Source of the DNA: Streptomyces antibioticus
Lineage (GTDB): Bacteria; Actinomycetota; Actinomycetes; Streptomycetales; Streptomycetaceae
DNA: 64,000 bases
Assembly: GCF_001514065.1 (NCBI RefSeq)
Contig: NZ_KQ948432.1
Span: 347,820-411,819 of the forward strand
Direction of reading: 5' to 3'
Made by a program: the position numbers and the translations under genes
Notes under the pieces: generated by a model
Seen by the model: only the letters and a program-made list of their open reading frames with translations
What the model was told of the DNA's origin: nothing
The model's database searches: none
Part shown: in pieces, positions 1-64,000 of the stretch
Position numbering within the stretch: position 1 is the first letter of the stretch
How the letters are laid out: each line of letters starts with the position of its first letter

Positions 1-281
1 GTGAGCGTGGACTTGGCGTCGGCCTTGCCCACCGGGATGGCGAGCTGCTCGTCGCCATTGGCGCCCGAGGGCGCCACGACCGGGCCCGCGGAGTCGCTGC
101 CGTCGTCCTTGCCCGAGTTGGCGGCGACGATGCCGATCACCGCCGCGAGGCCCAGGACACAGACGACGCTCGCAGCCACGATCAGGGTCCGCCGCCGCCT
201 CTCCGCGGCCTTCTGCTTCTCACGCTCGACCGCCAGCCGCTCGCGGGCGGTGCGCTTTCCCTCACGGTTCTTCTCGCTCAC
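1..281 (-). CDS. Thioredoxin-fold (DsbA-like) membrane-anchored protein, N-terminal part
   Basis: Only the first 93 or so codons lie in the window; the gene runs off the left edge. GTG at 281 opens MSEKNREGKRTARERL, a basic cytoplasmic segment. A single transmembrane helix follows at about residues 34–52 (LIVAASVVCVLGLAAVIGIV), then a Ser/Gly-rich linker leads toward the missing domain. The same layout (basic head, one helix, linker, then a CPxC thioredoxin domain) is complete in the gene at 30713–31525, so I infer the same family. It follows trpA on the same strand, but a strong hairpin lies between them, so it is probably not simply part of the trp operon. Its catalytic motif cannot be seen here. 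Confidence 0.7.
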   Translation of the reverse strand, partial: MSEKNREGKRTARERLAVEREKQKAAERRRRTLIVAASVVCVLGLAAVIGIVAANSGKDDGSDSAGPVVAPSGANGDEQLAIPVGKADAKSTL

Positions 282-295
282 ACCCCGGAAACGAA

Positions 296-322
296 CCGGG
301 GAGGCGCAGCGCGCCTCCCCGG
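296..322. terminator. Hairpin terminator downstream of trpA
   Basis: Perfect 12-bp inverted repeat (ccggggaggcgc / gcgcctccccgg) with a 3-nt loop, between the trpA stop and the next gene. It has no U-tract, as is usual for Streptomyces hairpin terminators. Confidence 0.75.
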
Positions 323-369
323 TCCCAGGTCCACCCGTTCGAGTGACCTGCACGAAACGTCCGGACTTG

Positions 370-1188
370 TTACGCCTGTCCGCGCACGCCCTTCGCCAGG
401 TCACCGGCGAGTTCGCGGACGGCCTCGACGCCGGCCCTGTCGTCCGGCGCGTCCAGCATCCGCTTCACGAAGGCCGAGCCGACGATCACGCCGTCGGCGA
501 AGCCGGCCACCTCGGCGGCCTGCTCGGCGTTGGAGACGCCGAGCCCGACACAGACGGCCAGGCCGGTCCCGGTCGCACGCGTGCGCTCGACCAGGTCCTG
601 GGCCTGCGCGCCCACCGACGCACGCGTACCCGTGACGCCCATGAGCGAGGCGGCGTACACGAACCCGCTGCCCGCCGCGGTGATCTGCGCGAGCCGCTCG
701 TCCTTGCTGCTGGGCGCCACGACGAAGACGGTCGCGAGGCCGTGCTTCTCGGCGTGCTCCCGCCACAGCGCCGACTCCTGCACGGGCAGGTCGGGCAGGA
801 TGCAGCCCGCGCCGCCCGCCTCGGCGAGCTCGGCGGTGAACCGCTCGACGCCGTAGCGGTCGATCGGGTTCCAGTACGTCATCACGAGCACCGGCTTCCC
901 GGTGGCCTCGTACGCCTCCTTCACCGTCCGCATGACATCGGCGATCTTGACGCCGCCGCGCAGGGCGATGTCGTCGGCGGTCTGGATGACCGGGCCGTCG
1001 AGGACGGGGTCGCTGTGCGGCAGCCCCACCTCGACGACATCGGCACCGCCGTCGAAGACGGCCTTGATCGCCTCGATGCCGCCGTCCACGGTCGGGAACC
1101 CGGCCGGGAGGTAGGCGATGAGCGCGGAGCGGCCCTCGGCCCTGGCACCGGCGAGGGTGTCGGTCAGCAGCTGAATGTTCCCGCTCAC
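370..1188 (-). CDS. trpA: Tryptophan synthase alpha chain
   Basis: 272 residues. Catalyses the aldol cleavage of indole-3-glycerol phosphate to indole and glyceraldehyde 3-phosphate, passing indole to TrpB in the alpha2-beta2 complex. The family motif [15 protein letters not shown] carries the acid/base Glu and the Asp, corresponding to Glu49 and Asp60 of the E. coli enzyme; [11 protein letters not shown] lies near the N-terminus. Start chosen at GTG 1188 because it overlaps the trpB stop as GTGA, giving translational coupling that suits a 1:1 complex. Length is normal for the family. It is the last trp gene of the block and is followed by a strong hairpin. Confidence 0.96.
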
Positions 1189-2468
1189 TTGGCGTCCCCC
1201 TCGATCTCGGCGAGGTCGGCGGCGTCGGCCGCGACCTCGGCGTCGGTGTCGTACAGGCCGAAGTAGCGCGCGGCCGTGTCCATGTCCTTGTCGCCACGCC
1301 CTGACAGGTTGACGATGATCAGCCCGTCCTTGCCCAGCTCCTTGCCGACCTCCAGGGCGCCGGCCAGCGCGTGGGCGCTCTCGATGGCCGGGATGATGCC
1401 CTCGGTGCGGGACAGCAGGCGCAGGGCCTGCATGGCCGCGTCGTCGGTGACCGCGCGGTACTCGCCGCGGCCGGAGTCCTTGAGGTAGGAGTGCTCGGGG
1501 CCGATGCCCGGGTAGTCCAGACCGGCCGAGATCGAGTACGGCTCGGTGATCTGGCCCTCCTCGTCCTGGAGGACGTAGGAACGGGAGCCGTGCAGGATGC
1601 CGGGCTCGCCCGCGGTGAGCGTCGCCGCGTGCTCGCCGGTCTCCACGCCGTGCCCGGCCGGCTCGCAGCCGATGAGGCGTACGCCGGCGTCCGGGATGAA
1701 GGCGTGGAAGAGGCCGATGGCGTTGGAGCCGCCGCCGACGCAGGCGATCGCCGCGTCGGGGAGCCGGCCGGCCCGCTCCAGGATCTGGCGGCGGGCCTCG
1801 ACGCCGATGACGCGGTGGAAGTCGCGGACCATCGCCGGGAAGGGGTGCGGGCCGGCGACCGTGCCGAAGAGGTAGTGGGTGTGGTCGACGTTGGCGACCC
1901 AGTCGCGGAAGGCCTCGTTGATCGCGTCCTTCAGCGTGCGGCTGCCGGACTTCACGGCGATGACCTCGGCGCCGAGCATGCGCATCCGGGCCACGTTGAG
2001 GGCCTGGCGCTGGGTGTCGATCTCGCCCATGTAGATCGTGCACTCGAGGCCGAAGAGGGCACAGGCGGTGGCGGTCGCGACGCCGTGCTGTCCCGCACCG
2101 GTCTCGGCGATCACTCTGGTCTTGCCCATGCGCTTGGTGAGCAGGGCCTGGCCGAGCACGTTGTTGATCTTGTGGGAGCCGGTGTGGTTGAGGTCTTCCC
2201 GCTTCAGGAAGATCCGGGCGCCACCGGCGTGTTCGGCGAACCTCGGCACCTCGGTGAGGGAGCTGGGGCGGCCGGTGTAGTGGACCAGCAGGTCGTCGAG
2301 CTCGCGGGCGAACTCGGGGTCGTGCTTGGCCTTGTCGTACTCGACGGCGACCTCGTCCACGGCGGCGACGAGGGCCTCCGGGATGAACTTGCCGCCGAAG
2401 TCCCCGAAGTAGCCTTCGGGACTCGGTACTTGACCCTCGGGGTCGGGGATGAAGAACTCGCTGGGCAT
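1185..2468 (-). CDS. trpB: Tryptophan synthase beta chain
   Basis: 427 residues. PLP enzyme that condenses indole with serine to make tryptophan. The PLP lysine is in HTGSHKIN, and the glycine-rich phosphate-binding loop GGGSNAIG is present. ATG 2468 ([10 protein letters not shown]) is preferred over the in-frame TTG 2474 because GAGG sits 7 nt upstream of the ATG. The stop overlaps the trpA start by 4 nt. About 80 nt separate it from the upstream trpM, and that gap is largely occupied by a repetitive element. Confidence 0.96.
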
Positions 2469-2529
2469 GCGCAAACCTCACGGTGAGTGCGTGGAAAAGA
2501 CACTATTCGCCGTGGGGGGCGGGGAGGTG

Positions 2530-2607
2530 TTGGTTGGCTGCGGGCCGTCAGTGGCCGGTCGCGCCCGCGCGGCGGTAGCCGCAAATCAAGTAGAGCCCCG
2601 CGCCCCT
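2530..2607 (-). repeat. Streptomyces-type dispersed intergenic repeat (GGGGCGCGGGG family, long form)
   Basis: Read on the minus strand, the element starts CAGGGGCGCGGGGCTCTA, continues with TTGCGGCTACCGCC and GCGCGACC, and ends GGCCCGCAGCC. A shorter relative with the same CAGGGGCGCGGGG-type head lies at 4643–4702. From general knowledge such elements are very abundant between Streptomyces genes. This copy runs into the 3' end of trpM, so the last 20 or so TrpM codons are repeat DNA. Confidence 0.7.
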
Positions 2608-2772
2608 GAAAGGCCCTTGCCATCGACGCCCGTTCACCTGACCCGGCTCGTCACCGATGACGTAACGCACCCTGCGGCCGTGTACCCGGCGGGCCGGGGC
2701 TCGGCAGCCGCGCGGGCGGCATCCGCGCGCCAGGCGCGCGTGCCGGTCCACGGTCGTCAGGGTGAGAGTCAT
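2548..2772 (-). CDS. trpM: TrpM-like small protein of the trp cluster
   Basis: 74 residues, Arg-rich (MTLTLTTVDRHARLARG...), centred on RRVRYVIGDEPGQVNG. Position and size fit TrpM, a small Streptomyces protein encoded between trpC and trpB and reported to modulate tryptophan biosynthesis and development; the assignment is from position and composition, not from alignment. ATG 2772 has no clear Shine-Dalgarno. Instead a TAGGCT hexamer ends 7 nt upstream, suggesting a leaderless transcript initiated inside the end of trpC. The C-terminal 20 or so residues are encoded by the dispersed repeat at 2530–2607, so the tail probably differs between species. Confidence 0.65.
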   Translation of the reverse strand: MTLTLTTVDRHARLARGCRPRGCRAPARRVHGRRVRYVIGDEPGQVNGRRWQGPFRGAGLYLICGYRRAGATGH

Positions 2773-2793
2773 CGGGGTCAGCCTACCGAAAGA

Positions 2794-3603
2794 TCATCCG
2801 CGGCCGTGGCGCAGTGCGGGATGGGTGCCCGCTGCCACCAGGTCCGCCACCGCCGTCTTCGGGTCCTTGCCCGTCACCAGGGACTCGCCCACCAGGACCG
2901 CGTCGGCGCCGGCGTTGGCGTACGCGATGAGGTCGTGGGGGCCGCGGACGCCGGACTCGGCGACCTTGACGAGGTGGTCGGGGATCTCGGGGGCGACGCG
3001 CTCGAAGGTGCCGCGGTCGACTTCCAGGGTCTTGAGGTTGCGGGCGTTGACGCCGATGATCTTCGCGCCGGCGTCCACGGCACGCTCGACCTCGTCCTCG
3101 TCGTGGACCTCGACGAGCGGGGTGAGTCCGATGGACACCGCGCGCTCGATGAGGGACTCCAGGGCGGGCTGTTCGAGGGCGGCCACGATCAGCAGGGCGA
3201 GGTCGGCACCGTAGGCCCGGGCCTCCCACAGCTGGTACGACGTGACGATGAAGTCCTTGCGCAGGACCGGGATGTCCACGCGCGCGCGGACGGCCTCCAG
3301 GTCGGCCAGCGAGCCGCCGAAGCGACGCTGTTCGGTGAGGACGGAGATGACGGCGGCGCCGCCCGCCTCGTAGTCGGCGGCGAGGCCCGCCGGGTCGGCG
3401 ATCGCGGCCAGCGCGCCCTTGGAGGGGCTGGAACGCTTGACCTCGCAGATGACCTTGACGCCGTCGCCGCGCAGTGCGGCCACGCCGTCCTTCGCCGCGG
3501 GAGCCTTCGCCGCGCGCTCCTTGAGCTCGTCGAGGCTGACGCGCGCCTGCCGCTCCGCGAGGTCGGCACGGACTCCGTCGATGATCTCGTCGAGCACACT
3601 CAC
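2794..3603 (-). CDS. trpC: Indole-3-glycerol phosphate synthase
   Basis: 269 residues, a (beta/alpha)8 barrel that converts CdRP to indole-3-glycerol phosphate. Family motifs visible: [10 protein letters not shown] (substrate-binding Lys) and LRKDFI (catalytic Lys). GTG 3603 ([15 protein letters not shown]) is chosen over the upstream open frame because GGAAGGGG precedes it at the right distance and because the resulting length is that of the family. About 138 nt separate it from the upstream DUF2752 gene. TrpC makes the substrate for TrpA, encoded downstream; the preceding TrpF step is presumably done by PriA at 11384–12109. Confidence 0.95.
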
Positions 3604-3741
3604 GCGAGCGGCCCCCTTCCAGACGGTTGACAGTTCCAGCGACCGGTGGGAAAAGGCGGTCACTGCGATGGTATCCGCAGGAGGGCGTAGGCCTCGCATC
3701 CGGTTGACGCCGGTCCCACTACCTGGACGTTCACCCATTGA

Positions 3742-4182
3742 TCAAGGATGCAGCCAGCCACCGAACGGCAGGTTCCGGACAACGGTGAAGACCAGCAGCA
3801 ACGTGCCCAGCGTCCACAGGTGCGGCGGGCCGAGATCGATGCGCATCGGCCGCCCGCGCGCGGCGCGGACCACCCAGACGGTCCACAGCACGGCGAACCC
3901 CAGATAGCCGAGCACGGCCACCGCGTTGGCGTGCAGCGCCGCCATCACGTCCCCGTGGACGAAGGCGTGCGCGCTGCGCAGTCCGCCGCAGCCGGGGCAG
4001 TACAGGCCGGTGTAGCGCAGGAGCGGGCAGACGGGGTAGTGGCCGGGCTCGTTGGGGTCCACCGCGGCCACGTAGGCGAAGGCACCGGCGACGGCCGCGA
4101 GCACGCCGGCGGGCACGGCCAGGCGGCTCAGCACGCGCGTGTGGGTCAGCACCCTCTGGCTGTCGGCGTTCACGCCTCGCAT
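3742..4182 (-). CDS. DUF2752 family small membrane protein
   Basis: 146 residues. Carries the family signature: a Cys-containing CPLLRYTGLYCPGCGGLR followed by a membrane segment, in all about three predicted helices (about residues 22–42, 83–105 and 122–138). Function unknown; the CPGCG cluster suggests a metal or redox site, which is an inference. In Streptomyces it accompanies the trpE–trpC interval. A hairpin at 4208–4252 separates it from the gene upstream. Confidence 0.85.
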   Translation of the reverse strand: MRGVNADSQRVLTHTRVLSRLAVPAGVLAAVAGAFAYVAAVDPNEPGHYPVCPLLRYTGLYCPGCGGLRSAHAFVHGDVMAALHANAVAVLGYLGFAVLWTVWVVRAARGRPMRIDLGPPHLWTLGTLLLVFTVVRNLPFGGWLHP

Positions 4183-4207
4183 TGTGCCCCGCGGGACCCC
4201 GGACGCG

Positions 4208-4252
4208 CGTGAGGGGCGGCGCCGGCACTTCTGCCGGTCCGCCCCTTCACGA
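4208..4252. terminator. Hairpin terminator
   Basis: Imperfect inverted repeat with outer arms cgtgaggggcgg / ccgccccttcacg and an inner gccggca/tgccgg stem closed by a cttc loop. It lies just after the HGxxPAAW gene and before the DUF2752 gene. Confidence 0.7.
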
Positions 4253-4269
4253 GGTGGCTGCTGCCGCTC

Positions 4270-4518
4270 TCAGCCCTTGGCGCTCGCCGGCTCCGGCTGC
4301 GAGGCGAGGAGGTCCTTGTGGGCGTCCTTCGGCTGGCCCAGGCCCATCGCGCTCATGATCCAGCCGACGATGCCGCCGATGACCACGATCGCCATGCCGG
4401 CCCAGAAGCCCGCGGGCTGGGCCATCACCATGAAGGCGCCCGCGACGCAGAAACCGATGAAGGCGATAGTGACACCGGTCCAGGCGGCCGGGGTGTGACC
4501 GTGGCTGCTGCCCGCCAT
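4270..4518 (-). CDS. HGxxPAAW family membrane protein
   Basis: 82 residues. The family-defining motif is HGHTPAAW at residues 6–13. Two transmembrane helices follow at about residues 15–33 and 38–58, then a charged C-terminal tail. The start is supported by GAGGAG 7 nt upstream of ATG 4518. The gene sits between trpE and trpC, as in other Streptomyces; function is unknown, and a link to tryptophan rests only on conserved position. Confidence 0.88.
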   Translation of the reverse strand: MAGSSHGHTPAAWTGVTIAFIGFCVAGAFMVMAQPAGFWAGMAIVVIGGIVGWIMSAMGLGQPKDAHKDLLASQPEPASAKG

Positions 4519-4642
4519 GACTTGCTCCTCGTTGCTGTAAACGTGTCTGAGCCGGACGCTCGGGGTCCATTGTTCCGCACGGCTGGGTGAGCGCGGAGCA
4601 GGGGTAGGCCTAGCGGGTCAATGCCGGGAAGTGCAGCCGACC

Positions 4643-4702
4643 TTTAGGGGCGCGGGGAACTGCGCGACAAGCCCCCACCGGCCGCACGCCGAAGTACAAC
4701 CC
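4643..4702 (+). repeat. Dispersed intergenic repeat (GGGGCGCGGGG family, short form)
   Basis: Contains TTTAGGGGCGCGGGGAACTG, then CGCGACAAGCCCCCACCGGCC. It shares its head and its GCGCGAC...GGCC segments with the element at 2530–2607 but lacks the middle block. It fills most of the gap between the Trp-associated membrane gene and the HGxxPAAW gene. Confidence 0.7.
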
Positions 4703-5335
4703 CTAGGCCCCCGTAGGATCCTCGCCCCGATCCAACGCCTTCCACATCTCCTCGGGCCGCTCAGGATCAACGGCCTTTTTCCGCCGAGCCGCCGCAGGCA
4801 CCCCGTTCCGCTCGTAGCGCCCCGACATCGCCGGCCACATCCGCCCGTACCGCAGCGCCAGCAACCCGGCCAGCAGGATCAACGCCCCGCCGGCGACCGC
4901 GACGTAGGGCCACGCGGTGTGGCTGAGGCCGTCGACCGTGGCGGCCGCGTCACCGGAGGCGGACGCCGCCTGTTCGTCGAGCGCCGAGCTGTCGGAGACG
5001 CCGAGCAGCGCCGCGACGACGATGCCGACGCCCGAGAGGGCGAGCAGTGCGGCGACCGCGAAGCGGCCCACCTTGCGGACGGCGAAGACGGCGACGAGCG
5101 CGGCGAGGCCCACTATGGCGAGCGCCGCGGGGACGCCCGTGACGTCGCTGCCCTTGGCGGTCAGCGGGAAGTCGCCGCCGGCCACCGTCGCGGTGCCCGA
5201 CGACCACTGTTGACGGGTCGCGAGCAGCGCCACGGCCGCGCCGAGGGCACCGGCCAGGAGGGCTGTGGCGAGGCTGAGGCGGCCGGCCCTGGCGGGTCCT
5301 GCGGCTTCGGAACGGGGGGAAGGAACAGCAGTCAC
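4703..5335 (-). CDS. Trp biosynthesis-associated membrane protein (TIGR02234 type)
   Basis: About 210 residues with four predicted transmembrane helices (roughly residues 22–42, 67–88, 97–116 and 150–170) and a conserved extracellular WSSGTATV region. The C-terminal cytoplasmic tail is charged (RYERNGVPAAARRKKAVDPE). Proteins of this type are encoded next to trpE in actinobacteria; the molecular role is unknown. GTG 5335 (MTAVPSPRSEA) has a GGAG just upstream; GTG 5344 is an alternative. It lies 52 nt downstream of trpE, and a strong perfect hairpin in that gap may reduce read-through. Confidence 0.85.
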   Translation of the reverse strand: MTAVPSPRSEAAGPARAGRLSLATALLAGALGAAVALLATRQQWSSGTATVAGGDFPLTAKGSDVTGVPAALAIVGLAALVAVFAVRKVGRFAVAALLALSGVGIVVAALLGVSDSSALDEQAASASGDAAATVDGLSHTAWPYVAVAGGALILLAGLLALRYGRMWPAMSGRYERNGVPAAARRKKAVDPERPEEMWKALDRGEDPTGA

Positions 5336-5352
5336 GTACTCCACTATCGCCC

Positions 5353-5382
5353 GAACCCCGGGCGAACCGTCACCCGGGGTTC
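5353..5382. terminator. Hairpin between trpE and the membrane gene
   Basis: Perfect 10-bp inverted repeat gaaccccggg / cccggggttc with a 10-nt loop, directly after the trpE stop. It could be a terminator, a partial terminator or an RNA-processing/stability element. Confidence 0.7.
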
Positions 5383-5396
5383 CTATGAGAAGCGCC

Positions 5397-6875
5397 CTAT
5401 TGCCCGAGCCGGTTCGCCGTGTGCACCGCGCGCAGCACCGCCGCCGCCTTGTTGCGGCACTCGGTGTCCTCGGCGACCGGGTCGGAGTCGGCGACGATCC
5501 CGGCGCCCGCCTGGACGTAGGCCGTACCGCCCCTGAGCAGGGCCGTTCGGATGGCGATGGCCGTGTCGGAGTCGCCGGCGAAGTCGAGATAGCCGACGCA
5601 GCCGCCGTACAGACCGCGCCTGGACGGTTCGAGTTCGTCGATGATCTGCATCGCGCGGGGCTTCGGGGCGCCGGAGAGGGTGCCGGCCGGGAAGCAGGCG
5701 GTGAGGACGTCGAAGGCCGTACGACCCTCCGCCACCTTTCCGGTGACCGTCGAGACGATGTGCATCACGTGCGAGTACCGCTCGACGGACATGAAGTCGA
5801 CGACCTCCACCGAACCCGGTTCGCAGACCCGCCCCAGGTCGTTGCGGCCGAGGTCGACCAGCATCAGGTGCTCGGCGCGCTCCTTGGGGTCCGCGAGCAG
5901 CTCTTCGGCGAGGGCCTGGTCCTCCTGCGGGGTGGCCCCGCGCCAGCGGGTGCCGGCGATGGGGTGGACCATGGCCCGCCCGTCCTCGACCTTCACGAGG
6001 GCCTCGGGGGACGAGCCGACGACGTCGAAGCCGTCGAAGCGGAACAGGTACATGTACGGGGACGGGTTGGTGGCCCTGAGGACCCGGTAGACGTCCAACG
6101 CGCTTGCCGTGCACGGCGTCTCGAAGCGCTGGGAGGGGACGACCTGGAAGGCCTCGCCCGCGCGGATGCGCTCCTTGATGTCCTCGACGGCCGCCTGGAA
6201 GTCCTCGCCGCCCCACAGGGCGGTGTACTCGGGCAGTTCGGAGGGCGGCAGGACGGCGGGCGGCTGGGCCACCGCGCGGGACAGGTCCGCCTCCATGGCG
6301 TCCAGACGGGCCACCGCGTCGGCGTAGGCCTCGTCGACCCCGGTGTCGAGGTCGTTGTGGTTGATCGCGTTGGCGATCAGCAGGACCGAGCCCTCCCAGT
6401 GGTCCATGACGGCGAGGTCGCTGGTGAGGAGCATGGTCAGCTCGGGGAGCCCCAGGTCGTCGCGCTCGCCGGGGCCGATCTTCTCCAGGCGGCGGACGAT
6501 GTCGTAGCCGAGATAGCCGACCATGCCGCCGGTGAAGGGCGGCAGGCCCTCCTGGTGCGGGGTGTGCAGGGCCTCGATGGTGGCGCGCAGGGCCGCGAGC
6601 GGGTCGCCGTCCACGGGGACGCCGACGGGCGGGGCGCCGAGCCAGTGGGCCTGGCCGTCGCGCGCGGTCAGGGTCGCGGCGGAACGCACGCCCACGAAGG
6701 AGTAGCGGGACCAGGAGCGGCCGTTCTCCGCGGACTCCAGCAGGAAGGTGCCGGGGCGCTCGGCGGCGAGCTTGCGGTAGAGCGCGACCGGGGTGTCGCC
6801 GTCGGCGAGGAGCTTGCGCGTGACCGGGATGACACGACGGTCGGTGGCGAGCTTGCGGAAGGTCTCGAGGTCCAT
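5397..6875 (-). CDS. trpE: Anthranilate synthase component I
   Basis: 492 residues. Forms anthranilate from chorismate, using ammonia from TrpG (not in this window). The N-terminal tryptophan-sensing motif LLES is at residues 45–48, indicating feedback inhibition. The chorismate-binding domain shows [15 protein letters not shown] and the terminal [12 protein letters not shown] 6875 is preceded by AAGG. It begins 11 nt after the hisI stop, so the two are probably one transcript, joining histidine and tryptophan synthesis. No leader peptide or attenuator is visible immediately before trpE. Confidence 0.96.
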
Positions 6876-6886
6876 GGCGGCTGACC

Positions 6887-7282
6887 TTACTGATCCGCGG
6901 CCGGTACGCCGGAACCGGCGCCGTCCTTGAGGAGCACGTCGGCGTCGAAGCAGGTGCGCGCGCCGGTGTGGCAGGCGGCACCGACCTGGTCGACCTTGAC
7001 CAGCACGGTGTCGGCGTCGCAGTCCAGCGCGACCGACTTGACCCACTGGAAGTGGCCGGAGGTGTCGCCCTTGACCCAGTACTCCTGGCGGCTGCGCGAC
7101 CAGTAGGTGCAGCGGCCGGTGGTCAGCGTGCGGTGCAGCGCCTCGTCGTCCATCCAGCCGAGCATCAGCACCTCACCGGTGTCGTACTGCTGGGCGATGG
7201 CGGGGACGAGCCCGTCGGCGCTGCGCTTGAGACGCGCGGCGATCTCGGGGTCCAGGGCGGTGGGCGGGGGCGTGCTGGTCAT
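6887..7282 (-). CDS. hisI: Phosphoribosyl-AMP cyclohydrolase
   Basis: 131 residues. Opens the purine ring of PR-AMP, the third step of histidine synthesis. The Zn/Mg site is in [11 protein letters not shown] and the two Cys of [12 protein letters not shown]. It is monofunctional: no HisE domain is fused. ATG 7282 ([18 protein letters not shown]) is preferred because homologous HisI proteins start there; an in-frame ATG at 7291 and a longer frame also exist. It is the first gene of the hisI–trpE transcript and diverges from the gene at 7366, with 83 nt between them. Confidence 0.94.
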
Positions 7283-7365
7283 GGGTGCCATTGTGCCGCG
7301 CGCCACTGACAGCGAACGTGTGGCGTCCACTGTGCGGACCTGCGAGCCGGTCGTAGGCTGACGGC

Positions 7366-8001
7366 ATGTCGACTTTCGCCAAGCGTGAACGACTTCTGCT
7401 CGCCGATCTCCTGGAAACCGCAGGACCCGAGGCGCCCACCCTGTGCGAGGGCTGGCAGACCCGGGACCTGGCCGCGCACGTGGTGGTGCGCGAGCGCCGC
7501 CCGGACGCCTCCGCCGGTCTCCTCATCAAGCAGCTCTCCGCCCGCCTGGACAAGGCGATGGAGGAGTTCGCGGCCAAGCCGTACGAGGAGCTCATCCAGC
7601 TGATCCGTACCGGGCCGCCGCGTTTCTCGCCGTTCCAGCTCAAGCAGCTCGACGAGGCGTCCAACATCATCGAGTTCTACGTCCACACCGAGGACGTCCG
7701 CCGGGCCCAGGAGGACTGGACGCCCCGCGAGCTCGATCCCGTCTTCCAGGACGCCCTGTGGTCCCGCCTGGAGCGGACGGCCCGGCTGATGGGCCGCAGC
7801 GCCCCGACCGGCCTGGTGCTGCGCCGCCCCGACGGCCAGACGGCGGTCGCGCACCGCGGCACGCCGGTCGTGACGGTGACGGGCGAGCCGTCGGAGCTGC
7901 TGCTGTTCCTGTACGGCCGCAAGAGCGCCGCCAAGGTGGACCTGGACGGCGAGAAGGACGCCATCGCGAAGCTGGCCGAGGGCAAGCAGCTGGGGATCTA
8001 G
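7366..8001 (+). CDS. TIGR03085 family (DinB/maleylpyruvate isomerase-like) protein
   Basis: 211 residues. The N-terminal four-helix region with [19 protein letters not shown] resembles mycothiol-dependent maleylpyruvate isomerase/DinB folds. The conserved His of DLAAHV, with [12 protein letters not shown], suggests a metal site. Substrate unknown. There is no Shine-Dalgarno before ATG 7366. A TAGGCT hexamer ends 6 nt upstream, which suggests a leaderless mRNA. It converges on the MFS gene with only 3 nt between the stops. Confidence 0.85.
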
Positions 8002-8004
8002 CCG

Positions 8005-9474
8005 CTACTTCGGGAGTTCGGCTCGGCGCAGGTCCCGTACCAGCAGGGCGACGACCCCGCCGAGCCCGCACACCGCCGCGCTGACGACGAACACCGGCCC
8101 TGTGCCCCACGCCCCGATGGCCGCGGCGGACAGCGGCATGCTCAGCGGCGCGAAGCCCAGGCTGACCAGTCCGGAGACGGCCGTGACACGGCCCAGGTAG
8201 GCGGCGTCGGCCTGGGTCTGGAGCAGCGCCCCGCACATCGCGCCGCTGAGCCCGGCGAGCAGTCCGACCAGCACGGCGGTGCCGACGGCGGCGACGAGGC
8301 TCGGCGCGAACGCCAGTGCCCCGATCGCGACGGAGCCCGCGAGGATGGCGTACGCCGCGACCTGCCCGGCGTGCGGCAGCCGCCCGCGCACGGTGAGCAG
8401 CAGCGAGGCGGCTCCGGCGCCGACCCCGAACCCGGCGAGCACGGCGCCCATGCCGGAGGCACCCCAGCCGCGTTCGTCGGCGAGCAGGGTCAGGCCGACG
8501 TTGAGAGGCCCGACGAACCCGAGGTCCCCGAGCGCGATGGCCAGCATCAGCGGGGCGAGCACGCGATGCCTACGGATGTAGCGCAGCCCGCTGACGAGGT
8601 CGCTCCAAGCGGTGGAGCGAGGGCCGTCACCGGGCTTGCCCCCGACGGCGTCCTGAGCCCCCGCACCCCCAAGGGCCCCGGCGGTGTCCTGAGACCTCGC
8701 ACCCGCAAGGGCCCCGACGGTGTCCTGAGGCCCCGCACCCGCAAGGGCCCCGGCGGCGTCGTGAGGCCCCGCACCTACCCTGCCCCCGGCAGTGTCCTCA
8801 AGCCCCGCCCCCGCCCCGCCCCCGGCGGCGCCCGCGCGGCCCCCACCGGCCCTGTCGTCCGTCGGCACCTCCCCCACCCGTACCGACACGAGCAGCGGCA
8901 CCGACACCGCGATCAGCAGCCCCGCCAGCCCGAACGCGGCCGCCGCCCCGCCCACCGCCACCCCGAGGCCGCCCAGCGGTCCCCCGACCACGCTGGCGAA
9001 CCGTATCGCCAGGCCCCGCATGCCCTGCACGCGCGCGAGCTGGTCCCGTGACGTCACGCGCGCGGGGAGGGCGCCCACGGCCGGCATGAACACGGCGTCG
9101 ACGGTGCCGAAGACGAACGCCAGCGCGGCCAGCGGCCACAGCCCGGGGCTGCTGAGGAACAGCAGCGCCGCCACCGCGAGGACGGCCGCGCAGCGCACCA
9201 CGTCGCTGCCGATGACGACCCGGCGCGGTCCGAGCCGGTCGGCGATGACTCCCCCGCCGAGCATCAGCACCGCCCGCGGCAGCGCGCTCACGGACATCAC
9301 GAGCCCGGCCTGCGAGGCGCTGCCCGTCTGGACGGCGGCCCAGGACAGGGCGATGTAGTACACGCTGTCGCCGACCATGGAGGAGGTGTAGGCGGCGAGC
9401 CAGCGCAGGACGTTGCCGTCGCGGTGGGCGGGGCGGGCGGTCGCGGCGGGCGCGGCCATGAGCGTGGCGGTCAC
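8005..9474 (-). CDS. MFS efflux transporter with a repetitive central loop
   Basis: 489 residues, about 12 predicted helices in two bundles. The first bundle includes SMVGDSVYYIALSW and ADRLGPRRVV (the MFS inter-helix 2–3 motif). The central cytoplasmic loop (about residues 205–295) is unusually long because of five in-frame 36-bp repeats that give 12-residue units of the type ALAGAGPQDTVG. GTG 9474 is preceded by AGAGGACC. It is next to, and 13 nt downstream of, the arsR-type regulator gene, so it is probably controlled by that regulator. The substrate cannot be read from the sequence; drug or metal efflux are both possible. Confidence 0.88.
   Translation of the reverse strand: MTATLMAAPAATARPAHRDGNVLRWLAAYTSSMVGDSVYYIALSWAAVQTGSASQAGLVMSVSALPRAVLMLGGGVIADRLGPRRVVIGSDVVRCAAVLAVAALLFLSSPGLWPLAALAFVFGTVDAVFMPAVGALPARVTSRDQLARVQGMRGLAIRFASVVGGPLGGLGVAVGGAAAAFGLAGLLIAVSVPLLVSVRVGEVPTDDRAGGGRAGAAGGGAGAGLEDTAGGRVGAGPHDAAGALAGAGPQDTVGALAGARSQDTAGALGGAGAQDAVGGKPGDGPRSTAWSDLVSGLRYIRRHRVLAPLMLAIALGDLGFVGPLNVGLTLLADERGWGASGMGAVLAGFGVGAGAASLLLTVRGRLPHAGQVAAYAILAGSVAIGALAFAPSLVAAVGTAVLVGLLAGLSGAMCGALLQTQADAAYLGRVTAVSGLVSLGFAPLSMPLSAAAIGAWGTGPVFVVSAAVCGLGGVVALLVRDLRRAELPK
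8647..8826 (-). repeat. Five tandem 36-bp repeats inside the MFS gene
   Basis: Units start at 8647, 8683, 8719, 8755 and 8791. Each has the pattern gg(c/t)gtc(c/g)tgag(g/c)cccgc followed by a C-rich half. The length of 36 bp (12 codons) keeps the MFS reading frame. Units 2 and 3 are the most alike (about 3 differences) and unit 5 the most diverged. Confidence 0.9.
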
Positions 9475-9487
9475 GGACCAGGTCCTC

Positions 9488-10078
9488 TCAGGCGCGGAAC
9501 GGGAAGGCGTACGTGTGCACCGCGACGTTCTCGCGGCCTTCGGTGTCGCCGGCGGCCTCGGCGGCCCGGCCCAGCTCGTCGTACTTGTGCAGGAGCGCGA
9601 GCATCTCCTTGTTCAGCTCGGCCAGTTCGTCCGCGGTGAGGCGGAGCGCCGACTCGGAGGACTCGGCCCTGCGGTTCCACGCCTCGCCCCAGTGCGCGCG
9701 TTCGTCGAGCCAGCGCCGGTACATGTCCATGCGCTGCTCGGCGAAGAGCCTGCTGGCCGCCGTGTGCGCCGCCGCCTCCTCGGGGGCGGCACTGAAGTCC
9801 TCGTGGTGGATGCTGACGCCGTCCGAGGCGAGCTGCCACCACCGCTCCCTGCCGTCCGCGCTCTGCGGCTCGGCCTCCTCGATGAGCCCGAACTCGGCGA
9901 GTTTGCGCAGGTGGTAGCTGACCAGCGAGACCGCCTCGTCGACCTGCTCGGCGAGCTGTGAGGCGGTGGCGACCCGCATCAGCGTGAGGTTCCGGCAGAG
10001 CCTCATCCGCAGCGGGTGGGCGAGCGCCTTGAGCGTCCCCACGTCCGTGATCCGCCGGTCCCGCTCTTTTCCTGTCAT
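9488..10078 (-). CDS. ArsR-family (winged helix) transcriptional regulator
   Basis: 196 residues. The winged-helix domain lies at about residues 10–95, with LKALAHPLRMRLCRNLT followed by the recognition helix region VSLVSYHLRKLAEFGLI. A C-terminal helical region (LYRRWLDERAHWGEAW-like) is probably for dimerisation or sensing. No Cys pair of the classical metal type is seen, so the effector may be organic. ATG 10078 lies 6 nt from a TACGGT -10 element, so the mRNA is probably leaderless. The promoter is overlaid by a large palindrome, suggesting autorepression. The MFS gene follows 13 nt downstream. Confidence 0.9.
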   Translation of the reverse strand: MTGKERDRRITDVGTLKALAHPLRMRLCRNLTLMRVATASQLAEQVDEAVSLVSYHLRKLAEFGLIEEAEPQSADGRERWWQLASDGVSIHHEDFSAAPEEAAAHTAASRLFAEQRMDMYRRWLDERAHWGEAWNRRAESSESALRLTADELAELNKEMLALLHKYDELGRAAEAAGDTEGRENVAVHTYAFPFRA

Positions 10079-10084
10079 GCCCCC

Positions 10085-10143
10085 ACCGTAGATACGAAAG
10101 AAATCTTGCGCAATAGATTTTGCGCAACTTCTCTTTCGTATCT
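10085..10143 (-). promoter_or_regulatory. arsR–MFS promoter with nested palindromic operator
   Basis: Minus-strand -35 TTGCGC (10113–10108), 17-bp spacer, -10 TACGGT (10090–10085). Arms 10090–10113 and 10120–10143 form a 24-bp inverted repeat (agatacgaaaga... / ...tctttcgtatct) with three mismatches. Each arm ends in the 8-bp palindrome TTGCGCAA (10106–10113 and 10120–10127). One copy overlaps the -35. Confidence 0.8.
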
Positions 10144-10153
10144 GCCCATGAGC

Positions 10154-10186
10154 GAGCCCCGGCCACCTCACCGGCGACCGGGGCTC
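10154..10186. terminator. Hairpin terminator downstream of hisF
   Basis: Stem gagccccgg / ccggggctc (9 bp, perfect) with a 15-nt loop, between the hisF stop and the arsR promoter. It isolates the arsR–MFS unit from his transcription. Confidence 0.7.
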
Positions 10187-10213
10187 AGCTCAGCAGCGCG
10201 TCTCGGCAGCGCG

Positions 10214-10969
10214 TCACCGCACCGGGTGCCCGGCCCCCCGCAGCGCGTCCTTCACCTCGCCGATCCGCAGATCGCCGAAGTGGAACACGGACGCCGCCAG
10301 CACCGCGTCCGCCCCCGCCCCGATCGCCGGGGCGAAGTCGCCGAGCTTGCCGGCGCCGCCGGACGCGATCACCGGAACCGTCACGTGCTTGCGGACGGCG
10401 GCGATCATCTCCAGGTCGTAGCCGTCCTTGGTGCCGTCCGCGTCCATGGAGTTGAGCAGGATCTCCCCCGCCCCCAGCTCGGCGGCCCGGTGCGCCCACT
10501 CGACGGCGTCGATGCCGGTGCCCTTGCGGCCGCCGTGGGTGGTGACCTCGAAGGAGCCCTCAGGAGTCCTGCGGGCGTCCACCGACAGCACCAGCACCTG
10601 CCGCCCGAACCGCTCGGCGATCTCGCGGATCAGGTCGGGACGGGCGATGGCCGCCGTGTTGACGCCCACCTTGTCCGCACCGGCCCGCAGCAGCTTGTCC
10701 ACGTCCTCGGCGGTCCGCACCCCGCCGCCGACGGTGAGCGGGATGAAGACCTGCTCGGCCGTGCGGCGCACCACGTCGTACGTGGTCTCGCGGTTGCCGG
10801 ACGACGCGGTGATGTCCAGGAACGTCAGCTCGTCGGCGCCCTCGGCGTCGTACACCTTGGCCATCTCGACCGGGTCGCCCGCGTCGCGCAGGTTCTGGAA
10901 GTTGACGCCCTTGACGACCCGGCCGTTGTCCACGTCCAGGCAGGGAATGACTCGGACCGCCAGGGTCAT
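10214..10969 (-). CDS. hisF: Imidazole glycerol phosphate synthase, cyclase subunit
   Basis: 251 residues, a (beta/alpha)8 barrel. With HisH it makes imidazole glycerol phosphate and AICAR from PRFAR. The catalytic Asp is in [14 protein letters not shown] (residue 12), and the second in LVLSVDARR. The phosphate-binding GGGVRT and SGGAG loops are present. The start ATG overlaps the ridA stop as ATGA, so hisF translation is probably coupled to ridA. It is the last gene of the hisD–hisF run and is followed by a hairpin. Confidence 0.96.
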
Positions 10970-11367
10970 GAGTTCACGGCTCCTCTGAATGCCTCTACTT
11001 CGACTTCGACGAGGATGCGCGGGTCGACGAAGCCCTCCACGACGAGGAGGGTCGAGACCGGACGCACCGCGTCGAAGAACTCCTTGTGCGCGCGGCCCAC
11101 GTCGTCCACGTCCCGCGCATGGGTCAGATACAGCCGCGTACGGATCACGGACCCGGCGTCGAGGCCGAACTCGCCGAGCGCCTCGATCGCCGTACCTAAG
11201 GCGATCCTGGCCTGCTCGTACGGGTCGCCCTCGCCGTACAGCACCGACCCCTTGAAGGACGTCGTGCCCCCGACCAGCACCCGGTCGCCCACCGCGACGG
11301 CGCGTGCGAAACCGAAGGACTCTTCCCAGGGACTTCCGCTCTGCACACGCCGTACGGCATCACTCAT
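10966..11367 (-). CDS. RidA family protein with a TTA codon
   Basis: 133 residues. RidA (YjgF/YER057c) proteins hydrolyse reactive enamines and imines formed by PLP enzymes. The conserved Arg ([11 protein letters not shown]) and the C-terminal LVEVEVEAF are visible. It lies between priA and hisF. Codon 57 (11197–11199) is TTA, the rare leucine codon read only by the bldA tRNA in Streptomyces. Its stop overlaps the hisF start, so poor decoding of TTA could also reduce hisF translation. ATG 11367 is the only sensible start. Confidence 0.9.
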
Positions 11368-11383
11368 GACACTGTGTCCGATT

Positions 11384-12109
11384 TCAAGACGTAGCCTCCA
11401 GGGCCTCTTCCAGCGTGAACGCCTTCGCGTACAGGGCCTTCCCGACGATGGAGCCCTCGACACCGAGGGGTACCAGCTCGGCGATGGCGCGCAGGTCGTC
11501 CAGCGACGACACGCCGCCGGAGGCCACGACCGGCCGGTCCGTCGCCGCGCAGACGTTGCGCAGCAGCTCCAGGTTGGGGCCCTGGAGCGTGCCGTCCTTG
11601 GCGATGTCGGTGACGACGTACCGGGCGCAGCCCTCCTTGTCGAGGCGCTCCAGCGCCTCGTAGAGGTCGCCGCCCTCGCTGGTCCAGCCGCGGCCCTTGA
11701 GGGTCGTACCGCGTACGTCGAGGCCGACCGCGATCTTGTCGCCGTGCTCGGCGATGACCTTGGCGACCCACTCCGGGCTCTCCAGGGCGGCGGTGCCGAG
11801 GTTGACGCGGGTGCAGCCGGTGGCGAGCGCGGCGGCCAGGGAGGCGTCGTCGCGGATGCCGCCGGACAGCTCGACCTTGATGTCCATGGCCTCGGTGACC
11901 TGGCGGACCAGGTCCCGGTTGTCGCCGGTGCCGAAGGCGGCGTCCAGGTCGACCAGGTGCAGCCACTCGGCGCCCGCCGCCTGCCAGGCGAGGGCGGCCT
12001 CAAGGGGGGAGCCGTACGAGGTCTCCGTACCGGACTCGCCGTGCACGAGGCGGACGGCCTGGCCGTCCCGGACGTCGACCGCGGGGAGAAGCTCAAGCTT
12101 GGGAGCCAT
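11384..12109 (-). CDS. priA: Bifunctional ProFAR isomerase / phosphoribosylanthranilate isomerase
   Basis: 241 residues, a (beta/alpha)8 barrel. In actinobacteria this HisA homologue (PriA) performs both the HisA and the TrpF isomerisation. Catalytic Asp residues lie in [10 protein letters not shown] (D12) and GLDVRG (about D131); VRLVHGE carries the Arg used in the dual-substrate enzyme. The trp genes here include no trpF, which supports the dual role. Start ATG 12109 shares one base with the hisH stop. The functional call rests on family knowledge plus the missing trpF. Confidence 0.94.
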
Positions 12110-12753
12110 CAGAGGGTTCCGATCCAGTTGTTCAGCAGCTGCGCTCCGGCGTCGCCGGACTTCTCGGGGTGGAACTGCGTGGCCCACAGGGCGCCGTTCT
12201 CCACGGCGGCCACGAACGGCTTGCCGTGCGTCGACCAGGTGACCAGGGGGGCCTTGATCGCCGGGTTCGTGGTCTCCAGGGTCCAGTCGTGGACGGCGTA
12301 GGAGTGCACGAAGTAGAAGCGGGCGTCCGCGTCCAGGCCCGCGAACAGCTCGGAGCCGGACGGCGCGTCCACGGTGTTCCAGCCCATGTGGGGCACGATG
12401 TCGGCCTGCAACGGCTCGACCGAGCCGGGCCACTCGTCGAGGCCCTCGGTCTCCACGCCGTGCTCGATGCCGCGCGCGAAGAGGATCTGCATGCCGACGC
12501 AGATGCCCATGACCGGGCGTCCGCCGGACAGCCGGCGGTCGATGATCCAGTCGCCGCGCGCGTCGCGCAGGCCCTTCATGCAGGCGGCGAAGGCGCCGAC
12601 GCCCGGCACCAGCAGCCCGTCGGCGTTCATCGCCTTGTCGAAGTCACGCGTTATCTCGACGTCGGCCCCGGTGCGCGCGAGAGCACGCTCGGCCGACCTC
12701 ACGTTGCCGAAGCCGTAGTCGAAGACCACGACCTTCTTCGAGGATGCGCTCAA
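12109..12753 (-). CDS. hisH: Imidazole glycerol phosphate synthase, glutaminase subunit
   Basis: 214 residues. Class I glutamine amidotransferase that feeds ammonia to HisF. The nucleophile Cys is in [10 protein letters not shown]; the catalytic His/Glu are in TQFHPEKSG. The start is taken as TTG 12753 ([17 protein letters not shown]): GGAGG lies 7 nt upstream, and the TTG overlaps the stop of the preceding small ORF as TTGA. GTG 12759 is in frame but directly abuts the Shine-Dalgarno. Confidence 0.94.
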
Positions 12754-12910
12754 CTCCACACCTCCAGCCTCATGACGCCCGCGACGAGACACAACGCGGC
12801 GCTGACGGAGAGCAGCACGACGAGCTGCTTCGGCATCCCCTGCTTGACGAAGGAGATGATCCCGCCGACCAGGAAGAGGCCGAGGACGATCAGGACGGTG
12901 GACAGCCCGT

Positions 12911-12914
<4 letters not shown>
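12750..12914 (-). CDS. Small two-helix membrane protein in the his operon
   Basis: 54 residues: [18 protein letters not shown], a short polar loop KQGMPKQ, a second hydrophobic stretch (about residues 31–48), and the ending MRLEVWS. Two transmembrane helices are predicted. GTG 12914 overlaps the hisB stop (GTGA), and its own stop overlaps the hisH TTG, so it is coupled on both sides. I do not recognise a function; the tight coupling argues that it is a real gene. Confidence 0.8.
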
Positions 12915-15932
<3,018 letters not shown>

Positions 15933-16076
15933 AGCCCCAATTCTCTCAGACCACGGTTCGGCGTCGTTCGGGCATTCCAGTGGCTGATACGCAACCCGGA
16001 AGATCGCCTTCACGTCTAGCGTTCGGGGCGTCACTGAGCGGGCATCACCGGGGGTGCACATGCGATGGGAGGAGCA

Positions 16077-17636
16077 GTGACCGAGGGGGACCTGCCGGAC
16101 GATCTGACGCCTGCCGAGGTCGGTATGTGGCAGGCCTTCCGCAACGGCAGCGTGTACGACCTGAGCAGCGGCGACGCGGTCGTCGACGATCCGCACGGCG
16201 GGCACCCGTGGGGCCCGGAACGGACCGTGCGGGCCCGCATCGTGTGCTGGCTGCTGCTGGACGGGCCGCCCGCGCTGGCCGGCCGGGTGTCGTCACTGAA
16301 GCTGGCCGGCGTGCAGATCAGCGGCGCGCTGGACCTGGCGGGCGGCATCGTGGTGCCGTACGTGGAGATGAAGGGCTGCCGGTTCGAGCGGGACATCCTG
16401 CTGCCGGAGGCCCGCTTCGCCACCCTGCGCCTGGTGGACTGCTCGGTGCCGCGCCTGGAGGCGGCCCGCGTCCACACCGAGGGTGATCTGCATCTGCCCC
16501 GCTGCCGGTTCCACAACGGCGTACGGCTGACCGACGCGCACATCGGCACCGATCTGCTGCTCAACCAGGCGATCGTCTACCGGGACCGCAGCGGCCGTTC
16601 GATCGCCGCCGACGGCATGAGCGTGGGCCAGGACTTACAGGCCGAGCTGTTGGAGTCGCACGGCGAGCTGAGCCTGCGCAGCGCCAAGATCGGTGTCTCG
16701 CTGAGCCTGCGCGGCGCGAAGCTGACCAACCCCTACACACGGCTCGCGCTCAACGCGCCCCAGCTGACCGTCGGGCGCTCGATGTACCTGACGCCGGCGG
16801 GCGTCGGCAGTGCGCTGCTGAGCGGGGCCACCCCGCCGCAGGGCACCCGCATCCAGCGGTTCACCTGCCGGGGCGGGCTGCGCCTCGACGACGGCAGGTT
16901 CGGGGACGCGGTCGACTTCGAGAAGGCCCGCTTCACCCTCACCGACGACCAGGAGGTGTCGCTGCGCCGCATCCAGACGCCCGAGCTGCGCTTCCTCGGG
17001 CAGGCACCGGCGCGCGGGCGGGTCGTGCTGTCGGGGGCACGGGTGGTGAACCTGATGGACCGCACCGACAGCTGGCCGGGCCCGGGCCGGCTGCACATGG
17101 GCGGCTTCGCCTACGAGAACCTCGTGCCGAGGGGCCCGTTCCCGCTGGAGAAGCGGCTGGCGTGGGTGTCCGCGGCGACCGCCGAGTACAACCCGGAGCC
17201 GTACGAGCGCCTCGCGACCGTGCTGCGGGCCGGCGGCGAGGACGAGGACGCCCGCGAGGTGCTGCTCGCCAAGCAGCGCCGGCGCCGCGAGACGCTGCCG
17301 CCGGCCGCGAAGCTGTGGGGGTACGCGCAGGACTGGACGGTCGCCTACGGCTACCGGCCGGGACGGGCGCTGGTGTGGATGGCGGTGCTGTGGGCGGCGG
17401 GTTCGCTGGCCTTCGCGCACGCCGACCATCCGCCGCTCAAGGGCAGCGAGGGCCCGCACTGGAACGCCACCCTGTTCGCCCTCGACCTGCTCCTGCCGGT
17501 CATCGACCTGGGCCAGGTCGGCTTCTGGCAGCTGCGCGGCGGCTGGCAGTGGCTGGCGGCGGTGATGATCCTGCTGGGCTGGATCCTGGCGACGACGGTG
17601 GCGGCGGGGGCAACAAGGCTGCTGAGACGCAACTGA
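16077..17636 (+). CDS. Membrane-anchored beta-helix (pentapeptide-like) protein with a TTA codon
   Basis: About 519 residues. Residues 70–330 show a regular pattern of Leu/Val every five residues in about 20-residue turns ([43 protein letters not shown]), as expected for a quadrilateral beta-helix related to pentapeptide repeats. Two C-terminal transmembrane helices follow ([17 protein letters not shown] and [17 protein letters not shown]). The bulk is probably cytoplasmic. Codon 187 (16635–16637) is TTA, so translation may need bldA tRNA. GTG 16077 follows GGGAGG; ATG 16065 is an alternative. It diverges from hisD. Function unknown. Confidence 0.8.
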
Positions 17637-17639
17637 GGC

Positions 17640-17781
17640 CGCCGTCCGGGGACACGGCGGTCGAACGATTGTTGAACACTAATCATTTTTACGTGCTCTT
17701 GACCTTCGGCCGTACAACTTTCCGTACTTTGCCCGGAACCTCTGGCGCTTGTGCGACCTGCGCTTTTCAATGGTCGACACC
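17640..17781. other. AT-richer intergenic regulatory region
   Basis: 142 nt with clearly lower G+C than its surroundings (e.g. ttgttgaacactaatcattt). It precedes the gene at 17782. A short inverted repeat ATGGT-cgac-ACCAT (17770–17783) covers the start codon region. A TTGACC lies at about 17699, but I cannot pair it with a convincing -10. Probably promoter and operator DNA. Confidence 0.5.
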
Positions 17782-18792
17782 ATGGCTCTGCTGCCCCCGT
17801 TCGTCCGCTCCTCCCGGACGGCCAGGACCGTCGAGCACCCGCCTGTCGCGCTGCCGGCCGACGACGAGGTGCTGCTCGACGCGCCCGACGACCGGCTCGG
17901 CCCGGCCCTCGTGGCCGCCGGGCAGGGATCGTACGAGGTGGCGGCCGCCCTGCTCGCCGGCACCCGCGCGGGCGCCGCCTGGGAACACCGCGACCGGTAC
18001 GTCGTACGCCTGGCGTCCTTCGCGTGCGCGCGCCCCGAGTGGTTCCAGTCCTGGCGTACGGCCGCTCCGCGCGACCCGGACCTGCTCGTGGTCGGCGCCC
18101 AGCTCGCCGTGACCCGCGTCTGGGGATCGCCCGCGCGGGAGGAGCTGCTGCGCGAGGTGAGCCCGCTGATCACGGCCGCCGCGCGCGGTGACGACCGCGA
18201 TCCGGTGCCGTGGCGGATCGCGCTGGACCACGCGCACGGCTCGCGCGCCGGGCACAAGTACTTCGAGGAGCTGTGGGAGGCGGCGATCCGCCGCGCCCCG
18301 CACCACTACGGCTGCCATGCCGCCGCCCTGCGCTACCTCGCCGAGAGCTGGCACGGCTCGCACCGGGAGTGCTTCGACTTCGCGGAGACGGCCGCGCAGG
18401 ACGCCCCGGCCGACTCCCTCGTCCAGGCCCTGCCGACCCGGGCCGCGCTCGCCTATCTGACCGACGGCTGTGGCCCGGACGTACCCCGGGACCGGCTGGA
18501 CGCGGCGGTGGACCGGGCGATCGCGCTGTCGGCGCGGTTCCCGGCGGCGGACCCGTGGCCGGCGGAGATGCGGAACAAGCTGACGTACGTCCTCGCGCTG
18601 CTGGACCGCCGCGAGGACGCCCTGGAGCAGCTGCGCCGGATCGGCCCGTACGCCACCTCGTTCCCCTGGGAACTGGTCTCCGACGACCCGCTGGGCCGGT
18701 TCCTGGAACTGCGGGAGGAGATCCGGCTCCGATCGGCCTCCGGGCATCCACGGAGTGAGCACCGCGGACGTGCACACTCCCGCGACCATTAG
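17782..18792 (+). CDS. Unknown soluble protein, helical repeat-like (possible DUF4034 type)
   Basis: About 336 residues, no signal peptide or membrane helix. Ala/Leu/Trp-rich amphipathic helices resemble a TPR-like array: YEVAAALLAGTRAGAAWEHR, HHYGCHAAALRYLAESWHG, ALLDRREDALEQLRRIG. I think it belongs with the DUF4034 type seen in actinobacteria, but this is from memory of composition only. The start is uncertain: ATG 17782, ATG 17770 and TTG 17749 are in frame and none has a Shine-Dalgarno. It precedes the Lon-N gene by 11 nt. Confidence 0.7.
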   Translation: MALLPPFVRSSRTARTVEHPPVALPADDEVLLDAPDDRLGPALVAAGQGSYEVAAALLAGTRAGAAWEHRDRYVVRLASFACARPEWFQSWRTAAPRDPDLLVVGAQLAVTRVWGSPAREELLREVSPLITAAARGDDRDPVPWRIALDHAHGSRAGHKYFEELWEAAIRRAPHHYGCHAAALRYLAESWHGSHRECFDFAETAAQDAPADSLVQALPTRAALAYLTDGCGPDVPRDRLDAAVDRAIALSARFPAADPWPAEMRNKLTYVLALLDRREDALEQLRRIGPYATSFPWELVSDDPLGRFLELREEIRLRSASGHPRSEHRGRAHSRDH

Positions 18793-18803
18793 GCTTTTGC
18801 GCC

Positions 18804-19544
18804 GTGACCACCGTCCGGCTCCCGCTCTTCCCCCTGAACTCGGTGCTGTTCCCGGGGTTGGTGCTCCCGTTGAACATCTTCGAGGAGCGCTATCGCGCCA
18901 TGATGCGCGATCTTCTGAAGACCCCCGAGGACGAACCGCGGCGCTTCGCCGTCGTCGCCATCCGCGACGGCCACGAGGTGGCGGCGAGTGAACCGGGCAT
19001 GCCCGATCCGACGTCCGTGCCCGAACGCGGCCCGGCGGCGGGCTTCGGCACCGACCCCGTCAAGGCCTTCCACAGCACCGGCTGCATCGCGGACGCGGCG
19101 ACGATCAGGGAGCGGGCCGACGGCACGTTCGAGGTCCTGGCGACCGGCACGACCCGGGTGAAGTTGCTGTCCGTGGACGCGTCGGGCCCGTATCTCGTCG
19201 CGGAACTGGAGGAGCTCCCGGAGGAGCGGGGCGAGGAGGCCGGCGCCCTGGCCGAAGGCGTCCTGAGGGCCTTCCGCGCGTATCAGAAGCGCTTGGCGGG
19301 CGCCCGCGAACGCTCCCTGGCCTCCGGCTCGGAACTCCCGGACGAGCCGGCGGTGGTCTCCTACCTCGTCGCTGCGGCCATGATGCTCGACACCCCCACC
19401 AAGCAGCGCCTGCTCCAGGCCCCCGACACGGCGTCCCGCCTCCGGGACGAGCTGAAACTCCTTCGCTCGGAGACGGCGATCATCCGTAATCTGCCGTCGT
19501 TGCCCGCGTCGGACCTGACGCGCGGCCCGACGAGTCTGAACTGA
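18804..19544 (+). CDS. Lon N-terminal (LON substrate-binding) domain protein
   Basis: 246 residues. Stand-alone LON domain: RLPLFPLNSVLFPGLVLPLNIFE is the family signature (spread over residues 5–27), followed by a helical C-terminal part. It has no AAA+ or protease domain. In full-length Lon this domain binds substrates; the stand-alone role is unclear. GTG 18804 has no Shine-Dalgarno, and a TAGGCT hexamer ends 8 nt upstream. It is followed 16 nt later by the YbaK gene, probably co-transcribed. Confidence 0.9.
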   Translation: MTTVRLPLFPLNSVLFPGLVLPLNIFEERYRAMMRDLLKTPEDEPRRFAVVAIRDGHEVAASEPGMPDPTSVPERGPAAGFGTDPVKAFHSTGCIADAATIRERADGTFEVLATGTTRVKLLSVDASGPYLVAELEELPEERGEEAGALAEGVLRAFRAYQKRLAGARERSLASGSELPDEPAVVSYLVAAAMMLDTPTKQRLLQAPDTASRLRDELKLLRSETAIIRNLPSLPASDLTRGPTSLN

Positions 19545-19560
19545 GTCCGAGGGACGACCG

Positions 19561-20067
19561 ATGGCGAAGAAGTCCAAGAAGCAGGCACAGCAGACCGGCG
19601 GCACCCCCGCCACGGTGGCCCTGACGGCGGCAGGAGCGCAGTACACGGTCCACGCCTACGACCACGACCCCAGCCACCCCTCCTACGGCGAGGAGGCGGC
19701 CGAGGCGATGGGCGTCTCCCCCGAGCGCGTCTTCAAGACCCTCGTCGCGGACGTGGACGGCACCCTCACGGTGGCAGTGGTCCCGGTGGCGGGCCAGCTG
19801 GACCTGAAGGCCCTGGCGGCGGCGGTGAACGGCAAGCGGGCGGCGATGGCCGACCCGACCCTCGCCGAGCGCACGACGGGCTACGTCCGAGGCGGCATCT
19901 CCCCGCTGGGCCAGCGCAAGAAGCTCCCCACGGTCCTGGACGCCTCTGCCTCCGCCCACCCCACCATCTGCGTCTCGGCGGGCCGCAGGGGCCTGGAGGT
20001 CGAACTCGCCCCGCAGGACCTGGCGAACCTCACGGACGCGGTCCTGGCCCCGATCGGCCGCGCCTGA
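19561..20067 (+). CDS. ybaK: YbaK/EbsC-family Cys-tRNA(Pro) deacylase
   Basis: 168 residues. Trans-editing enzyme that removes cysteine from tRNA-Pro. Motifs: the catalytic-lysine region VFKTLVADVDG, YVRGGISPLGQRKKLPTVLD, and a C-terminal domain with ICVSAGRRGLEVEL. The basic N-terminus MAKKSKKQAQQ is an extension. It follows the Lon-N gene closely. Confidence 0.92.
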   Translation: MAKKSKKQAQQTGGTPATVALTAAGAQYTVHAYDHDPSHPSYGEEAAEAMGVSPERVFKTLVADVDGTLTVAVVPVAGQLDLKALAAAVNGKRAAMADPTLAERTTGYVRGGISPLGQRKKLPTVLDASASAHPTICVSAGRRGLEVELAPQDLANLTDAVLAPIGRA

Positions 20068-20108
20068 CCTCTCGACGCGGGTCCGTTCCTCGGTTAAGTA
20101 CGAGGAAC

Positions 20109-20183
20109 ATGTCGAAGAAAACACGAAAGCGAAAGTGGCGCACGAAGAAGGGCCGCTCGAACCACGGCAGCCGCCCGGCGTAG
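20109..20183 (+). CDS. Ribosomal protein bL37-like, 24 residues
   Basis: ATG TCG AAG AAA ... TAG gives a 24-residue, strongly basic peptide beginning MSKKTRKRKWRTKK and ending SNHGSRPA. GAGGA lies 5 nt upstream of the ATG. Length, charge and the terminal NHGxRP motif match mycobacterial bL37 (24 residues, ending ANHGKRPNA, from memory), a large-subunit protein specific to actinobacteria. 41 nt separate it from the ybaK stop. Confidence 0.75.
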   Translation: MSKKTRKRKWRTKKGRSNHGSRPA

Positions 20184-20214
20184 GGGGTTTTCAAGTTCTC
20201 AGCGGCACGTGCTC

Positions 20215-20325
20215 CCCGCCTGGCTGCGGGCAGTCGTGCCGCAGGGCGGCACGGGTGGGCGCAGCGGCACCCCGCCAGCGCGGGCGAGCGAAACCCACCC
20301 CCGCCCAGCCCCACCCCGGGCTCCT
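20215..20325 (+). repeat. Dispersed intergenic repeat, copy A
   Basis: Contains ctgcgggcagtcgtgccgc, ggcggcacgggtgggcgcag, cggcaccccgcc, gcgcgggcgagcgaaaccc and a trailing cccagccccac. It is almost the same order and sequence as copy B at 45548–45660. Internal GC palindromes (gtgccgc..gcggcac) could form a hairpin. It lies between the bL37 gene and the convergent DUF2567-like gene. Confidence 0.85.
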
Positions 20326-20331
20326 TACGAG

Positions 20332-21006
20332 CTACGCCGACGGCTTCGCCCCGTACGACCCCGGCCCCGCCCCGTACGGCGGCAGCTCAGGATCGCGCGG
20401 CCCGAACAGCCCCGTAAGTCCCAGGTGCATCAACAGCGCCCCCAACGACCACGCCAGCAACGCCCCCTTCGCCCCGAGCTTCAGCGGCGCCGAGAACGTC
20501 ACCCCCTTGCCCACGGACTTCGCATGGGCCAGCACATCCTGCGCGGGCCCGAGCCACACCCCGACCCGCCACGCCAGCAGCGACCCGAGCAGCCCCCCGA
20601 CCCCGAGTGCCACCACCAACGGCACACCCCCACGCCGCCGCAGCAGGAACACCACGACCGCGCTCACGACCCCGAACGCCAGCCCGAGCAGCGCGAACGT
20701 GCCGTCGACACCGACCGCCTGCTCCCCCTCGGTGTCCTGGACGTAGACGATCCAGCGCTTGTCGACGATGTCCCCGACCAGCGGCACGTGCGGCGCCAGC
20801 CACCACCACAGCACCCCCAGCAACAGCCCACCGAGCGCCACCGCCACCGTGATCACGGCGGCTTCCCGCAGTTCGGTCTTCATTCCGGGGCCGTCCTGTT
20901 CGTACAGGCTTCCGGGCCCGCCGGCACCGTACGGCGGCGGCGCCTGCCGGGCCTGGTGCGGAGAGGGGTCGCTCGGCGGCGGAGGGGGAGTCAGCGGTGC
21001 GGTCAC
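20332..21006 (-). CDS. DUF2567-like integral membrane protein
   Basis: 224 residues. A Pro-rich cytoplasmic N-terminus (LTPPPPPSDPSPHQ) precedes four predicted helices (about residues 50–73, 105–127, 135–152 and 180–200), with an extracytoplasmic DKRWIVYVQDTEGEQAVG loop. Assignment to DUF2567 is from overall appearance and is not certain. GTG 21006 is chosen because a long upstream extension lacks any Shine-Dalgarno; CAGG precedes the GTG. Function unknown. Confidence 0.7.
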   Translation of the reverse strand: MTAPLTPPPPPSDPSPHQARQAPPPYGAGGPGSLYEQDGPGMKTELREAAVITVAVALGGLLLGVLWWWLAPHVPLVGDIVDKRWIVYVQDTEGEQAVGVDGTFALLGLAFGVVSAVVVFLLRRRGGVPLVVALGVGGLLGSLLAWRVGVWLGPAQDVLAHAKSVGKGVTFSAPLKLGAKGALLAWSLGALLMHLGLTGLFGPRDPELPPYGAGPGSYGAKPSA

Positions 21007-21040
21007 CCTGACATCGTGCCAGGCCCGTCTGTGCGGCGCG

Positions 21041-21862
21041 TCACCGGACGGCCGCTCGACGGTAGGCCCAGGTGGCGATGCCGAGGGAGACGATCCCGAC
21101 CGCTCCGCAGACGGCCAGGTCACCGAGGACGAACGCCCAGTCGGGATGCGGCCCGAAGGTCCGCGCGAAGGCTTCGACGCCGTAGGTCGAGGGCAGCAGG
21201 TCCCGCAGGAACCGCACTCCCTCCGGCATCCGGTCGGCCGGCAGGACGCCCAGCAGCAGCGCCGCGGACATGCCCAACTGGCCGAGCACGGTCGCCAGTT
21301 CCGGCCGCGGCGCGAGCAGCCCGAAGGCCGCCCCGAGCCCGGCGAGCGCGGCCCCGGCGAGCGGGATCACGGCGACGAGCACCCACAGATGCGCCATCGG
21401 CAACCCGAACAGCACACACCCGAACAGCGCGGTCACGACGGTCCCGGGCACGGTGAAGGAGGCGTACGCCCCCGCCGCCCCGAGCACGACAGCCGCGGGC
21501 GGCACCGGCAGCGTCGCGTAGTGGTCGAGGCCGCCGCTGGCCCGCAGCTGCCCGAAGTACTGGGCGAGCAGGTTGAGCGCGACGAACGCCACGACGAGCA
21601 CCGCGGAGCCGGCGACCACGGCCTGCGCCTCGGACCCGCCGTCGACGACCCCGCGCATCAGGATCATGATCCCGACGGACTGGAAGGTCGCCACGAACAG
21701 CAGCGGGATGCGCGCGACCCGGGCCCGGGACAGCTGGGCCCGGTACACGGCCACGAGCGCCGGCCACAGCCGCGCACGCGGCCCGAGCTCGGCCGCTCCC
21801 CGGTCCGTCTCCTCGACGGCCAGGGCGCCGCCCGGCAGCACCTCGGCGGGTACGACACTCAC
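21041..21862 (-). CDS. ABC-2 type transporter permease
   Basis: About 273 residues, six predicted helices, ABC-2 permease appearance (VYRAQLSRARVARIP before the first helix, LLPSTYGVEAFARTFG before the last). The start is taken at GTG 21862 (VSVVPAEVLPGG), with GGGAG 9 nt upstream. It lies downstream of the ATPase gene on the same strand (112-nt gap) and forms an exporter with it. The substrate is unknown; this pair type includes drug and lipid exporters. Confidence 0.85.
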   Translation of the reverse strand: MSVVPAEVLPGGALAVEETDRGAAELGPRARLWPALVAVYRAQLSRARVARIPLLFVATFQSVGIMILMRGVVDGGSEAQAVVAGSAVLVVAFVALNLLAQYFGQLRASGGLDHYATLPVPPAAVVLGAAGAYASFTVPGTVVTALFGCVLFGLPMAHLWVLVAVIPLAGAALAGLGAAFGLLAPRPELATVLGQLGMSAALLLGVLPADRMPEGVRFLRDLLPSTYGVEAFARTFGPHPDWAFVLGDLAVCGAVGIVSLGIATWAYRRAAVR

Positions 21863-21974
21863 GTGGCGCTGCTCCCTTTCACCCACGGGGTCACCGATAC
21901 GTTCGCCCTGTTCCGTCTCCGTACGGATGCTACGGCCCGCTCGCTCAAGCCCGACTCAAGAGCCTTCAAAGCGT

Positions 21975-22994
21975 TCACGCCTTCACCAGCCCCTGCCGCG
22001 CCGCCCCGCCGAGCGCCAGGTACACGTCCTCCAGGCTGGGCGTGGCGAGCGTGAAGTCGTCGAGGGCGGCGAAGGCGGCGCCGCCGGTGACGGTGGCGAC
22101 GACCGCGCGGGCCTCCTCCGGGGCGAGCCGGAGCGTCCAGCGGCGTCCGGTCTCGACGGCCCGGTCGTGCAGCGCGGCGACCTCGGGGACGTGCAGCGGC
22201 GCGGCCTCGCGCCACACGAGGTCGACCCGGACCTCCCCGGCGACCTGTTCCTTGAGCCCGATGGGGGTGTCACAGGCGATCACCCGGCCGCGGTCGAGGA
22301 CGGCGACCCGGTCGAGGACGGTCTCGGCCTCGATGACGTTGTGGGTGACGAGCAGGACGGTCGTGCCGTGCTCGGCCCGGCGCCGGTCCACGGCCGCCCA
22401 CACGGCCCGCCGCGCCACCGGGTCCATGCCGGTGGTGGGCTCGTCGAGCACCAGCAGCGGCCGCTCCCCGACCAGCGCGGCGGCGAAGCACGCCAGCCGC
22501 CGCTGACCGCCGGACAGCTTCTTGATCGCCCGCCCGGCGAGCGGCGCGAGCCCCAGTTCGTCGAGTACGGCGTCCCGCTCGGCCCTGGCCGCACGCGCCT
22601 CCAGGCCGCGCAGCCGTCCGGTGGTCTCGGCGGCGAGGGAGACGGTGAGGTCGTCGAGGGCGGTGGACTCCTGGCCGAGGTAGGCGAGGATGCGCGCGGC
22701 CCGCTCCGGGTGGCGCACGATGTCGTGCCCGAGGATCTCGACCGTGCCGCTGTCGGGCCGCATCAGGCCGGTCAGCTGGCGTACGAGGGTGGACTTGCCG
22801 GCGCCGTTCGGCCCGAGCAGCCCGAAGATCTCACCGCGGCGGATGTCGAGTCGTACGTCGTCGGTGGCCCGCACCTCGGGCGTCGCGGGAACGCCGCGCC
22901 TGCCCCGTACCGCGGGATAGGTCTTGGTCAGTCCGCGCACCGCGCACACGACATCGTCGCCATGCCGAAGTGCCTGTGCCGCGCGCGTACTCAC
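21975..22994 (-). CDS. ABC transporter ATP-binding protein
   Basis: 339 residues. Walker A GPNGAGKST, signature LSGGQRR, Walker B LLVLDEPTTGMDP and H-loop VTHNV are all intact. The C-terminal 80 or so residues (VDLVWREAAPLHVP...) form the extension seen in DrrA/CcmA-type exporters. GTG 22994 has no good Shine-Dalgarno, so the start is tentative. It works with the permease encoded just downstream. Confidence 0.9.
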   Translation of the reverse strand: MSTRAAQALRHGDDVVCAVRGLTKTYPAVRGRRGVPATPEVRATDDVRLDIRRGEIFGLLGPNGAGKSTLVRQLTGLMRPDSGTVEILGHDIVRHPERAARILAYLGQESTALDDLTVSLAAETTGRLRGLEARAARAERDAVLDELGLAPLAGRAIKKLSGGQRRLACFAAALVGERPLLVLDEPTTGMDPVARRAVWAAVDRRRAEHGTTVLLVTHNVIEAETVLDRVAVLDRGRVIACDTPIGLKEQVAGEVRVDLVWREAAPLHVPEVAALHDRAVETGRRWTLRLAPEEARAVVATVTGGAAFAALDDFTLATPSLEDVYLALGGAARQGLVKA

Positions 22995-23056
22995 AAGGGA
23001 CGAGCCTACGGGGTCGGGAAGCTCCGCTCGCCCTTGGGGGCGGGGTATGTGCCGTT

Positions 23057-24271
23057 TCACTCCCCCGCGGGCGCGTGCTCCGCGGCCGTGCGGACGTCGA
23101 TCTCGCGCCAGAAGCCGGCCCTGATGGCGTACCGGTCGTGCTCGTCGATCTGGTCGTCCTTGTGCGCGAGCAGTCCGAAGCGGGCGGCGTAGCGCAGCAG
23201 CTCCCCGTCGATGCGGTGCGGGATGCGCGGGTACATCCCGGACAGCTTCTGGAGATGGCTCTGGTCGCCCAGCCGCTCCATCCAGCGTCGGGCGAACACC
23301 TGCCCCACCTCGTAGGGGTCGCCTCCGACGGTCGTGATGTCCTCCTCCCGGTCGGCCCAGCGCTGCTCGGCGGTGGTGAGCTGCGCGAGCGTGGGCATCG
23401 AGGCGACCTCGGGCGGTTCGGCGGAGCCGCCGGGACGGTCGACCCAGCCCTTGTCGGAGGACCAGCGCAGGGTGGCGTTGGCGGGCTGCTGCGGCTGGAC
23501 GCCCGGGGCGCGCAGGGCGGCCAGGTCCTTGGGGGTGGGCACGCCCTTGGGTGCGGGCACCCGCTCCTGGGTGCCGTTCTCGGACGCGGCGGCGGGGGCG
23601 TGCTCGCCCTCGTCGGCGGAGCGCTCGGCGGCCGCGGCGAGCGCGGACTCGGGCAGCGGCGCGGAGAGGATCGCGGCGATCTCGGGCCGGGGCGCGGGCG
23701 GCGGCGCGCAGATCCCGCCGAGGTCCTTGGCGCGGACGGCCTTGGTGATCCACGTACGGTCCAGGACGCGTCGTTCGTCGGCCTCGGCGACCAGGTCCTC
23801 GGACTGGTTGTAGTCGCCGTCGGCGGCCTGCACGGCCCACAGGTGGACGGCGACGCCGTGCTCCTTGGCGGCCATCATGCCCGGCAGCAGGTCGCCGTCG
23901 CCGGTGACGAGGACGATGTCGGAGCAGGCGCGGTTGCGGGCCAGCTCGGTGAGCTCGGCGTGCATGGCGGCGTCGACGCCCTTCTGGGCCCAGCGTCCGT
24001 CGCTGCGGGTCAGGGCGCCGAGCCGGACGGTGACCCGGGGCATCACACGCAGCCGGCGGTGTTCGGGCTGGGGGACGCGGTCGGGGGCGCCGTCGAACCA
24101 GTAGATGCGCAGCAGCGGCCGCTCGGTGTCCGACTCGGCGCGGTCGCGCAGCCCCTGGATGAGGGCGGCGTGGTCGACGGTGATCCGGGATCGGGAAGGT
24201 TCCCCCGCAAGGAGGGAGGCGGCCGCTCCCAGCAGATAGCCGGCGTCCACCAGGACGATGCAGCGGTCCAC
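23057..24271 (-). CDS. NYN-domain (PIN-like) ribonuclease family protein
   Basis: 404 residues. The N-terminal NYN domain (about residues 1–165) has the acidic residues of the PIN-like site: VLVDAGYLL, QKGVDAAMHAEL and VTGDGDLLPGM. A Pro/Ala linker is followed by a C-terminal winged-helix-like domain (SGMYPRIPHRIDGELLRYAARFGLL). GTG 24271 (VDRCIVLVDAG) is preferred; GTG 24280 is in frame but touches the Shine-Dalgarno GAAGAGG. Predicted RNA cleavage; target unknown. It diverges from the 54-residue gene at 24497. Confidence 0.88.
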   Translation of the reverse strand: MDRCIVLVDAGYLLGAAASLLAGEPSRSRITVDHAALIQGLRDRAESDTERPLLRIYWFDGAPDRVPQPEHRRLRVMPRVTVRLGALTRSDGRWAQKGVDAAMHAELTELARNRACSDIVLVTGDGDLLPGMMAAKEHGVAVHLWAVQAADGDYNQSEDLVAEADERRVLDRTWITKAVRAKDLGGICAPPPAPRPEIAAILSAPLPESALAAAAERSADEGEHAPAAASENGTQERVPAPKGVPTPKDLAALRAPGVQPQQPANATLRWSSDKGWVDRPGGSAEPPEVASMPTLAQLTTAEQRWADREEDITTVGGDPYEVGQVFARRWMERLGDQSHLQKLSGMYPRIPHRIDGELLRYAARFGLLAHKDDQIDEHDRYAIRAGFWREIDVRTAAEHAPAGE

Positions 24272-24496
24272 GCGACTCACCCTCTTCCCGGGAGGTTTGC
24301 TTCGGGGCTTCCTTCGAGTCTGCCCGACCACGCGGAGGTTAACGGCCGGAACTCGATCTTCGGCGTGGCGTTTCGGGGCATCGCAGGACGACTACCCCTG
24401 TCACACACGGTAATTATCCGAAATGCGTTCTTTGTCAGCCTATGTGAATCTGGTCGCGGCCCTGGCCCCTAGATCCCCCTCAGGAGGCAGATCACC

Positions 24497-24661
24497 ATGG
24501 CCAAGAACAAGAACCGTGACCGCAAGCAGCCGCAGTCCGAGCGTGGTCAGCAGCAGGCCCAGCAGTCCTCGATGGAGGCGCAGGCCGAGCAGCGCATGAC
24601 CCAGGTGACTCCGGGTGACATGGCCCGCAAGGGCAAGCAGAAGCGCTTCGGTCACAACTGA
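24497..24661 (+). CDS. Small hydrophilic protein, 54 residues
   Basis: Opens MAKNKNRDRKQPQSERGQQQ and ends MARKGKQKRFGHN. It is Gln/Lys/Arg-rich, without hydrophobic segments, and likely disordered. AGGAGG lies 9 nt upstream of the ATG, an ideal site. The upstream region contains AT-rich promoter-like DNA (ggtaattatcc). It is flanked by a 14-bp hairpin terminator. Similar small hydrophilic proteins are common in Streptomyces; function unknown. It is in the size range that gene finders often miss. Confidence 0.85.
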   Translation: MAKNKNRDRKQPQSERGQQQAQQSSMEAQAEQRMTQVTPGDMARKGKQKRFGHN

Positions 24662-24671
24662 CATCTGCATA

Positions 24672-24719
24672 ACGGGTTGAGACCCACGGGTTGTTGAGAC
24701 CTACGGGTTGTGGAGACCC
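24672..24719 (+). repeat. Three short direct repeats before the terminator
   Basis: Three imperfect copies of acgggttg(t)(t/g)gagacc(c/t), about 14–17 bp each, between the small hydrophilic gene and the dnaE terminator. Origin unclear. Confidence 0.6.
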
Positions 24720-24728
24720 AGGCACACA

Positions 24729-24763
24729 GAGAGGGCGCATCCAGTGCACGGATGCGCCCTCTC
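24729..24763. terminator. Bidirectional terminator between convergent genes
   Basis: Perfect 14-bp stem gagagggcgcatcc / ggatgcgccctctc with a 7-nt loop, 10 nt from the dnaE stop. It serves the 54-residue gene and dnaE. Confidence 0.9.
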
Positions 24764-24772
24764 GACGTACGG

Positions 24773-27700
24773 CTAACCCGCCAGGCAGGACGGGCCGAGC
24801 AGGACCTTCAGGTCGCCGAAGAGCGCCGGGTCCGGCTTCACCCGGTGCCGGTCCAGGCGCAGGACCGTGGTCTTGGTCGGGCCCTGGAGCTTGATCCGGA
24901 CCTCGCTCTCGCCCTTGTGGTGGCTGAGGATCTCGCCGAGGCGGCTGACCATCGGCGGGGTGACCCTCGTTGCCGGGATGGTGAGGATCACCGGGGCGTT
25001 GGTGCCCGCGTTGGACAGGTCGGGGACCTGGAGCTCCATGGCGACCAGGCGCGGGACGTCCTCGCGCTTGTCGAGACGGCCCTTGACGAACACCACGGCG
25101 TCCTCGACGAGTTGGGTCGACACCAGCTGGTAGGTGGCCGGGAAGAACATGCACTCGATGGAACCGGCGAGGTCCTCGACGGTGGCGATCGCCCAGGCGT
25201 TGCCCTGCTTGGTCATCTTGCGCTGGAGACCCGAGATGATGCCGCCGATGGTGACGACCGCGCCGTCCGCGTGCTCACCGCCGGTGAGCTGGGCGATGCC
25301 CGCGTCGGCCTTGTCGGACAGCACGTGCTCCAGGCCGAAGAGCGGGTGGTCGGAGACGTACAGACCGAGCATCTCCCGCTCCTGGGCGAGCAGATAGGTC
25401 TTGTCCCACTCGTCGGTGGTGAACTCGACGTCGAGTCCGAAGCCGGGTTCACTGCTCTCCTCCTCGCCCATGCCGCCGAAGAGGTCGAACTGGCCCTCGG
25501 CCTCCTTGCGCTTGACCGCGACCACGTTGTCGATCATCGGCTCGAAGTGCGCGGTGAGGCCCTTGCGGGTGTGCCCGAGGGTGTCGAAGGCGCCCGCCTT
25601 GATCAGCGACTCGGTGGTGCGCTTGTTGCAGGCGACGGCCTCGACCTTGTCGAGGTAGTCGGGGAAGGAGGCGTACTTCCCCTTGGCCTTGCGGCTCTTG
25701 ATGATCGACTCGACCACGTTGGTGCCGACGTTGCGCACGGCCTCCAGGCCGAAGAGGATCACGTCGTCGCCCTGGGCGGCGAAGTTGTGCACCGACTCGT
25801 TGACGTTCGGCGGGAGCACCTTGATGCCCATGCGGCGGCACTCGTTGAGGTAGACGGCCGACTTGTCCTTGTCGTCCTTGACGGAGGTCAGCAGCGCGGC
25901 CATGTACTCGGCGGGGTGGTTGGCCTTGAGGTAGGCCGTCCAGTACGAGACCAGGCCGTACGCGGCGGAGTGCGCCTTGTTGAAGGCGTAGCCGGCGAAG
26001 GGGACGAGCACGTCCCACAGGGCCTGGATCGCCTCGTCGCTGTAGCCGTTCTTCTTGGCGCCCGCCTGGAAGATGGTGAAGTTCTTCGCCAGTTCGTCGG
26101 GCTTCTTCTTGCCCATCACGCGGCGCAGGATGTCGGCTTCGCCGAGCGAGTAGCCGGCGATGATCTGGGCGGCCTTCTGCACCTGCTCCTGGTAGACGAT
26201 CAGGCCGTAGGTGACCGCGAGGACCTCTTCGAGGGGCTCCTCCAGCTCCGGGTGGATCGGGGTGATCTCCTGGAGCTTGTTCTTGCGCAGCGCGTAGTTG
26301 GTGTGCGAGTCCATGCCCATCGGGCCCGGGCGGTACAGGGCCGACACGGCGGAGATGTCTTCGAAGTTGTCGGGCTTCATCAGACGCAGCAGCGAGCGCA
26401 TGGGGCCGCCGTCGAACTGGAAGACGCCGAGGGTGTCGCCGCGCTGGAGGAGTTCGAAGGTCGTCGGGTCGTCCAGCGGCAGCGCCAGCAGGTCGATGTC
26501 GATGCCCTTGTTGGACTTCACCATCTTGACGGCGTCGTCCATGATCGTCAGGTTGCGCAGGCCGAGGAAGTCCATCTTCAGCAGGCCGAGCGACTCACAA
26601 CTCGGGTAGTCCCACTGCGTGATGGTCACGCCGTCGGTGTGGCGCACCCAGACGGGCACGTGCTCGGTGATGGTCTCGCTGGACATGATCACGCCGGCGG
26701 CGTGCACGCCCATCTGCCGGACCAGGCCCTCGACGCCCTTGGCGGTGTCGATGACCTTCTTCACGTCCGGTTCGTTCTCGTACATCCCGCGGACCTCGCC
26801 GGCCTCCGAGTAGCGCGGGTGCGAGGGGTCGGTGATGCCGTTGAGGTCGATGCCCTTGCCGAGGACGTCGGCGGGCATGGCCTTGGTGATGCGGTCGCCC
26901 ATCGCGTACGGGTAGCCCAGCACGCGCGCGGAGTCCTTGATCGCGTTCTTGGCCTTGATCTTGCCGTAGGTGCCGATCATGGCGACCTTGTCGGCGCCGT
27001 ATTTCTCCGTCACGTACCTGATCACCTCGACGCGCCTGCGCTCGTCGAAGTCGATGTCGACGTCGGGCATGGAGATGCGCTCGGGGTTGAGGAACCGCTC
27101 GAAGATCAGGCCGTGCGGGATCGGGTCGAGGTCGGTGATGCCCATGGCGTAGGCGACGATCGAACCGGCCGCGGAGCCTCGGCCGGGGCCGACCGCGATG
27201 CCGTTGTTCTTGGCCCACATGATGAAGTCGGCGACGACGAGGAAGTAGCCGGGGAAGCCCATCGAGATGATGACGTCCATCTCGTAGTCCGCCTGCTTCT
27301 GGCGGTCCTCGGGGATGCCGCCCGGGTAGCGGCGCTCCATGCCGCGGCGGACCTCCTCCTTGAACCAGGTGACCTCGGTGTAGCCCTCGGGGATGTCGAA
27401 CTTCGGCATGAGGTTCTTGGCCTCGAACATGCCGCTGGTGTCGATCTGCTCGGCGACCAGGAGGGTGTTGCGGCAGCCCTCCTGCCAGGCGTCGGAGGAG
27501 TCGACGGCGTACATCTCGTCCGTGGACTTCAGGTAGTAGCCGGTGCCGTCGAACTTGAAGCGGTCCGGGTCGGAGAGGTTCTTGCCGGTCTGGATGCAGA
27601 GCAGGGCGTCGTGGGCCGTCGCCTCGTGCGCGTACGTGTAGTGCGAGTCGTTCGTCACCAGGGGCGGGATGCCGAGCTTCTTGCCGATGTCGAGGAGGCC

Positions 27701-28312
27701 GTCGCGGACCCGGCGCTCGATCTCGATGCCGTGATCCATCAGCTCCAGGAAGTAGCGGTCCTTGCCGAAGATGTCCTGGTACTCGGCGGCCGACTTCAGG
27801 GCCTCGTCGTACTGGCCGAGGCGCAGCCGGGTCTGGAGCTCGCCGGAGGGGCAGCCGGTGGAGGCGATGAGGCCCTCGGACCACTGGGAGATGGTCTCCT
27901 TGTCCATCCGGGGCCACTTCTGCAGCCAGCCCTCGGCGTACGCGTCCGAGGAGAGCCGGAAGAGGTTGTGCAGACCGGTGGCGTTGGACGCCCAGATCGT
28001 CTTGTGGGTGTAACCACCGGAACCGGAGACGTCGTCCCGCTTCTGGTGCGGCTGGCCCCACTGGATCTTGCGCTTGTTGCGCCGGGACTCGGGGGCGACA
28101 TAGGCCTCGATGCCGATGATCGGGGTGACCCCGGCCTTCTTCGCGGTGTGGAAGAAGTCGTACGCGCCATGGAGGTTGCCGTGGTCCGACATGGCGATAT
28201 GGGTCATGCCCATCTCGTTGCACGCGTCGAACATGTCCTTCAGCCGCGCGGCACCGTCCAGCAGCGAGTACTGGGTGTGGACGTGCAGGTGCGTGAACGG
28301 CGGCTTCGACAC
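24773..28312 (-). CDS. dnaE: DNA polymerase III alpha subunit
   Basis: 1179 residues, the replicative polymerase catalytic subunit (DnaE1 type). The N-terminal PHP domain has HLHVHTQYSLLDGA; polymerase catalytic Asp residues are in MPDVDIDFDERRR; the C-terminal OB-fold lies in VVTIGGIISGLQRKM. GTG 28312 is preceded by AGGAGG. The gene is monocistronic, with a strong hairpin after it and a divergent gene 202 nt upstream. Codon use and length are normal. Confidence 0.97.
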   Translation of the reverse strand: MSKPPFTHLHVHTQYSLLDGAARLKDMFDACNEMGMTHIAMSDHGNLHGAYDFFHTAKKAGVTPIIGIEAYVAPESRRNKRKIQWGQPHQKRDDVSGSGGYTHKTIWASNATGLHNLFRLSSDAYAEGWLQKWPRMDKETISQWSEGLIASTGCPSGELQTRLRLGQYDEALKSAAEYQDIFGKDRYFLELMDHGIEIERRVRDGLLDIGKKLGIPPLVTNDSHYTYAHEATAHDALLCIQTGKNLSDPDRFKFDGTGYYLKSTDEMYAVDSSDAWQEGCRNTLLVAEQIDTSGMFEAKNLMPKFDIPEGYTEVTWFKEEVRRGMERRYPGGIPEDRQKQADYEMDVIISMGFPGYFLVVADFIMWAKNNGIAVGPGRGSAAGSIVAYAMGITDLDPIPHGLIFERFLNPERISMPDVDIDFDERRRVEVIRYVTEKYGADKVAMIGTYGKIKAKNAIKDSARVLGYPYAMGDRITKAMPADVLGKGIDLNGITDPSHPRYSEAGEVRGMYENEPDVKKVIDTAKGVEGLVRQMGVHAAGVIMSSETITEHVPVWVRHTDGVTITQWDYPSCESLGLLKMDFLGLRNLTIMDDAVKMVKSNKGIDIDLLALPLDDPTTFELLQRGDTLGVFQFDGGPMRSLLRLMKPDNFEDISAVSALYRPGPMGMDSHTNYALRKNKLQEITPIHPELEEPLEEVLAVTYGLIVYQEQVQKAAQIIAGYSLGEADILRRVMGKKKPDELAKNFTIFQAGAKKNGYSDEAIQALWDVLVPFAGYAFNKAHSAAYGLVSYWTAYLKANHPAEYMAALLTSVKDDKDKSAVYLNECRRMGIKVLPPNVNESVHNFAAQGDDVILFGLEAVRNVGTNVVESIIKSRKAKGKYASFPDYLDKVEAVACNKRTTESLIKAGAFDTLGHTRKGLTAHFEPMIDNVVAVKRKEAEGQFDLFGGMGEEESSEPGFGLDVEFTTDEWDKTYLLAQEREMLGLYVSDHPLFGLEHVLSDKADAGIAQLTGGEHADGAVVTIGGIISGLQRKMTKQGNAWAIATVEDLAGSIECMFFPATYQLVSTQLVEDAVVFVKGRLDKREDVPRLVAMELQVPDLSNAGTNAPVILTIPATRVTPPMVSRLGEILSHHKGESEVRIKLQGPTKTTVLRLDRHRVKPDPALFGDLKVLLGPSCLAG

Positions 28313-28464
28313 GGTTTGGCCTCCTGGGAAACCCTCGGCGACAGGCTGGCGGACAGTTCGGGGGACAGCGTCGAAGTCTATGCCTCGGGACTGACACTCC
28401 GGGGGCCGCCCCGCGTACCTTCACAGCGAGGGTTCTCGCGGGCACTTTCGCGCGGACCCACCCG

Positions 28465-28493
28465 TTGAGACGACAGAAACGCTGTCGTACACA
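28465..28493 (+). promoter_or_regulatory. Candidate promoter and operator of the DUF2252 gene
   Basis: -35-like TTGAGA (28465–28470), 17-bp spacer, -10-like TACACA (28488–28493). The spacer is a perfect 7-bp inverted repeat, ACGACAG-aaacg-CTGTCGT (28470–28488). The -10 match is imperfect. Confidence 0.45.
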
Positions 28494-28514
28494 TGCACCA
28501 GGAGGCACCCCGCG

Positions 28515-29840
28515 ATGTCGGTACCGCAGCTCAACGACGAGCCTCGCGGCGAGGAGATCCTCGCCGTCTTCGACACCGCCTTCGGCGAGCTCCTGGCCGC
28601 CGACCCGGCCGCGTTCCGCGTGAAGTTCCGCAAGATGGCGGCCTCCGCGTTCGCGTTCTACCGGGGCACGGCCGCGCTCTTCTACCACGACCTCGACGCC
28701 GAGAAGCGGGGCGGCCCGTACCTCGACGAGCGCACCTCGCGCGTGTGGATCCACGGCGACCTGCACGCCGAGAACTTCGGCACGTACATGGACGCCACGG
28801 GCCGGCTGATCTTCAACGTCAACGACTTCGACGAGGCGTACGTCGGCCCCTTCACGTGGGACCTCAAGCGCTTCTCCGCCTCGATCGCCCTGATCGGCTA
28901 CGCGAAGGCGCTCGGCGACGAGCAGATCACCGAGCTGGTGCGCGTCTACGCGGCCGCGTACCGCGAGCGCATCCACGCCCTGGCGACCGGCGCCAAGAGC
29001 GACGAGGTGCCGCCGTTCACGCTGGACACCGCCGAGGGCCCGCTCCTGGACGCGCTGCGCGACGCCCGCGCGCTGACCCGCTTCGGGCTGCTGGACTCGA
29101 TGACCGAGATCCGCGACTTCGAGCGCCGGTTCGCCCCGGGCGGCGGCTCCATCGAGCTGGACGCGGCCACCCGGTACAAGGTGCTGGCCGCCTTCGACGG
29201 CTACCTGGAGACCCTGCCGGAGACCTCGCTGGCCCGCCCGGACTCGTACCGCGTGAAGGACGTGGTCGGCCGCCGCGGCATCGGGATCGGCTCGGCGGGA
29301 CTCCCGTCGTACAACATCCTCCTGGAGGGCCACAGCGACGCGTTGGAGAACGACGTCGTGATCTACATCAAGCAGGCCCAGACCCCGGCCGTCTCCCGGC
29401 ACATCACCGACCCGGCGATCCGCGACTACTTCCAGCACGAGGGCCACCGCACGGTCCTCTCCCAGCGCGCCCTGCAGCAGCACGCCGACCCGTGGCTGGG
29501 CTGGACCGAGCTGGACGGGGCGGGGCAGCTGGTCGCCGAGGTCTCGCCGTACGCCGTGGACCTCGACTGGGGTGACATCGACGACACCGAGGAGATCGCG
29601 GCGGTCGTCGCCGACCTCGGCCGGGCCACGGCCACCATGCACGCGGCGGCGGACGACCAGTCCGGCGAGTCCCTGGTGCCGTTCTCCACCGAGCGGGCCA
29701 TCGACGCGGCGATCGCGGCCGACGAGGAGGGCTTCGGCGAGCTCCTGGTCTCCTTCGCGCACGACTACGGCGCACGCGCGCGTGCCGACCACCAGATCTT
29801 CGTGGACCTCTTCCGCAACGGCCGGATTCCGGGCCTGTGA
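28515..29840 (+). CDS. DUF2252 family protein (kinase-like fold)
   Basis: 441 residues. Family features: VWIHGDLHAENFGTY (a brenner-like HGDxHxxN catalytic loop as in aminoglycoside/choline kinases), then VNDFDEAYVGPFTWDLKR (DFD, metal-binding), and a C-terminal HDYGARARADHQIF. AGGAGG precedes ATG 28515. It probably phosphorylates a small molecule; the substrate is unknown. It is the first of three genes reading right, but the 92-nt gap that follows suggests a separate promoter for the next. Confidence 0.88.
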   Translation: MSVPQLNDEPRGEEILAVFDTAFGELLAADPAAFRVKFRKMAASAFAFYRGTAALFYHDLDAEKRGGPYLDERTSRVWIHGDLHAENFGTYMDATGRLIFNVNDFDEAYVGPFTWDLKRFSASIALIGYAKALGDEQITELVRVYAAAYRERIHALATGAKSDEVPPFTLDTAEGPLLDALRDARALTRFGLLDSMTEIRDFERRFAPGGGSIELDAATRYKVLAAFDGYLETLPETSLARPDSYRVKDVVGRRGIGIGSAGLPSYNILLEGHSDALENDVVIYIKQAQTPAVSRHITDPAIRDYFQHEGHRTVLSQRALQQHADPWLGWTELDGAGQLVAEVSPYAVDLDWGDIDDTEEIAAVVADLGRATATMHAAADDQSGESLVPFSTERAIDAAIAADEEGFGELLVSFAHDYGARARADHQIFVDLFRNGRIPGL

Positions 29841-29932
29841 CGGAAACCGCACGGATGTCGATAACGATAGGGGCGCTCACAGGGAGCTTTTAGGGGTCCC
29901 TTACAGGGGCGCGTGACACACTCTCTGTCGCT

Positions 29933-30625
29933 ATGGACATATCCGGGACCCAGCTACGAGCGCTCCGCGCGGCGCTGTTCACGGCACTCGTCGTGACGCT
30001 CAGCACCGCGTCGCACGTACTGCTGTCCCGCGCCCCGCTCCCGCTGAACACGGTGGCCCTGGTCGCGGTCGCCGTGTTCGCCGTGGCGTACGCCCTGGCC
30101 GGCCGGGAGCGGAGCTTCGGGCGGATCGCCGCCCTGCTCGTCCCGCTGGAGCTGGCCGCGGACACGATCCTCACCACCGGGCAGCACGTCTGCTACGGCG
30201 CCGCGGGCGGCCCCGTCGCGGGCCCGCTGCGCTCGGTCGGCTGGGACGTGTTCTGCGGCGACGGCACCAGCGTCGGCAGCCCCCTGGCCCGGGTCACGGG
30301 CGCCGACACCGACCGGCTCGCGAGCGTCCTCGCCCACGCCGATCCGCAGGCCGCCTGGCTGCTGCTCGGCGCGCACATCGGCGTCGGGCTGCTGGCCGCG
30401 GCCTGGCTGCGCCGCGGCGAGCGGGCGCTGGCCCAGCTGCTGCGGGCGGTGGCGGCGACGACGTTCCGCCCGCTCCTGCTCGCGGTCGCCGCGGTGGCGG
30501 TACGACGGACCCCGGCGCCCCGCGTCCCGCGGCGCCCCCGGCGCCGTACGACGGTCGCCCGCGACCGGCTTCTCGTGCACTCCCTGGGACGGCGTGGACC
30601 GCCCTGCTCGGCCGCTCTCGTCTGA
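29933..30625 (+). CDS. Unknown integral membrane protein
   Basis: 230 residues with four or five hydrophobic segments (about residues 12–30, 38–55, 62–82 and 140–160), and an extracytoplasmic loop with two Cys (HVCYGAAGG and DVFCGDGT) that could form a disulfide. The C-terminus is very Arg-rich (RRPRRRTTVARDR). There is no Shine-Dalgarno before ATG 29933. It lies 87 nt upstream of a thioredoxin-fold gene, which fits a disulfide-containing loop, but the link is inference. No family recognised. Confidence 0.7.
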   Translation: MDISGTQLRALRAALFTALVVTLSTASHVLLSRAPLPLNTVALVAVAVFAVAYALAGRERSFGRIAALLVPLELAADTILTTGQHVCYGAAGGPVAGPLRSVGWDVFCGDGTSVGSPLARVTGADTDRLASVLAHADPQAAWLLLGAHIGVGLLAAAWLRRGERALAQLLRAVAATTFRPLLLAVAAVAVRRTPAPRVPRRPRRRTTVARDRLLVHSLGRRGPPCSAALV

Positions 30626-30712
30626 ACGACCACGCACAGCACCGAGCATCACCACCCCCTTTTTTACGTATCCGCACACACGTGTGCGCGTCCCCTTTCA
30701 CGGAGATCACCC

Positions 30713-31525
30713 ATGAGCAAGCGGAACAGCCAGTCGGCGAAGACGGCGGCGCGCGAGCGCCTGCGTCAGGAACGCGAGCGCCAGGCCAAGCGCGACAAGG
30801 TCAAGCGGCAGGTCATCGTCGCCTGTTCCATAGTGGGCGTCCTGGCGATAGCCGGAGGCATCGGCTACGCCGTCGTCCAGGGCAACAAGCCCGGCTACTG
30901 GGAAGACGCCAAGAACGACAAGCTGGTCAAGCCGGCCAACACCACCGGCACGGGCGGCACGACCGTCGTCATCGGCAAGAGCAGCGCCAAGAAGACCCTC
31001 GTCATGTACGAGGACCCGCGCTGCCCGGTCTGCGCCCAGTTCGAGCAGACGGTCGGCCCGACCGTCAAGAAGGACCTCGACGCCGGCAAGTTCAAGATCC
31101 AGTACGTCGGCGCCACCTTCCTGGACGACAAGCTGACCGGGGAGGGCTCCAAGAACGCCCTCAGCGCGCTCGGCGCCGCGCTCAACGTCAGCCCCGAGGC
31201 CTTCCTCGAGTACAAGACCGCGATGTACACGACGAAGTGGCACCCCGAGGAGACCGACGACAAGTTCAAGGACGACGCCTACCTCATCAAGATCGCCAAC
31301 ACGGTCGACGCCCTGAAGAACAACAAGCAGTTCCAGAAGGACGTGAAGGACGGCACCTACGACAAGTGGGCGCTGGAGGAGTCCAAGCTCTTCGACAAGG
31401 CCGGCGTGAGCGGCACCCCGACCCTGCAGATGGACGGCAAGAACCTGACCGGCTCCGACGGCCAGAACGCACCGATGACGGTGGCCGAGTTCAACACGGC
31501 ACTGGAGGCGGCCCTGAAGGCCTGA
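30713..31525 (+). CDS. DsbA-like thioredoxin-fold membrane-anchored protein
   Basis: 270 residues. Basic cytoplasmic head, one helix at about residues 33–53, then an extracytoplasmic DsbA-type domain with the redox motif CPVC in YEDPRCPVCAQFE and the cis-Pro in GVSGTPTL. Probably a disulfide oxidoreductase acting on secreted proteins. CGGAGA lies upstream of ATG 30713. It is a paralogue of the gene truncated at the left edge. A 12-bp hairpin follows, then phoD, whose product is exported. Confidence 0.9.
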   Translation: MSKRNSQSAKTAARERLRQERERQAKRDKVKRQVIVACSIVGVLAIAGGIGYAVVQGNKPGYWEDAKNDKLVKPANTTGTGGTTVVIGKSSAKKTLVMYEDPRCPVCAQFEQTVGPTVKKDLDAGKFKIQYVGATFLDDKLTGEGSKNALSALGAALNVSPEAFLEYKTAMYTTKWHPEETDDKFKDDAYLIKIANTVDALKNNKQFQKDVKDGTYDKWALEESKLFDKAGVSGTPTLQMDGKNLTGSDGQNAPMTVAEFNTALEAALKA

Positions 31526-31554
31526 CCCAGGTGTGATCCAGGCCTTCGGTCAAA

Positions 31555-31586
31555 GAGCGGGCGAACTTTCACCGGTTCGCCCGCTC
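31555..31586. terminator. Hairpin terminator after the DsbA-like gene
   Basis: Perfect 12-bp stem gagcgggcgaac / gttcgcccgctc with an 8-nt loop. Its right half overlaps the start of the phoD promoter region. Confidence 0.8.
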
Positions 31587-31616
31587 TCGTTCATACCGAT
31601 CAGTAACCTGATCGGT
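31567..31616 (+). promoter_or_regulatory. phoD promoter: candidate PHO box and palindrome centred on the -10
   Basis: Three 11-nt units from about 31566 (ctttcaccggt, tcgcccgctct, cgttcataccg); units 1 and 3 resemble the PhoP-box unit GTTCAYYYRG. The -10 TAACCT (31604–31609) ends 8 nt before the GTG, so the mRNA is probably leaderless. A perfect 9-bp inverted repeat ACCGATCAG-taac-CTGATCGGT (31595–31616) is centred on the -10. Confidence 0.6.
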
Positions 31617-31617
31617 C

Positions 31618-33276
31618 GTGACCAGTAGACACAGAGCATCCGAGCGCCTCAACTCCCTGGCGCCGCGCCGCCGTACGGTCGTGAAGGCCGCCGCCGCCAC
31701 CGCGGGCGCCGCCCTCATTGCGGCCCCCTTCCCCGCCGGCGCCGCCGACGAGGTCCCCGCCTTCCTGCACGGCGTCGCCTCCGGCGACCCGCTGCCCGAC
31801 GGCATCCTGCTGTGGACCCGGGTGACCCCCGTGGCCGCGGCGATACCCGGCTCCGGGCTCGGCCCGGACACCGAGGTGAGCTGGACCGTCGCCAGGGACA
31901 AGGCGTTCACGAACATCGTCGCCAAGGGCTCCGTCACCGCGACCGCCGCCTCCGACCACACCGTCAAGGCCGACGTCCGCGGCCTCGCCCCCGCCACGAC
32001 CTACTGGTTCCGCTTCTCCGCGGGCGGCACCGACTCCCCGGCGGCGCGTACCCGCACCGCGCCGGCGGCGGACGCGGCCGTCACGGGCCTCCGCTTCGGC
32101 GTGGTCTCCTGCGCCAACTGGGAGGCCGGCTACTTCTCCCCGTACCGCCATCTCGCGGCCCGCGGCGACCTGGACGCCTGGCTGCACCTGGGCGACTACA
32201 TCTACGAGTACGGCACCGGCGAGTACGGCACCCGCGACACCGTCGTACGGCAGCACGCGCCGACCCACGAGATCCTCACCCTCGCCGACTACCGCGTGCG
32301 GCACGGCAAGTGCAAGACCGACGCCGACCTCCAGGCGCTGCACGCGGTGGCTCCGGTCGTCGCGATCTGGGACGACCACGAGTTCGCCAACGACGCCTGG
32401 TCGGGCGGGGCGGAGAACCACACCGAGGGCACGGAGGGCACCTGGGCCGCGCGTCAGGCGGCCGCCAAGCAGGCGTACTTCGAGTGGATGCCGGTGCGTC
32501 CGGCGATCGCGGGGACGACCTACCGACGGCTGCGCTTCGGCAAGCTGGTCGATCTGTCGCTGCTGGACCTGCGGTCCTTCCGTTCGCAGCAGGTGTCCGT
32601 CGGCAACGGCTCGGTCGACGACCCGGACCGCACCCTCACCGGGCGGGCCCAACTGGACTGGCTCAAGGCGGGGTTGAAGTCCTCCGACACCACCTGGCGG
32701 CTGGTCGGCAACTCGGTGATGATCTCGCCCTTCGCGATCGGCTCGCTCTCCGCGGACCTGCTCAAGCCGCTGGCCAAGCTGCTGGGCCTGCCGCAGGAGG
32801 GCCTCGCCCTCAACACCGACCAGTGGGACGGCTACACGGACGACCGCCGTGAACTCCTGGCCCACCTGCGCTCGAACGCGATCCGTAACACCGTGTTCCT
32901 GACCGGTGACATCCATATGGCGTGGGCCAACGACGTGCCGGTGGACGCGGGTACGTATCCGCTGTCGGCCTCCGCCGCGACCGAGTTCGTCGTCACCTCG
33001 GTGACCTCCGACAACCTCGACGACCTCGTGAAGGTCCCCGAGGGCACGGTCTCCGCGCTCGCCGCGCCCGTCATCAAGCTGGCCAACCGGCATGTCCACT
33101 GGGTCGACACCGACCGCCACGGCTACGGCGTGCTGGACATCACCGCCGACCGCGCGCAGATGGACTACTACGTCGTCTCGGACAAGACGAAGGCCAACGC
33201 GACCTCGTCCTGGGCCCGTTCATACCGCACGAAGTCCGGCACGCAGAAGGTCGAGCGAACGTACGACCCCGTGTAG
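31618..33276 (+). CDS. phoD: Secreted alkaline phosphatase D (Tat substrate)
   Basis: 552 residues. The twin-arginine signal ([19 protein letters not shown], cleavage after GAA at about residue 43) targets it outside the cell. The PhoD metallophosphatase domain shows [23 protein letters not shown], and [10 protein letters not shown] with metal ligands for Fe/Ca. It releases phosphate from phosphodiesters and monoesters under phosphate limitation. GTG 31618 has no Shine-Dalgarno and is probably leaderless. In S. coelicolor phoD is under PhoP control, and the upstream repeats fit that. A hairpin terminator follows. Confidence 0.95.
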
Positions 33277-33294
33277 TCAGGTTCTGGCCAACGG

Positions 33295-33335
33295 CAAGGA
33301 GTGCGGCCCGTGTTCGTATACAGCCGCGCTCCTTG
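33295..33335. terminator. Hairpin terminator after phoD
   Basis: 13-bp stem caaggagtgcggc / gccgcgctccttg with one G·U pair and a 15-nt loop, 18 nt after the phoD stop. Confidence 0.8.
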
Positions 33336-33452
33336 CCCGGTCAGAAGGTGTTCGGAAGGCATTTACAGGCTGGGCATGTACACGTAATCTCCGGGCGGCG
33401 GCCAGGAAGACCCCTGCGTCCGCTCTCCCCAACGCATCCGCTAGGAGTCAGA

Positions 33453-34439
33453 ATGCGTGCGCTTGCCCGGATATCCCCCACTATGCGCAGACGCCTTCTC
33501 GGCACGGCCGTTGTGGCCGGAACCCTGCTGCTCACTCCGGTGTCGGCACCCACCGGACTCGCGGCGGCCCAGACTCCGGCCGCCGGCTGCGCCGACACGG
33601 ACACCCACGCGGCGGCCCGCGAGGCCCGCCCGGGCGGCGGCAAGCACGCCGCCGAGCCCAACGAGGTCACCGCCGCCAAGGCCCAGGCGATGAACGCCGA
33701 CCTCAAGGCCAAGCTCGACAAGCTGCCCAAGTCCGGCAGCCGCAGCCTCGCCGCCGCGTCCTCCACCACCATCCCGGTGTACTTCCACGTCATCCACGAC
33801 GGTGCCACCGGCAACCTCAGCTCGTCCGCCATCACCGCCCAGCTGAACGTCCTCAACGCCGCCTACGCCGGCCAGGGCACCGGAAACGTCGACTCCGGCT
33901 ACCAGTTCACGCTGGCCGGCACCGACTACACCGACAACGCGGCCTGGTACAACGTCGGTTCCGGCTCGGCGGAGGAGAAGGCGATGAAGACCGCCCTGCG
34001 CAAGGGCGGCGCGAACGCGCTCAACATCTACACCGCCAACCTCGGCGGCGGCCTCCTCGGCTGGGCCACCTTCCCCAGCTCGTACAAGTCCAGCCCGTCC
34101 ATGGACGGTGTCGTCATCCTCGACACGTCCCTGCCCGGCGGCTCGGCGACCAACTACAACGAGGGCGACACCGCCACCCACGAGGTCGGCCACTGGATGG
34201 GGCTCTACCACACCTTCCAGGGCGGCTGTAACGGCAACGGCGACTACGTCAGCGACACCCCGGCCGAGAAGAGCGCCGCCTACGAGTGCCCGACCGGCCG
34301 CGACAGCTGCACCAACAAGACCGGCGTCGACCCGATCCACAACTTCATGGACTACACGTACGACAACTGCATGTACCAGTTCACCGCGGGCCAGGTGACG
34401 CGCATGCAGCAGAGCTTCGCGGCCTACCGCGCGGGCTGA
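33453..34439 (+). CDS. Secreted zinc metalloprotease, M43 (pappalysin-like) type
   Basis: 328 residues. Sec-type signal peptide ([21 protein letters not shown], cleavage near AAA at about residue 39). The metzincin zinc motif is complete: [11 protein letters not shown], with the Met-turn in [10 protein letters not shown]. Cys residues in the C-terminal part could form disulfides. ATG 33453 follows AGGAG. It ends 2 nt before the convergent hydrolase gene. Family assignment by motif; substrate unknown. Confidence 0.9.
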
Positions 34440-34440
34440 C

Positions 34441-35010
34441 CTAGAGAGAGTCGAGGAAGCCGAGCGCCACCCGCCAGGTGGCCTCGGCGGCCTCCTCGTC
34501 GTAGTCGGGCAGGTCGGGGTCGGTGTAGAGGTGACCGGCCCCGGCGTACCGGTAGACCTCCACGTCGGCGCCCGCGCGGCCCATCTGGAGATACCAGGAG
34601 CTCAGCCAGTCGTCCGTCTCGAACTGGTCCGGCTCGGCGACATGCAGCTGGACCGGCAGCTCGTCCACGGTGGCGTTGGCCGCGATGTCCGAGGTGCCGT
34701 GCAGGAGCAGCAGCCCGCGCGCCTTGTCGTCGCCGAGGGCGAGGGTCTGCGCGACGGAGGCGCCGAACGAGAACCCGGCGTACACCAGGCCCCGCTCCGA
34801 GTAGGGCGCGGCGGCCAGCACGGCCCGCTTGAGCAGCTCGTCCTTGCCGATGCCCTCCTTGAACTCCATGCCGTCCTCGACCGTCTCGAACGTGCGCCCC
34901 TCGAAGAGGTCCGGGGTCCAGACCTGGTGTCCGGCGGCGCGCAGCCGGTCGGCGGCCTGGCGGACGGCGGGCCGCAGACCGTAGGTCGAGTGAAAGAGCA
35001 TGATGTTCAT
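34441..35010 (-). CDS. Dienelactone hydrolase family protein
   Basis: 189 residues, alpha/beta-hydrolase fold. The nucleophile elbow GFSFGAS has Ser where the classical enzyme has Cys; LLLLHGTSD and the catalytic His in AGAGHLYTDPDLPDYD are present. The substrate is unknown. ATG 35010 has no strong Shine-Dalgarno, and an upstream in-frame extension to 35079 exists, so the start is moderately certain. It diverges from the MscS gene. Confidence 0.87.
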   Translation of the reverse strand: MNIMLFHSTYGLRPAVRQAADRLRAAGHQVWTPDLFEGRTFETVEDGMEFKEGIGKDELLKRAVLAAAPYSERGLVYAGFSFGASVAQTLALGDDKARGLLLLHGTSDIAANATVDELPVQLHVAEPDQFETDDWLSSWYLQMGRAGADVEVYRYAGAGHLYTDPDLPDYDEEAAEATWRVALGFLDSL

Positions 35011-35117
35011 GAGGCCATGGTGCCAGCCGGGTACGACAGCGCCGGCGCACGCCCGTACCCACATCTCCGCGGAAGTCACATGTTCATGACCCCGTGGGGC
35101 CGGTTAGGTTCGGGGTC

Positions 35118-36233
35118 ATGGAGAACGTACTCCGACCGTTGATCGTCATCGGTGGCTCGGTCCTGCTCACGCTGGTCATCGGCTGGGCCACGGACCTGCT
35201 GCTGCGCAAGGCCGACGCACGGCACAGCGAGACCCCGCTGTGGGGGCTGCTGCGCCGCGGCCGCATCCCCTACCAGCTGGTGCTGTGCGCCGCGATGCTC
35301 AGAGGGGCCTACGACGAGGCCCAGGTGCTGCGCGAGCACCGGATCGGCATCGGGCAGACCCTCACGCTCGTGCTGATCGGGTCGGCGGCCTGGCTGGTGA
35401 TCCGGATCGCGGCGGCGGTCGTCGAGACGTCGTACAGCAGGTACGCGCGCATGCACCGGGACCCGGCCCGGGTCCGCCGGGTGCGCACCCAGGTGACGCT
35501 GATCATGCGGGTCGTCGCCGCGATCGTCGGCGTGGTGGCGGTGGCGGCGATGCTGCTGACGTTCCCGGCGATGCGCGCGGCCGGCGCCTCGCTGCTGGCC
35601 TCGGCCGGACTCCTCGGCATCGTCGCGGGTGTCGCGGCGCAATCCACGCTGAGCAACATGTTCGCCGGGTTGCAGATCGCGTTCGGCGACATGGTGCGCA
35701 TAGGGGACACGGTCGTGGTGGACGGCGAGTGGGGCACCGTCGAGGAGATCACGCTGACCTTCCTGACGGTCCGGACCTGGGACGAACGCCGGATCACCAT
35801 GCCGGTGTCGTACTTCACCTCGAAGCCGTTCGAGAACTGGTCGCGCGGCGGGGCCCAGATGACCGGCATCGTGTACTGGCACCTCGACCACTCGGCGCCG
35901 ATGGACGCGATGCGCGAGAAGCTCCGCGACATCCTCCGCGAGTGCCCTGCCTGGGACGGCCGTGCCTACGATCTGACGGTCACCGACTCGACGCCGAACA
36001 CCATGCAGGTGCGGGCCCTGGTGACCGCCAAGGACGCCGACGACATCTGGAAGGTACGGGTCACGGTCCGCGAGCAGATGATCCGCTGGCTGACCGACCA
36101 CCACCCGTACGCCCTCCCCCGCGTCAACACGGCCGACTCGGCTCCGCCCCCGGGCTCCAACGGCGCCCGCTCGTCCGCCTCTCCGGACGGCGCGCCCCGC
36201 AGGATCCACGAGCCTCCGAGGCAGAGCCGCTGA
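35118..36233 (+). CDS. MscS-family mechanosensitive channel
   Basis: 371 residues. Four predicted N-terminal helices, then the pore-lining region (GLLGIVAGVAAQSTLSNMFAG) and the beta domain (DTVVVDGEWGTVEEITLTFLTVR, VSYFTSKPFENWSR). It releases solutes on osmotic downshock. The C-terminal tail is Pro/Ser-rich. ATG 35118 lies 7 nt after a TAGGTT hexamer and lacks a clear Shine-Dalgarno, so it may be leaderless. It converges on the SDR gene 11 nt away. Confidence 0.92.
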   Translation: MENVLRPLIVIGGSVLLTLVIGWATDLLLRKADARHSETPLWGLLRRGRIPYQLVLCAAMLRGAYDEAQVLREHRIGIGQTLTLVLIGSAAWLVIRIAAAVVETSYSRYARMHRDPARVRRVRTQVTLIMRVVAAIVGVVAVAAMLLTFPAMRAAGASLLASAGLLGIVAGVAAQSTLSNMFAGLQIAFGDMVRIGDTVVVDGEWGTVEEITLTFLTVRTWDERRITMPVSYFTSKPFENWSRGGAQMTGIVYWHLDHSAPMDAMREKLRDILRECPAWDGRAYDLTVTDSTPNTMQVRALVTAKDADDIWKVRVTVREQMIRWLTDHHPYALPRVNTADSAPPPGSNGARSSASPDGAPRRIHEPPRQSR

Positions 36234-36244
36234 CCGTCCGAACC

Positions 36245-36985
36245 TCAGCGCCCCCGCTCGGCGCCCCCGTTGACCTGCACGATCTGCGAAGTCACGTGTC
36301 CGGCGCCGGGCGAGGCGAGCCAGTGCAGGGTCTCGGCGACATCCCCCGGGTTCCCGGCGCGACCGTTCGCGGTGTCGTTGATGAGCCGCTCCCGCCGGGC
36401 GGGGTCGATGGCGCCGCCGAAGAACTCGGTGTCCTCGATGTAGCCGGGCGCGACCACGTTCACGGTGATGCCGCGCGGTCCGAGATCCCGGGCCAGGTCG
36501 TGGGCGTACGGATGCAGCCCCGCCTTGGCGGCCCCGTACGCCCCGCTCCCGGACCCCCGGTAGGCGGCGATGGAGCTGACGAAGAGCACGCGCCCGCCGG
36601 GCGAGGCGAGCCGGTCCTTGAGGGCCTCGGTGAGCAGCGCGGCGGTCAGCAGATTGAGCCGGAAGTTGACGGTCCAGTGGTGCGCGACGGCGTCCAGCGG
36701 ATCGTCCCCGGACGCGGACGGTTCGAGCTGCCCGTTCCCCCCGGCACTGTGGACGAGCACGTCCACGGCCCCGAACTCCCGCCCGACGAACTCGGCGACC
36801 CCGCGCACATCGGCCGTGTCGCTGAGATCGGCGGCGTAGGTCAGCGCCCCGGGCACCCCGGCCTCCTCCAGCACTTCCTTCCGCCGTCCGAGGAGCAGCA
36901 CCCGATCGCCGTCCGCCGCGAAGACACGGGCCGCAGCGAGCCCGATTCCCGTTCCGCCACCACTGATCACCACGTTGCGAGCCAT
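36245..36985 (-). CDS. Short-chain dehydrogenase/reductase
   Basis: 246 residues. Rossmann NAD(P) motif ISGGGTGIGLAAA, catalytic Ser in FVSSIAAYRG, and YxxxK in AYGAAKAG. The C-terminal VNGGAERGR is typical of the family. R37/R38 after the second strand (LLGRRKE) suggest NADPH. Substrate unknown. Confidence 0.9.
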   Translation of the reverse strand: MARNVVISGGGTGIGLAAARVFAADGDRVLLLGRRKEVLEEAGVPGALTYAADLSDTADVRGVAEFVGREFGAVDVLVHSAGGNGQLEPSASGDDPLDAVAHHWTVNFRLNLLTAALLTEALKDRLASPGGRVLFVSSIAAYRGSGSGAYGAAKAGLHPYAHDLARDLGPRGITVNVVAPGYIEDTEFFGGAIDPARRERLINDTANGRAGNPGDVAETLHWLASPGAGHVTSQIVQVNGGAERGR

Positions 36986-37053
36986 GAACCCACCCTAAGA
37001 AGGGCTGTGGCTCCCGTCATCCGCCTTCACACGAAGGTCATACGACTGCCAGG

Positions 37054-38640
37054 TCAGCGCAGACTGCGCACGTCCAAGTGCCTCAACACCCGATCCACCA
37101 CCTCCGGATCCGCCCCCGGCTCACTCCGCGCCGCCAGCACCTCGTGCCGCGCCGCGCTCAGCATCTCCCCCTGGATCCGCCGCACCCGCTTCAGCCGCTT
37201 CGCCCGCTGCTGATGCGCCTCCCGCCGCTCCTCGTCCCCCATGTCCGGGCTGATCCGCACCCCGATGTCGAAGGCCCGCCGCAGCATCTGCTCGGACAGC
37301 TCCTCCGGCAGCTCCTCGACGTCCTCGATCTCCTTCAGCCGCCGCTTGGCGGCCTTGGCGGCCCGGATGGCGAGGGTCTTCTCGAACTCCTTCTCCCGCT
37401 CGGTGTCGGCCTTCACGCCGAGCCGCTTCACCAGCCACGGCAGGGTCAGCCCCTGGAGCACCAGGGTCGCCATGATGACGCCGAACGCGATGAAGATGAT
37501 CTCGTCCCGGTCGGGGAAGGCGCCCCCTTCCTCGGTCTTCAGCGGAATCGCCAGCGCCAACGCCACGGACGCCACCCCTCGCATCCCCGACCACCACATG
37601 ACGACGGTCTCCCGCCAGGTCATCGGGATCTCCTCGTCGTAGTCCTGCCGGGCGTGCAGCCGCTTGGCGACCCAGGTCGCGGGAAACAGCCACATCAGGC
37701 GTACGAGGACGACGACCACGACGATCGCGGCCGCCCAGCCGAGCATCTCACCCCACCGCCCGGACGCGGTGCGGATCGCGTTGTGCAGTTCGAGCCCGAT
37801 CAGCCCGAAGGCCACCCCGGTGACGAGCGTGTCGACGATGTCCCAGAAGGTGTGCCCGGCGAGCCGGGTGAGCACGTCGTCGGCGTCGGTGCCGTACTCG
37901 GCGAGGAAGAGGGCGGTGGTGAGCACGGCGAGCACCCCGGACCCGTGCAGCTCCTCGGCGAGCACGTAGGAGGCGTACGGCACGAGGAGCGTCAGCCCGA
38001 TCTGGAGGGTCGGGTCGTCGAGCAGATCCATCAGCTTGTTCGCGCCCCAGCCCAGGGCAACGCCCATGACGACGGCGACGACCGCGGAGAGCACCAGCTC
38101 GAACGCGGCCTCGCCGACGTGGAAGGAACCGCTGACGGCCGCGGCGATCGCCACGTGGTAGAGCACGATGGCCGTGACGTCGTTGAAGAGCCCCTCGCCC
38201 TCCAGGATCGACACCAGCCGCCTCGGCAGCCCGAGTTGCCCGGCGACGGCGGTCGCCGCGACGGGGTCGGGCGGCGCGACCAGCGCGCCGAGCGCCACGG
38301 CGGCGGCGAGCGGCAGCCCCGGCACGATGGCGTGGGCGACGGCGGCCACACACAGGGTGGTGACGAACACCAGCGCCACGGCGAGCAGCAGGATCGGCCG
38401 TACGTTGGCCGTGAACTGCCGCCAGGAGGTGCGCCGCACGGCCGCGTAGAGCAGCGGCGGCAGCAGGAGCGGCAGGATCAGCTCCGGCTCGATGTCGACG
38501 TTCGGCACGAAGTCCAGCAGCGCGAGGACGATCCCCAGCAGGGTCATCAGGACCGGGGCCGGCAGCTTGAACCGGTCTCCCACCGGGACGCTGACCACAG
38601 CCCCGAGCAACAGCACGAACAGCAGGGCCAACTGATCCAC
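37054..38640 (-). CDS. Na+/H+ antiporter (CPA1 family)
   Basis: 528 residues, about 12 helices. Ion-site motifs: VAPPDPVAATAVAGQLG and the EGEGLFNDVTAIVLY segment with the essential Asp. A long charged cytoplasmic C-terminal tail (after about residue 405) is rich in Glu/Arg and probably regulatory. A similar tail is common in actinobacterial NhaP-type antiporters. ATG 38640. Monocistronic. Confidence 0.92.
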   Translation of the reverse strand: MDQLALLFVLLLGAVVSVPVGDRFKLPAPVLMTLLGIVLALLDFVPNVDIEPELILPLLLPPLLYAAVRRTSWRQFTANVRPILLLAVALVFVTTLCVAAVAHAIVPGLPLAAAVALGALVAPPDPVAATAVAGQLGLPRRLVSILEGEGLFNDVTAIVLYHVAIAAAVSGSFHVGEAAFELVLSAVVAVVMGVALGWGANKLMDLLDDPTLQIGLTLLVPYASYVLAEELHGSGVLAVLTTALFLAEYGTDADDVLTRLAGHTFWDIVDTLVTGVAFGLIGLELHNAIRTASGRWGEMLGWAAAIVVVVVLVRLMWLFPATWVAKRLHARQDYDEEIPMTWRETVVMWWSGMRGVASVALALAIPLKTEEGGAFPDRDEIIFIAFGVIMATLVLQGLTLPWLVKRLGVKADTEREKEFEKTLAIRAAKAAKRRLKEIEDVEELPEELSEQMLRRAFDIGVRISPDMGDEERREAHQQRAKRLKRVRRIQGEMLSAARHEVLAARSEPGADPEVVDRVLRHLDVRSLR

Positions 38641-38713
38641 GGTCAGGCTCCGGCGGGTCGGACGAGCAGGAATCTCCAGCTGTCCAGCCTGCCACGACAG
38701 CCGCCGCGATCAG

Positions 38714-39184
38714 TTACAGCGCGCGCCGCATCCCCTGGTGCGGAATCCCCGCCTCCAGGTACTCCGGCCCGTAGGCCTCGTACCCGAGCCGCTCGTAGAA
38801 CCCCAGCGCGTGCGTCTGCGCGTGCAGATCCACCGCCGCGAGCCCCCGCGCGCGTGCCGCGTCCTCGATGGCCCGTACGAGCGCCACACCGACGCCGAGA
38901 CCGCGCGCCTCCTCGGCGACCGCGAGCCGTCCGAGCGACCCCAGGGTGAGATCACCGCCGACCTTCTCGGCGGCCTCGGCGCCGTACAGCAGCCGCCCGG
39001 TGCCCAGCGCCGTCCCGTCGTCCCGCACGGCCAGCACATGCACCGCGACGGCGTCGTACGCGTCGTACTCCAGGTCCTGCGGGACGCCCTGCTCGACGAC
39101 GAAGACCTGCTTGCGCACGGCGAAGCACAGCTCCCGGTCGGCGGGGTCCTCGGCGACCCGCACCGTGTACGACGGACCGCTCAC
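38714..39184 (-). CDS. GNAT family N-acetyltransferase
   Basis: 156 residues. The acetyl-CoA loop is in [15 protein letters not shown], and the C-terminal [14 protein letters not shown] is typical. It has the ElaA-like N-terminus ([16 protein letters not shown]). GTG 39184 overlaps the rluD stop as GTGA, so it is translated with rluD. The acceptor is unknown. Confidence 0.9.
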
Positions 39185-40125
39185 GCGTACGTCTCCTCGC
39201 GGACCTGGTCCAGGGCCTGCTGGAGGTCCTCCGGGTAGTCGCTCTCGAACTCGACCCACTGTCCGTCCCCGGGGTGCTCGAAGCCGAGGCGGACCGCGTG
39301 CAGCCACTGCCGGGTCAGGCGCAGCCGCTTGGCGAGGGTCGGGTCGGCGCCGTAGGTGAGGTCGCCGACGCAGGGGTGGCGGTGGGCGGCCATGTGGACG
39401 CGGATCTGGTGGGTGCGGCCCGTCTCCAGCTTCACGTCGAGCAGGGAGGCCGCGCGGAACGCCTCGATGAGGTCGTAGTGCGTGATCGACGGCTTGCCGT
39501 CGGCGGTGACCGCCCACTTGTAGTCGTGGTTCGGGTGGCGGCCGATGGGGGCGTCGATGGTGCCGCTCGTGGGGTCCGGGTGGCCCTGGACGAGGGTGTG
39601 GTATCGCTTGTCGACCGTGCGCTCCTTGAACTGGCGCTTGAGCGACGTGTACGCGTACTCGGACTTGGCGACCACCATCAGGCCGGAGGTGCCGACGTCG
39701 AGGCGGTGCACGATGCCCTGGCGCTCGGCGGCGCCGGAGGTCGAGATGCGGTACCCGGCGGCGGCGAGACCGCCGATGACGGTGGGGCCGGTCCAGCCGG
39801 GCGACGGGTGGGCGGCCACGCCGACGGGCTTGACGATCACCACCACGTCGTCGTCGTCATGGATGATCTCCATGCCCTCGACCGGCTCGGCGACGATCTG
39901 CACGGGCGCGGGCGCGCTGGGCATCTCGACCTCCAGCCAGGCGCCGCCGTGCACGCGCTCGGACTTGCCGACCACGGACCCGTCGACCTGGACCTTGCCC
40001 GCCGCCGCCAGCTCGGCCGCCTTGGTGCGGGAGAAGCCGAACATGCGGGAGATGGCGGCGTCGACGCGCTCGCCCTCCAGGCCGTCCGGCACGGGCAGGG
40101 TTCGGATCTCGGGAAGCGTGCTCAC
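39181..40125 (-). CDS. rluD: RluD-type 23S rRNA pseudouridine synthase
   Basis: 314 residues. N-terminal S4 domain ([18 protein letters not shown]) and the catalytic Asp motif [16 protein letters not shown], followed by [13 protein letters not shown]. It isomerises uridines of the large rRNA; the exact site cannot be told from sequence. GTG 40125. It lies downstream of lspA by 43 nt on the same strand and is coupled to the GNAT gene. Confidence 0.93.
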
Positions 40126-40168
40126 CCGTCGAGTATGCCGGACGGGTGAGACAGTCCCGACCGCGCGC

Positions 40169-40765
40169 TCAGTCCTTGTGGACGGTGCCGTCCGGGTCGA
40201 GGCCCTTGAAGGACAGCAGCACGATCAGGATGCCGCCGCACACGATCGCCGAGTCGGCGAGGTTGAACACCGCGAAGTGCTTCGGCGCGATGAAGTCGAC
40301 GACCGCGCCCTCGAACACGCCCGGTGAGCGGAAGATCCGGTCGGTGAGGTTGCCGAGCGCACCACCGAGGAGCAGGCCGAGCGCGATCGCCCAGGGCAGG
40401 CTGTAGAGCTTGCGGGCGAGGCGGGCGATGACCACGATCACGGCCGCCGCGATCACCGTGAAGATCACGGTGAAGGCCTCGCCGAAGCCGAAGGCGGCGC
40501 CCGCGTTGCGGATCGCCTCGAACTTCAGCCAGTCCCCGATGATCTCGATCGGCGCGTGGTGCTCCAGTTTGGCCACCACGAGCAGCTTGCTGCCGAGGTC
40601 GAGGAGGTACGCGAAGGCGGCGACGGCGAACAGCACGGCGATCCGGCGCTTGCCCCTGGACTGGGGCCGCTCCTCGACGCCCTCCTGCCCGGCTGCCCGC
40701 TCCGGCTCGGCCCCGCCCCCCTCAGGGGTGTCCGGCGTACCGATCATGCGCTCCGCTTCGGTCAC
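40169..40765 (-). CDS. lspA: Lipoprotein signal peptidase
   Basis: 198 residues, four helices. The catalytic Asp residues are in GNLTDRIF and [10 protein letters not shown] cytoplasmic N-terminal extension of about 40 residues (Glu/Pro/Gly-rich) precedes the first helix. It cleaves lipid-modified prolipoproteins. GTG 40765. Upstream of rluD. Confidence 0.95.
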
Positions 40766-40826
40766 GTGAGTCCCTCAACCTAGGTGCCTGACTGAGGACG
40801 AGGGTACGGCACGCCCCGGTGGACCC

Positions 40827-41759
40827 TCAGTACCGGCGTTCCTGCTTCTGCTTGCACTCCACGCACAGGGTCGCGCGCGGGAACGCCTGCATACGCGCCT
40901 TGCCGATCGGGTTGCCGCAGTTCTCGCACAGACCGTAGGTACCCGCGTCGAGGCGGTCCAGGGCCCGCTCGGTCTGTTCGAGCATCTCGCGCGCGTTGGC
41001 CGCGAGGGCCATCTCGTGCTCGCGCGTGATGTTCTTGGTGCCGGTGTCGGCCTGGTCGTCGCCCGCGCCGTCCCCGGAGTCCCGCATCAGACCCACGAGG
41101 GACTCCTCGGACGTCGTGATCTCGGAGCGCAGCCGCAGCGCCTCGGACTGGAGCTCGGTGCGCGCCTCCGCGACCTCCTCCGGGGTCCAGGGGTCCTCGC
41201 CGGGGCGGACCGCGAGCTCGCCCGGCTCCGCCGCCGCGAGGCGTGCCTTGGGGACGGCCGTCTTCGCCGCCGTGGCCGTGCCAGGAGTCTTCTTCGCAAC
41301 CACCGTCGTGGCTCCCGTCTGCTTCGCGGCCTGCGCCGCGCTCGCCTTCTTGGCCGTCTTCCCGGCCGTGCTCTTGCCGGCCGCGCTCTTCGTGGTCTTC
41401 GAGGTGGTGCTCTTGGCGGCAGCGGTCTTCTTGGCGGCCGTCTTCTTCACCGCCGTTTTCTTCACCGCCGTCTTCTTCGCCGCTGTCTTCTTGGCAGCCG
41501 CCTTCTTCACGGCCGTCTCCGCGCCCGCCTCCGCCGTCTTCTTGGCGGCGGCCTTCTTCGTCACGGTCTTCTTGGCCGCCGTCTTCCTGCTGCCGGCCGC
41601 CGGGCCCGGTCTCTCAGGGCCCTCCGCCGCCTTCTCGGCCGCCTTCTTCGCCGCCGCCCCCACGGCCTTCTTGCCGCCCACGTCCTTGGCCGCACCGCCG
41701 GAGGCATGTGTGGACCTGCTCGACGCCGACTTCTGATCGGCGGTCTTCTTCGCCACCAT
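40827..41759 (-). CDS. TraR/DksA zinc-finger protein with a histone H1-like N-terminal tail
   Basis: 310 residues. Residues 1–175 are almost all Lys, Ala and Thr, in repeats of the type AAKKTAVKKTAVKK, resembling the tail of histone H1/Lsr2-type DNA-binding proteins. The C-terminal DksA domain has a coiled-coil (EARTELQSEALRLRSEI) and a C4 zinc finger CENCG...CVECK. It probably binds DNA and/or RNA polymerase. ATG 41759 has AAGGGG 8 nt upstream. A TCACAtatTGTGA palindrome (41773–41785) lies just upstream. It diverges from ileS. Confidence 0.9.
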   Translation of the reverse strand: MVAKKTADQKSASSRSTHASGGAAKDVGGKKAVGAAAKKAAEKAAEGPERPGPAAGSRKTAAKKTVTKKAAAKKTAEAGAETAVKKAAAKKTAAKKTAVKKTAVKKTAAKKTAAAKSTTSKTTKSAAGKSTAGKTAKKASAAQAAKQTGATTVVAKKTPGTATAAKTAVPKARLAAAEPGELAVRPGEDPWTPEEVAEARTELQSEALRLRSEITTSEESLVGLMRDSGDGAGDDQADTGTKNITREHEMALAANAREMLEQTERALDRLDAGTYGLCENCGNPIGKARMQAFPRATLCVECKQKQERRY

Positions 41760-42059
41760 GGCCGCGGCCCCTTCACATATTGTGATCTTGCACGCGAATC
41801 GTGCTGGGACGATAAATCGACTTGAGTCCCGCGGCAACGGGACGCACCGCCCGATTCGCCCGCCTCGCGCAGGGAGCACGCCAGGCATGCAAGCGTTGTG
41901 CCCAGCTCCCCGCCCGGTAATCCGCCGGATCGCGCGTCCCGGAATCCGAACACGCGTACCGCTCCATTCGGGTCACTCCGGCGCCCGCGACGACCGCGCC
42001 CCGGAGCCCGGGAAATCCGGTCGGCCGCTGTCCTCGCGGCGCCGTACACTGGGCGGAGC
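41760..42059. other. Divergent promoter region, dksA-like / ileS
   Basis: About 300 nt without a gene. It contains a short palindrome at 41773–41785 near the dksA-like start. On the ileS side there is a possible -10 TACACT at 42045–42050, without a matching -35. Nothing else recognised. Confidence 0.5.
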
Positions 42060-42350
42060 GAAAAGCGTGGATGGGGACGAGTAGCGACGTACGCAGCCCA
42101 GAGCGACCCGGGGACGGTGGAAGCCCGGGGGCGAGCGCGACGTGAAGATCACCCCGGAGCCGCCGGAAGAACGCCCTGGAGGGCAAGTAGACCCGGCATC
42201 GCGACCCCAATGAGGGGGCTCACCGGTGCGTACGGCGCACAGGGGAGCCAAGGAGGGTGGTACCGCGGGAGCGCGCCGAAGGCGGCGCAGGAAATGACGT
42301 AGCTCTCGTCCCTCCGGACGGAAGGCAGCAAGTCCGCCGGAGGAAGACTG
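42060..42350 (+). promoter_or_regulatory. T-box riboswitch of ileS (translational type)
   Basis: The conserved T-box sequence AGGGTGGTACCGCGG is at 42254–42268. A candidate isoleucine specifier ATC is at 42148–42150 in a short stem I region. The ribosome-binding site GGAGG (42339–42343, 7 nt before the ATG) can pair in a helix CCTCCGGAC (42311–42319) / GTCCgccGGAGG (42332–42343). Uncharged tRNA-Ile would disfavour that helix. This matches the actinobacterial translational T-box class; boundaries are approximate. Confidence 0.9.
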
Positions 42351-45300
42351 ATGACGCAGTACCGCCAGGTGCCCGCCCAGGTCGATCTGCCCGCGCTCGA
42401 GCACGCGGTGCTCGACTTCTGGCGCGAGCAGAAGATCTTCGCCAAGTCCTTGGAGCAGTCCGAGGGCCGCCCCGAGTGGGTGTTCTACGAGGGCCCGCCC
42501 ACCGCCAACGGCATGCCCGGGGCCCACCACATCGAGGCGCGCGTCTTCAAGGACGTCTTCCCCCGCTTCCGCACCATGCGGGGCTACCACGTGGCCCGCA
42601 AGGCCGGCTGGGACTGCCACGGCCTCCCGGTGGAGCTCGCGGTGGAGAAGGAGCTCGGCTTCAGCGGCAAGCCGGACATCGAGAAGTACGGCATCGCCGA
42701 GTTCAACGCCAAGTGCCGCGAGTCGGTGACCCGCCACACGGACGCCTTCACCGAGCTGACGACCCGCATGGGCTACTGGGTCGACCTCGACGACGCCTAC
42801 CGCACGATGGACCCCGAGTACATCGAGTCGGTCTGGTGGTCGCTGAAGACGATCTTCGACAAGGGCCTGCTGGTCCAGGACCACCGCGTCGCCCCCTGGT
42901 GCCCCCGCTGCGGCACCGGCCTGTCGGACCACGAGCTGGCGCAGGGCTACGAGACGGTCGTCGACCCGTCCGTGTACGTCCGTTTCCCGCTCACCTCCGG
43001 TCCGCTCGCCGGCGAGGCAGCGCTCCTGGTCTGGACGACGACGCCCTGGACCCTCGTCTCCAACACGGCCGTGGCCGCGCACCCCGACGTCACCTATGTC
43101 GTCGCGACCAACGGCGAGGAGAAGCTCGTCGTCGCCGAGCCGCTCGTCGGCAAGGCGCTCGGCGAGGGCTGGGAGACCACCGGCCAGTCCTTCACGGGCG
43201 CCGAGATGGAGCGCTGGACCTATCAACGTCCGTTCGAGCTGGTCGAGTTCCCCGAGCCGGCGCACTACGTGGTGAACGCCGAGTACGTCACGACCGAGGA
43301 CGGCACGGGTCTGGTCCACCAGTCCCCCGCCTTCGGTGAGGACGACCTCAAGGTCTGCCGCGCCTACGGCCTCCCGGTCGTGAACCCGGTCCGCCCCGAC
43401 GGCACCTTCGAGGAGGACGTCCCGCTGGTCGGCGGCGTCTTCTTCAAGAAGGCGGACGAGAAGCTCACGGCGGACCTCCACGACCGCGGCCTCCTCTTCA
43501 GGCACATCCCGTACGAGCACAGCTACCCGCACTGCTGGCGCTGCCACACCGCGCTCCTCTACTACGCGCAGCCGTCCTGGTACATCCGCACCACGGCCAT
43601 CAAGGACCGCCTCCTCCAGGAGAACGAGAACACCAACTGGTTCCCGGACACGGTCAAGCACGGCCGGTACGGCGACTGGCTGAACAACAACATCGACTGG
43701 GCGCTGTCCCGCAACCGCTACTGGGGCACCCCGCTGCCGATCTGGCGCTGCGAGGACGACCACCTGACCGTCGTCGGCTCCCGCGCGGAGCTCACCGAGC
43801 TGACCGGCACCGACCAGTCGGACCTCGACCCGCACCGCCCGTTCATCGACGACGTCACGTTCGCCTGCCCCAAGGACGCCTGCGGCAAGACGGCCACGCG
43901 CGTGCCGGAGGTCATCGACGCCTGGTACGACTCGGGTTCGATGCCGTTCGCGCAGTGGGGCTACCCGTACAAGAACAAGGAGCTCTTCGAGAGCCGCTAC
44001 CCGGCGCAGTTCATCTCGGAGGCCATCGACCAGACCCGCGGCTGGTTCTACACGCTGATGGCGGTAGGCACCCTGGTCTTCGACAAGTCGTCCTACGAGA
44101 ACGTCGTCTGCCTCGGCCACATCCTCGCCGAGGACGGCCGGAAGATGTCCAAGCACCTGGGCAACATCCTCCAGCCGATCCCGCTGATGGACCAGCACGG
44201 CGCCGACGCGGTCCGCTGGTTCATGGCGGCCGGCGGCTCCCCGTGGGCGGCCCGCCGCGTGGGCCACGGCACGATCCAGGAGGTCGTCCGCAAGACGCTC
44301 CTGACGTACTGGAACACGGTCGCCTTCCAGGCCCTTTACGCCCGTACGTCGAACTGGGCGCCGTCCGCCGCCGACCCGGCCCCGGCCGACCGCCCGGTCC
44401 TGGACCGCTGGCTGCTCTCCGAACTCCACGCGCTCACCGACCAGGTGACGCAGGCTCTGGAGGCCTACGACACCCAGCGCGCCGGCAAGCTGCTCTCGGC
44501 GTTCGTCGACGACCTGTCCAACTGGTACGTCCGCCGCTCGCGTCGCCGCTTCTGGCAGGGCGACAAGGCCGCGCTGCGCACGCTGCACGAGGTCGTGGAG
44601 ACGGTCACCAAGCTGATGGCCCCGCTGACCCCGTTCATCACCGAGCGGGTCTGGCAGGACCTGGTCGTCCCGGTCACGCCGGGCGCCCCGGACTCCGTCC
44701 ACCTGTCCAGCTGGCCGGAGGCGGACCTCTCCGCCATCGACCCGGAGCTGTCGCGGCAGATGGTCCTCGTCCGGCGCCTGGTCGAGCTGGGCCGTGCCAC
44801 GCGCGCGGAGTCGGGCGTCAAGACCCGTCAGCCCCTGAGGCGCGCGCTGGTCGCGGTGACGGGCTTCGACACCCTGAACCCCGAACTGCACTCGCAGATC
44901 ACGGAAGAGCTGAACGTCGAGTCGCTGGCGTCCCTCTCCGAGGTCGGCGGCAGCCTGGTCGACACCACCGCCAAGGCCAACTTCCGTGCCCTGGGCAAGC
45001 GGTTCGGCAAGCGCGTCCAGGACGTGGCGAAGGCGGTCGCGAACGCCGACGCGGCGGCGCTCTCCCTCGCCCTGCGCGAGGGCACGGCATCGGTGGAGGT
45101 CGACGGCGAGACGATCACGCTGGCTCCCGACGAGGTCATCATCACGGAGACCCCGCGCGAGGGCTGGTCGGTCGCCTCGGACTCCGGCGCGACGGTCGCC
45201 CTGGACCTGGAGATCACCGAGGAGCTGAAGCAGGCGGGCCTGGCCCGTGACGCGATCCGTCTGATCCAGGAGGCCCGCAAGAACAGCGGCCTGGACGTGG

Positions 45301-45488
45301 CCGACCGCATCGCCCTGCGTTGGACGTCCACGGACCCGGCGGTGATCGCGGCCCTGACCGAACACGCGGGCCTGATCGCCGACGAGGTCCTGTCGACGGA
45401 CTTCGCCCAGGGTGAGGCGGACGACACGTTCGGCACCCCGTTCACGGACGAGGGCCTGTCCCTGACGTTCCGCCTGCGCAAGGCGTAA
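42351..45488 (+). CDS. ileS: Isoleucyl-tRNA synthetase, IleRS2-like with altered HIGH motif
   Basis: 1045 residues. Class I synthetase; charges tRNA-Ile. The HIGH motif reads GAHH (residues 57–60 in GMPGAHHIEARV), i.e. GXHH rather than HXGH. KMSKS is KMSKHLGN. The editing domain carries WTTTPWTL. Length and tail resemble the eukaryote-like IleRS2 group, which tolerates mupirocin; the GXHH form has been reported to give hyper-resistance. Expression is controlled by the T-box upstream. ATG 42351. It is the only ileS in the window; another elsewhere cannot be excluded. Confidence 0.96.
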   Translation: MTQYRQVPAQVDLPALEHAVLDFWREQKIFAKSLEQSEGRPEWVFYEGPPTANGMPGAHHIEARVFKDVFPRFRTMRGYHVARKAGWDCHGLPVELAVEKELGFSGKPDIEKYGIAEFNAKCRESVTRHTDAFTELTTRMGYWVDLDDAYRTMDPEYIESVWWSLKTIFDKGLLVQDHRVAPWCPRCGTGLSDHELAQGYETVVDPSVYVRFPLTSGPLAGEAALLVWTTTPWTLVSNTAVAAHPDVTYVVATNGEEKLVVAEPLVGKALGEGWETTGQSFTGAEMERWTYQRPFELVEFPEPAHYVVNAEYVTTEDGTGLVHQSPAFGEDDLKVCRAYGLPVVNPVRPDGTFEEDVPLVGGVFFKKADEKLTADLHDRGLLFRHIPYEHSYPHCWRCHTALLYYAQPSWYIRTTAIKDRLLQENENTNWFPDTVKHGRYGDWLNNNIDWALSRNRYWGTPLPIWRCEDDHLTVVGSRAELTELTGTDQSDLDPHRPFIDDVTFACPKDACGKTATRVPEVIDAWYDSGSMPFAQWGYPYKNKELFESRYPAQFISEAIDQTRGWFYTLMAVGTLVFDKSSYENVVCLGHILAEDGRKMSKHLGNILQPIPLMDQHGADAVRWFMAAGGSPWAARRVGHGTIQEVVRKTLLTYWNTVAFQALYARTSNWAPSAADPAPADRPVLDRWLLSELHALTDQVTQALEAYDTQRAGKLLSAFVDDLSNWYVRRSRRRFWQGDKAALRTLHEVVETVTKLMAPLTPFITERVWQDLVVPVTPGAPDSVHLSSWPEADLSAIDPELSRQMVLVRRLVELGRATRAESGVKTRQPLRRALVAVTGFDTLNPELHSQITEELNVESLASLSEVGGSLVDTTAKANFRALGKRFGKRVQDVAKAVANADAAALSLALREGTASVEVDGETITLAPDEVIITETPREGWSVASDSGATVALDLEITEELKQAGLARDAIRLIQEARKNSGLDVADRIALRWTSTDPAVIAALTEHAGLIADEVLSTDFAQGEADDTFGTPFTDEGLSLTFRLRKA

Positions 45489-45506
45489 GCCAGGCACGGC
45501 CTACGA

Positions 45507-45542
45507 GGGCCCGGTCTCCCCACTTGGGAAGGCCGGGCCTTC
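45507..45542. terminator. Hairpin terminator after ileS
   Basis: 9-bp stem agggcccgg / ccgggcctt (one G·U pair) with an 18-nt loop, 18 nt after the ileS stop. Confidence 0.75.
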
Positions 45543-45547
45543 GCCGT

Positions 45548-45660
45548 GCCACCCCAGCTGCGGGCAGTCGTGCCGCTGGGGCGGCACGGGTGGGCGCAGC
45601 GGCACCCCGCCGGCGCGGGCAAGCGAAACCCCTCGACCTGAGCCCCCACCCAGCCCCACG
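45548..45660 (+). repeat. Dispersed intergenic repeat, copy B
   Basis: Contains ctgcgggcagtcgtgccgc, ggcggcacgggtgggcgcag, cggcaccccgcc and gcgcgggcaagcgaaacccc in the same order as copy A at 20215–20325; it differs by a few substitutions and a tail. It lies between the convergent ileS and divIVA. Confidence 0.85.
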
Positions 45661-45675
45661 AGATCAACCCGCGTA

Positions 45676-45717
45676 AAAGGGGCGAGCCCCGGACCGAAGT
45701 CCAGGGCTCGCCCCTTT
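45676..45717. terminator. Bidirectional terminator ileS/divIVA
   Basis: Perfect 14-bp stem aaaggggcgagccc / gggctcgccccttt with a 14-nt loop between the convergent ileS and divIVA. This one ends in a T-run on both strands, closer to a classical intrinsic terminator than the others here. Confidence 0.9.
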
Positions 45718-45752
45718 GAACGCTGCCGACGCCTAAGGCGTACTACAACTCG

Positions 45753-46955
45753 TCAGTTGTCGTCCTCGTCGATCAGGAACCCACGCATCGGCGAGGGAGC
45801 CTGCCCCATCGGCGACGGCCCCTGCGGCCGCACCGGAGCCATCGGCTGGGTCATCGCGGGCGACATCTGCTGCTGACCGCCGTAGGACGGAGCGGCCGGC
45901 GCCGGAGCACCGCCCATACCGCCCGGGTTCCCACCGTACGACGGCGCGCTCGCACCGGCCGGAGCCATCGAGGGCGCCGGGGACGGCGGAAGCGACGCGG
46001 CCGCCGGGGTACGCGGCGGAGCCAGCGAGTCGTCGGCCTGGGTCTCCAGCTGACGCAGCTGCGACTCCAGGTAGGACTTCAGGCGGGTGCGGTACTCGCG
46101 CTCGAAGCCGCGCAGATCCTCGACCTTGCGCTCCAGCGTGGCGCGAGCGGACTCCAGGGAGCCCATCGCTACGCGGTGCTTCTCCTGCGCGTCCCGCTCC
46201 AGGGCGTCGGCCTTGGCACGGGCGTCACGCTCGAGACCCTCGGCACGCGAACGCGCCTCGCCGACGATCTTGTTGGCCTCGGAACGGGCCTCGGCGATCG
46301 CCTGGTCGGCGGTCTGCTGGGCCAGCGAGAGGACACGGGCGGCGCTGTCGCCACCGGGGCCCTGACCGGGGCCGCCCATCGGACCGCCCATGGGGCCGCC
46401 CATCGGGCCACCCATCTGCTGCTGCATGGGCGGCTGACCACCCATGGGGCCCTGACCCATCGGACCCTGACCCATCGGACCCTGGCCCATGGGACCGGGA
46501 CCCTGCGGGCCACCCTGGCCGCCGCTCGGACCGGCAGGCAGCTGCGGCGCACCGCTCGGCAGCTGGGGCGGGCCGCCCATGGGGCCGCCCATCTGCTGCT
46601 GCGGCGGGCCAGATATGCCGGCCGGCACGGGGCCGCCCGGACCTCGCATGCCCTGCTGCGGCATCCCTTGCTGCATTCCCTGCTGAGGCATTCCCTGCGG
46701 GGGCATACCCTGCTGGTCCTGCGGACCGGGACCGCCAGGACCCTCCGGAGGCTTGCGCATGTTCTGCTGGTTCTGCGCAGCAGCGCGCGTGGCCGCGGCC
46801 AGCTTGGCGCGCAGGTCCTCGTTCTCACGGAGCAGGCGGGTCAGTTCGGCTTCGACCTCATCGAGGAAGGCATCGACCTCGTCCTCGTCATAGCCTTCTC
46901 GGAGGCGGACGGTCGTGAACTGCTTGTTCCGCACGTCCTCGGGGGTCAACGGCAT
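45753..46955 (-). CDS. divIVA: DivIVA polar growth protein
   Basis: 400 residues. N-terminal DivIVA domain ([28 protein letters not shown] region) binds curved membrane. A low-complexity Gly/Pro/Gln/Met linker (about residues 70–205, e.g. [10 protein letters not shown]) precedes a second coiled-coil ([20 protein letters not shown]). The C-terminus ends [10 protein letters not shown]. It directs tip growth and is essential in Streptomyces. GAGG is upstream of ATG 46955. It closes the dcw cluster. Confidence 0.96.
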
Positions 46956-47007
46956 CTCTTCACCTCAACGTAGTCGTCGGCATCGGCAAGACGGTAGTTC
47001 ACATCGC

Positions 47008-47292
47008 TCACAGCCGGCTCACGATCGAGATCAGGATGTAGACGATGATCATCAGTACGAAGAAGGACAGGTCGAGCGCCACGCCCCCGAGACGCAGCGG
47101 CGGAATGAACCGCCGCAGAAGCTTGAGCGGTGGATCGGTGACAGTGTAGGTGGCCTCCAGAACGACCACCATCGCCTTGCCGGGTTGCCACGAGCGGGCG
47201 AACTGGAAGACGTAGTCCATGACCAACCGGAAGATGAGCACGATCAGGAAGCACATCAGCGCGATGTAGACGACATCCAGAACCACGCTCAT
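47008..47292 (-). CDS. yggT: YggT family membrane protein
   Basis: 94 residues with two hydrophobic helices (about residues 4–24 and 73–92). Family motif DPPLKLLRRFIPPLRLGG. It lies between sepF and divIVA, as in most Gram-positive bacteria. Function uncertain; linked by position to cell division. GGGGAGAGGG precedes ATG 47292. Confidence 0.92.
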   Translation of the reverse strand: MSVVLDVVYIALMCFLIVLIFRLVMDYVFQFARSWQPGKAMVVVLEATYTVTDPPLKLLRRFIPPLRLGGVALDLSFFVLMIIVYILISIVSRL

Positions 47293-47365
47293 GACCTGTG
47301 CTTCCCTCTCCCCTGTTTTCCGTGCTGCTGGGTACCACTTTTACTGCTGTTTCCGGCCTTGCGTC

Positions 47366-48007
47366 TCAGCTCTGGTTGAAGAACCCGCCCTCTGCGATAC
47401 GGGCCTTGTCCTCCGCCGTGACATCGACGTTAGCAGGCGACAACAGGAACACCTTCTGCGTCACCCGCTCGATGCTGCCGTGAAGACCAAACACCAAACC
47501 GGCCGCAAAGTCGACAAGTCGCTTGGCGTCTGTGTCATCCATCTCAGTGAGATTCATGATCACAGGGGTGCCCTCACGGAAGTGTTCCCCGATGGTACGG
47601 GCCTCGTTGTAGGTCCGCGGGTGAAGTGTGGTGATCCGGTAAGGCTCTCGTTCCGACACGACCTTGGGCATGATCACCGGTGCGTTCTTCTCCATGCTCT
47701 GGCGTTCTTGTGTGATGGACGCCACGGGCGCGATGCGCGCCGGACGTCCGGATTCCGCGGCTAGCGAAGCGGAACGGGCGACCGGTTCACGCGGGGTGGA
47801 CGGCTGTACGATTCGCACCTCTTCGTCCCTTTGGGACTGATGTGCACTGTGCGACTGGTGCACCGGCTCGTGCCGCCGGTGGTCCCGCTCGGGCTCCGGG
47901 TCCAGTTCGGGTTCGAAGTCGTCGTCGGGGTCAAAACCTCGGCCGTCGTACCCATCGTCCTCCACGAGGCCGAGGTAGACCGCCATCTTGCGCATCGCGC
48001 CGGCCAT
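47366..48007 (-). CDS. sepF: Cell division protein SepF
   Basis: 213 residues. The N-terminal amphipathic membrane-binding helix is [17 protein letters not shown]; an acidic/His-rich linker follows; the C-terminal SepF domain has [20 protein letters not shown] and [14 protein letters not shown]. It anchors FtsZ to the membrane, a role all the more needed here because ftsA is absent. The start is set at ATG 48007; an upstream extension to 48067 lacks a Shine-Dalgarno. Confidence 0.95.
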
Positions 48008-48136
48008 GCTCTGAGTCCTCCGCTCTGTGGTGGATCTGCTGACGACTGCCAAGTGCCTGCGATCCACGAGGTCGTTACGCCCGCCTTTCGGCGGTAATGA
48101 CCATATTTTCTGCTGTGGTCCGACTTCTTGGCGACG

Positions 48137-48856
48137 TTACCCGAGCCTCGCGCGGACTCCGAGTACCGCGGTACCGACGCGTACATGTGTCGCTCCGGCG
48201 GCCACGGCCTGTTCGAGATCCGCACTCATCCCTGCCGAGACCATGTTCGCAGCCGGATGAGCTCGGCGCAGGTCGGTCGACAAATCCATCAACCGCTCGA
48301 ACGCCGCCTGTTGGCGCCCCGCGTACTCCCCGGTGAGCGGCGCGACGGTCATCAACCCGTCTAGCCGCAGCCCCGGAGCGCCGGCCACGAGGTCGGCCAA
48401 CTCTTCGATTCCGCCGGGCGCCACGCCACCCCGCTCCCCTCGCTCGCTCTCCCCCGCGTCGAGCGCGACCTGGAGCAGACACCCCACCTCGCGCCCGGCC
48501 CGGACGGCCTCCTTGGAGAGGGCCGTCACCAGCTTCGAACGATCGACGGACTGCACGAGATCCGCGTAACCGACCACGGATCGCACCTTGTTGGTCTGAA
48601 GCTGACCGACGAAATGCCAATTAAGGGACAGATCAGAGCATTCGGCGGCTTTGGGTGCCGCGTCCTGGTCCTTGTTCTCGGCGACGTCGCGGACACCGAG
48701 TTCCGACAGGATCCGCACATCGCTCGCGGGGTAGGTCTTGGTGACCACGATCAGGGTCACCTCTTCACGCTTGCGCCCCGCGGCCACGCACGCGGCGGCG
48801 ATGCGCTCCTCCACCTTTGCCAGATTTGCGGCGAGTTCGCCCTTACGGTCCGTCAT
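48137..48856 (-). CDS. YggS/YlmE family PLP homeostasis protein
   Basis: 239 residues. PLP-binding Lys in LIVVTKTYPASDV; family motif NWHFVGQLQTNKVR; C-terminal GATHVRVGTAVLG. It buffers free PLP. It sits in the usual ylmE position between the pgeF-type gene and sepF; the gap to pgeF is 6 nt. Confidence 0.93.
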   Translation of the reverse strand: MTDRKGELAANLAKVEERIAAACVAAGRKREEVTLIVVTKTYPASDVRILSELGVRDVAENKDQDAAPKAAECSDLSLNWHFVGQLQTNKVRSVVGYADLVQSVDRSKLVTALSKEAVRAGREVGCLLQVALDAGESERGERGGVAPGGIEELADLVAGAPGLRLDGLMTVAPLTGEYAGRQQAAFERLMDLSTDLRRAHPAANMVSAGMSADLEQAVAAGATHVRVGTAVLGVRARLG

Positions 48857-48862
48857 GCTCTC

Positions 48863-49591
48863 TCAGTCCAGCCAGACATATCCCGCGAGTCGCCCCGTGG
48901 TGCGCTCGCGTCGGTACGAGAAGTGGTCGTCCGACTCCAGCGTGCACACCGGCGACTGCTCCCGGTCGTGCACCCCGAGCCGGTCGAGCTGCGCGTGCAC
49001 CCCGGCGGTCACGTCGACGGCGGGAGTGCCCCAACTCGTCTCGGCGTACGCCGCCGGCTCGACGGCCGCGACGTCCGCGCGCATCGCGTCGGGGACTTCG
49101 TAGCAGCGGCCGCACACCGCGGGCCCGGTGCGGGCGACGATCCGGCCTGGCTCGGCGCCGAGTTCGGCCATGGCCCGTACGGCGGCGGGGACGACCCCCG
49201 CGATCATGCCGGGCCGGCCCGCGTGGGCCGCGGCGACGACTCCGGCGACCGGGTCGGCGAGCAGGACGGGGGTGCAGTCGGCGGTGAGGACGGCGAGGGC
49301 GAGACCTCGTTCGGCGGTGACGACCGCGTCGACCTCCGGCACCGGCCGGTTCCCCCATGCCTCGGAGACCACCGCCACCTCCGCCCCGTGCACCTGGTTC
49401 ATCCAGACCACCCGCGCCGGGTCGATCCCCAGCGACTTGGCGGCCAGTTCACGATTCGTGCGGACGGCGTCGGCGTCGTCGCCGACCGCTCCGCCGAGGT
49501 TGAGCTTCTCGTACGGAACGGCGCTCACCCCGCCCCACCGGTCGGTGAAGGCGAAGTGCGCGCCGCTCACGGTGTCGCGCCGTCCTATCAC
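48863..49591 (-). CDS. pgeF: Multicopper/laccase-domain protein PgeF (YfiH/YlmD family)
   Basis: 242 residues. Zn/Cu-site residues: [20 protein letters not shown] and HAGRPG. The family is now linked to peptidoglycan precursor editing and purine nucleoside phosphorylase activity (family knowledge). GTG 49591 overlaps the ftsZ stop, so it is translated with ftsZ. Confidence 0.92.
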
Positions 49592-50784
49592 TTCAGGAAG
49601 TCCGGCACGTCCAGTTCCTCGGCCGCGCTGTCCGAGTAGGTGCGCGACGGCGGGACCGGCGGGGCGACCGGGAGGTCGGCGACCGGCTCCGGCGCGGGCT
49701 CCGGCTCCTCCTTCGGCGTGACGCTGCCGAGCGAGCCGAAGGACGGGCGGGACTCGGTCTGCCGTACCGGAGTGGGCTCCTCGCGGCGGCCCGAGGTGGA
49801 GGTCGAGCCGAGGACGGTGTCCCGGCGGGCCGGCGGCTGGCCGCCGTCGAAGCCGGCGGCGATGACCGTGACGCGGACCTCGTCACCGAGGGCGTCGTCG
49901 ATGACCGCGCCGAAGATGATGTTGGCCTCGGGATGCGCGGCCTCGCTCACCAGCTGGGCGGCCTCGTTGATCTCGAACAGGCCGAGGTCGGAGCCACCGG
50001 AGATGGAGAGCAGCACACCACGGGCGCCGTCGATGGACGCCTCCAGGAGCGGCGAGGAGATCGCCATCTCGGCGGCGGCCACCGCGCGGTCGTCGCCGCG
50101 GGCCGAGCCGATGCCCATGAGGGCCGAACCGGCCTCGGACATGACCGACTTGACGTCGGCGAAGTCGAGGTTGATCAGGCCGGGCGTGGTGATGAGGTCG
50201 GTGATGCCCTGGACACCGGAGAGCAGGACCTGGTCGGCCGACTTGAAGGCGTCGAGGACCGAGACCTGGCGGTCCGAGATGGACAGCAGCCGGTCGTTGG
50301 GGATGACGATGAGCGTGTCGACCTCTTCGCGGAGTTCCGCGATGCCGTCCTCGGCCTGGTTGGCGCGGCGCCGTCCCTCGAAGGTGAACGGGCGCGTGAC
50401 CACGCCGATGGTGAGGGCGCCCAGGTTGCGGGCGATGTTGGCCACGACGGGTGCGCCGCCGGTGCCGGTGCCGCCGCCTTCACCGGCCGTCACGAAGACC
50501 ATGTCGGCCCCCTTGAGGACCTCTTCGATCTCCTCGCGGTGGTCCTCGGCGGCCTTGCGTCCGACGGCCGGGTTGGCGCCGGCGCCGAGTCCACGGGTGA
50601 GTTCACGGCCGACGTCGAGCTTCACGTCGGCGTCGCTCATCAACAACGCCTGCGCGTCGGTGTTGATGGCGATGAACTCGACGCCCTTGAGACCGACCTC
50701 GATCATCCGGTTGATGGCATTGACACCACCGCCGCCGACACCGATGACTTTGATGACTGCGAGGTAGTTCTGCGGTGCTGCCAC
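49588..50784 (-). CDS. ftsZ: Cell division GTPase FtsZ
   Basis: 398 residues. The GTP-binding tubulin signature [10 protein letters not shown] and the T7 loop [11 protein letters not shown] are intact. A Pro/Glu-rich linker leads to the C-terminal peptide DVPDFLK that binds SepF/FtsW. GTG 50784 follows AGAGG. The 278-nt region before it is the site where S. coelicolor has several ftsZ promoters, one for sporulation septation. Confidence 0.98.
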
Positions 50785-51062
50785 GTCGAAGGCCTCTCGC
50801 CTCGAGTTACGTGTCGTCGTCTCGCGTGGTCATGCGATACGACGACGGATGCCGAATGGGACGGTCCATAGTGCCGACCCGAACCCTAACGTTGAAGTTT
50901 AGGGTTACCAGTGTGTGTGTTCCCTGGAGTCTTCTGAACAGGACACTAAGTCGACAAGTGGCGCACGTTCAACGAACACGCCGAACCTCCCGTTTTTCTT
51001 TTCACCCTATGTGATCAGCCGTAGCGGTAGCCAACCAGGGTGCTGGCCTGCGCGGATGTACG
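50785..51062 (-). promoter_or_regulatory. ftsZ promoter region
   Basis: 278 nt, more AT-rich than the genes. One candidate promoter: -35 TTGAAC (50972–50967), 18-bp spacer, -10 TAGTGT (50948–50943). An 8-bp perfect inverted repeat AACCCTAA/TTAGGGTT (50882–50906, 9-nt gap) lies downstream of it. The region fits the known multi-promoter control of Streptomyces ftsZ. Confidence 0.7.
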
Positions 51063-51857
51063 TCAACTCCCTGATGACGCAGGGGCGGTGGGAACCGAGA
51101 CGTCGAAGTGCCGCGCACCGGGCGCCGCTTTCAGCAGAGCGGTGAGCGTACGGGCCTTCGCGGCGCCCTTCTCGCCGCTCCCCCACGCGACGGTCCGGCC
51201 GTCGCCCAACTCCAGCGAGATGTCGTCGTACGAACGCACCTTGACGGTCCGGGTCGTGCGCGCGACGGCGGCCGGAATGTCACCGGCGACGCGCACCGCC
51301 TCGCGCACCAGCCGGTCCTCGCCGAAGCGGCGCAGGCTCGGGGTGGCGGAGCCCGACTCGGGGAGCGTCAATTCGAGTGCGGGGACGCCTTTCGGAGCCC
51401 GGGAAACCGTGGCAAAACGGACGCCGTCATCGTCCACTTCGACAAACTTTCCGCCCTTTTCGACAATCAGAACCGGAGTGCGCTCGACCACTTTCAGCCC
51501 GATTCCGTGCGGCCAGGAGCGAGTCACGTCAACCGAGTCAATTCGGGGCAATTTCCGGAGCAACCGCGCCTCAATCGCATCGGTGTCGACGGAAATCAAC
51601 GGCGATCCGAGGGGTACGTCGGCCGCCTCGCGCACCTGCGCGGGCGTCAGCACACCGGTGCCGGAGACCGACACCCGTTCCACGCGCAGCCATTGGGAGC
51701 CGTAGAGCGCCCAGACGCCGCCTGCGCCGAGGAGGACGAGCGCGACGGCGAGAATGATGATCGTACGAGGCCTGGGCGGCCTCAGCCGTCGGACAGGGGG
51801 CGGGACGGACGACTCCTGCTGGCGTTCACCGCGTTCGGCGGTGGTCGGTCCGGCCAC
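51063..51857 (-). CDS. ftsQ: Cell division protein FtsQ
   Basis: 264 residues. A Pro/Arg-rich cytoplasmic tail, one transmembrane helix (about residues 34–54), then the POTRA domain (VERVSVSGTGVLTPAQVREAAD) and FtsQ domain. GTG 51857 follows AGGGAGC; the longer frame to 53042 is a shadow of murG. Confidence 0.95.
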   Translation of the reverse strand: MAGPTTAERGERQQESSVPPPVRRLRPPRPRTIIILAVALVLLGAGGVWALYGSQWLRVERVSVSGTGVLTPAQVREAADVPLGSPLISVDTDAIEARLLRKLPRIDSVDVTRSWPHGIGLKVVERTPVLIVEKGGKFVEVDDDGVRFATVSRAPKGVPALELTLPESGSATPSLRRFGEDRLVREAVRVAGDIPAAVARTTRTVKVRSYDDISLELGDGRTVAWGSGEKGAAKARTLTALLKAAPGARHFDVSVPTAPASSGS

Positions 51858-51883
51858 GCTCCCTGCCCTTCGGTCATACGTTC

Positions 51884-52981
51884 CTAGTGACGTGCACGGT
51901 TGGCGGCGATCGCCTCGTACACCATGCCGACGAGCAGGTCGTCGGCGTCCCGGCGGCCGAACTCGGCGGCGGCACGGGACATCTGGTACAGCCGGTGCGG
52001 ATCGGCGAGCACCGGCAGGAGGTTCTGCTGGATCCACTGCGGGGTGAGTTCCGCGTCGTCGACCAGCAGACCGCCACCCGCCTTGACCACCGGCTGGGCG
52101 TTGAGCCGCTGTTCGCCGTTGCCGATGGGCAGCGGGACGTAGGCGGCCGGGAGTCCGACGGCGGAGAGCTCGGCGACGGTCATCGCGCCCGCGCGGCAGA
52201 GCATCATGTCGGCCGCGGCGTACGCGAGGTCCATCCGGTCCACGTACGGTACCGGGATGTACGGGGGCATCCCCGGCATATGGTGCACCTGCGGCAGTTC
52301 GTTCTTCGGACCGACCGCGTGCAGGATCTGGATGCCGGCCTGCTGGAGCCAGGGGGCGACCTGCTGGACGACCTCGTTGAGGCGGCGGGCGCCCTGGGAG
52401 CCGCCGGAGACCAGGAGGGTCGGCAGGTTCGGGTCGAGGCCGAACGCCGCGCGGGCCTCGGGGCGGACGGCGGCCCGGTCGAGGGTGGCGATGGTGCGGC
52501 GCAGCGGGATGCCGATGTAGCGGGCGTCGCGCAGCTTGCTGTCCGGGGTGGAGACGGCGACCTTGGCGGCGTAGCGCGAGCCGATCTTGTTGGCCAGGCC
52601 GGGGCGCGCGTTGGCCTCGTGGATCACGATGGGCACGCCGAGCCGCTTGGCGGCGAGGTAGCCGGGCAGGGCCACGTAACCGCCGAAGCCGACGACGGCG
52701 TCCGCCTTGGTGCGCTCCAGGATCTGCTCGGCGGCCTTGATCGTGCCGCGCAGCCGGCCCGGCACCGTGATCAGCTCGGGCGTTGGCTTGCGTGGCAGCG
52801 GTACGGCGGGGATCAGCGCGAGTTCGTAGCCGCGCTCGGGGACGAGACGAGTCTCGAGGCCGCGCTCCGTGCCCAGGGCCGTGATTCCCACGGTCGGGTC
52901 CTGCCTGCGCAGGGCGTCCGCGAGGGCGAGCGCGGGCTCGATGTGGCCGGCGGTCCCCCCACCGGCGAGTACGACATGCAC
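51884..52981 (-). CDS. murG: MurG GlcNAc transferase
   Basis: 365 residues, GT-B fold. Adds GlcNAc to lipid I, making lipid II. Motifs: GGGTAGHIEPALALA, HEANARPGLANKIGSR, and the UDP-binding LLVSGGSQGARRLNE. GTG 52981 lies 6 nt after the ftsW stop. Confidence 0.97.
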   Translation of the reverse strand: MHVVLAGGGTAGHIEPALALADALRRQDPTVGITALGTERGLETRLVPERGYELALIPAVPLPRKPTPELITVPGRLRGTIKAAEQILERTKADAVVGFGGYVALPGYLAAKRLGVPIVIHEANARPGLANKIGSRYAAKVAVSTPDSKLRDARYIGIPLRRTIATLDRAAVRPEARAAFGLDPNLPTLLVSGGSQGARRLNEVVQQVAPWLQQAGIQILHAVGPKNELPQVHHMPGMPPYIPVPYVDRMDLAYAAADMMLCRAGAMTVAELSAVGLPAAYVPLPIGNGEQRLNAQPVVKAGGGLLVDDAELTPQWIQQNLLPVLADPHRLYQMSRAAAEFGRRDADDLLVGMVYEAIAANRARH

Positions 52982-52987
52982 CGAAAT

Positions 52988-54352
52988 TCACCGCTCTCCG
53001 GACGTACGTGCCGCCGAGGCACGCCGTCGCATCGTGTTCCATCTCCGCGGCTCCCCGGTCCGAGCGGAGCCTCCGGCACCCCGCTTTCTACCAAAGCGGG
53101 GTTGCCGCATCGCAAGCGCGGCCCGCGCAGCGGGCTCGTCACGAGCGAAGGCGATCAGCAACCCGATCGCGAACATGGTCGGCAGCAGGGCGGATCCCCC
53201 GTAGGAGAACAGCGGGAGCGGGACACCGGCGATCGGCAACAGGCCGAGCACCGCACCGATGTTGATCACCGCCTGTGCGGTGATCCAGGTGGTCACGCCT
53301 CCCGCGGCATACCTGACGAAGGGGTCCTCCGTGCGGCCGGCCACGCGGATACCCGCATAGCCTAGAGCCGCGAACAGGGCCAGCACCGACAGCGTCCCCG
53401 CCAGGCCCAGTTCCTCACCGGTGACGGCGAAGATGAAGTCCGTGTGCGCTTCGGGCAGTTGCCCCCATTTTTCCACACTCGCGCCGAGCCCGGAGCCGAA
53501 GATTCCGCCGGAGGCGAGGGCGTAGATGCCGTGCACGGCCTGCCAGCAGTCGGCTCCCGCGGACCGGGGCTCGGTGGCGCCGATGCAGGCGAGCCGGGCC
53601 ATCCGGTTGGGGCTGGTCTTGATGAGGATCAGGCCGATCAGACCGGCGATCGACAGCACCCCCACGAACAGCCGGGTCGGCGCCCCCGCCAGCCACAGCA
53701 GGCCGAAGAGGATCGCCGTCAGGATGATCGCGGTCCCCATGTCGCCGCCGAGCATGATCAGCCCGAGCAGCATGAAGGCGACCGGGACGAGCGGCACCAG
53801 CATGTGCTTCCACTGGGTCAGCAGCTTCTTGTCCTGCTTGCGGGCGAGCAGGTCGGCGCCCCACAGGACGAGCGCGAGCTTGCCGAACTCACTGGGCTGG
53901 ATCTGGAAGGAGCCGCCGAGCGAGATCCAGTTCTGGTTGCCGTTGACCGACATCCCTATCCCCGGCACCTGCACCAGGGCCATCAGGAAGACCGCGCCCG
54001 CGAGGATCGGGTAGGCCAGCGCCCGGTGCAGCTTCACCGGCATCCGGGAGGCCACCAGCAGCAGCACGCCGCCGATGGCCGCGGCCAGGAACTGCTTGCG
54101 GAAGAAGAAGGACCCCGGCAGCGACATCTGCAGGGCCGTGATCTGGGAGGCCGAGTAGACCATCACCAGACCCAGCACGGTGATCAGCAGGCTGCCGCCG
54201 AGGATCAGGTAGTACGCGGTCAGCGGCCGGTCCCAGGCCTTCTTCGCGCGCAGATAGAGCTGTCGTACGGGGTTGTCGCGCACCGTCCGGGAGGCGGCGG
54301 GACGTCTGACGGTCCGCTGCACGGGCGGTCGGCCGGTACGGCTGCTGGGCAT
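52988..54352 (-). CDS. ftsW: SEDS glycosyltransferase FtsW
   Basis: 454 residues, ten predicted helices. SEDS motifs: NGNQNWISLGG, FQIQPSEFGKLA, HTDFIFAVTGEELG and LPLFSYGGSALLPTMFAIG. It polymerises septal glycan with FtsI. GGAGG lies 5 nt before ATG 54352. Confidence 0.96.
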   Translation of the reverse strand: MPSSRTGRPPVQRTVRRPAASRTVRDNPVRQLYLRAKKAWDRPLTAYYLILGGSLLITVLGLVMVYSASQITALQMSLPGSFFFRKQFLAAAIGGVLLLVASRMPVKLHRALAYPILAGAVFLMALVQVPGIGMSVNGNQNWISLGGSFQIQPSEFGKLALVLWGADLLARKQDKKLLTQWKHMLVPLVPVAFMLLGLIMLGGDMGTAIILTAILFGLLWLAGAPTRLFVGVLSIAGLIGLILIKTSPNRMARLACIGATEPRSAGADCWQAVHGIYALASGGIFGSGLGASVEKWGQLPEAHTDFIFAVTGEELGLAGTLSVLALFAALGYAGIRVAGRTEDPFVRYAAGGVTTWITAQAVINIGAVLGLLPIAGVPLPLFSYGGSALLPTMFAIGLLIAFARDEPAARAALAMRQPRFGRKRGAGGSARTGEPRRWNTMRRRASAARTSGER

Positions 54353-54372
54353 CAGAGCCTCCGCTACGTCGG

Positions 54373-55791
54373 TCAGGAGCCGAGTTCGCGAACCGCCTCC
54401 GCGAACGCGTCACCGCGCTTGTTGTAGTTGGTGAACATGTCCATGGAGGCGCAGGCCGGGGCCAGCAGCACCGTGTCGCCGGGCCGAGCCAGCCGCTTCG
54501 CTTCCGTCACCGCCTGGAGCATCGCCCCAGTGTCGGTCCGGTCGAGGTCGACGACGGGTACTTCCGGCGCGTGTCGCGCGAGGGCTTCGCGGATCAGGGC
54601 CCGGTCGGCGCCGATCAGCACCACGCCCCGAAGTCGCTTTGCCGACTTGGCGACCAGCTCGTCGAAGGAGGCCCCCTTGGCGAGCCCGCCGGCGATCCAC
54701 ACGATCGACTCGTACGCCGCCAACGAGGCTTCCGCGGCGTGGGTGTTGGTGGCCTTGGAGTCGTCGACGTAGGCGACGCCGTCCACGTCGGCCACGTGCG
54801 CGATGCGGTGGGCGTCCGGGGTGAAGGCCCGCAGACCGTCCCGTACGGCCTTGGCGGGCACCCCGAAGGCGCGCGCGAGGGCCGCCGCCGCAAGGGCGTT
54901 GGCGATGTTGTGCGGGGCCGGCGGGTTGACGTCGGAGACCTCGGCGAGCTCCTGGGCGTTCTTCTGCCGGTTCTCCACGAAGGCGCGGTCGACCAGGATG
55001 CCGTCCACGACGCCGAGTTGGGAGGGGCCGGGCGAGCCGAGGGTGAAGCCGATGGCCCGGCAGCCCTCCTCGACGTCGGCCTCGCGCACCAGGTCCTCGG
55101 TGGCCTTGTCGGCCACGTTGTAGACGCAGGCGACGCGATTGCCCTCGTAGACGCGGCCCTTGTCGCGCGCGTACGCCTCCATCGAGCCGTGCCAGTCGAG
55201 GTGGTCCGGCGCGAGGTTCAGCACGGCGGCGGAGTGGGCGCGCAGGGAGGGCGCCCAGTGGAGCTGGTAGCTCGACAACTCCACGGCCAGGACGTCGTAC
55301 TGCTCCTCGCCGAGGACCGCGTCGAGCACCGAGACACCGATGTTGCCGACGGCCGCCGTGCGCAGGCCCGCCGCCTTGAGGATCGACGCCAGCATCTGGG
55401 TCGTCGTGGTCTTGCCGTTGGTGCCGGTGATCGCGAGCCACGGGGCCGCGTCGGGGCCGCGCAGGCGCCAGGCGAGTTCGACGTCGCCCCAGATCTCCAC
55501 GCCGGCCGCGCGGGCCGCCTCGAACAGGGGCTTGTCCGGCTTCCAGCCGGGTGCGGTGACGATGAGGTCGGTGCCCTCGGGCAGGGTCGCGCCGTCGCCG
55601 AGGCGGACGGTGATGCCGAGCGCCTCCAACTCGGCGGCCTGCTCACGCGCGCGTGCGTCGTCGCCGTCGTTGACGACCGTGACGAGCGCGCCGCGCGCGT
55701 GCAGCACCTTGGCAGCCGGGATGCCGGAGACGCCGAGGCCGGCGACCGTGACGTGCTTGCCCTGGAAGTCCGCGGACACCGTGGAGGTCAC
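54373..55791 (-). CDS. murD: UDP-MurNAc-Ala:D-Glu ligase
   Basis: 472 residues. P-loop ITGTNGKTTTT; the middle domain has LNLAPDHLDWHGSM; the C-terminal DDSKATNTHAAEASL is typical. It adds D-Glu to the peptidoglycan precursor. GTG 55791 overlaps the mraY stop as GTGA; ATG 55806 is in frame but less suited. Confidence 0.96.
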   Translation of the reverse strand: MTSTVSADFQGKHVTVAGLGVSGIPAAKVLHARGALVTVVNDGDDARAREQAAELEALGITVRLGDGATLPEGTDLIVTAPGWKPDKPLFEAARAAGVEIWGDVELAWRLRGPDAAPWLAITGTNGKTTTTQMLASILKAAGLRTAAVGNIGVSVLDAVLGEEQYDVLAVELSSYQLHWAPSLRAHSAAVLNLAPDHLDWHGSMEAYARDKGRVYEGNRVACVYNVADKATEDLVREADVEEGCRAIGFTLGSPGPSQLGVVDGILVDRAFVENRQKNAQELAEVSDVNPPAPHNIANALAAAALARAFGVPAKAVRDGLRAFTPDAHRIAHVADVDGVAYVDDSKATNTHAAEASLAAYESIVWIAGGLAKGASFDELVAKSAKRLRGVVLIGADRALIREALARHAPEVPVVDLDRTDTGAMLQAVTEAKRLARPGDTVLLAPACASMDMFTNYNKRGDAFAEAVRELGS

Positions 55792-56861
55792 TTTTCTGCT
55801 GCCCATCCCGCGTAGAAGAGACCCAGGCCGACGATCACACAGATGCCCTGGATGATCCAGAAGCGGACCACCACAAGGACCTCGGACCAGCCCTTGAGTT
55901 CGAAGTGGTGCTGGAGCGGCGCCATCCGGAAGACCCGCTTGCCGGTCAGCTTGAAGGAGCCGACCTGGATGACGACCGACATGGTGATGAGGACGAACAG
56001 ACCGCCCATGATGGCCACGAGCAGCTCGGTGCGGGAGCAGATGGCCAGGCCCGTGAGGACACCGCCGAGGGCGAGTGAACCGGTGTCGCCCATGAAGATC
56101 TTCGCCGGCGAGGTGTTCCACCACAGGAACCCGAGGCAGGCGCCCATCAGCGCCGAGGCGATGACCGCGAGGTCGAGGGGATCGCGCACCTCGTAACAGG
56201 CGTTGGGGTTGGTCAGGGTGCCCGCGTTGGCGCAGGACTCCTGGAACTGCCAGACACCGATGAACGTGTAGGCGCCGAAGACGAGCACGGAGGCGCCGGT
56301 GGCCAGGCCGTCCAGACCGTCCGTCAGGTTCACGCCGTTCGACATCGCGAGGATCATGAACAGTGCCCAGACCACGAACAGCACCGGGCCGATCTTCCAG
56401 CCGAAGTCCGTGATGAACGACAGCTTGTCGGAGGCCGGGGTGTTGTTGCGGGCGTCCGGGAACATCAGCGCGAGCACCGCGAAGCTGATGCCGACGATCA
56501 GCTGGCCGGCCATCTTGGCCTTGGCCCGCAGGCCCAGCGAACGCCGCTTGACGATCTTGATGTAGTCGTCGAGGAAGCCGACCAGGCCCATGCCGACCAT
56601 CAGGCCGAGCACCAACAGGCCCGAATAGGTGGGCGGATAGCCGGTGATGACCTTGGACAGGAAGTAGGCGGCGACCGTCGCGAAGATGAAGGCGATACCA
56701 CCCATGGTCGGCGTACCGCGCTTGCTGGCGTGCTCGCGCGGGCCGTCGTCGCGGATGTACTGGCCGTACCCCTTGCGGGCGAGCAGCTTGATCAGCAGCG
56801 GGGTGCCGACCAGGGTCAGGAACAGACCAATGACTCCTGCGAACAGGATCTGCTTCATCAT
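55788..56861 (-). CDS. mraY: Phospho-MurNAc-pentapeptide transferase
   Basis: 357 residues, ten helices. Motifs: KRGTPTMGGIAFI, NLTDGLDGLATG (Mg-binding Asp) and the PLQHHFELKGWSE cytoplasmic loop. It makes lipid I. The start ATG ATG overlaps the murF stop. Confidence 0.97.
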   Translation of the reverse strand: MMKQILFAGVIGLFLTLVGTPLLIKLLARKGYGQYIRDDGPREHASKRGTPTMGGIAFIFATVAAYFLSKVITGYPPTYSGLLVLGLMVGMGLVGFLDDYIKIVKRRSLGLRAKAKMAGQLIVGISFAVLALMFPDARNNTPASDKLSFITDFGWKIGPVLFVVWALFMILAMSNGVNLTDGLDGLATGASVLVFGAYTFIGVWQFQESCANAGTLTNPNACYEVRDPLDLAVIASALMGACLGFLWWNTSPAKIFMGDTGSLALGGVLTGLAICSRTELLVAIMGGLFVLITMSVVIQVGSFKLTGKRVFRMAPLQHHFELKGWSEVLVVVRFWIIQGICVIVGLGLFYAGWAAEK

Positions 56862-58264
56862 CGGGCGGAAACCTCACCCTCGGCACCGGTCGTGAGCAGC
56901 GCAGCGGCGATGCTCTCCAGACCGACCGAACGGGACGCCTTCACGAGAACGACGTCCCCCGGGCGCAGCTCGCTGCGCAACAGGTCGACCGCCGCCTGTG
57001 CGTCGGACACGTGCACCGACTCCTCACCCCACGAACCCTCGTTATATGCGCCCAGTTGCAGCCAGGACGCTTCCCTGCCCCCGACCGCGACGAGCTTGCT
57101 GACGTTGAGCCGGACGGCGAGCCGTCCGACCGCGTCGTGCTCGGCGAGCGCCTCGTCCCCGAGCTCGGCCATCTTGCCGAGCACCGCCCAGGTCCGCCGC
57201 CCCCGGCCCATGGCCACGAGCGCGCGCAGTGCGGCCCGCATGGATTCGGGGTTGGCGTTGTAGGCGTCGTTGACGACGGTCACGCCGTCCGGGCGCTCGG
57301 TGACCTCCATCCGCCAGCGGGAGAGGGAGCCCGCCTCGGAGAGCGCGGTGGCGATCTCTTCCGCGGACATGCCCAGCTCATGGGCGACGGCGGCCGCGGC
57401 GAGCGCGTTCGACACGTGGTGCTCACCGTACAGGCGCATGGTCACGTCACTGTCACCGGAGGGTGTGCGAAGCCTGAAGGCCGGCTGTCCCGTGTCCGTG
57501 AGTCTCACGTTCTCGGCGCGTACGTCCGCTTCGTCGGACTCTCCGAAAAGGATCACCTTCGCCTTCGTACGGGATGCCATGGCCCGTACGAGAGGATCGT
57601 CGGCGTTGAGGATCGCCGCGCCGTCCTCCGGGAGTGCCTCGACGAGCTCGCCCTTGGCCTGCGCGATCTGCTCGCGGCCGCCGAACTCGCCGATGTGGGC
57701 GGTGCCGACGTTGAGGACGAGGCCGATCTTCGGGGGCGTCAGTTCGGCGAGATAGCGGATGTGGCCGATGCCGCGGGCGCCCATCTCCAGCACGAGGAAC
57801 TGCGTCTCCGCGGTGGCGGACAGGGCGGTCAGCGGCAGCCCGATCTCGTTGTTGAGCGAGCCCGGCGTCCACACCGTCGGCGCCTTGCGCTGGAGCACCT
57901 GGGCGATGAGGTCCTTGGTGCTGGTCTTGCCGGCCGAGCCGGTCAGGGCGACGAGGGTCGCGCCGAGCCGTCGTACGACCTCACGCGCGAGGGCGCCGAT
58001 CGCGGTCTGGACGTCGTCCACGACGATCGCGGGCACGCCGACGGGGCGCGACGCCAGCACGGCGGCCGCGCCCGCCGCGACGACCTGCGCCGCGAAGTCG
58101 TGGCCGTCGACGCGCTCGCCGACGAAGGCGACGAAGAGACTGCCGGGCTCCACTTCTCGCGAGTCCCGGACCACCGGCCCGGTGACCTGGACGGACGGAT
58201 CCGGTATGTCGTACGTCTGCCCGCCGACGACTGAGGCGATCTCGGCGAGAGAGAGGGCGATCAC
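56858..58264 (-). CDS. murF: UDP-MurNAc-tripeptide:D-Ala-D-Ala ligase
   Basis: 468 residues. P-loop LTGSAGKTSTKDL; VLEMGARGIGHI and VNDAYNANPESM are family motifs. GTG 58264 starts 4 nt after the murE stop; the longer open frame is not used. Confidence 0.95.
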   Translation of the reverse strand: MIALSLAEIASVVGGQTYDIPDPSVQVTGPVVRDSREVEPGSLFVAFVGERVDGHDFAAQVVAAGAAAVLASRPVGVPAIVVDDVQTAIGALAREVVRRLGATLVALTGSAGKTSTKDLIAQVLQRKAPTVWTPGSLNNEIGLPLTALSATAETQFLVLEMGARGIGHIRYLAELTPPKIGLVLNVGTAHIGEFGGREQIAQAKGELVEALPEDGAAILNADDPLVRAMASRTKAKVILFGESDEADVRAENVRLTDTGQPAFRLRTPSGDSDVTMRLYGEHHVSNALAAAAVAHELGMSAEEIATALSEAGSLSRWRMEVTERPDGVTVVNDAYNANPESMRAALRALVAMGRGRRTWAVLGKMAELGDEALAEHDAVGRLAVRLNVSKLVAVGGREASWLQLGAYNEGSWGEESVHVSDAQAAVDLLRSELRPGDVVLVKASRSVGLESIAAALLTTGAEGEVSAR

Positions 58265-58268
58265 AAGT

Positions 58269-59924
58269 TCATCCCTGGGTCTTCTGGATGGCTTCTCGAA
58301 GCACCTGGCGGTCGTCGAAGGGACGGACCACCCCGGCGATGTCCTGGCCCTGCTCATGGCCCTTGCCCGCGACCAGCACGGTGTCTCCGGGCCGTGCTCG
58401 GGCGACGGCGGCGGCGATCGCGGCGGCCCGGTCCTCGAAGACCTGGACCTCGCCGCGCTCGTGTACTGGCACGGACGCCGCGCCTTCGAGCATGGTTGCG
58501 AGGATCGCGAGCGGGTCCTCGGAGCGGGGGTTGTCGGAGGTCAGTACGGCGGTGTCGGCGAGCCGCGCCACGGCGGCGCCCATCGGTGCGCGCTTGGTCC
58601 GGTCGCGGTCGCCGCCGCAGCCGAGCACGACGTGCAGGCTGCCCTCGGTGACCTTGCGGAGCGCCTTGAGGACGGACTCGACGGCGTCGGTCTTGTGGGC
58701 GTAGTCCACGACCGCGAGATACGGCTGTCCGGCGTCCACGCGCTCCAGGCGCCCCGGCACGCCCGGCACCGCGGCGACACCGTCGGCGGCGGTCTGCGGG
58801 TCGAGCCCGGCGACGGCGAGGGCGACGATCGCGGCGAGGGTGTTGGCCACGTTGAAGGGGCCTGCCAGCGGCGACCGGGCGTGGATGCGCTCACCCTCGG
58901 GGCCGATCGCGGTGAACGTCGAGTCCATCGGGCCGACCTGGACGTTCTCGGCGTGCCAGTCGGCGTCGGGGTGGCCCTCGGCGGAGAAGGTGACGACCGG
59001 GACCGTGGCCTCCTCGACGAGGCGCCGGCCGTACTCGTCGTCGAAGTTGACGACGCCGAGTCTGCTGCGTTGCGGCGTGAAGAGCTGCGCCTTGGCCCGG
59101 AAGTAGTCCTCCATGTCGGAGTGGAACTCCATGTGTTCCGGGCTGAGGTTGGTGAAGACGCCGATGTCGAAGACGCAGCCGTCGACCCGGCCGAGAACCA
59201 GGGCGTGGCTGGAGACCTCCATGGCGACGGCCTCGACGCCGCGTTCGCGCATGACCGCGAACAGGGCCTGGAGATCGGTGGCTTCGGGGGTGGTGCGCTC
59301 GGACTTGATGCGCTCGTCGCCGATCCGCATCTCGACCGTGCCGATCAGACCGGTGTTGTTCTTGGTCTTCAGGCCGCCCTCGACGAGATAGGCGGTGGTG
59401 GTCTTGCCGGAGGTGCCCGTGATGCCGATCTGGAGCAGGTCGCGGCCCGGGTGGCCGTAGATGGTGGCCGCCAGTTCGCCCATCCGCGCGCGGGGGTCGT
59501 CCACGACCAGGACCGGCAGACCGGTCGCCGCGGCGCGCTCGGCGCCGGTCGGGTCGGTGAGCACGGCGACCGCGCCGAGGCCGGCGGCCTGGGTGACGAA
59601 GTCGGCGCCGTGCAGGCGGGCGCCCGGGAGGGCGGCGTACAGGTCGCCGGGGCGGACCGCGCGCGAGTCATGGGTGATGCCCGTGACCTCAGCGGTGCTG
59701 TCCGGCTGCTCGGCACCCAGCTGATCGGCGAGTTCCGCGAGGGGTGTTGCGGAGACCCGGACCGGCCGGGGCGGTCCCGGATATGTCACGGGATGGCCCT
59801 TCTGGGTGGTTTGGGACTGATCAGCGTGTGGCACGGCGGTGAGCGTACCGGGCACACCCGCTTCGGAGCGAAGTGAGGGCGCGGGCGTGCTCTGGTTCCC
59901 GGGATCGGGAGTGATCGTTGTCAC
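58269..59924 (-). CDS. murE: UDP-MurNAc-dipeptide:diaminopimelate ligase
   Basis: 551 residues, with an N-terminal extension of about 45 residues rich in Pro/Ser/Thr. P-loop GITGTSGKTTTAYL; the DAP-recognition motif TSDNPRSEDP (DNPR) shows DAP, not Lys, specificity; in Streptomyces it is the LL isomer. GTG 59924 has AGGAACC upstream. Confidence 0.95.
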   Translation of the reverse strand: MTTITPDPGNQSTPAPSLRSEAGVPGTLTAVPHADQSQTTQKGHPVTYPGPPRPVRVSATPLAELADQLGAEQPDSTAEVTGITHDSRAVRPGDLYAALPGARLHGADFVTQAAGLGAVAVLTDPTGAERAAATGLPVLVVDDPRARMGELAATIYGHPGRDLLQIGITGTSGKTTTAYLVEGGLKTKNNTGLIGTVEMRIGDERIKSERTTPEATDLQALFAVMRERGVEAVAMEVSSHALVLGRVDGCVFDIGVFTNLSPEHMEFHSDMEDYFRAKAQLFTPQRSRLGVVNFDDEYGRRLVEEATVPVVTFSAEGHPDADWHAENVQVGPMDSTFTAIGPEGERIHARSPLAGPFNVANTLAAIVALAVAGLDPQTAADGVAAVPGVPGRLERVDAGQPYLAVVDYAHKTDAVESVLKALRKVTEGSLHVVLGCGGDRDRTKRAPMGAAVARLADTAVLTSDNPRSEDPLAILATMLEGAASVPVHERGEVQVFEDRAAAIAAAVARARPGDTVLVAGKGHEQGQDIAGVVRPFDDRQVLREAIQKTQG

Positions 59925-59951
59925 GAGGTGGTTCCTGGCTGCTCGTACTGA

Positions 59952-61922
59952 TCAGGGCGTGAAGGTGACGGGAAGGGAGGCGGGCTTGGTTCCCGTCGGG
60001 GGGACCTGGAGGGTCTTCAGGGCGAACTCCATGACCTGCTTGTAGACGGGGCCGCAGATCTGACCGCCGAAGTAACTGCCCTTGGTGGCGTTCTGGATCG
60101 CGCAGTACACGGTGATGCGGGGGCTGTCGGCGGGCGCGAACCCGGCGAACGACGAGGTGTAGCCGCGGTATCTGCCGGTGGCCGGATCCACACGGTTGGC
60201 CGTACCCGTCTTGCCCGCGACCCGGTACCCCGGAATACGCGCCTTGGCACCCGTGCCCGCCTCGTCGTCCACGACCGACTCCAGCATCCGGGCGAGGGTC
60301 TTCGCCGTCTTCTCGCTGATCACCCTTGACTTCTTGGGCTTCGCGGCGGGTGTGAAGCGTCCGTCGGGTCCCTGCGTGCCCCGCACGAGCGTGGGTTCGA
60401 CGCGGACGCCGCCGTTGGCGATCGTCGAGTAGACGGAGGTGGCCTGCATCGCGTTGAGGGAGACGCCCTGGCCGAAAGGAATCGTGTACTGCTGCGAGGT
60501 CGACCAGTCCTGGGGAGCGGCGAGGATGCCCTTCGTCTCGCCGGGGAAGTCCAGGCCGCTGTAGCTGCCGAGGCCGAACTTGCGCAGGTAGGAGTAGAGG
60601 ACCTGGTTGGCCTTGGCCTGGGTCTTGCCGAGCTGGCCGGTCGCCAGGATGGTGCCGATGTTGCTGGACATGGCGAGCACGCCGTTGAGCGTGAGGTACC
60701 AGGTCTTGTGGTCGATGTCGTCCTTGAAGAGCCGGTCGCCGCGGTGCAGCCGGTTCGGCACGGTGACGTGCGTCAGCGGCGTCGCGGCGTTCTCCTCCAG
60801 TACGGCGGCCATCGACATGACCTTGGCGGTCGAGCCGGGCTCGTAGGCGTCCTCCACGGCCCAGTTGTGCAGGGTGCCGGGGTCGGCCTGGGAGAGGTCG
60901 CCGGGGTCGAAGCCGGGCGAGTTGGCCATCGCGAGGATCTCGCCGGTCTTCGTGTCCTGCACTATCACGTAGCCGCGGTCCGCCTTGGACTTGCGCACCT
61001 GCTCGGTGATGGCGTTCTGCGCGGCCCACTGGATGTCGCGGTCGATCGTGAGCTCGACGTCGCTGCCGGGCACGGCGGGCGTCTCCGTGGAGCCCGCGGT
61101 CGGGACCTGCCGGCCGCCGGACTGGGCGTACCGGATCTTGCCGTCCTTGCCGGACAGCAGCGTGTTCAGCTTCTGCTCGACCCCGCCGCCGCCCTTGCCG
61201 TCGGCATTGACCCAGCCCAGTATCCCGGCGGCGAGTTCGCCGTTCGGGTACACGCGCTTGCTGGTGGCGACGGCGAAGACACCGGCGAGGACGTTGACAC
61301 CGGTGCCGTCCTCGGCCTTCGCGGCCAGGGCGCTCTTGAGGTCCTTGATCTGCTTCCAGACCTGCGGCGTCTGCCGGCCGGCGAGCTTGACGTACTGCCC
61401 CTTGGTGCGGAGCTTCTCGGTCAGGTCGGCCTGCTCCTGCCCGAGGATCGGGGCGAGCAGGGCGGCGGCCTGCTCGGGCCCGTCGTCGATCTTGAGCTGC
61501 TTGCGCTTGAAGAGCGTGGGGTCGGCCGTGATGTCGTACGCGTCCACGCTGGTCGCGAGGGCCACGCCGGCGCGGTCGGTGATCTGGCCGCGCTCGGCGG
61601 TCAGGGTGTAGCCGACGTACCGGTTCTGCTCGGCCTTGGCGGCGTAGGTGCTCGCGTCGACGGCCTGGACCTGGAGGAGCCGGACCGCGAAGGCGATCAG
61701 GACGAGGGTCAGGCCGAGGCTGACCATGCGCAGCCGGGGCCGGGGGCTGCCGAGCCGGATCTGCCGCGCGGCCGTGGCACGCGGGGCCGCGGGGCGGGGC
61801 GCCGCCGGGCGGCGGGCCGGGCGGGCGCCGGGGCCGGCGGGGCGCCGGCGGCCGTCGGGGGCGGGCCTGGCGGGTCCGGGCACACGGCGGCGCGGCGGTT
61901 CCCTGTCGGACACTTCCGTCAC
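59952..61922 (-). CDS. ftsI: Septal penicillin-binding protein FtsI (PBP3)
   Basis: 656 residues. A Pro/Arg-rich cytoplasmic tail (about 65 residues), one helix (about 72–90), a dimerisation domain, then the transpeptidase domain with SxxK in EPGSTAKVM, SxN in AMSSNIGT and KTG in VAGKTGTANR. GTG 61922 overlaps the ftsL stop (GTGA). It forms the septal transpeptidase with FtsW. Confidence 0.95.
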   Translation of the reverse strand: MTEVSDREPPRRRVPGPARPAPDGRRRPAGPGARPARRPAAPRPAAPRATAARQIRLGSPRPRLRMVSLGLTLVLIAFAVRLLQVQAVDASTYAAKAEQNRYVGYTLTAERGQITDRAGVALATSVDAYDITADPTLFKRKQLKIDDGPEQAAALLAPILGQEQADLTEKLRTKGQYVKLAGRQTPQVWKQIKDLKSALAAKAEDGTGVNVLAGVFAVATSKRVYPNGELAAGILGWVNADGKGGGGVEQKLNTLLSGKDGKIRYAQSGGRQVPTAGSTETPAVPGSDVELTIDRDIQWAAQNAITEQVRKSKADRGYVIVQDTKTGEILAMANSPGFDPGDLSQADPGTLHNWAVEDAYEPGSTAKVMSMAAVLEENAATPLTHVTVPNRLHRGDRLFKDDIDHKTWYLTLNGVLAMSSNIGTILATGQLGKTQAKANQVLYSYLRKFGLGSYSGLDFPGETKGILAAPQDWSTSQQYTIPFGQGVSLNAMQATSVYSTIANGGVRVEPTLVRGTQGPDGRFTPAAKPKKSRVISEKTAKTLARMLESVVDDEAGTGAKARIPGYRVAGKTGTANRVDPATGRYRGYTSSFAGFAPADSPRITVYCAIQNATKGSYFGGQICGPVYKQVMEFALKTLQVPPTGTKPASLPVTFTP

Positions 61923-62455
61923 CTGCCGGGGGTCGGGGTCGCGGAGGACGGTTCGGTGGAGGGTGTGACTGCGGGGGTGGGGACGGCCGTGGGGGTGGGT
62001 GTGGCCGTGGGCGTCGGGGACGCGGCCGTGCGGGGCATCGCCTCGGGGGGCCGTACGACCTGGACCGCGGACTGCTCGGCCGCGGCGCTCGGAACGCCCT
62101 TGACGGTGCCGTTCGGGTCGAGGAAGGCCGGGTCGCCGCCGGGGACCATGCCGAGCTCGCTGGCGCGGCGCTGGAGGGCGTCGGGGGCGGAGTAGGCGTC
62201 GATGTCGCGCTGGAGGGCCTGTTCCTGGTCGGTGAGGCTCTTGGTCTCCTTCTGGAGGTCGTCGAGTTTGAACGACCCTTCGCTGAGCGCGGAGTTCAGG
62301 ACCAGGAGTCCGATGAGGCCGCCGCCGAGCAGGAGCACGACGAGGAGGACGAACGGGGTGCGGGCCGCCTGGCCGGAACCGGGCCGGCCGGAGCCGGACG
62401 GGGGTGGGAAGAGCCGCGCGAGCCGGGCCGCCCGCCCCCTCAGTTCGGGTTTCAT
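61919..62455 (-). CDS. ftsL: FtsL-like septum protein
   Basis: 178 residues. Helix at about residues 36–58, then a coiled-coil (DLQKETKSLTDQEQALQRDI), then an unusual tail that is almost entirely Pro, Thr, Ala and Ser (ATPTPTAVPTPAVTP), probably disordered outside the membrane. ATG 62455 (MKPELRGRAARL) has GGAG 5 nt upstream; GTG 62473 overlaps the rsmH stop and is the alternative. Confidence 0.88.
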   Translation of the reverse strand: MKPELRGRAARLARLFPPPSGSGRPGSGQAARTPFVLLVVLLLGGGLIGLLVLNSALSEGSFKLDDLQKETKSLTDQEQALQRDIDAYSAPDALQRRASELGMVPGGDPAFLDPNGTVKGVPSAAAEQSAVQVVRPPEAMPRTAASPTPTATPTPTAVPTPAVTPSTEPSSATPTPGR

Positions 62456-62469
62456 GCTCACTCCGCTCC

Positions 62470-63426
62470 TCACTCGATGTCCGCCCTGATCCGCTCGGCG
62501 CCACGCAGCCGTGCGGGGGCCGCCCGCCGGTTCTCGGCGACCTCTTCCTCGGTGGGAAGTTCGGCACCGCGCGTGAGCAGCTTGAGCCGCGGCTGGTACT
62601 GCTCGGGGATCACCGGGAGCCCGGGGGGCGCGGTGTTGGCGGCGCCGGCCGCGAACACCTGCTTCACCAGCCGGTCCTCCAGCGAGTGGTACGACAGCAC
62701 GGCGATCCGTCCGCCGACGCCGAGGGCCTTCACGGCGGCCGGGATCGCCCGTTCCAGTACGGAGAGTTCGCCGTTGACCTCGATGCGCAGCGCCTGGAAG
62801 GTGCGCTTGGCCGGGTTGCCGCCGGTGCGCTTGGCGGCCTGCGGCAGGGAGTCCCGGATCAGCTCGACGAGCCGCGCGCTGTTGCTGAACGGCTCCTTGG
62901 CCCGCTCGCGCACGACCGCGGCCACGATCCGCTTGGCCTGCTTCTCCTCGCCGTACGCCCGCAGGATCCGCACCAGCTCGCCCGGCGGGTAGGTGTTGAG
63001 GACCTCGGCGGCGCTGATGCCGGTCGTCTGGTCCATGCGCATGTCGAGCGGGGCGTCCTGGGCGTAGGCGAAGCCGCGGTCGGCCTCGTCGAGCTGCATG
63101 GAGGAGACGCCGAGGTCGAACAGGACGCCCTGGACGTGCGGGATACGGAGTCGCTCGAGAACCTCCGGAAGCTCGTCGTAGACCGCGTGGACGAGCGTGG
63201 CGCGCTCGCCGTAGGGCGCGAGGCGCTCGCCGGACAGGCGCAGGGCTTCCTTGTCGCGGTCGAGGGCGACGAGCCGGGCCTCGGGGAACTGCTGGAGGAG
63301 GGCCTCGCTGTGGCCGCCGAGACCGAGGGTGCAGTCGACGACGACCGCTCCGGGGGCCTGCAGGGCGGGGGCCAACATGTCCAGGCAGCGCTGGAGCATC
63401 ACCGGGACATGTCGCGTGTTGCTCAA
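62470..63426 (-). CDS. rsmH: 16S rRNA m4C1402 methyltransferase
   Basis: 318 residues. SAM-binding [14 protein letters not shown]; family motif [13 protein letters not shown] and the C-terminal [12 protein letters not shown]. The start is TTG 63426 ([11 protein letters not shown]) with GAGAGGG upstream. It is the first gene of the dcw cluster here; no mraZ precedes it. Confidence 0.95.
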
Positions 63427-63640
63427 GGGGCCCTCTCAGGTCCGGCGGGCCGTACGCACCGCCGGGTCCCCGCCCGCTCGTGAAGGGGAGGCCTGCCGGC
63501 GCCGGAAGCGTCAGCCGGCCGGGAGCGGGAGGAGGCCGAGCCGTACGTACGCGCCGCGCGCGTGGGGAGATCCGGTGACTGCGCCGGTTTCTCCTGGGGA
63601 ATTCATGCCAGCAGGGAGACCTCGCCTCCCGCTTCGCGTC

Positions 63641-63668
63641 ACTTTAGTCCACGGTGTCTCGCGGTCAA
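63641..63668 (-). promoter_or_regulatory. Candidate promoter of the dcw cluster (upstream of rsmH)
   Basis: -35 TTGACC (63668–63663), 16-bp spacer, -10 TAAAGT (63646–63641), the closest consensus match seen in the window. It would give a leader of about 205 nt to rsmH. The rest of the 355-nt gap between rsmH and 63782 shows nothing further that I recognise. Confidence 0.65.
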
Positions 63669-63781
63669 TCAACCGGCCTGCGCGTCGCGGCCGGGCATCG
63701 GGGCGAGGCGACCGACGGCGGGAAATCACCCGCTCGGGCGCACCCCGCCACCCCTGTGGCTTACCTCACAAAGAGGACGTG

Positions 63782-64000
63782 ATGACGGTCTTTTTCCCTT
63801 CTCACCGCAGGACCGGATCAGCCGTGACCAGTAACGTCGTCACCATGACGACTTCTGCATCCGCCGCCACCGCATCCGAAGGCGCCATACGTACCGGCGC
63901 CGTCACCGACCGGCTCGTCGCCGCGAACGAGCAGTACGCCGCAGCGTTCACCGACCCCGGCATGGACGCCCGCCCTGTTCTGCACGTCGCCATCGTGGCC
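63782..64000 (+). CDS. Beta-class carbonic anhydrase, N-terminal part
   Basis: The frame runs off the right edge; 73 codons are visible. LVAANEQYAAAFTDPGMDA followed by RPVLHVAIVA matches the segment just before the CMDAR zinc motif of small beta-carbonic anhydrases of the mycobacterial Rv1284 type. ATG 63782 has AGAGG 5 nt upstream; GTG 63824 and ATG 63845 (MTTSASAATASEG) are in-frame alternatives without a Shine-Dalgarno. It diverges from rsmH. Confidence 0.75.
   Translation, partial: MTVFFPSHRRTGSAVTSNVVTMTTSASAATASEGAIRTGAVTDRLVAANEQYAAAFTDPGMDARPVLHVAIVA

Follow-up and report, generated by a model that had tools for sequence, protein, structure and literature searches.

A swapped class I signature motif in the housekeeping isoleucyl-tRNA synthetase of Streptomyces antibioticus

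The isoleucyl-tRNA synthetase (IleRS) encoded in a window of 64,000 nucleotides of the Streptomyces antibioticus genome (the whole stretch of DNA analysed here) reads GXHH in place of the class I signature HXGH. The locus raises the question whether an essential enzyme is run on this rearranged motif in its ordinary housekeeping form, or whether the gene is an additional resistance copy or the motif an error. With a probability of about 95% the enzyme is the ordinary, sole housekeeping type-2 IleRS (IleRS2) of Streptomyces and belongs to the GXHH subset. The finding is already known, since the swap has been published for an IleRS2 of the same genus. The sections of Brkic et al. 2023 (PMC10485003) used here report G/AXHH in 86 of 379 IleRS, all 86 of them IleRS2, recognise the S. 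griseus IleRS2 as a carrier, and describe the sole-gene IleRS2 as one route to resistance. The initial annotation had named GXHH as a mupirocin hyper-resistance motif of an IleRS2 subset, in agreement with this source. The features of the locus are given in Table 1.

Table 1. Position and basis of the features of the ileS locus in the window
Feature	Position	Strand	Basis
T-box-like leader	42059..42316	+	RF00230, 47.3 bits, E 2.4e-9
ileS, type-2 isoleucyl-tRNA synthetase, 1045 aa	42351..45488	+	TIGR00392 and Pfam tRNA-synt_1, Anticodon_1, DUF5915
GAHH at residues 57-60, class I signature in its swapped form	42519..42530	+	Codons, structure-chain alignment, relatives
KMSKH at residues 598-602, variant of the second class I signature, KMSKS, ending in His	44142..44156	+	Translation, aligned columns

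The reading frame of ileS is translated without internal stops and scores 896.1 bits with the NCBIfam IleRS model TIGR00392, above the curated cut-off of 621.4. When compared with solved chains by HMMER, the protein scores best with 8c8w (914.6 bits) and 1ile (911.8 bits), which we take to be the IleRS2 chains of Priestia and Thermus, and more weakly with 1ffy (348.4 bits) and 8c9f (338.8 bits), presumably IleRS1 chains. Both assignments agree with the structures in PMC10485003. The alignment with 8c8w reaches residues 17-1014 of the window protein, i.e. beyond the catalytic part. Since the first two chains score far above the other two, the window protein is classified by these scores as a type-2 IleRS.

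The codons GGG GCC CAC CAC encode G57-A58-H59-H60, embedded in the stretch EGPPTANGMPGAHHIEARVFKD. HMMER aligns GAHH with HVGH of the chains 1ile, 8c8v and 8c9d and with GVHH of 8c8w, and there are no gaps nearby. This gap-free facing places the signature motif at residues 57-60 and nowhere else in the protein, and both the position and the reading given in the initial annotation are exact. The G/AXHH subset is defined by Gly or Ala at the first and His at the third and fourth positions of the HXGH column, and these are the residues found in GAHH. A legend in PMC10485003 gives X of G/AXHH as Ile, Val, Leu, Met or Tyr; the Ala of the window enzyme is off that list, and in the aligned columns of the combined samples described below the second residue of GXHH can be Ala, Thr, Ser or Phe as well.

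As named relatives, the best 80 among 583 confirmed candidates were used, which makes them the closest ones by design; their identity is 87 to 95% in the best segment, and 79 of the 80 are titled Streptomyces and one an actinobacterium. GAHH is present in the aligned columns of all 80. The class sample comprises 112 of 116 listed places, the window's own gene and G207, G292 and G198 (match without the N-terminus) being omitted, and nine of the class genomes are from the window's own genus. GXHH was found at 87 of these 112 places (GTHH 50, GAHH 19, GVHH 17, GIHH 1) and HYGH at the other 25. The phylum sample is non-random and consists of 68 loci, 30 best-scoring and 38 hand-picked among the matches listed, from 197 genomes searched; 40 carry GXHH, 13 HXGH, 13 HXGT and one HFGN, and in one the region is absent. 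As the aligned loci indicate, GXHH is a lineage-wide trait of the housekeeping enzyme and the usual state in Streptomyces.

In a FastTree phylogeny of 189 IleRS sequences, built without the motif columns, a single branch (local support 99) separates the 137 GXHH sequences from all others. Nine of the 80 named relatives are included, and L252, in which the motif region is absent, was omitted. The motif needs one change on this tree, compared with a mean of 45.6 when shuffled; one change is thus enough in this sample, and no further change is seen. The tree is unrooted, so that gain and loss are indistinguishable, and long branches are flagged, including L237 at the deep join. From a broader sample, the part of Brkic et al. 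used here reports at least two gains of G/AXHH in IleRS2 and a reversion in the Deinococcus-Thermus clade (PMC10485003).

The motif may be an old change, neutral or selected for another reason (e.g. tied to a loss of pre-transfer editing), with resistance as a by-product. On balance this is unlikely. The change does look old and fixed, as no further change is seen among the 137 GXHH sequences, and the S. griseus IleRS is reported to be without tRNA-dependent pre-transfer editing (Dulic et al. 2016, PMC4861432); however, motif exchanges in both directions act directly and strongly on mupirocin inhibition, shifting the Ki about 200- to 820-fold (PMC10485003), and antibiotic selection is favoured in the consulted parts of both papers.

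The genome of the strain is 10.1 Mb in size, with a listed completeness of 99.98%, and a search of its 29 contigs revealed a single place above the IleRS cut-off. No second IleRS, canonical or other, was found there: the weaker matches that were followed up are a ValRS (877 aa), a LeuRS and a CysRS, and two further weak matches, on C4 and C9, are frames of 535 and 412 aa scoring 23 and 19.7 bits. Because the genome is in 29 contigs, a second ileS could still lie in a gap. A sole ileS is the rule in the class, as exactly one match (E ≤ 1e-100) was obtained in 114 of the 115 class genomes having any; the lone exception, G233, has a listed contamination of 7%, and such a match is absent from 3 of 118.

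The neighbours of ileS in the window match an RluA-family pseudouridine synthase and LspA, and the DksA-like models score below their cut-offs. On the 3' side are a DivIVA-domain protein, YggS, PgeF, FtsZ and MurG. The open reading frame at 47366-48067 had no match among the NCBIfam models; we take it to be SepF. Homologues of the LspA, DksA-like, DivIVA and 47366-48067 proteins were present at 73, 77, 73 and 72, respectively, of the 80 loci (best 80 of 583), several of which are shortened by contig ends. The neighbour search was run without a low-complexity filter and the DksA-like protein is rich in lysine and alanine, so the DksA-like matches are softer than the others. With lspA before it and division genes after it, ileS is in a housekeeping position. 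The lspA–dcw location and the sole copy, both put forward in the initial annotation (the latter as a condition), are thus borne out.

That the window gene is instead an accessory resistance copy, kept beside a second, canonical housekeeping IleRS, has precedents in the available parts of PMC10485003, namely a small Bacillaceae group in which IleRS1 and IleRS2 coexist, and the plasmid-borne ileS2 of resistant S. aureus isolates, but the single place in the strain's own genome, the one-match rule of the class genomes and the housekeeping neighbourhood make it very improbable here. A sequencing or alignment artefact masking a true HXGH is refuted, and scarcely conceivable, because the identical four residues in the separate records of all 80 relatives (best 80 of 583) are neither a sequencing error nor chance, and the alignment to the solved chains is gap-free.

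For the sole housekeeping IleRS2, a structural basis can be proposed from the published structures, which are reported to explain why G/AXHH is tolerated by IleRS2 and not by IleRS1 (PMC10485003). The tip of the motif-bearing helix is displaced in IleRS2, so that a third-position His can be accommodated with the adenine left in place; the nitrogen of this His substitutes for the one supplied by the first His in HXGH, and catalysis is retained. According to modelling in the same source, the bulky third-position His would clash with mupirocin, in keeping with inhibition constants in the mM range. By analogy, we infer the same mechanism for the window protein, and the strain would be intrinsically very resistant to mupirocin. 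An essential enzyme can run on a rearranged signature motif and be naturally insensitive to a clinical antibiotic, as published, including for Streptomyces. What is added here is breadth only: the swap in all 80 relatives (best 80 of 583) and a wider range of residues at the second motif position.

The second class I signature is changed as well. KMSKH is found in all 80 named relatives (best 80 of 583). Among the 87 GXHH places of the class sample, 85 have K/RMSKH, one has KMSKN and one a gap; KMSKS is found at all 25 HYGH places. In the non-random phylum sample, 35 of the 40 GXHH places have KMSKS and one has KMSKH. Both signatures might have changed together in the class, the loop and the motif being co-adapted and the His of KMSKH lying in a remodelled ATP site; this is regarded as rather improbable. 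The HYGH places sit in a separate part of the tree, which counts against co-adaptation, and, given KMSKS at 35 of the 40 GXHH phylum places, KMSKH may be a mere later lineage trait.

The T-box-like leader matches the full RF00230 model (1-219) in a search of a 521-base stretch under an E-value threshold, its 47.3 bits being below the gathering score of 93; at the gathering threshold no Rfam families were found across the window. By eye, a candidate specifier AUC (Ile) is located at 42148-42150 and a ribosome site GGAGGAA at 42339-42345. The T-box core GGTGGTACCGCGG is present 232-280 nt 5' of the PGAHH codons at all 80 loci (best 80 of 583). A 2005 paper (PMC1262725) reported T-boxes 5' of actinobacterial ileS that are thought to control translation initiation, a class in which the T-box core is combined with a hairpin concealing the ribosome site; the leader would be of this published kind. 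It would sense uncharged tRNA-Ile and set the expression of ileS, which is probably under T-box control at translation initiation.

Other unusual motifs were observed elsewhere in the phylum. The phylum sample contains 26 IleRS1-like sequences, typed by eye from low P0001 scores, among which L252 is without the region. In 13 of the 26 the motif is HXGT, with Thr for the fourth His of the HIGH column. The 13 loci (L011, L014, L018, L024, L026, L029, L030, L034, L036, L238, L241, L243 and L249) belong to other families of the phylum. In all 13 genomes the HXGT enzyme is the only place above the IleRS cut-off, with one weaker match in 10 of them. These sequences are at odds with the part of PMC10485003 used here, in which every IleRS1 is stated to carry HXGH; among the papers listed by a literature search on natural HXGT in IleRS, none contained HIGT, HXGT or HVGT. 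The locus L267 (G044) has HFGN instead of HXGH; its score, 644 bits to P0001, is closer to type 2, and it is the sole match at E ≤ 1e-60 in its genome.

MupA and MupB, which are mupirocin-resistant IleRS, are acquired second copies in Staphylococcus. Both NCBIfam models match the window protein (777.9 and 748.9 bits), but these scores fall well short of the curated cut-off, 1900 bits for each model, and an accessory copy like MupA or MupB was rejected on that basis. The window gene is the sole copy and is chromosomal. The IleRS2 of Priestia megaterium and Thermus thermophilus are the closest solved chains to the window protein and share its type; unlike it, they are naturally HVGH, and their GVHH forms are described as laboratory mutants (PMC10485003). 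The Deinococcus radiodurans IleRS2 carries a natural G/AXHH motif, as does the window enzyme, but the motif is ALHH, with Ala rather than Gly first and Leu as X, and the organism is of another phylum; the mupirocin Ki of 6.6 mM given in PMC10485003 is that of the D. radiodurans enzyme. The nearest known system is the S. griseus IleRS (SgIleRS), which shares type, swapped motif and genus with the window enzyme. The S. griseus locus L116, from strain NRRL WC-3645, which may differ from the strain used in the SgIleRS assays, is 94% identical to the window gene in the best segment and has both GAHH and KMSKH. No notable sequence difference was seen between SgIleRS and the window protein; the former has a known mupirocin Ki of 10 mM and rescues E. 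coli without functional IleRS, according to the parts of Dulic et al. used here (PMC4861432), whereas the latter is described from its sequence.
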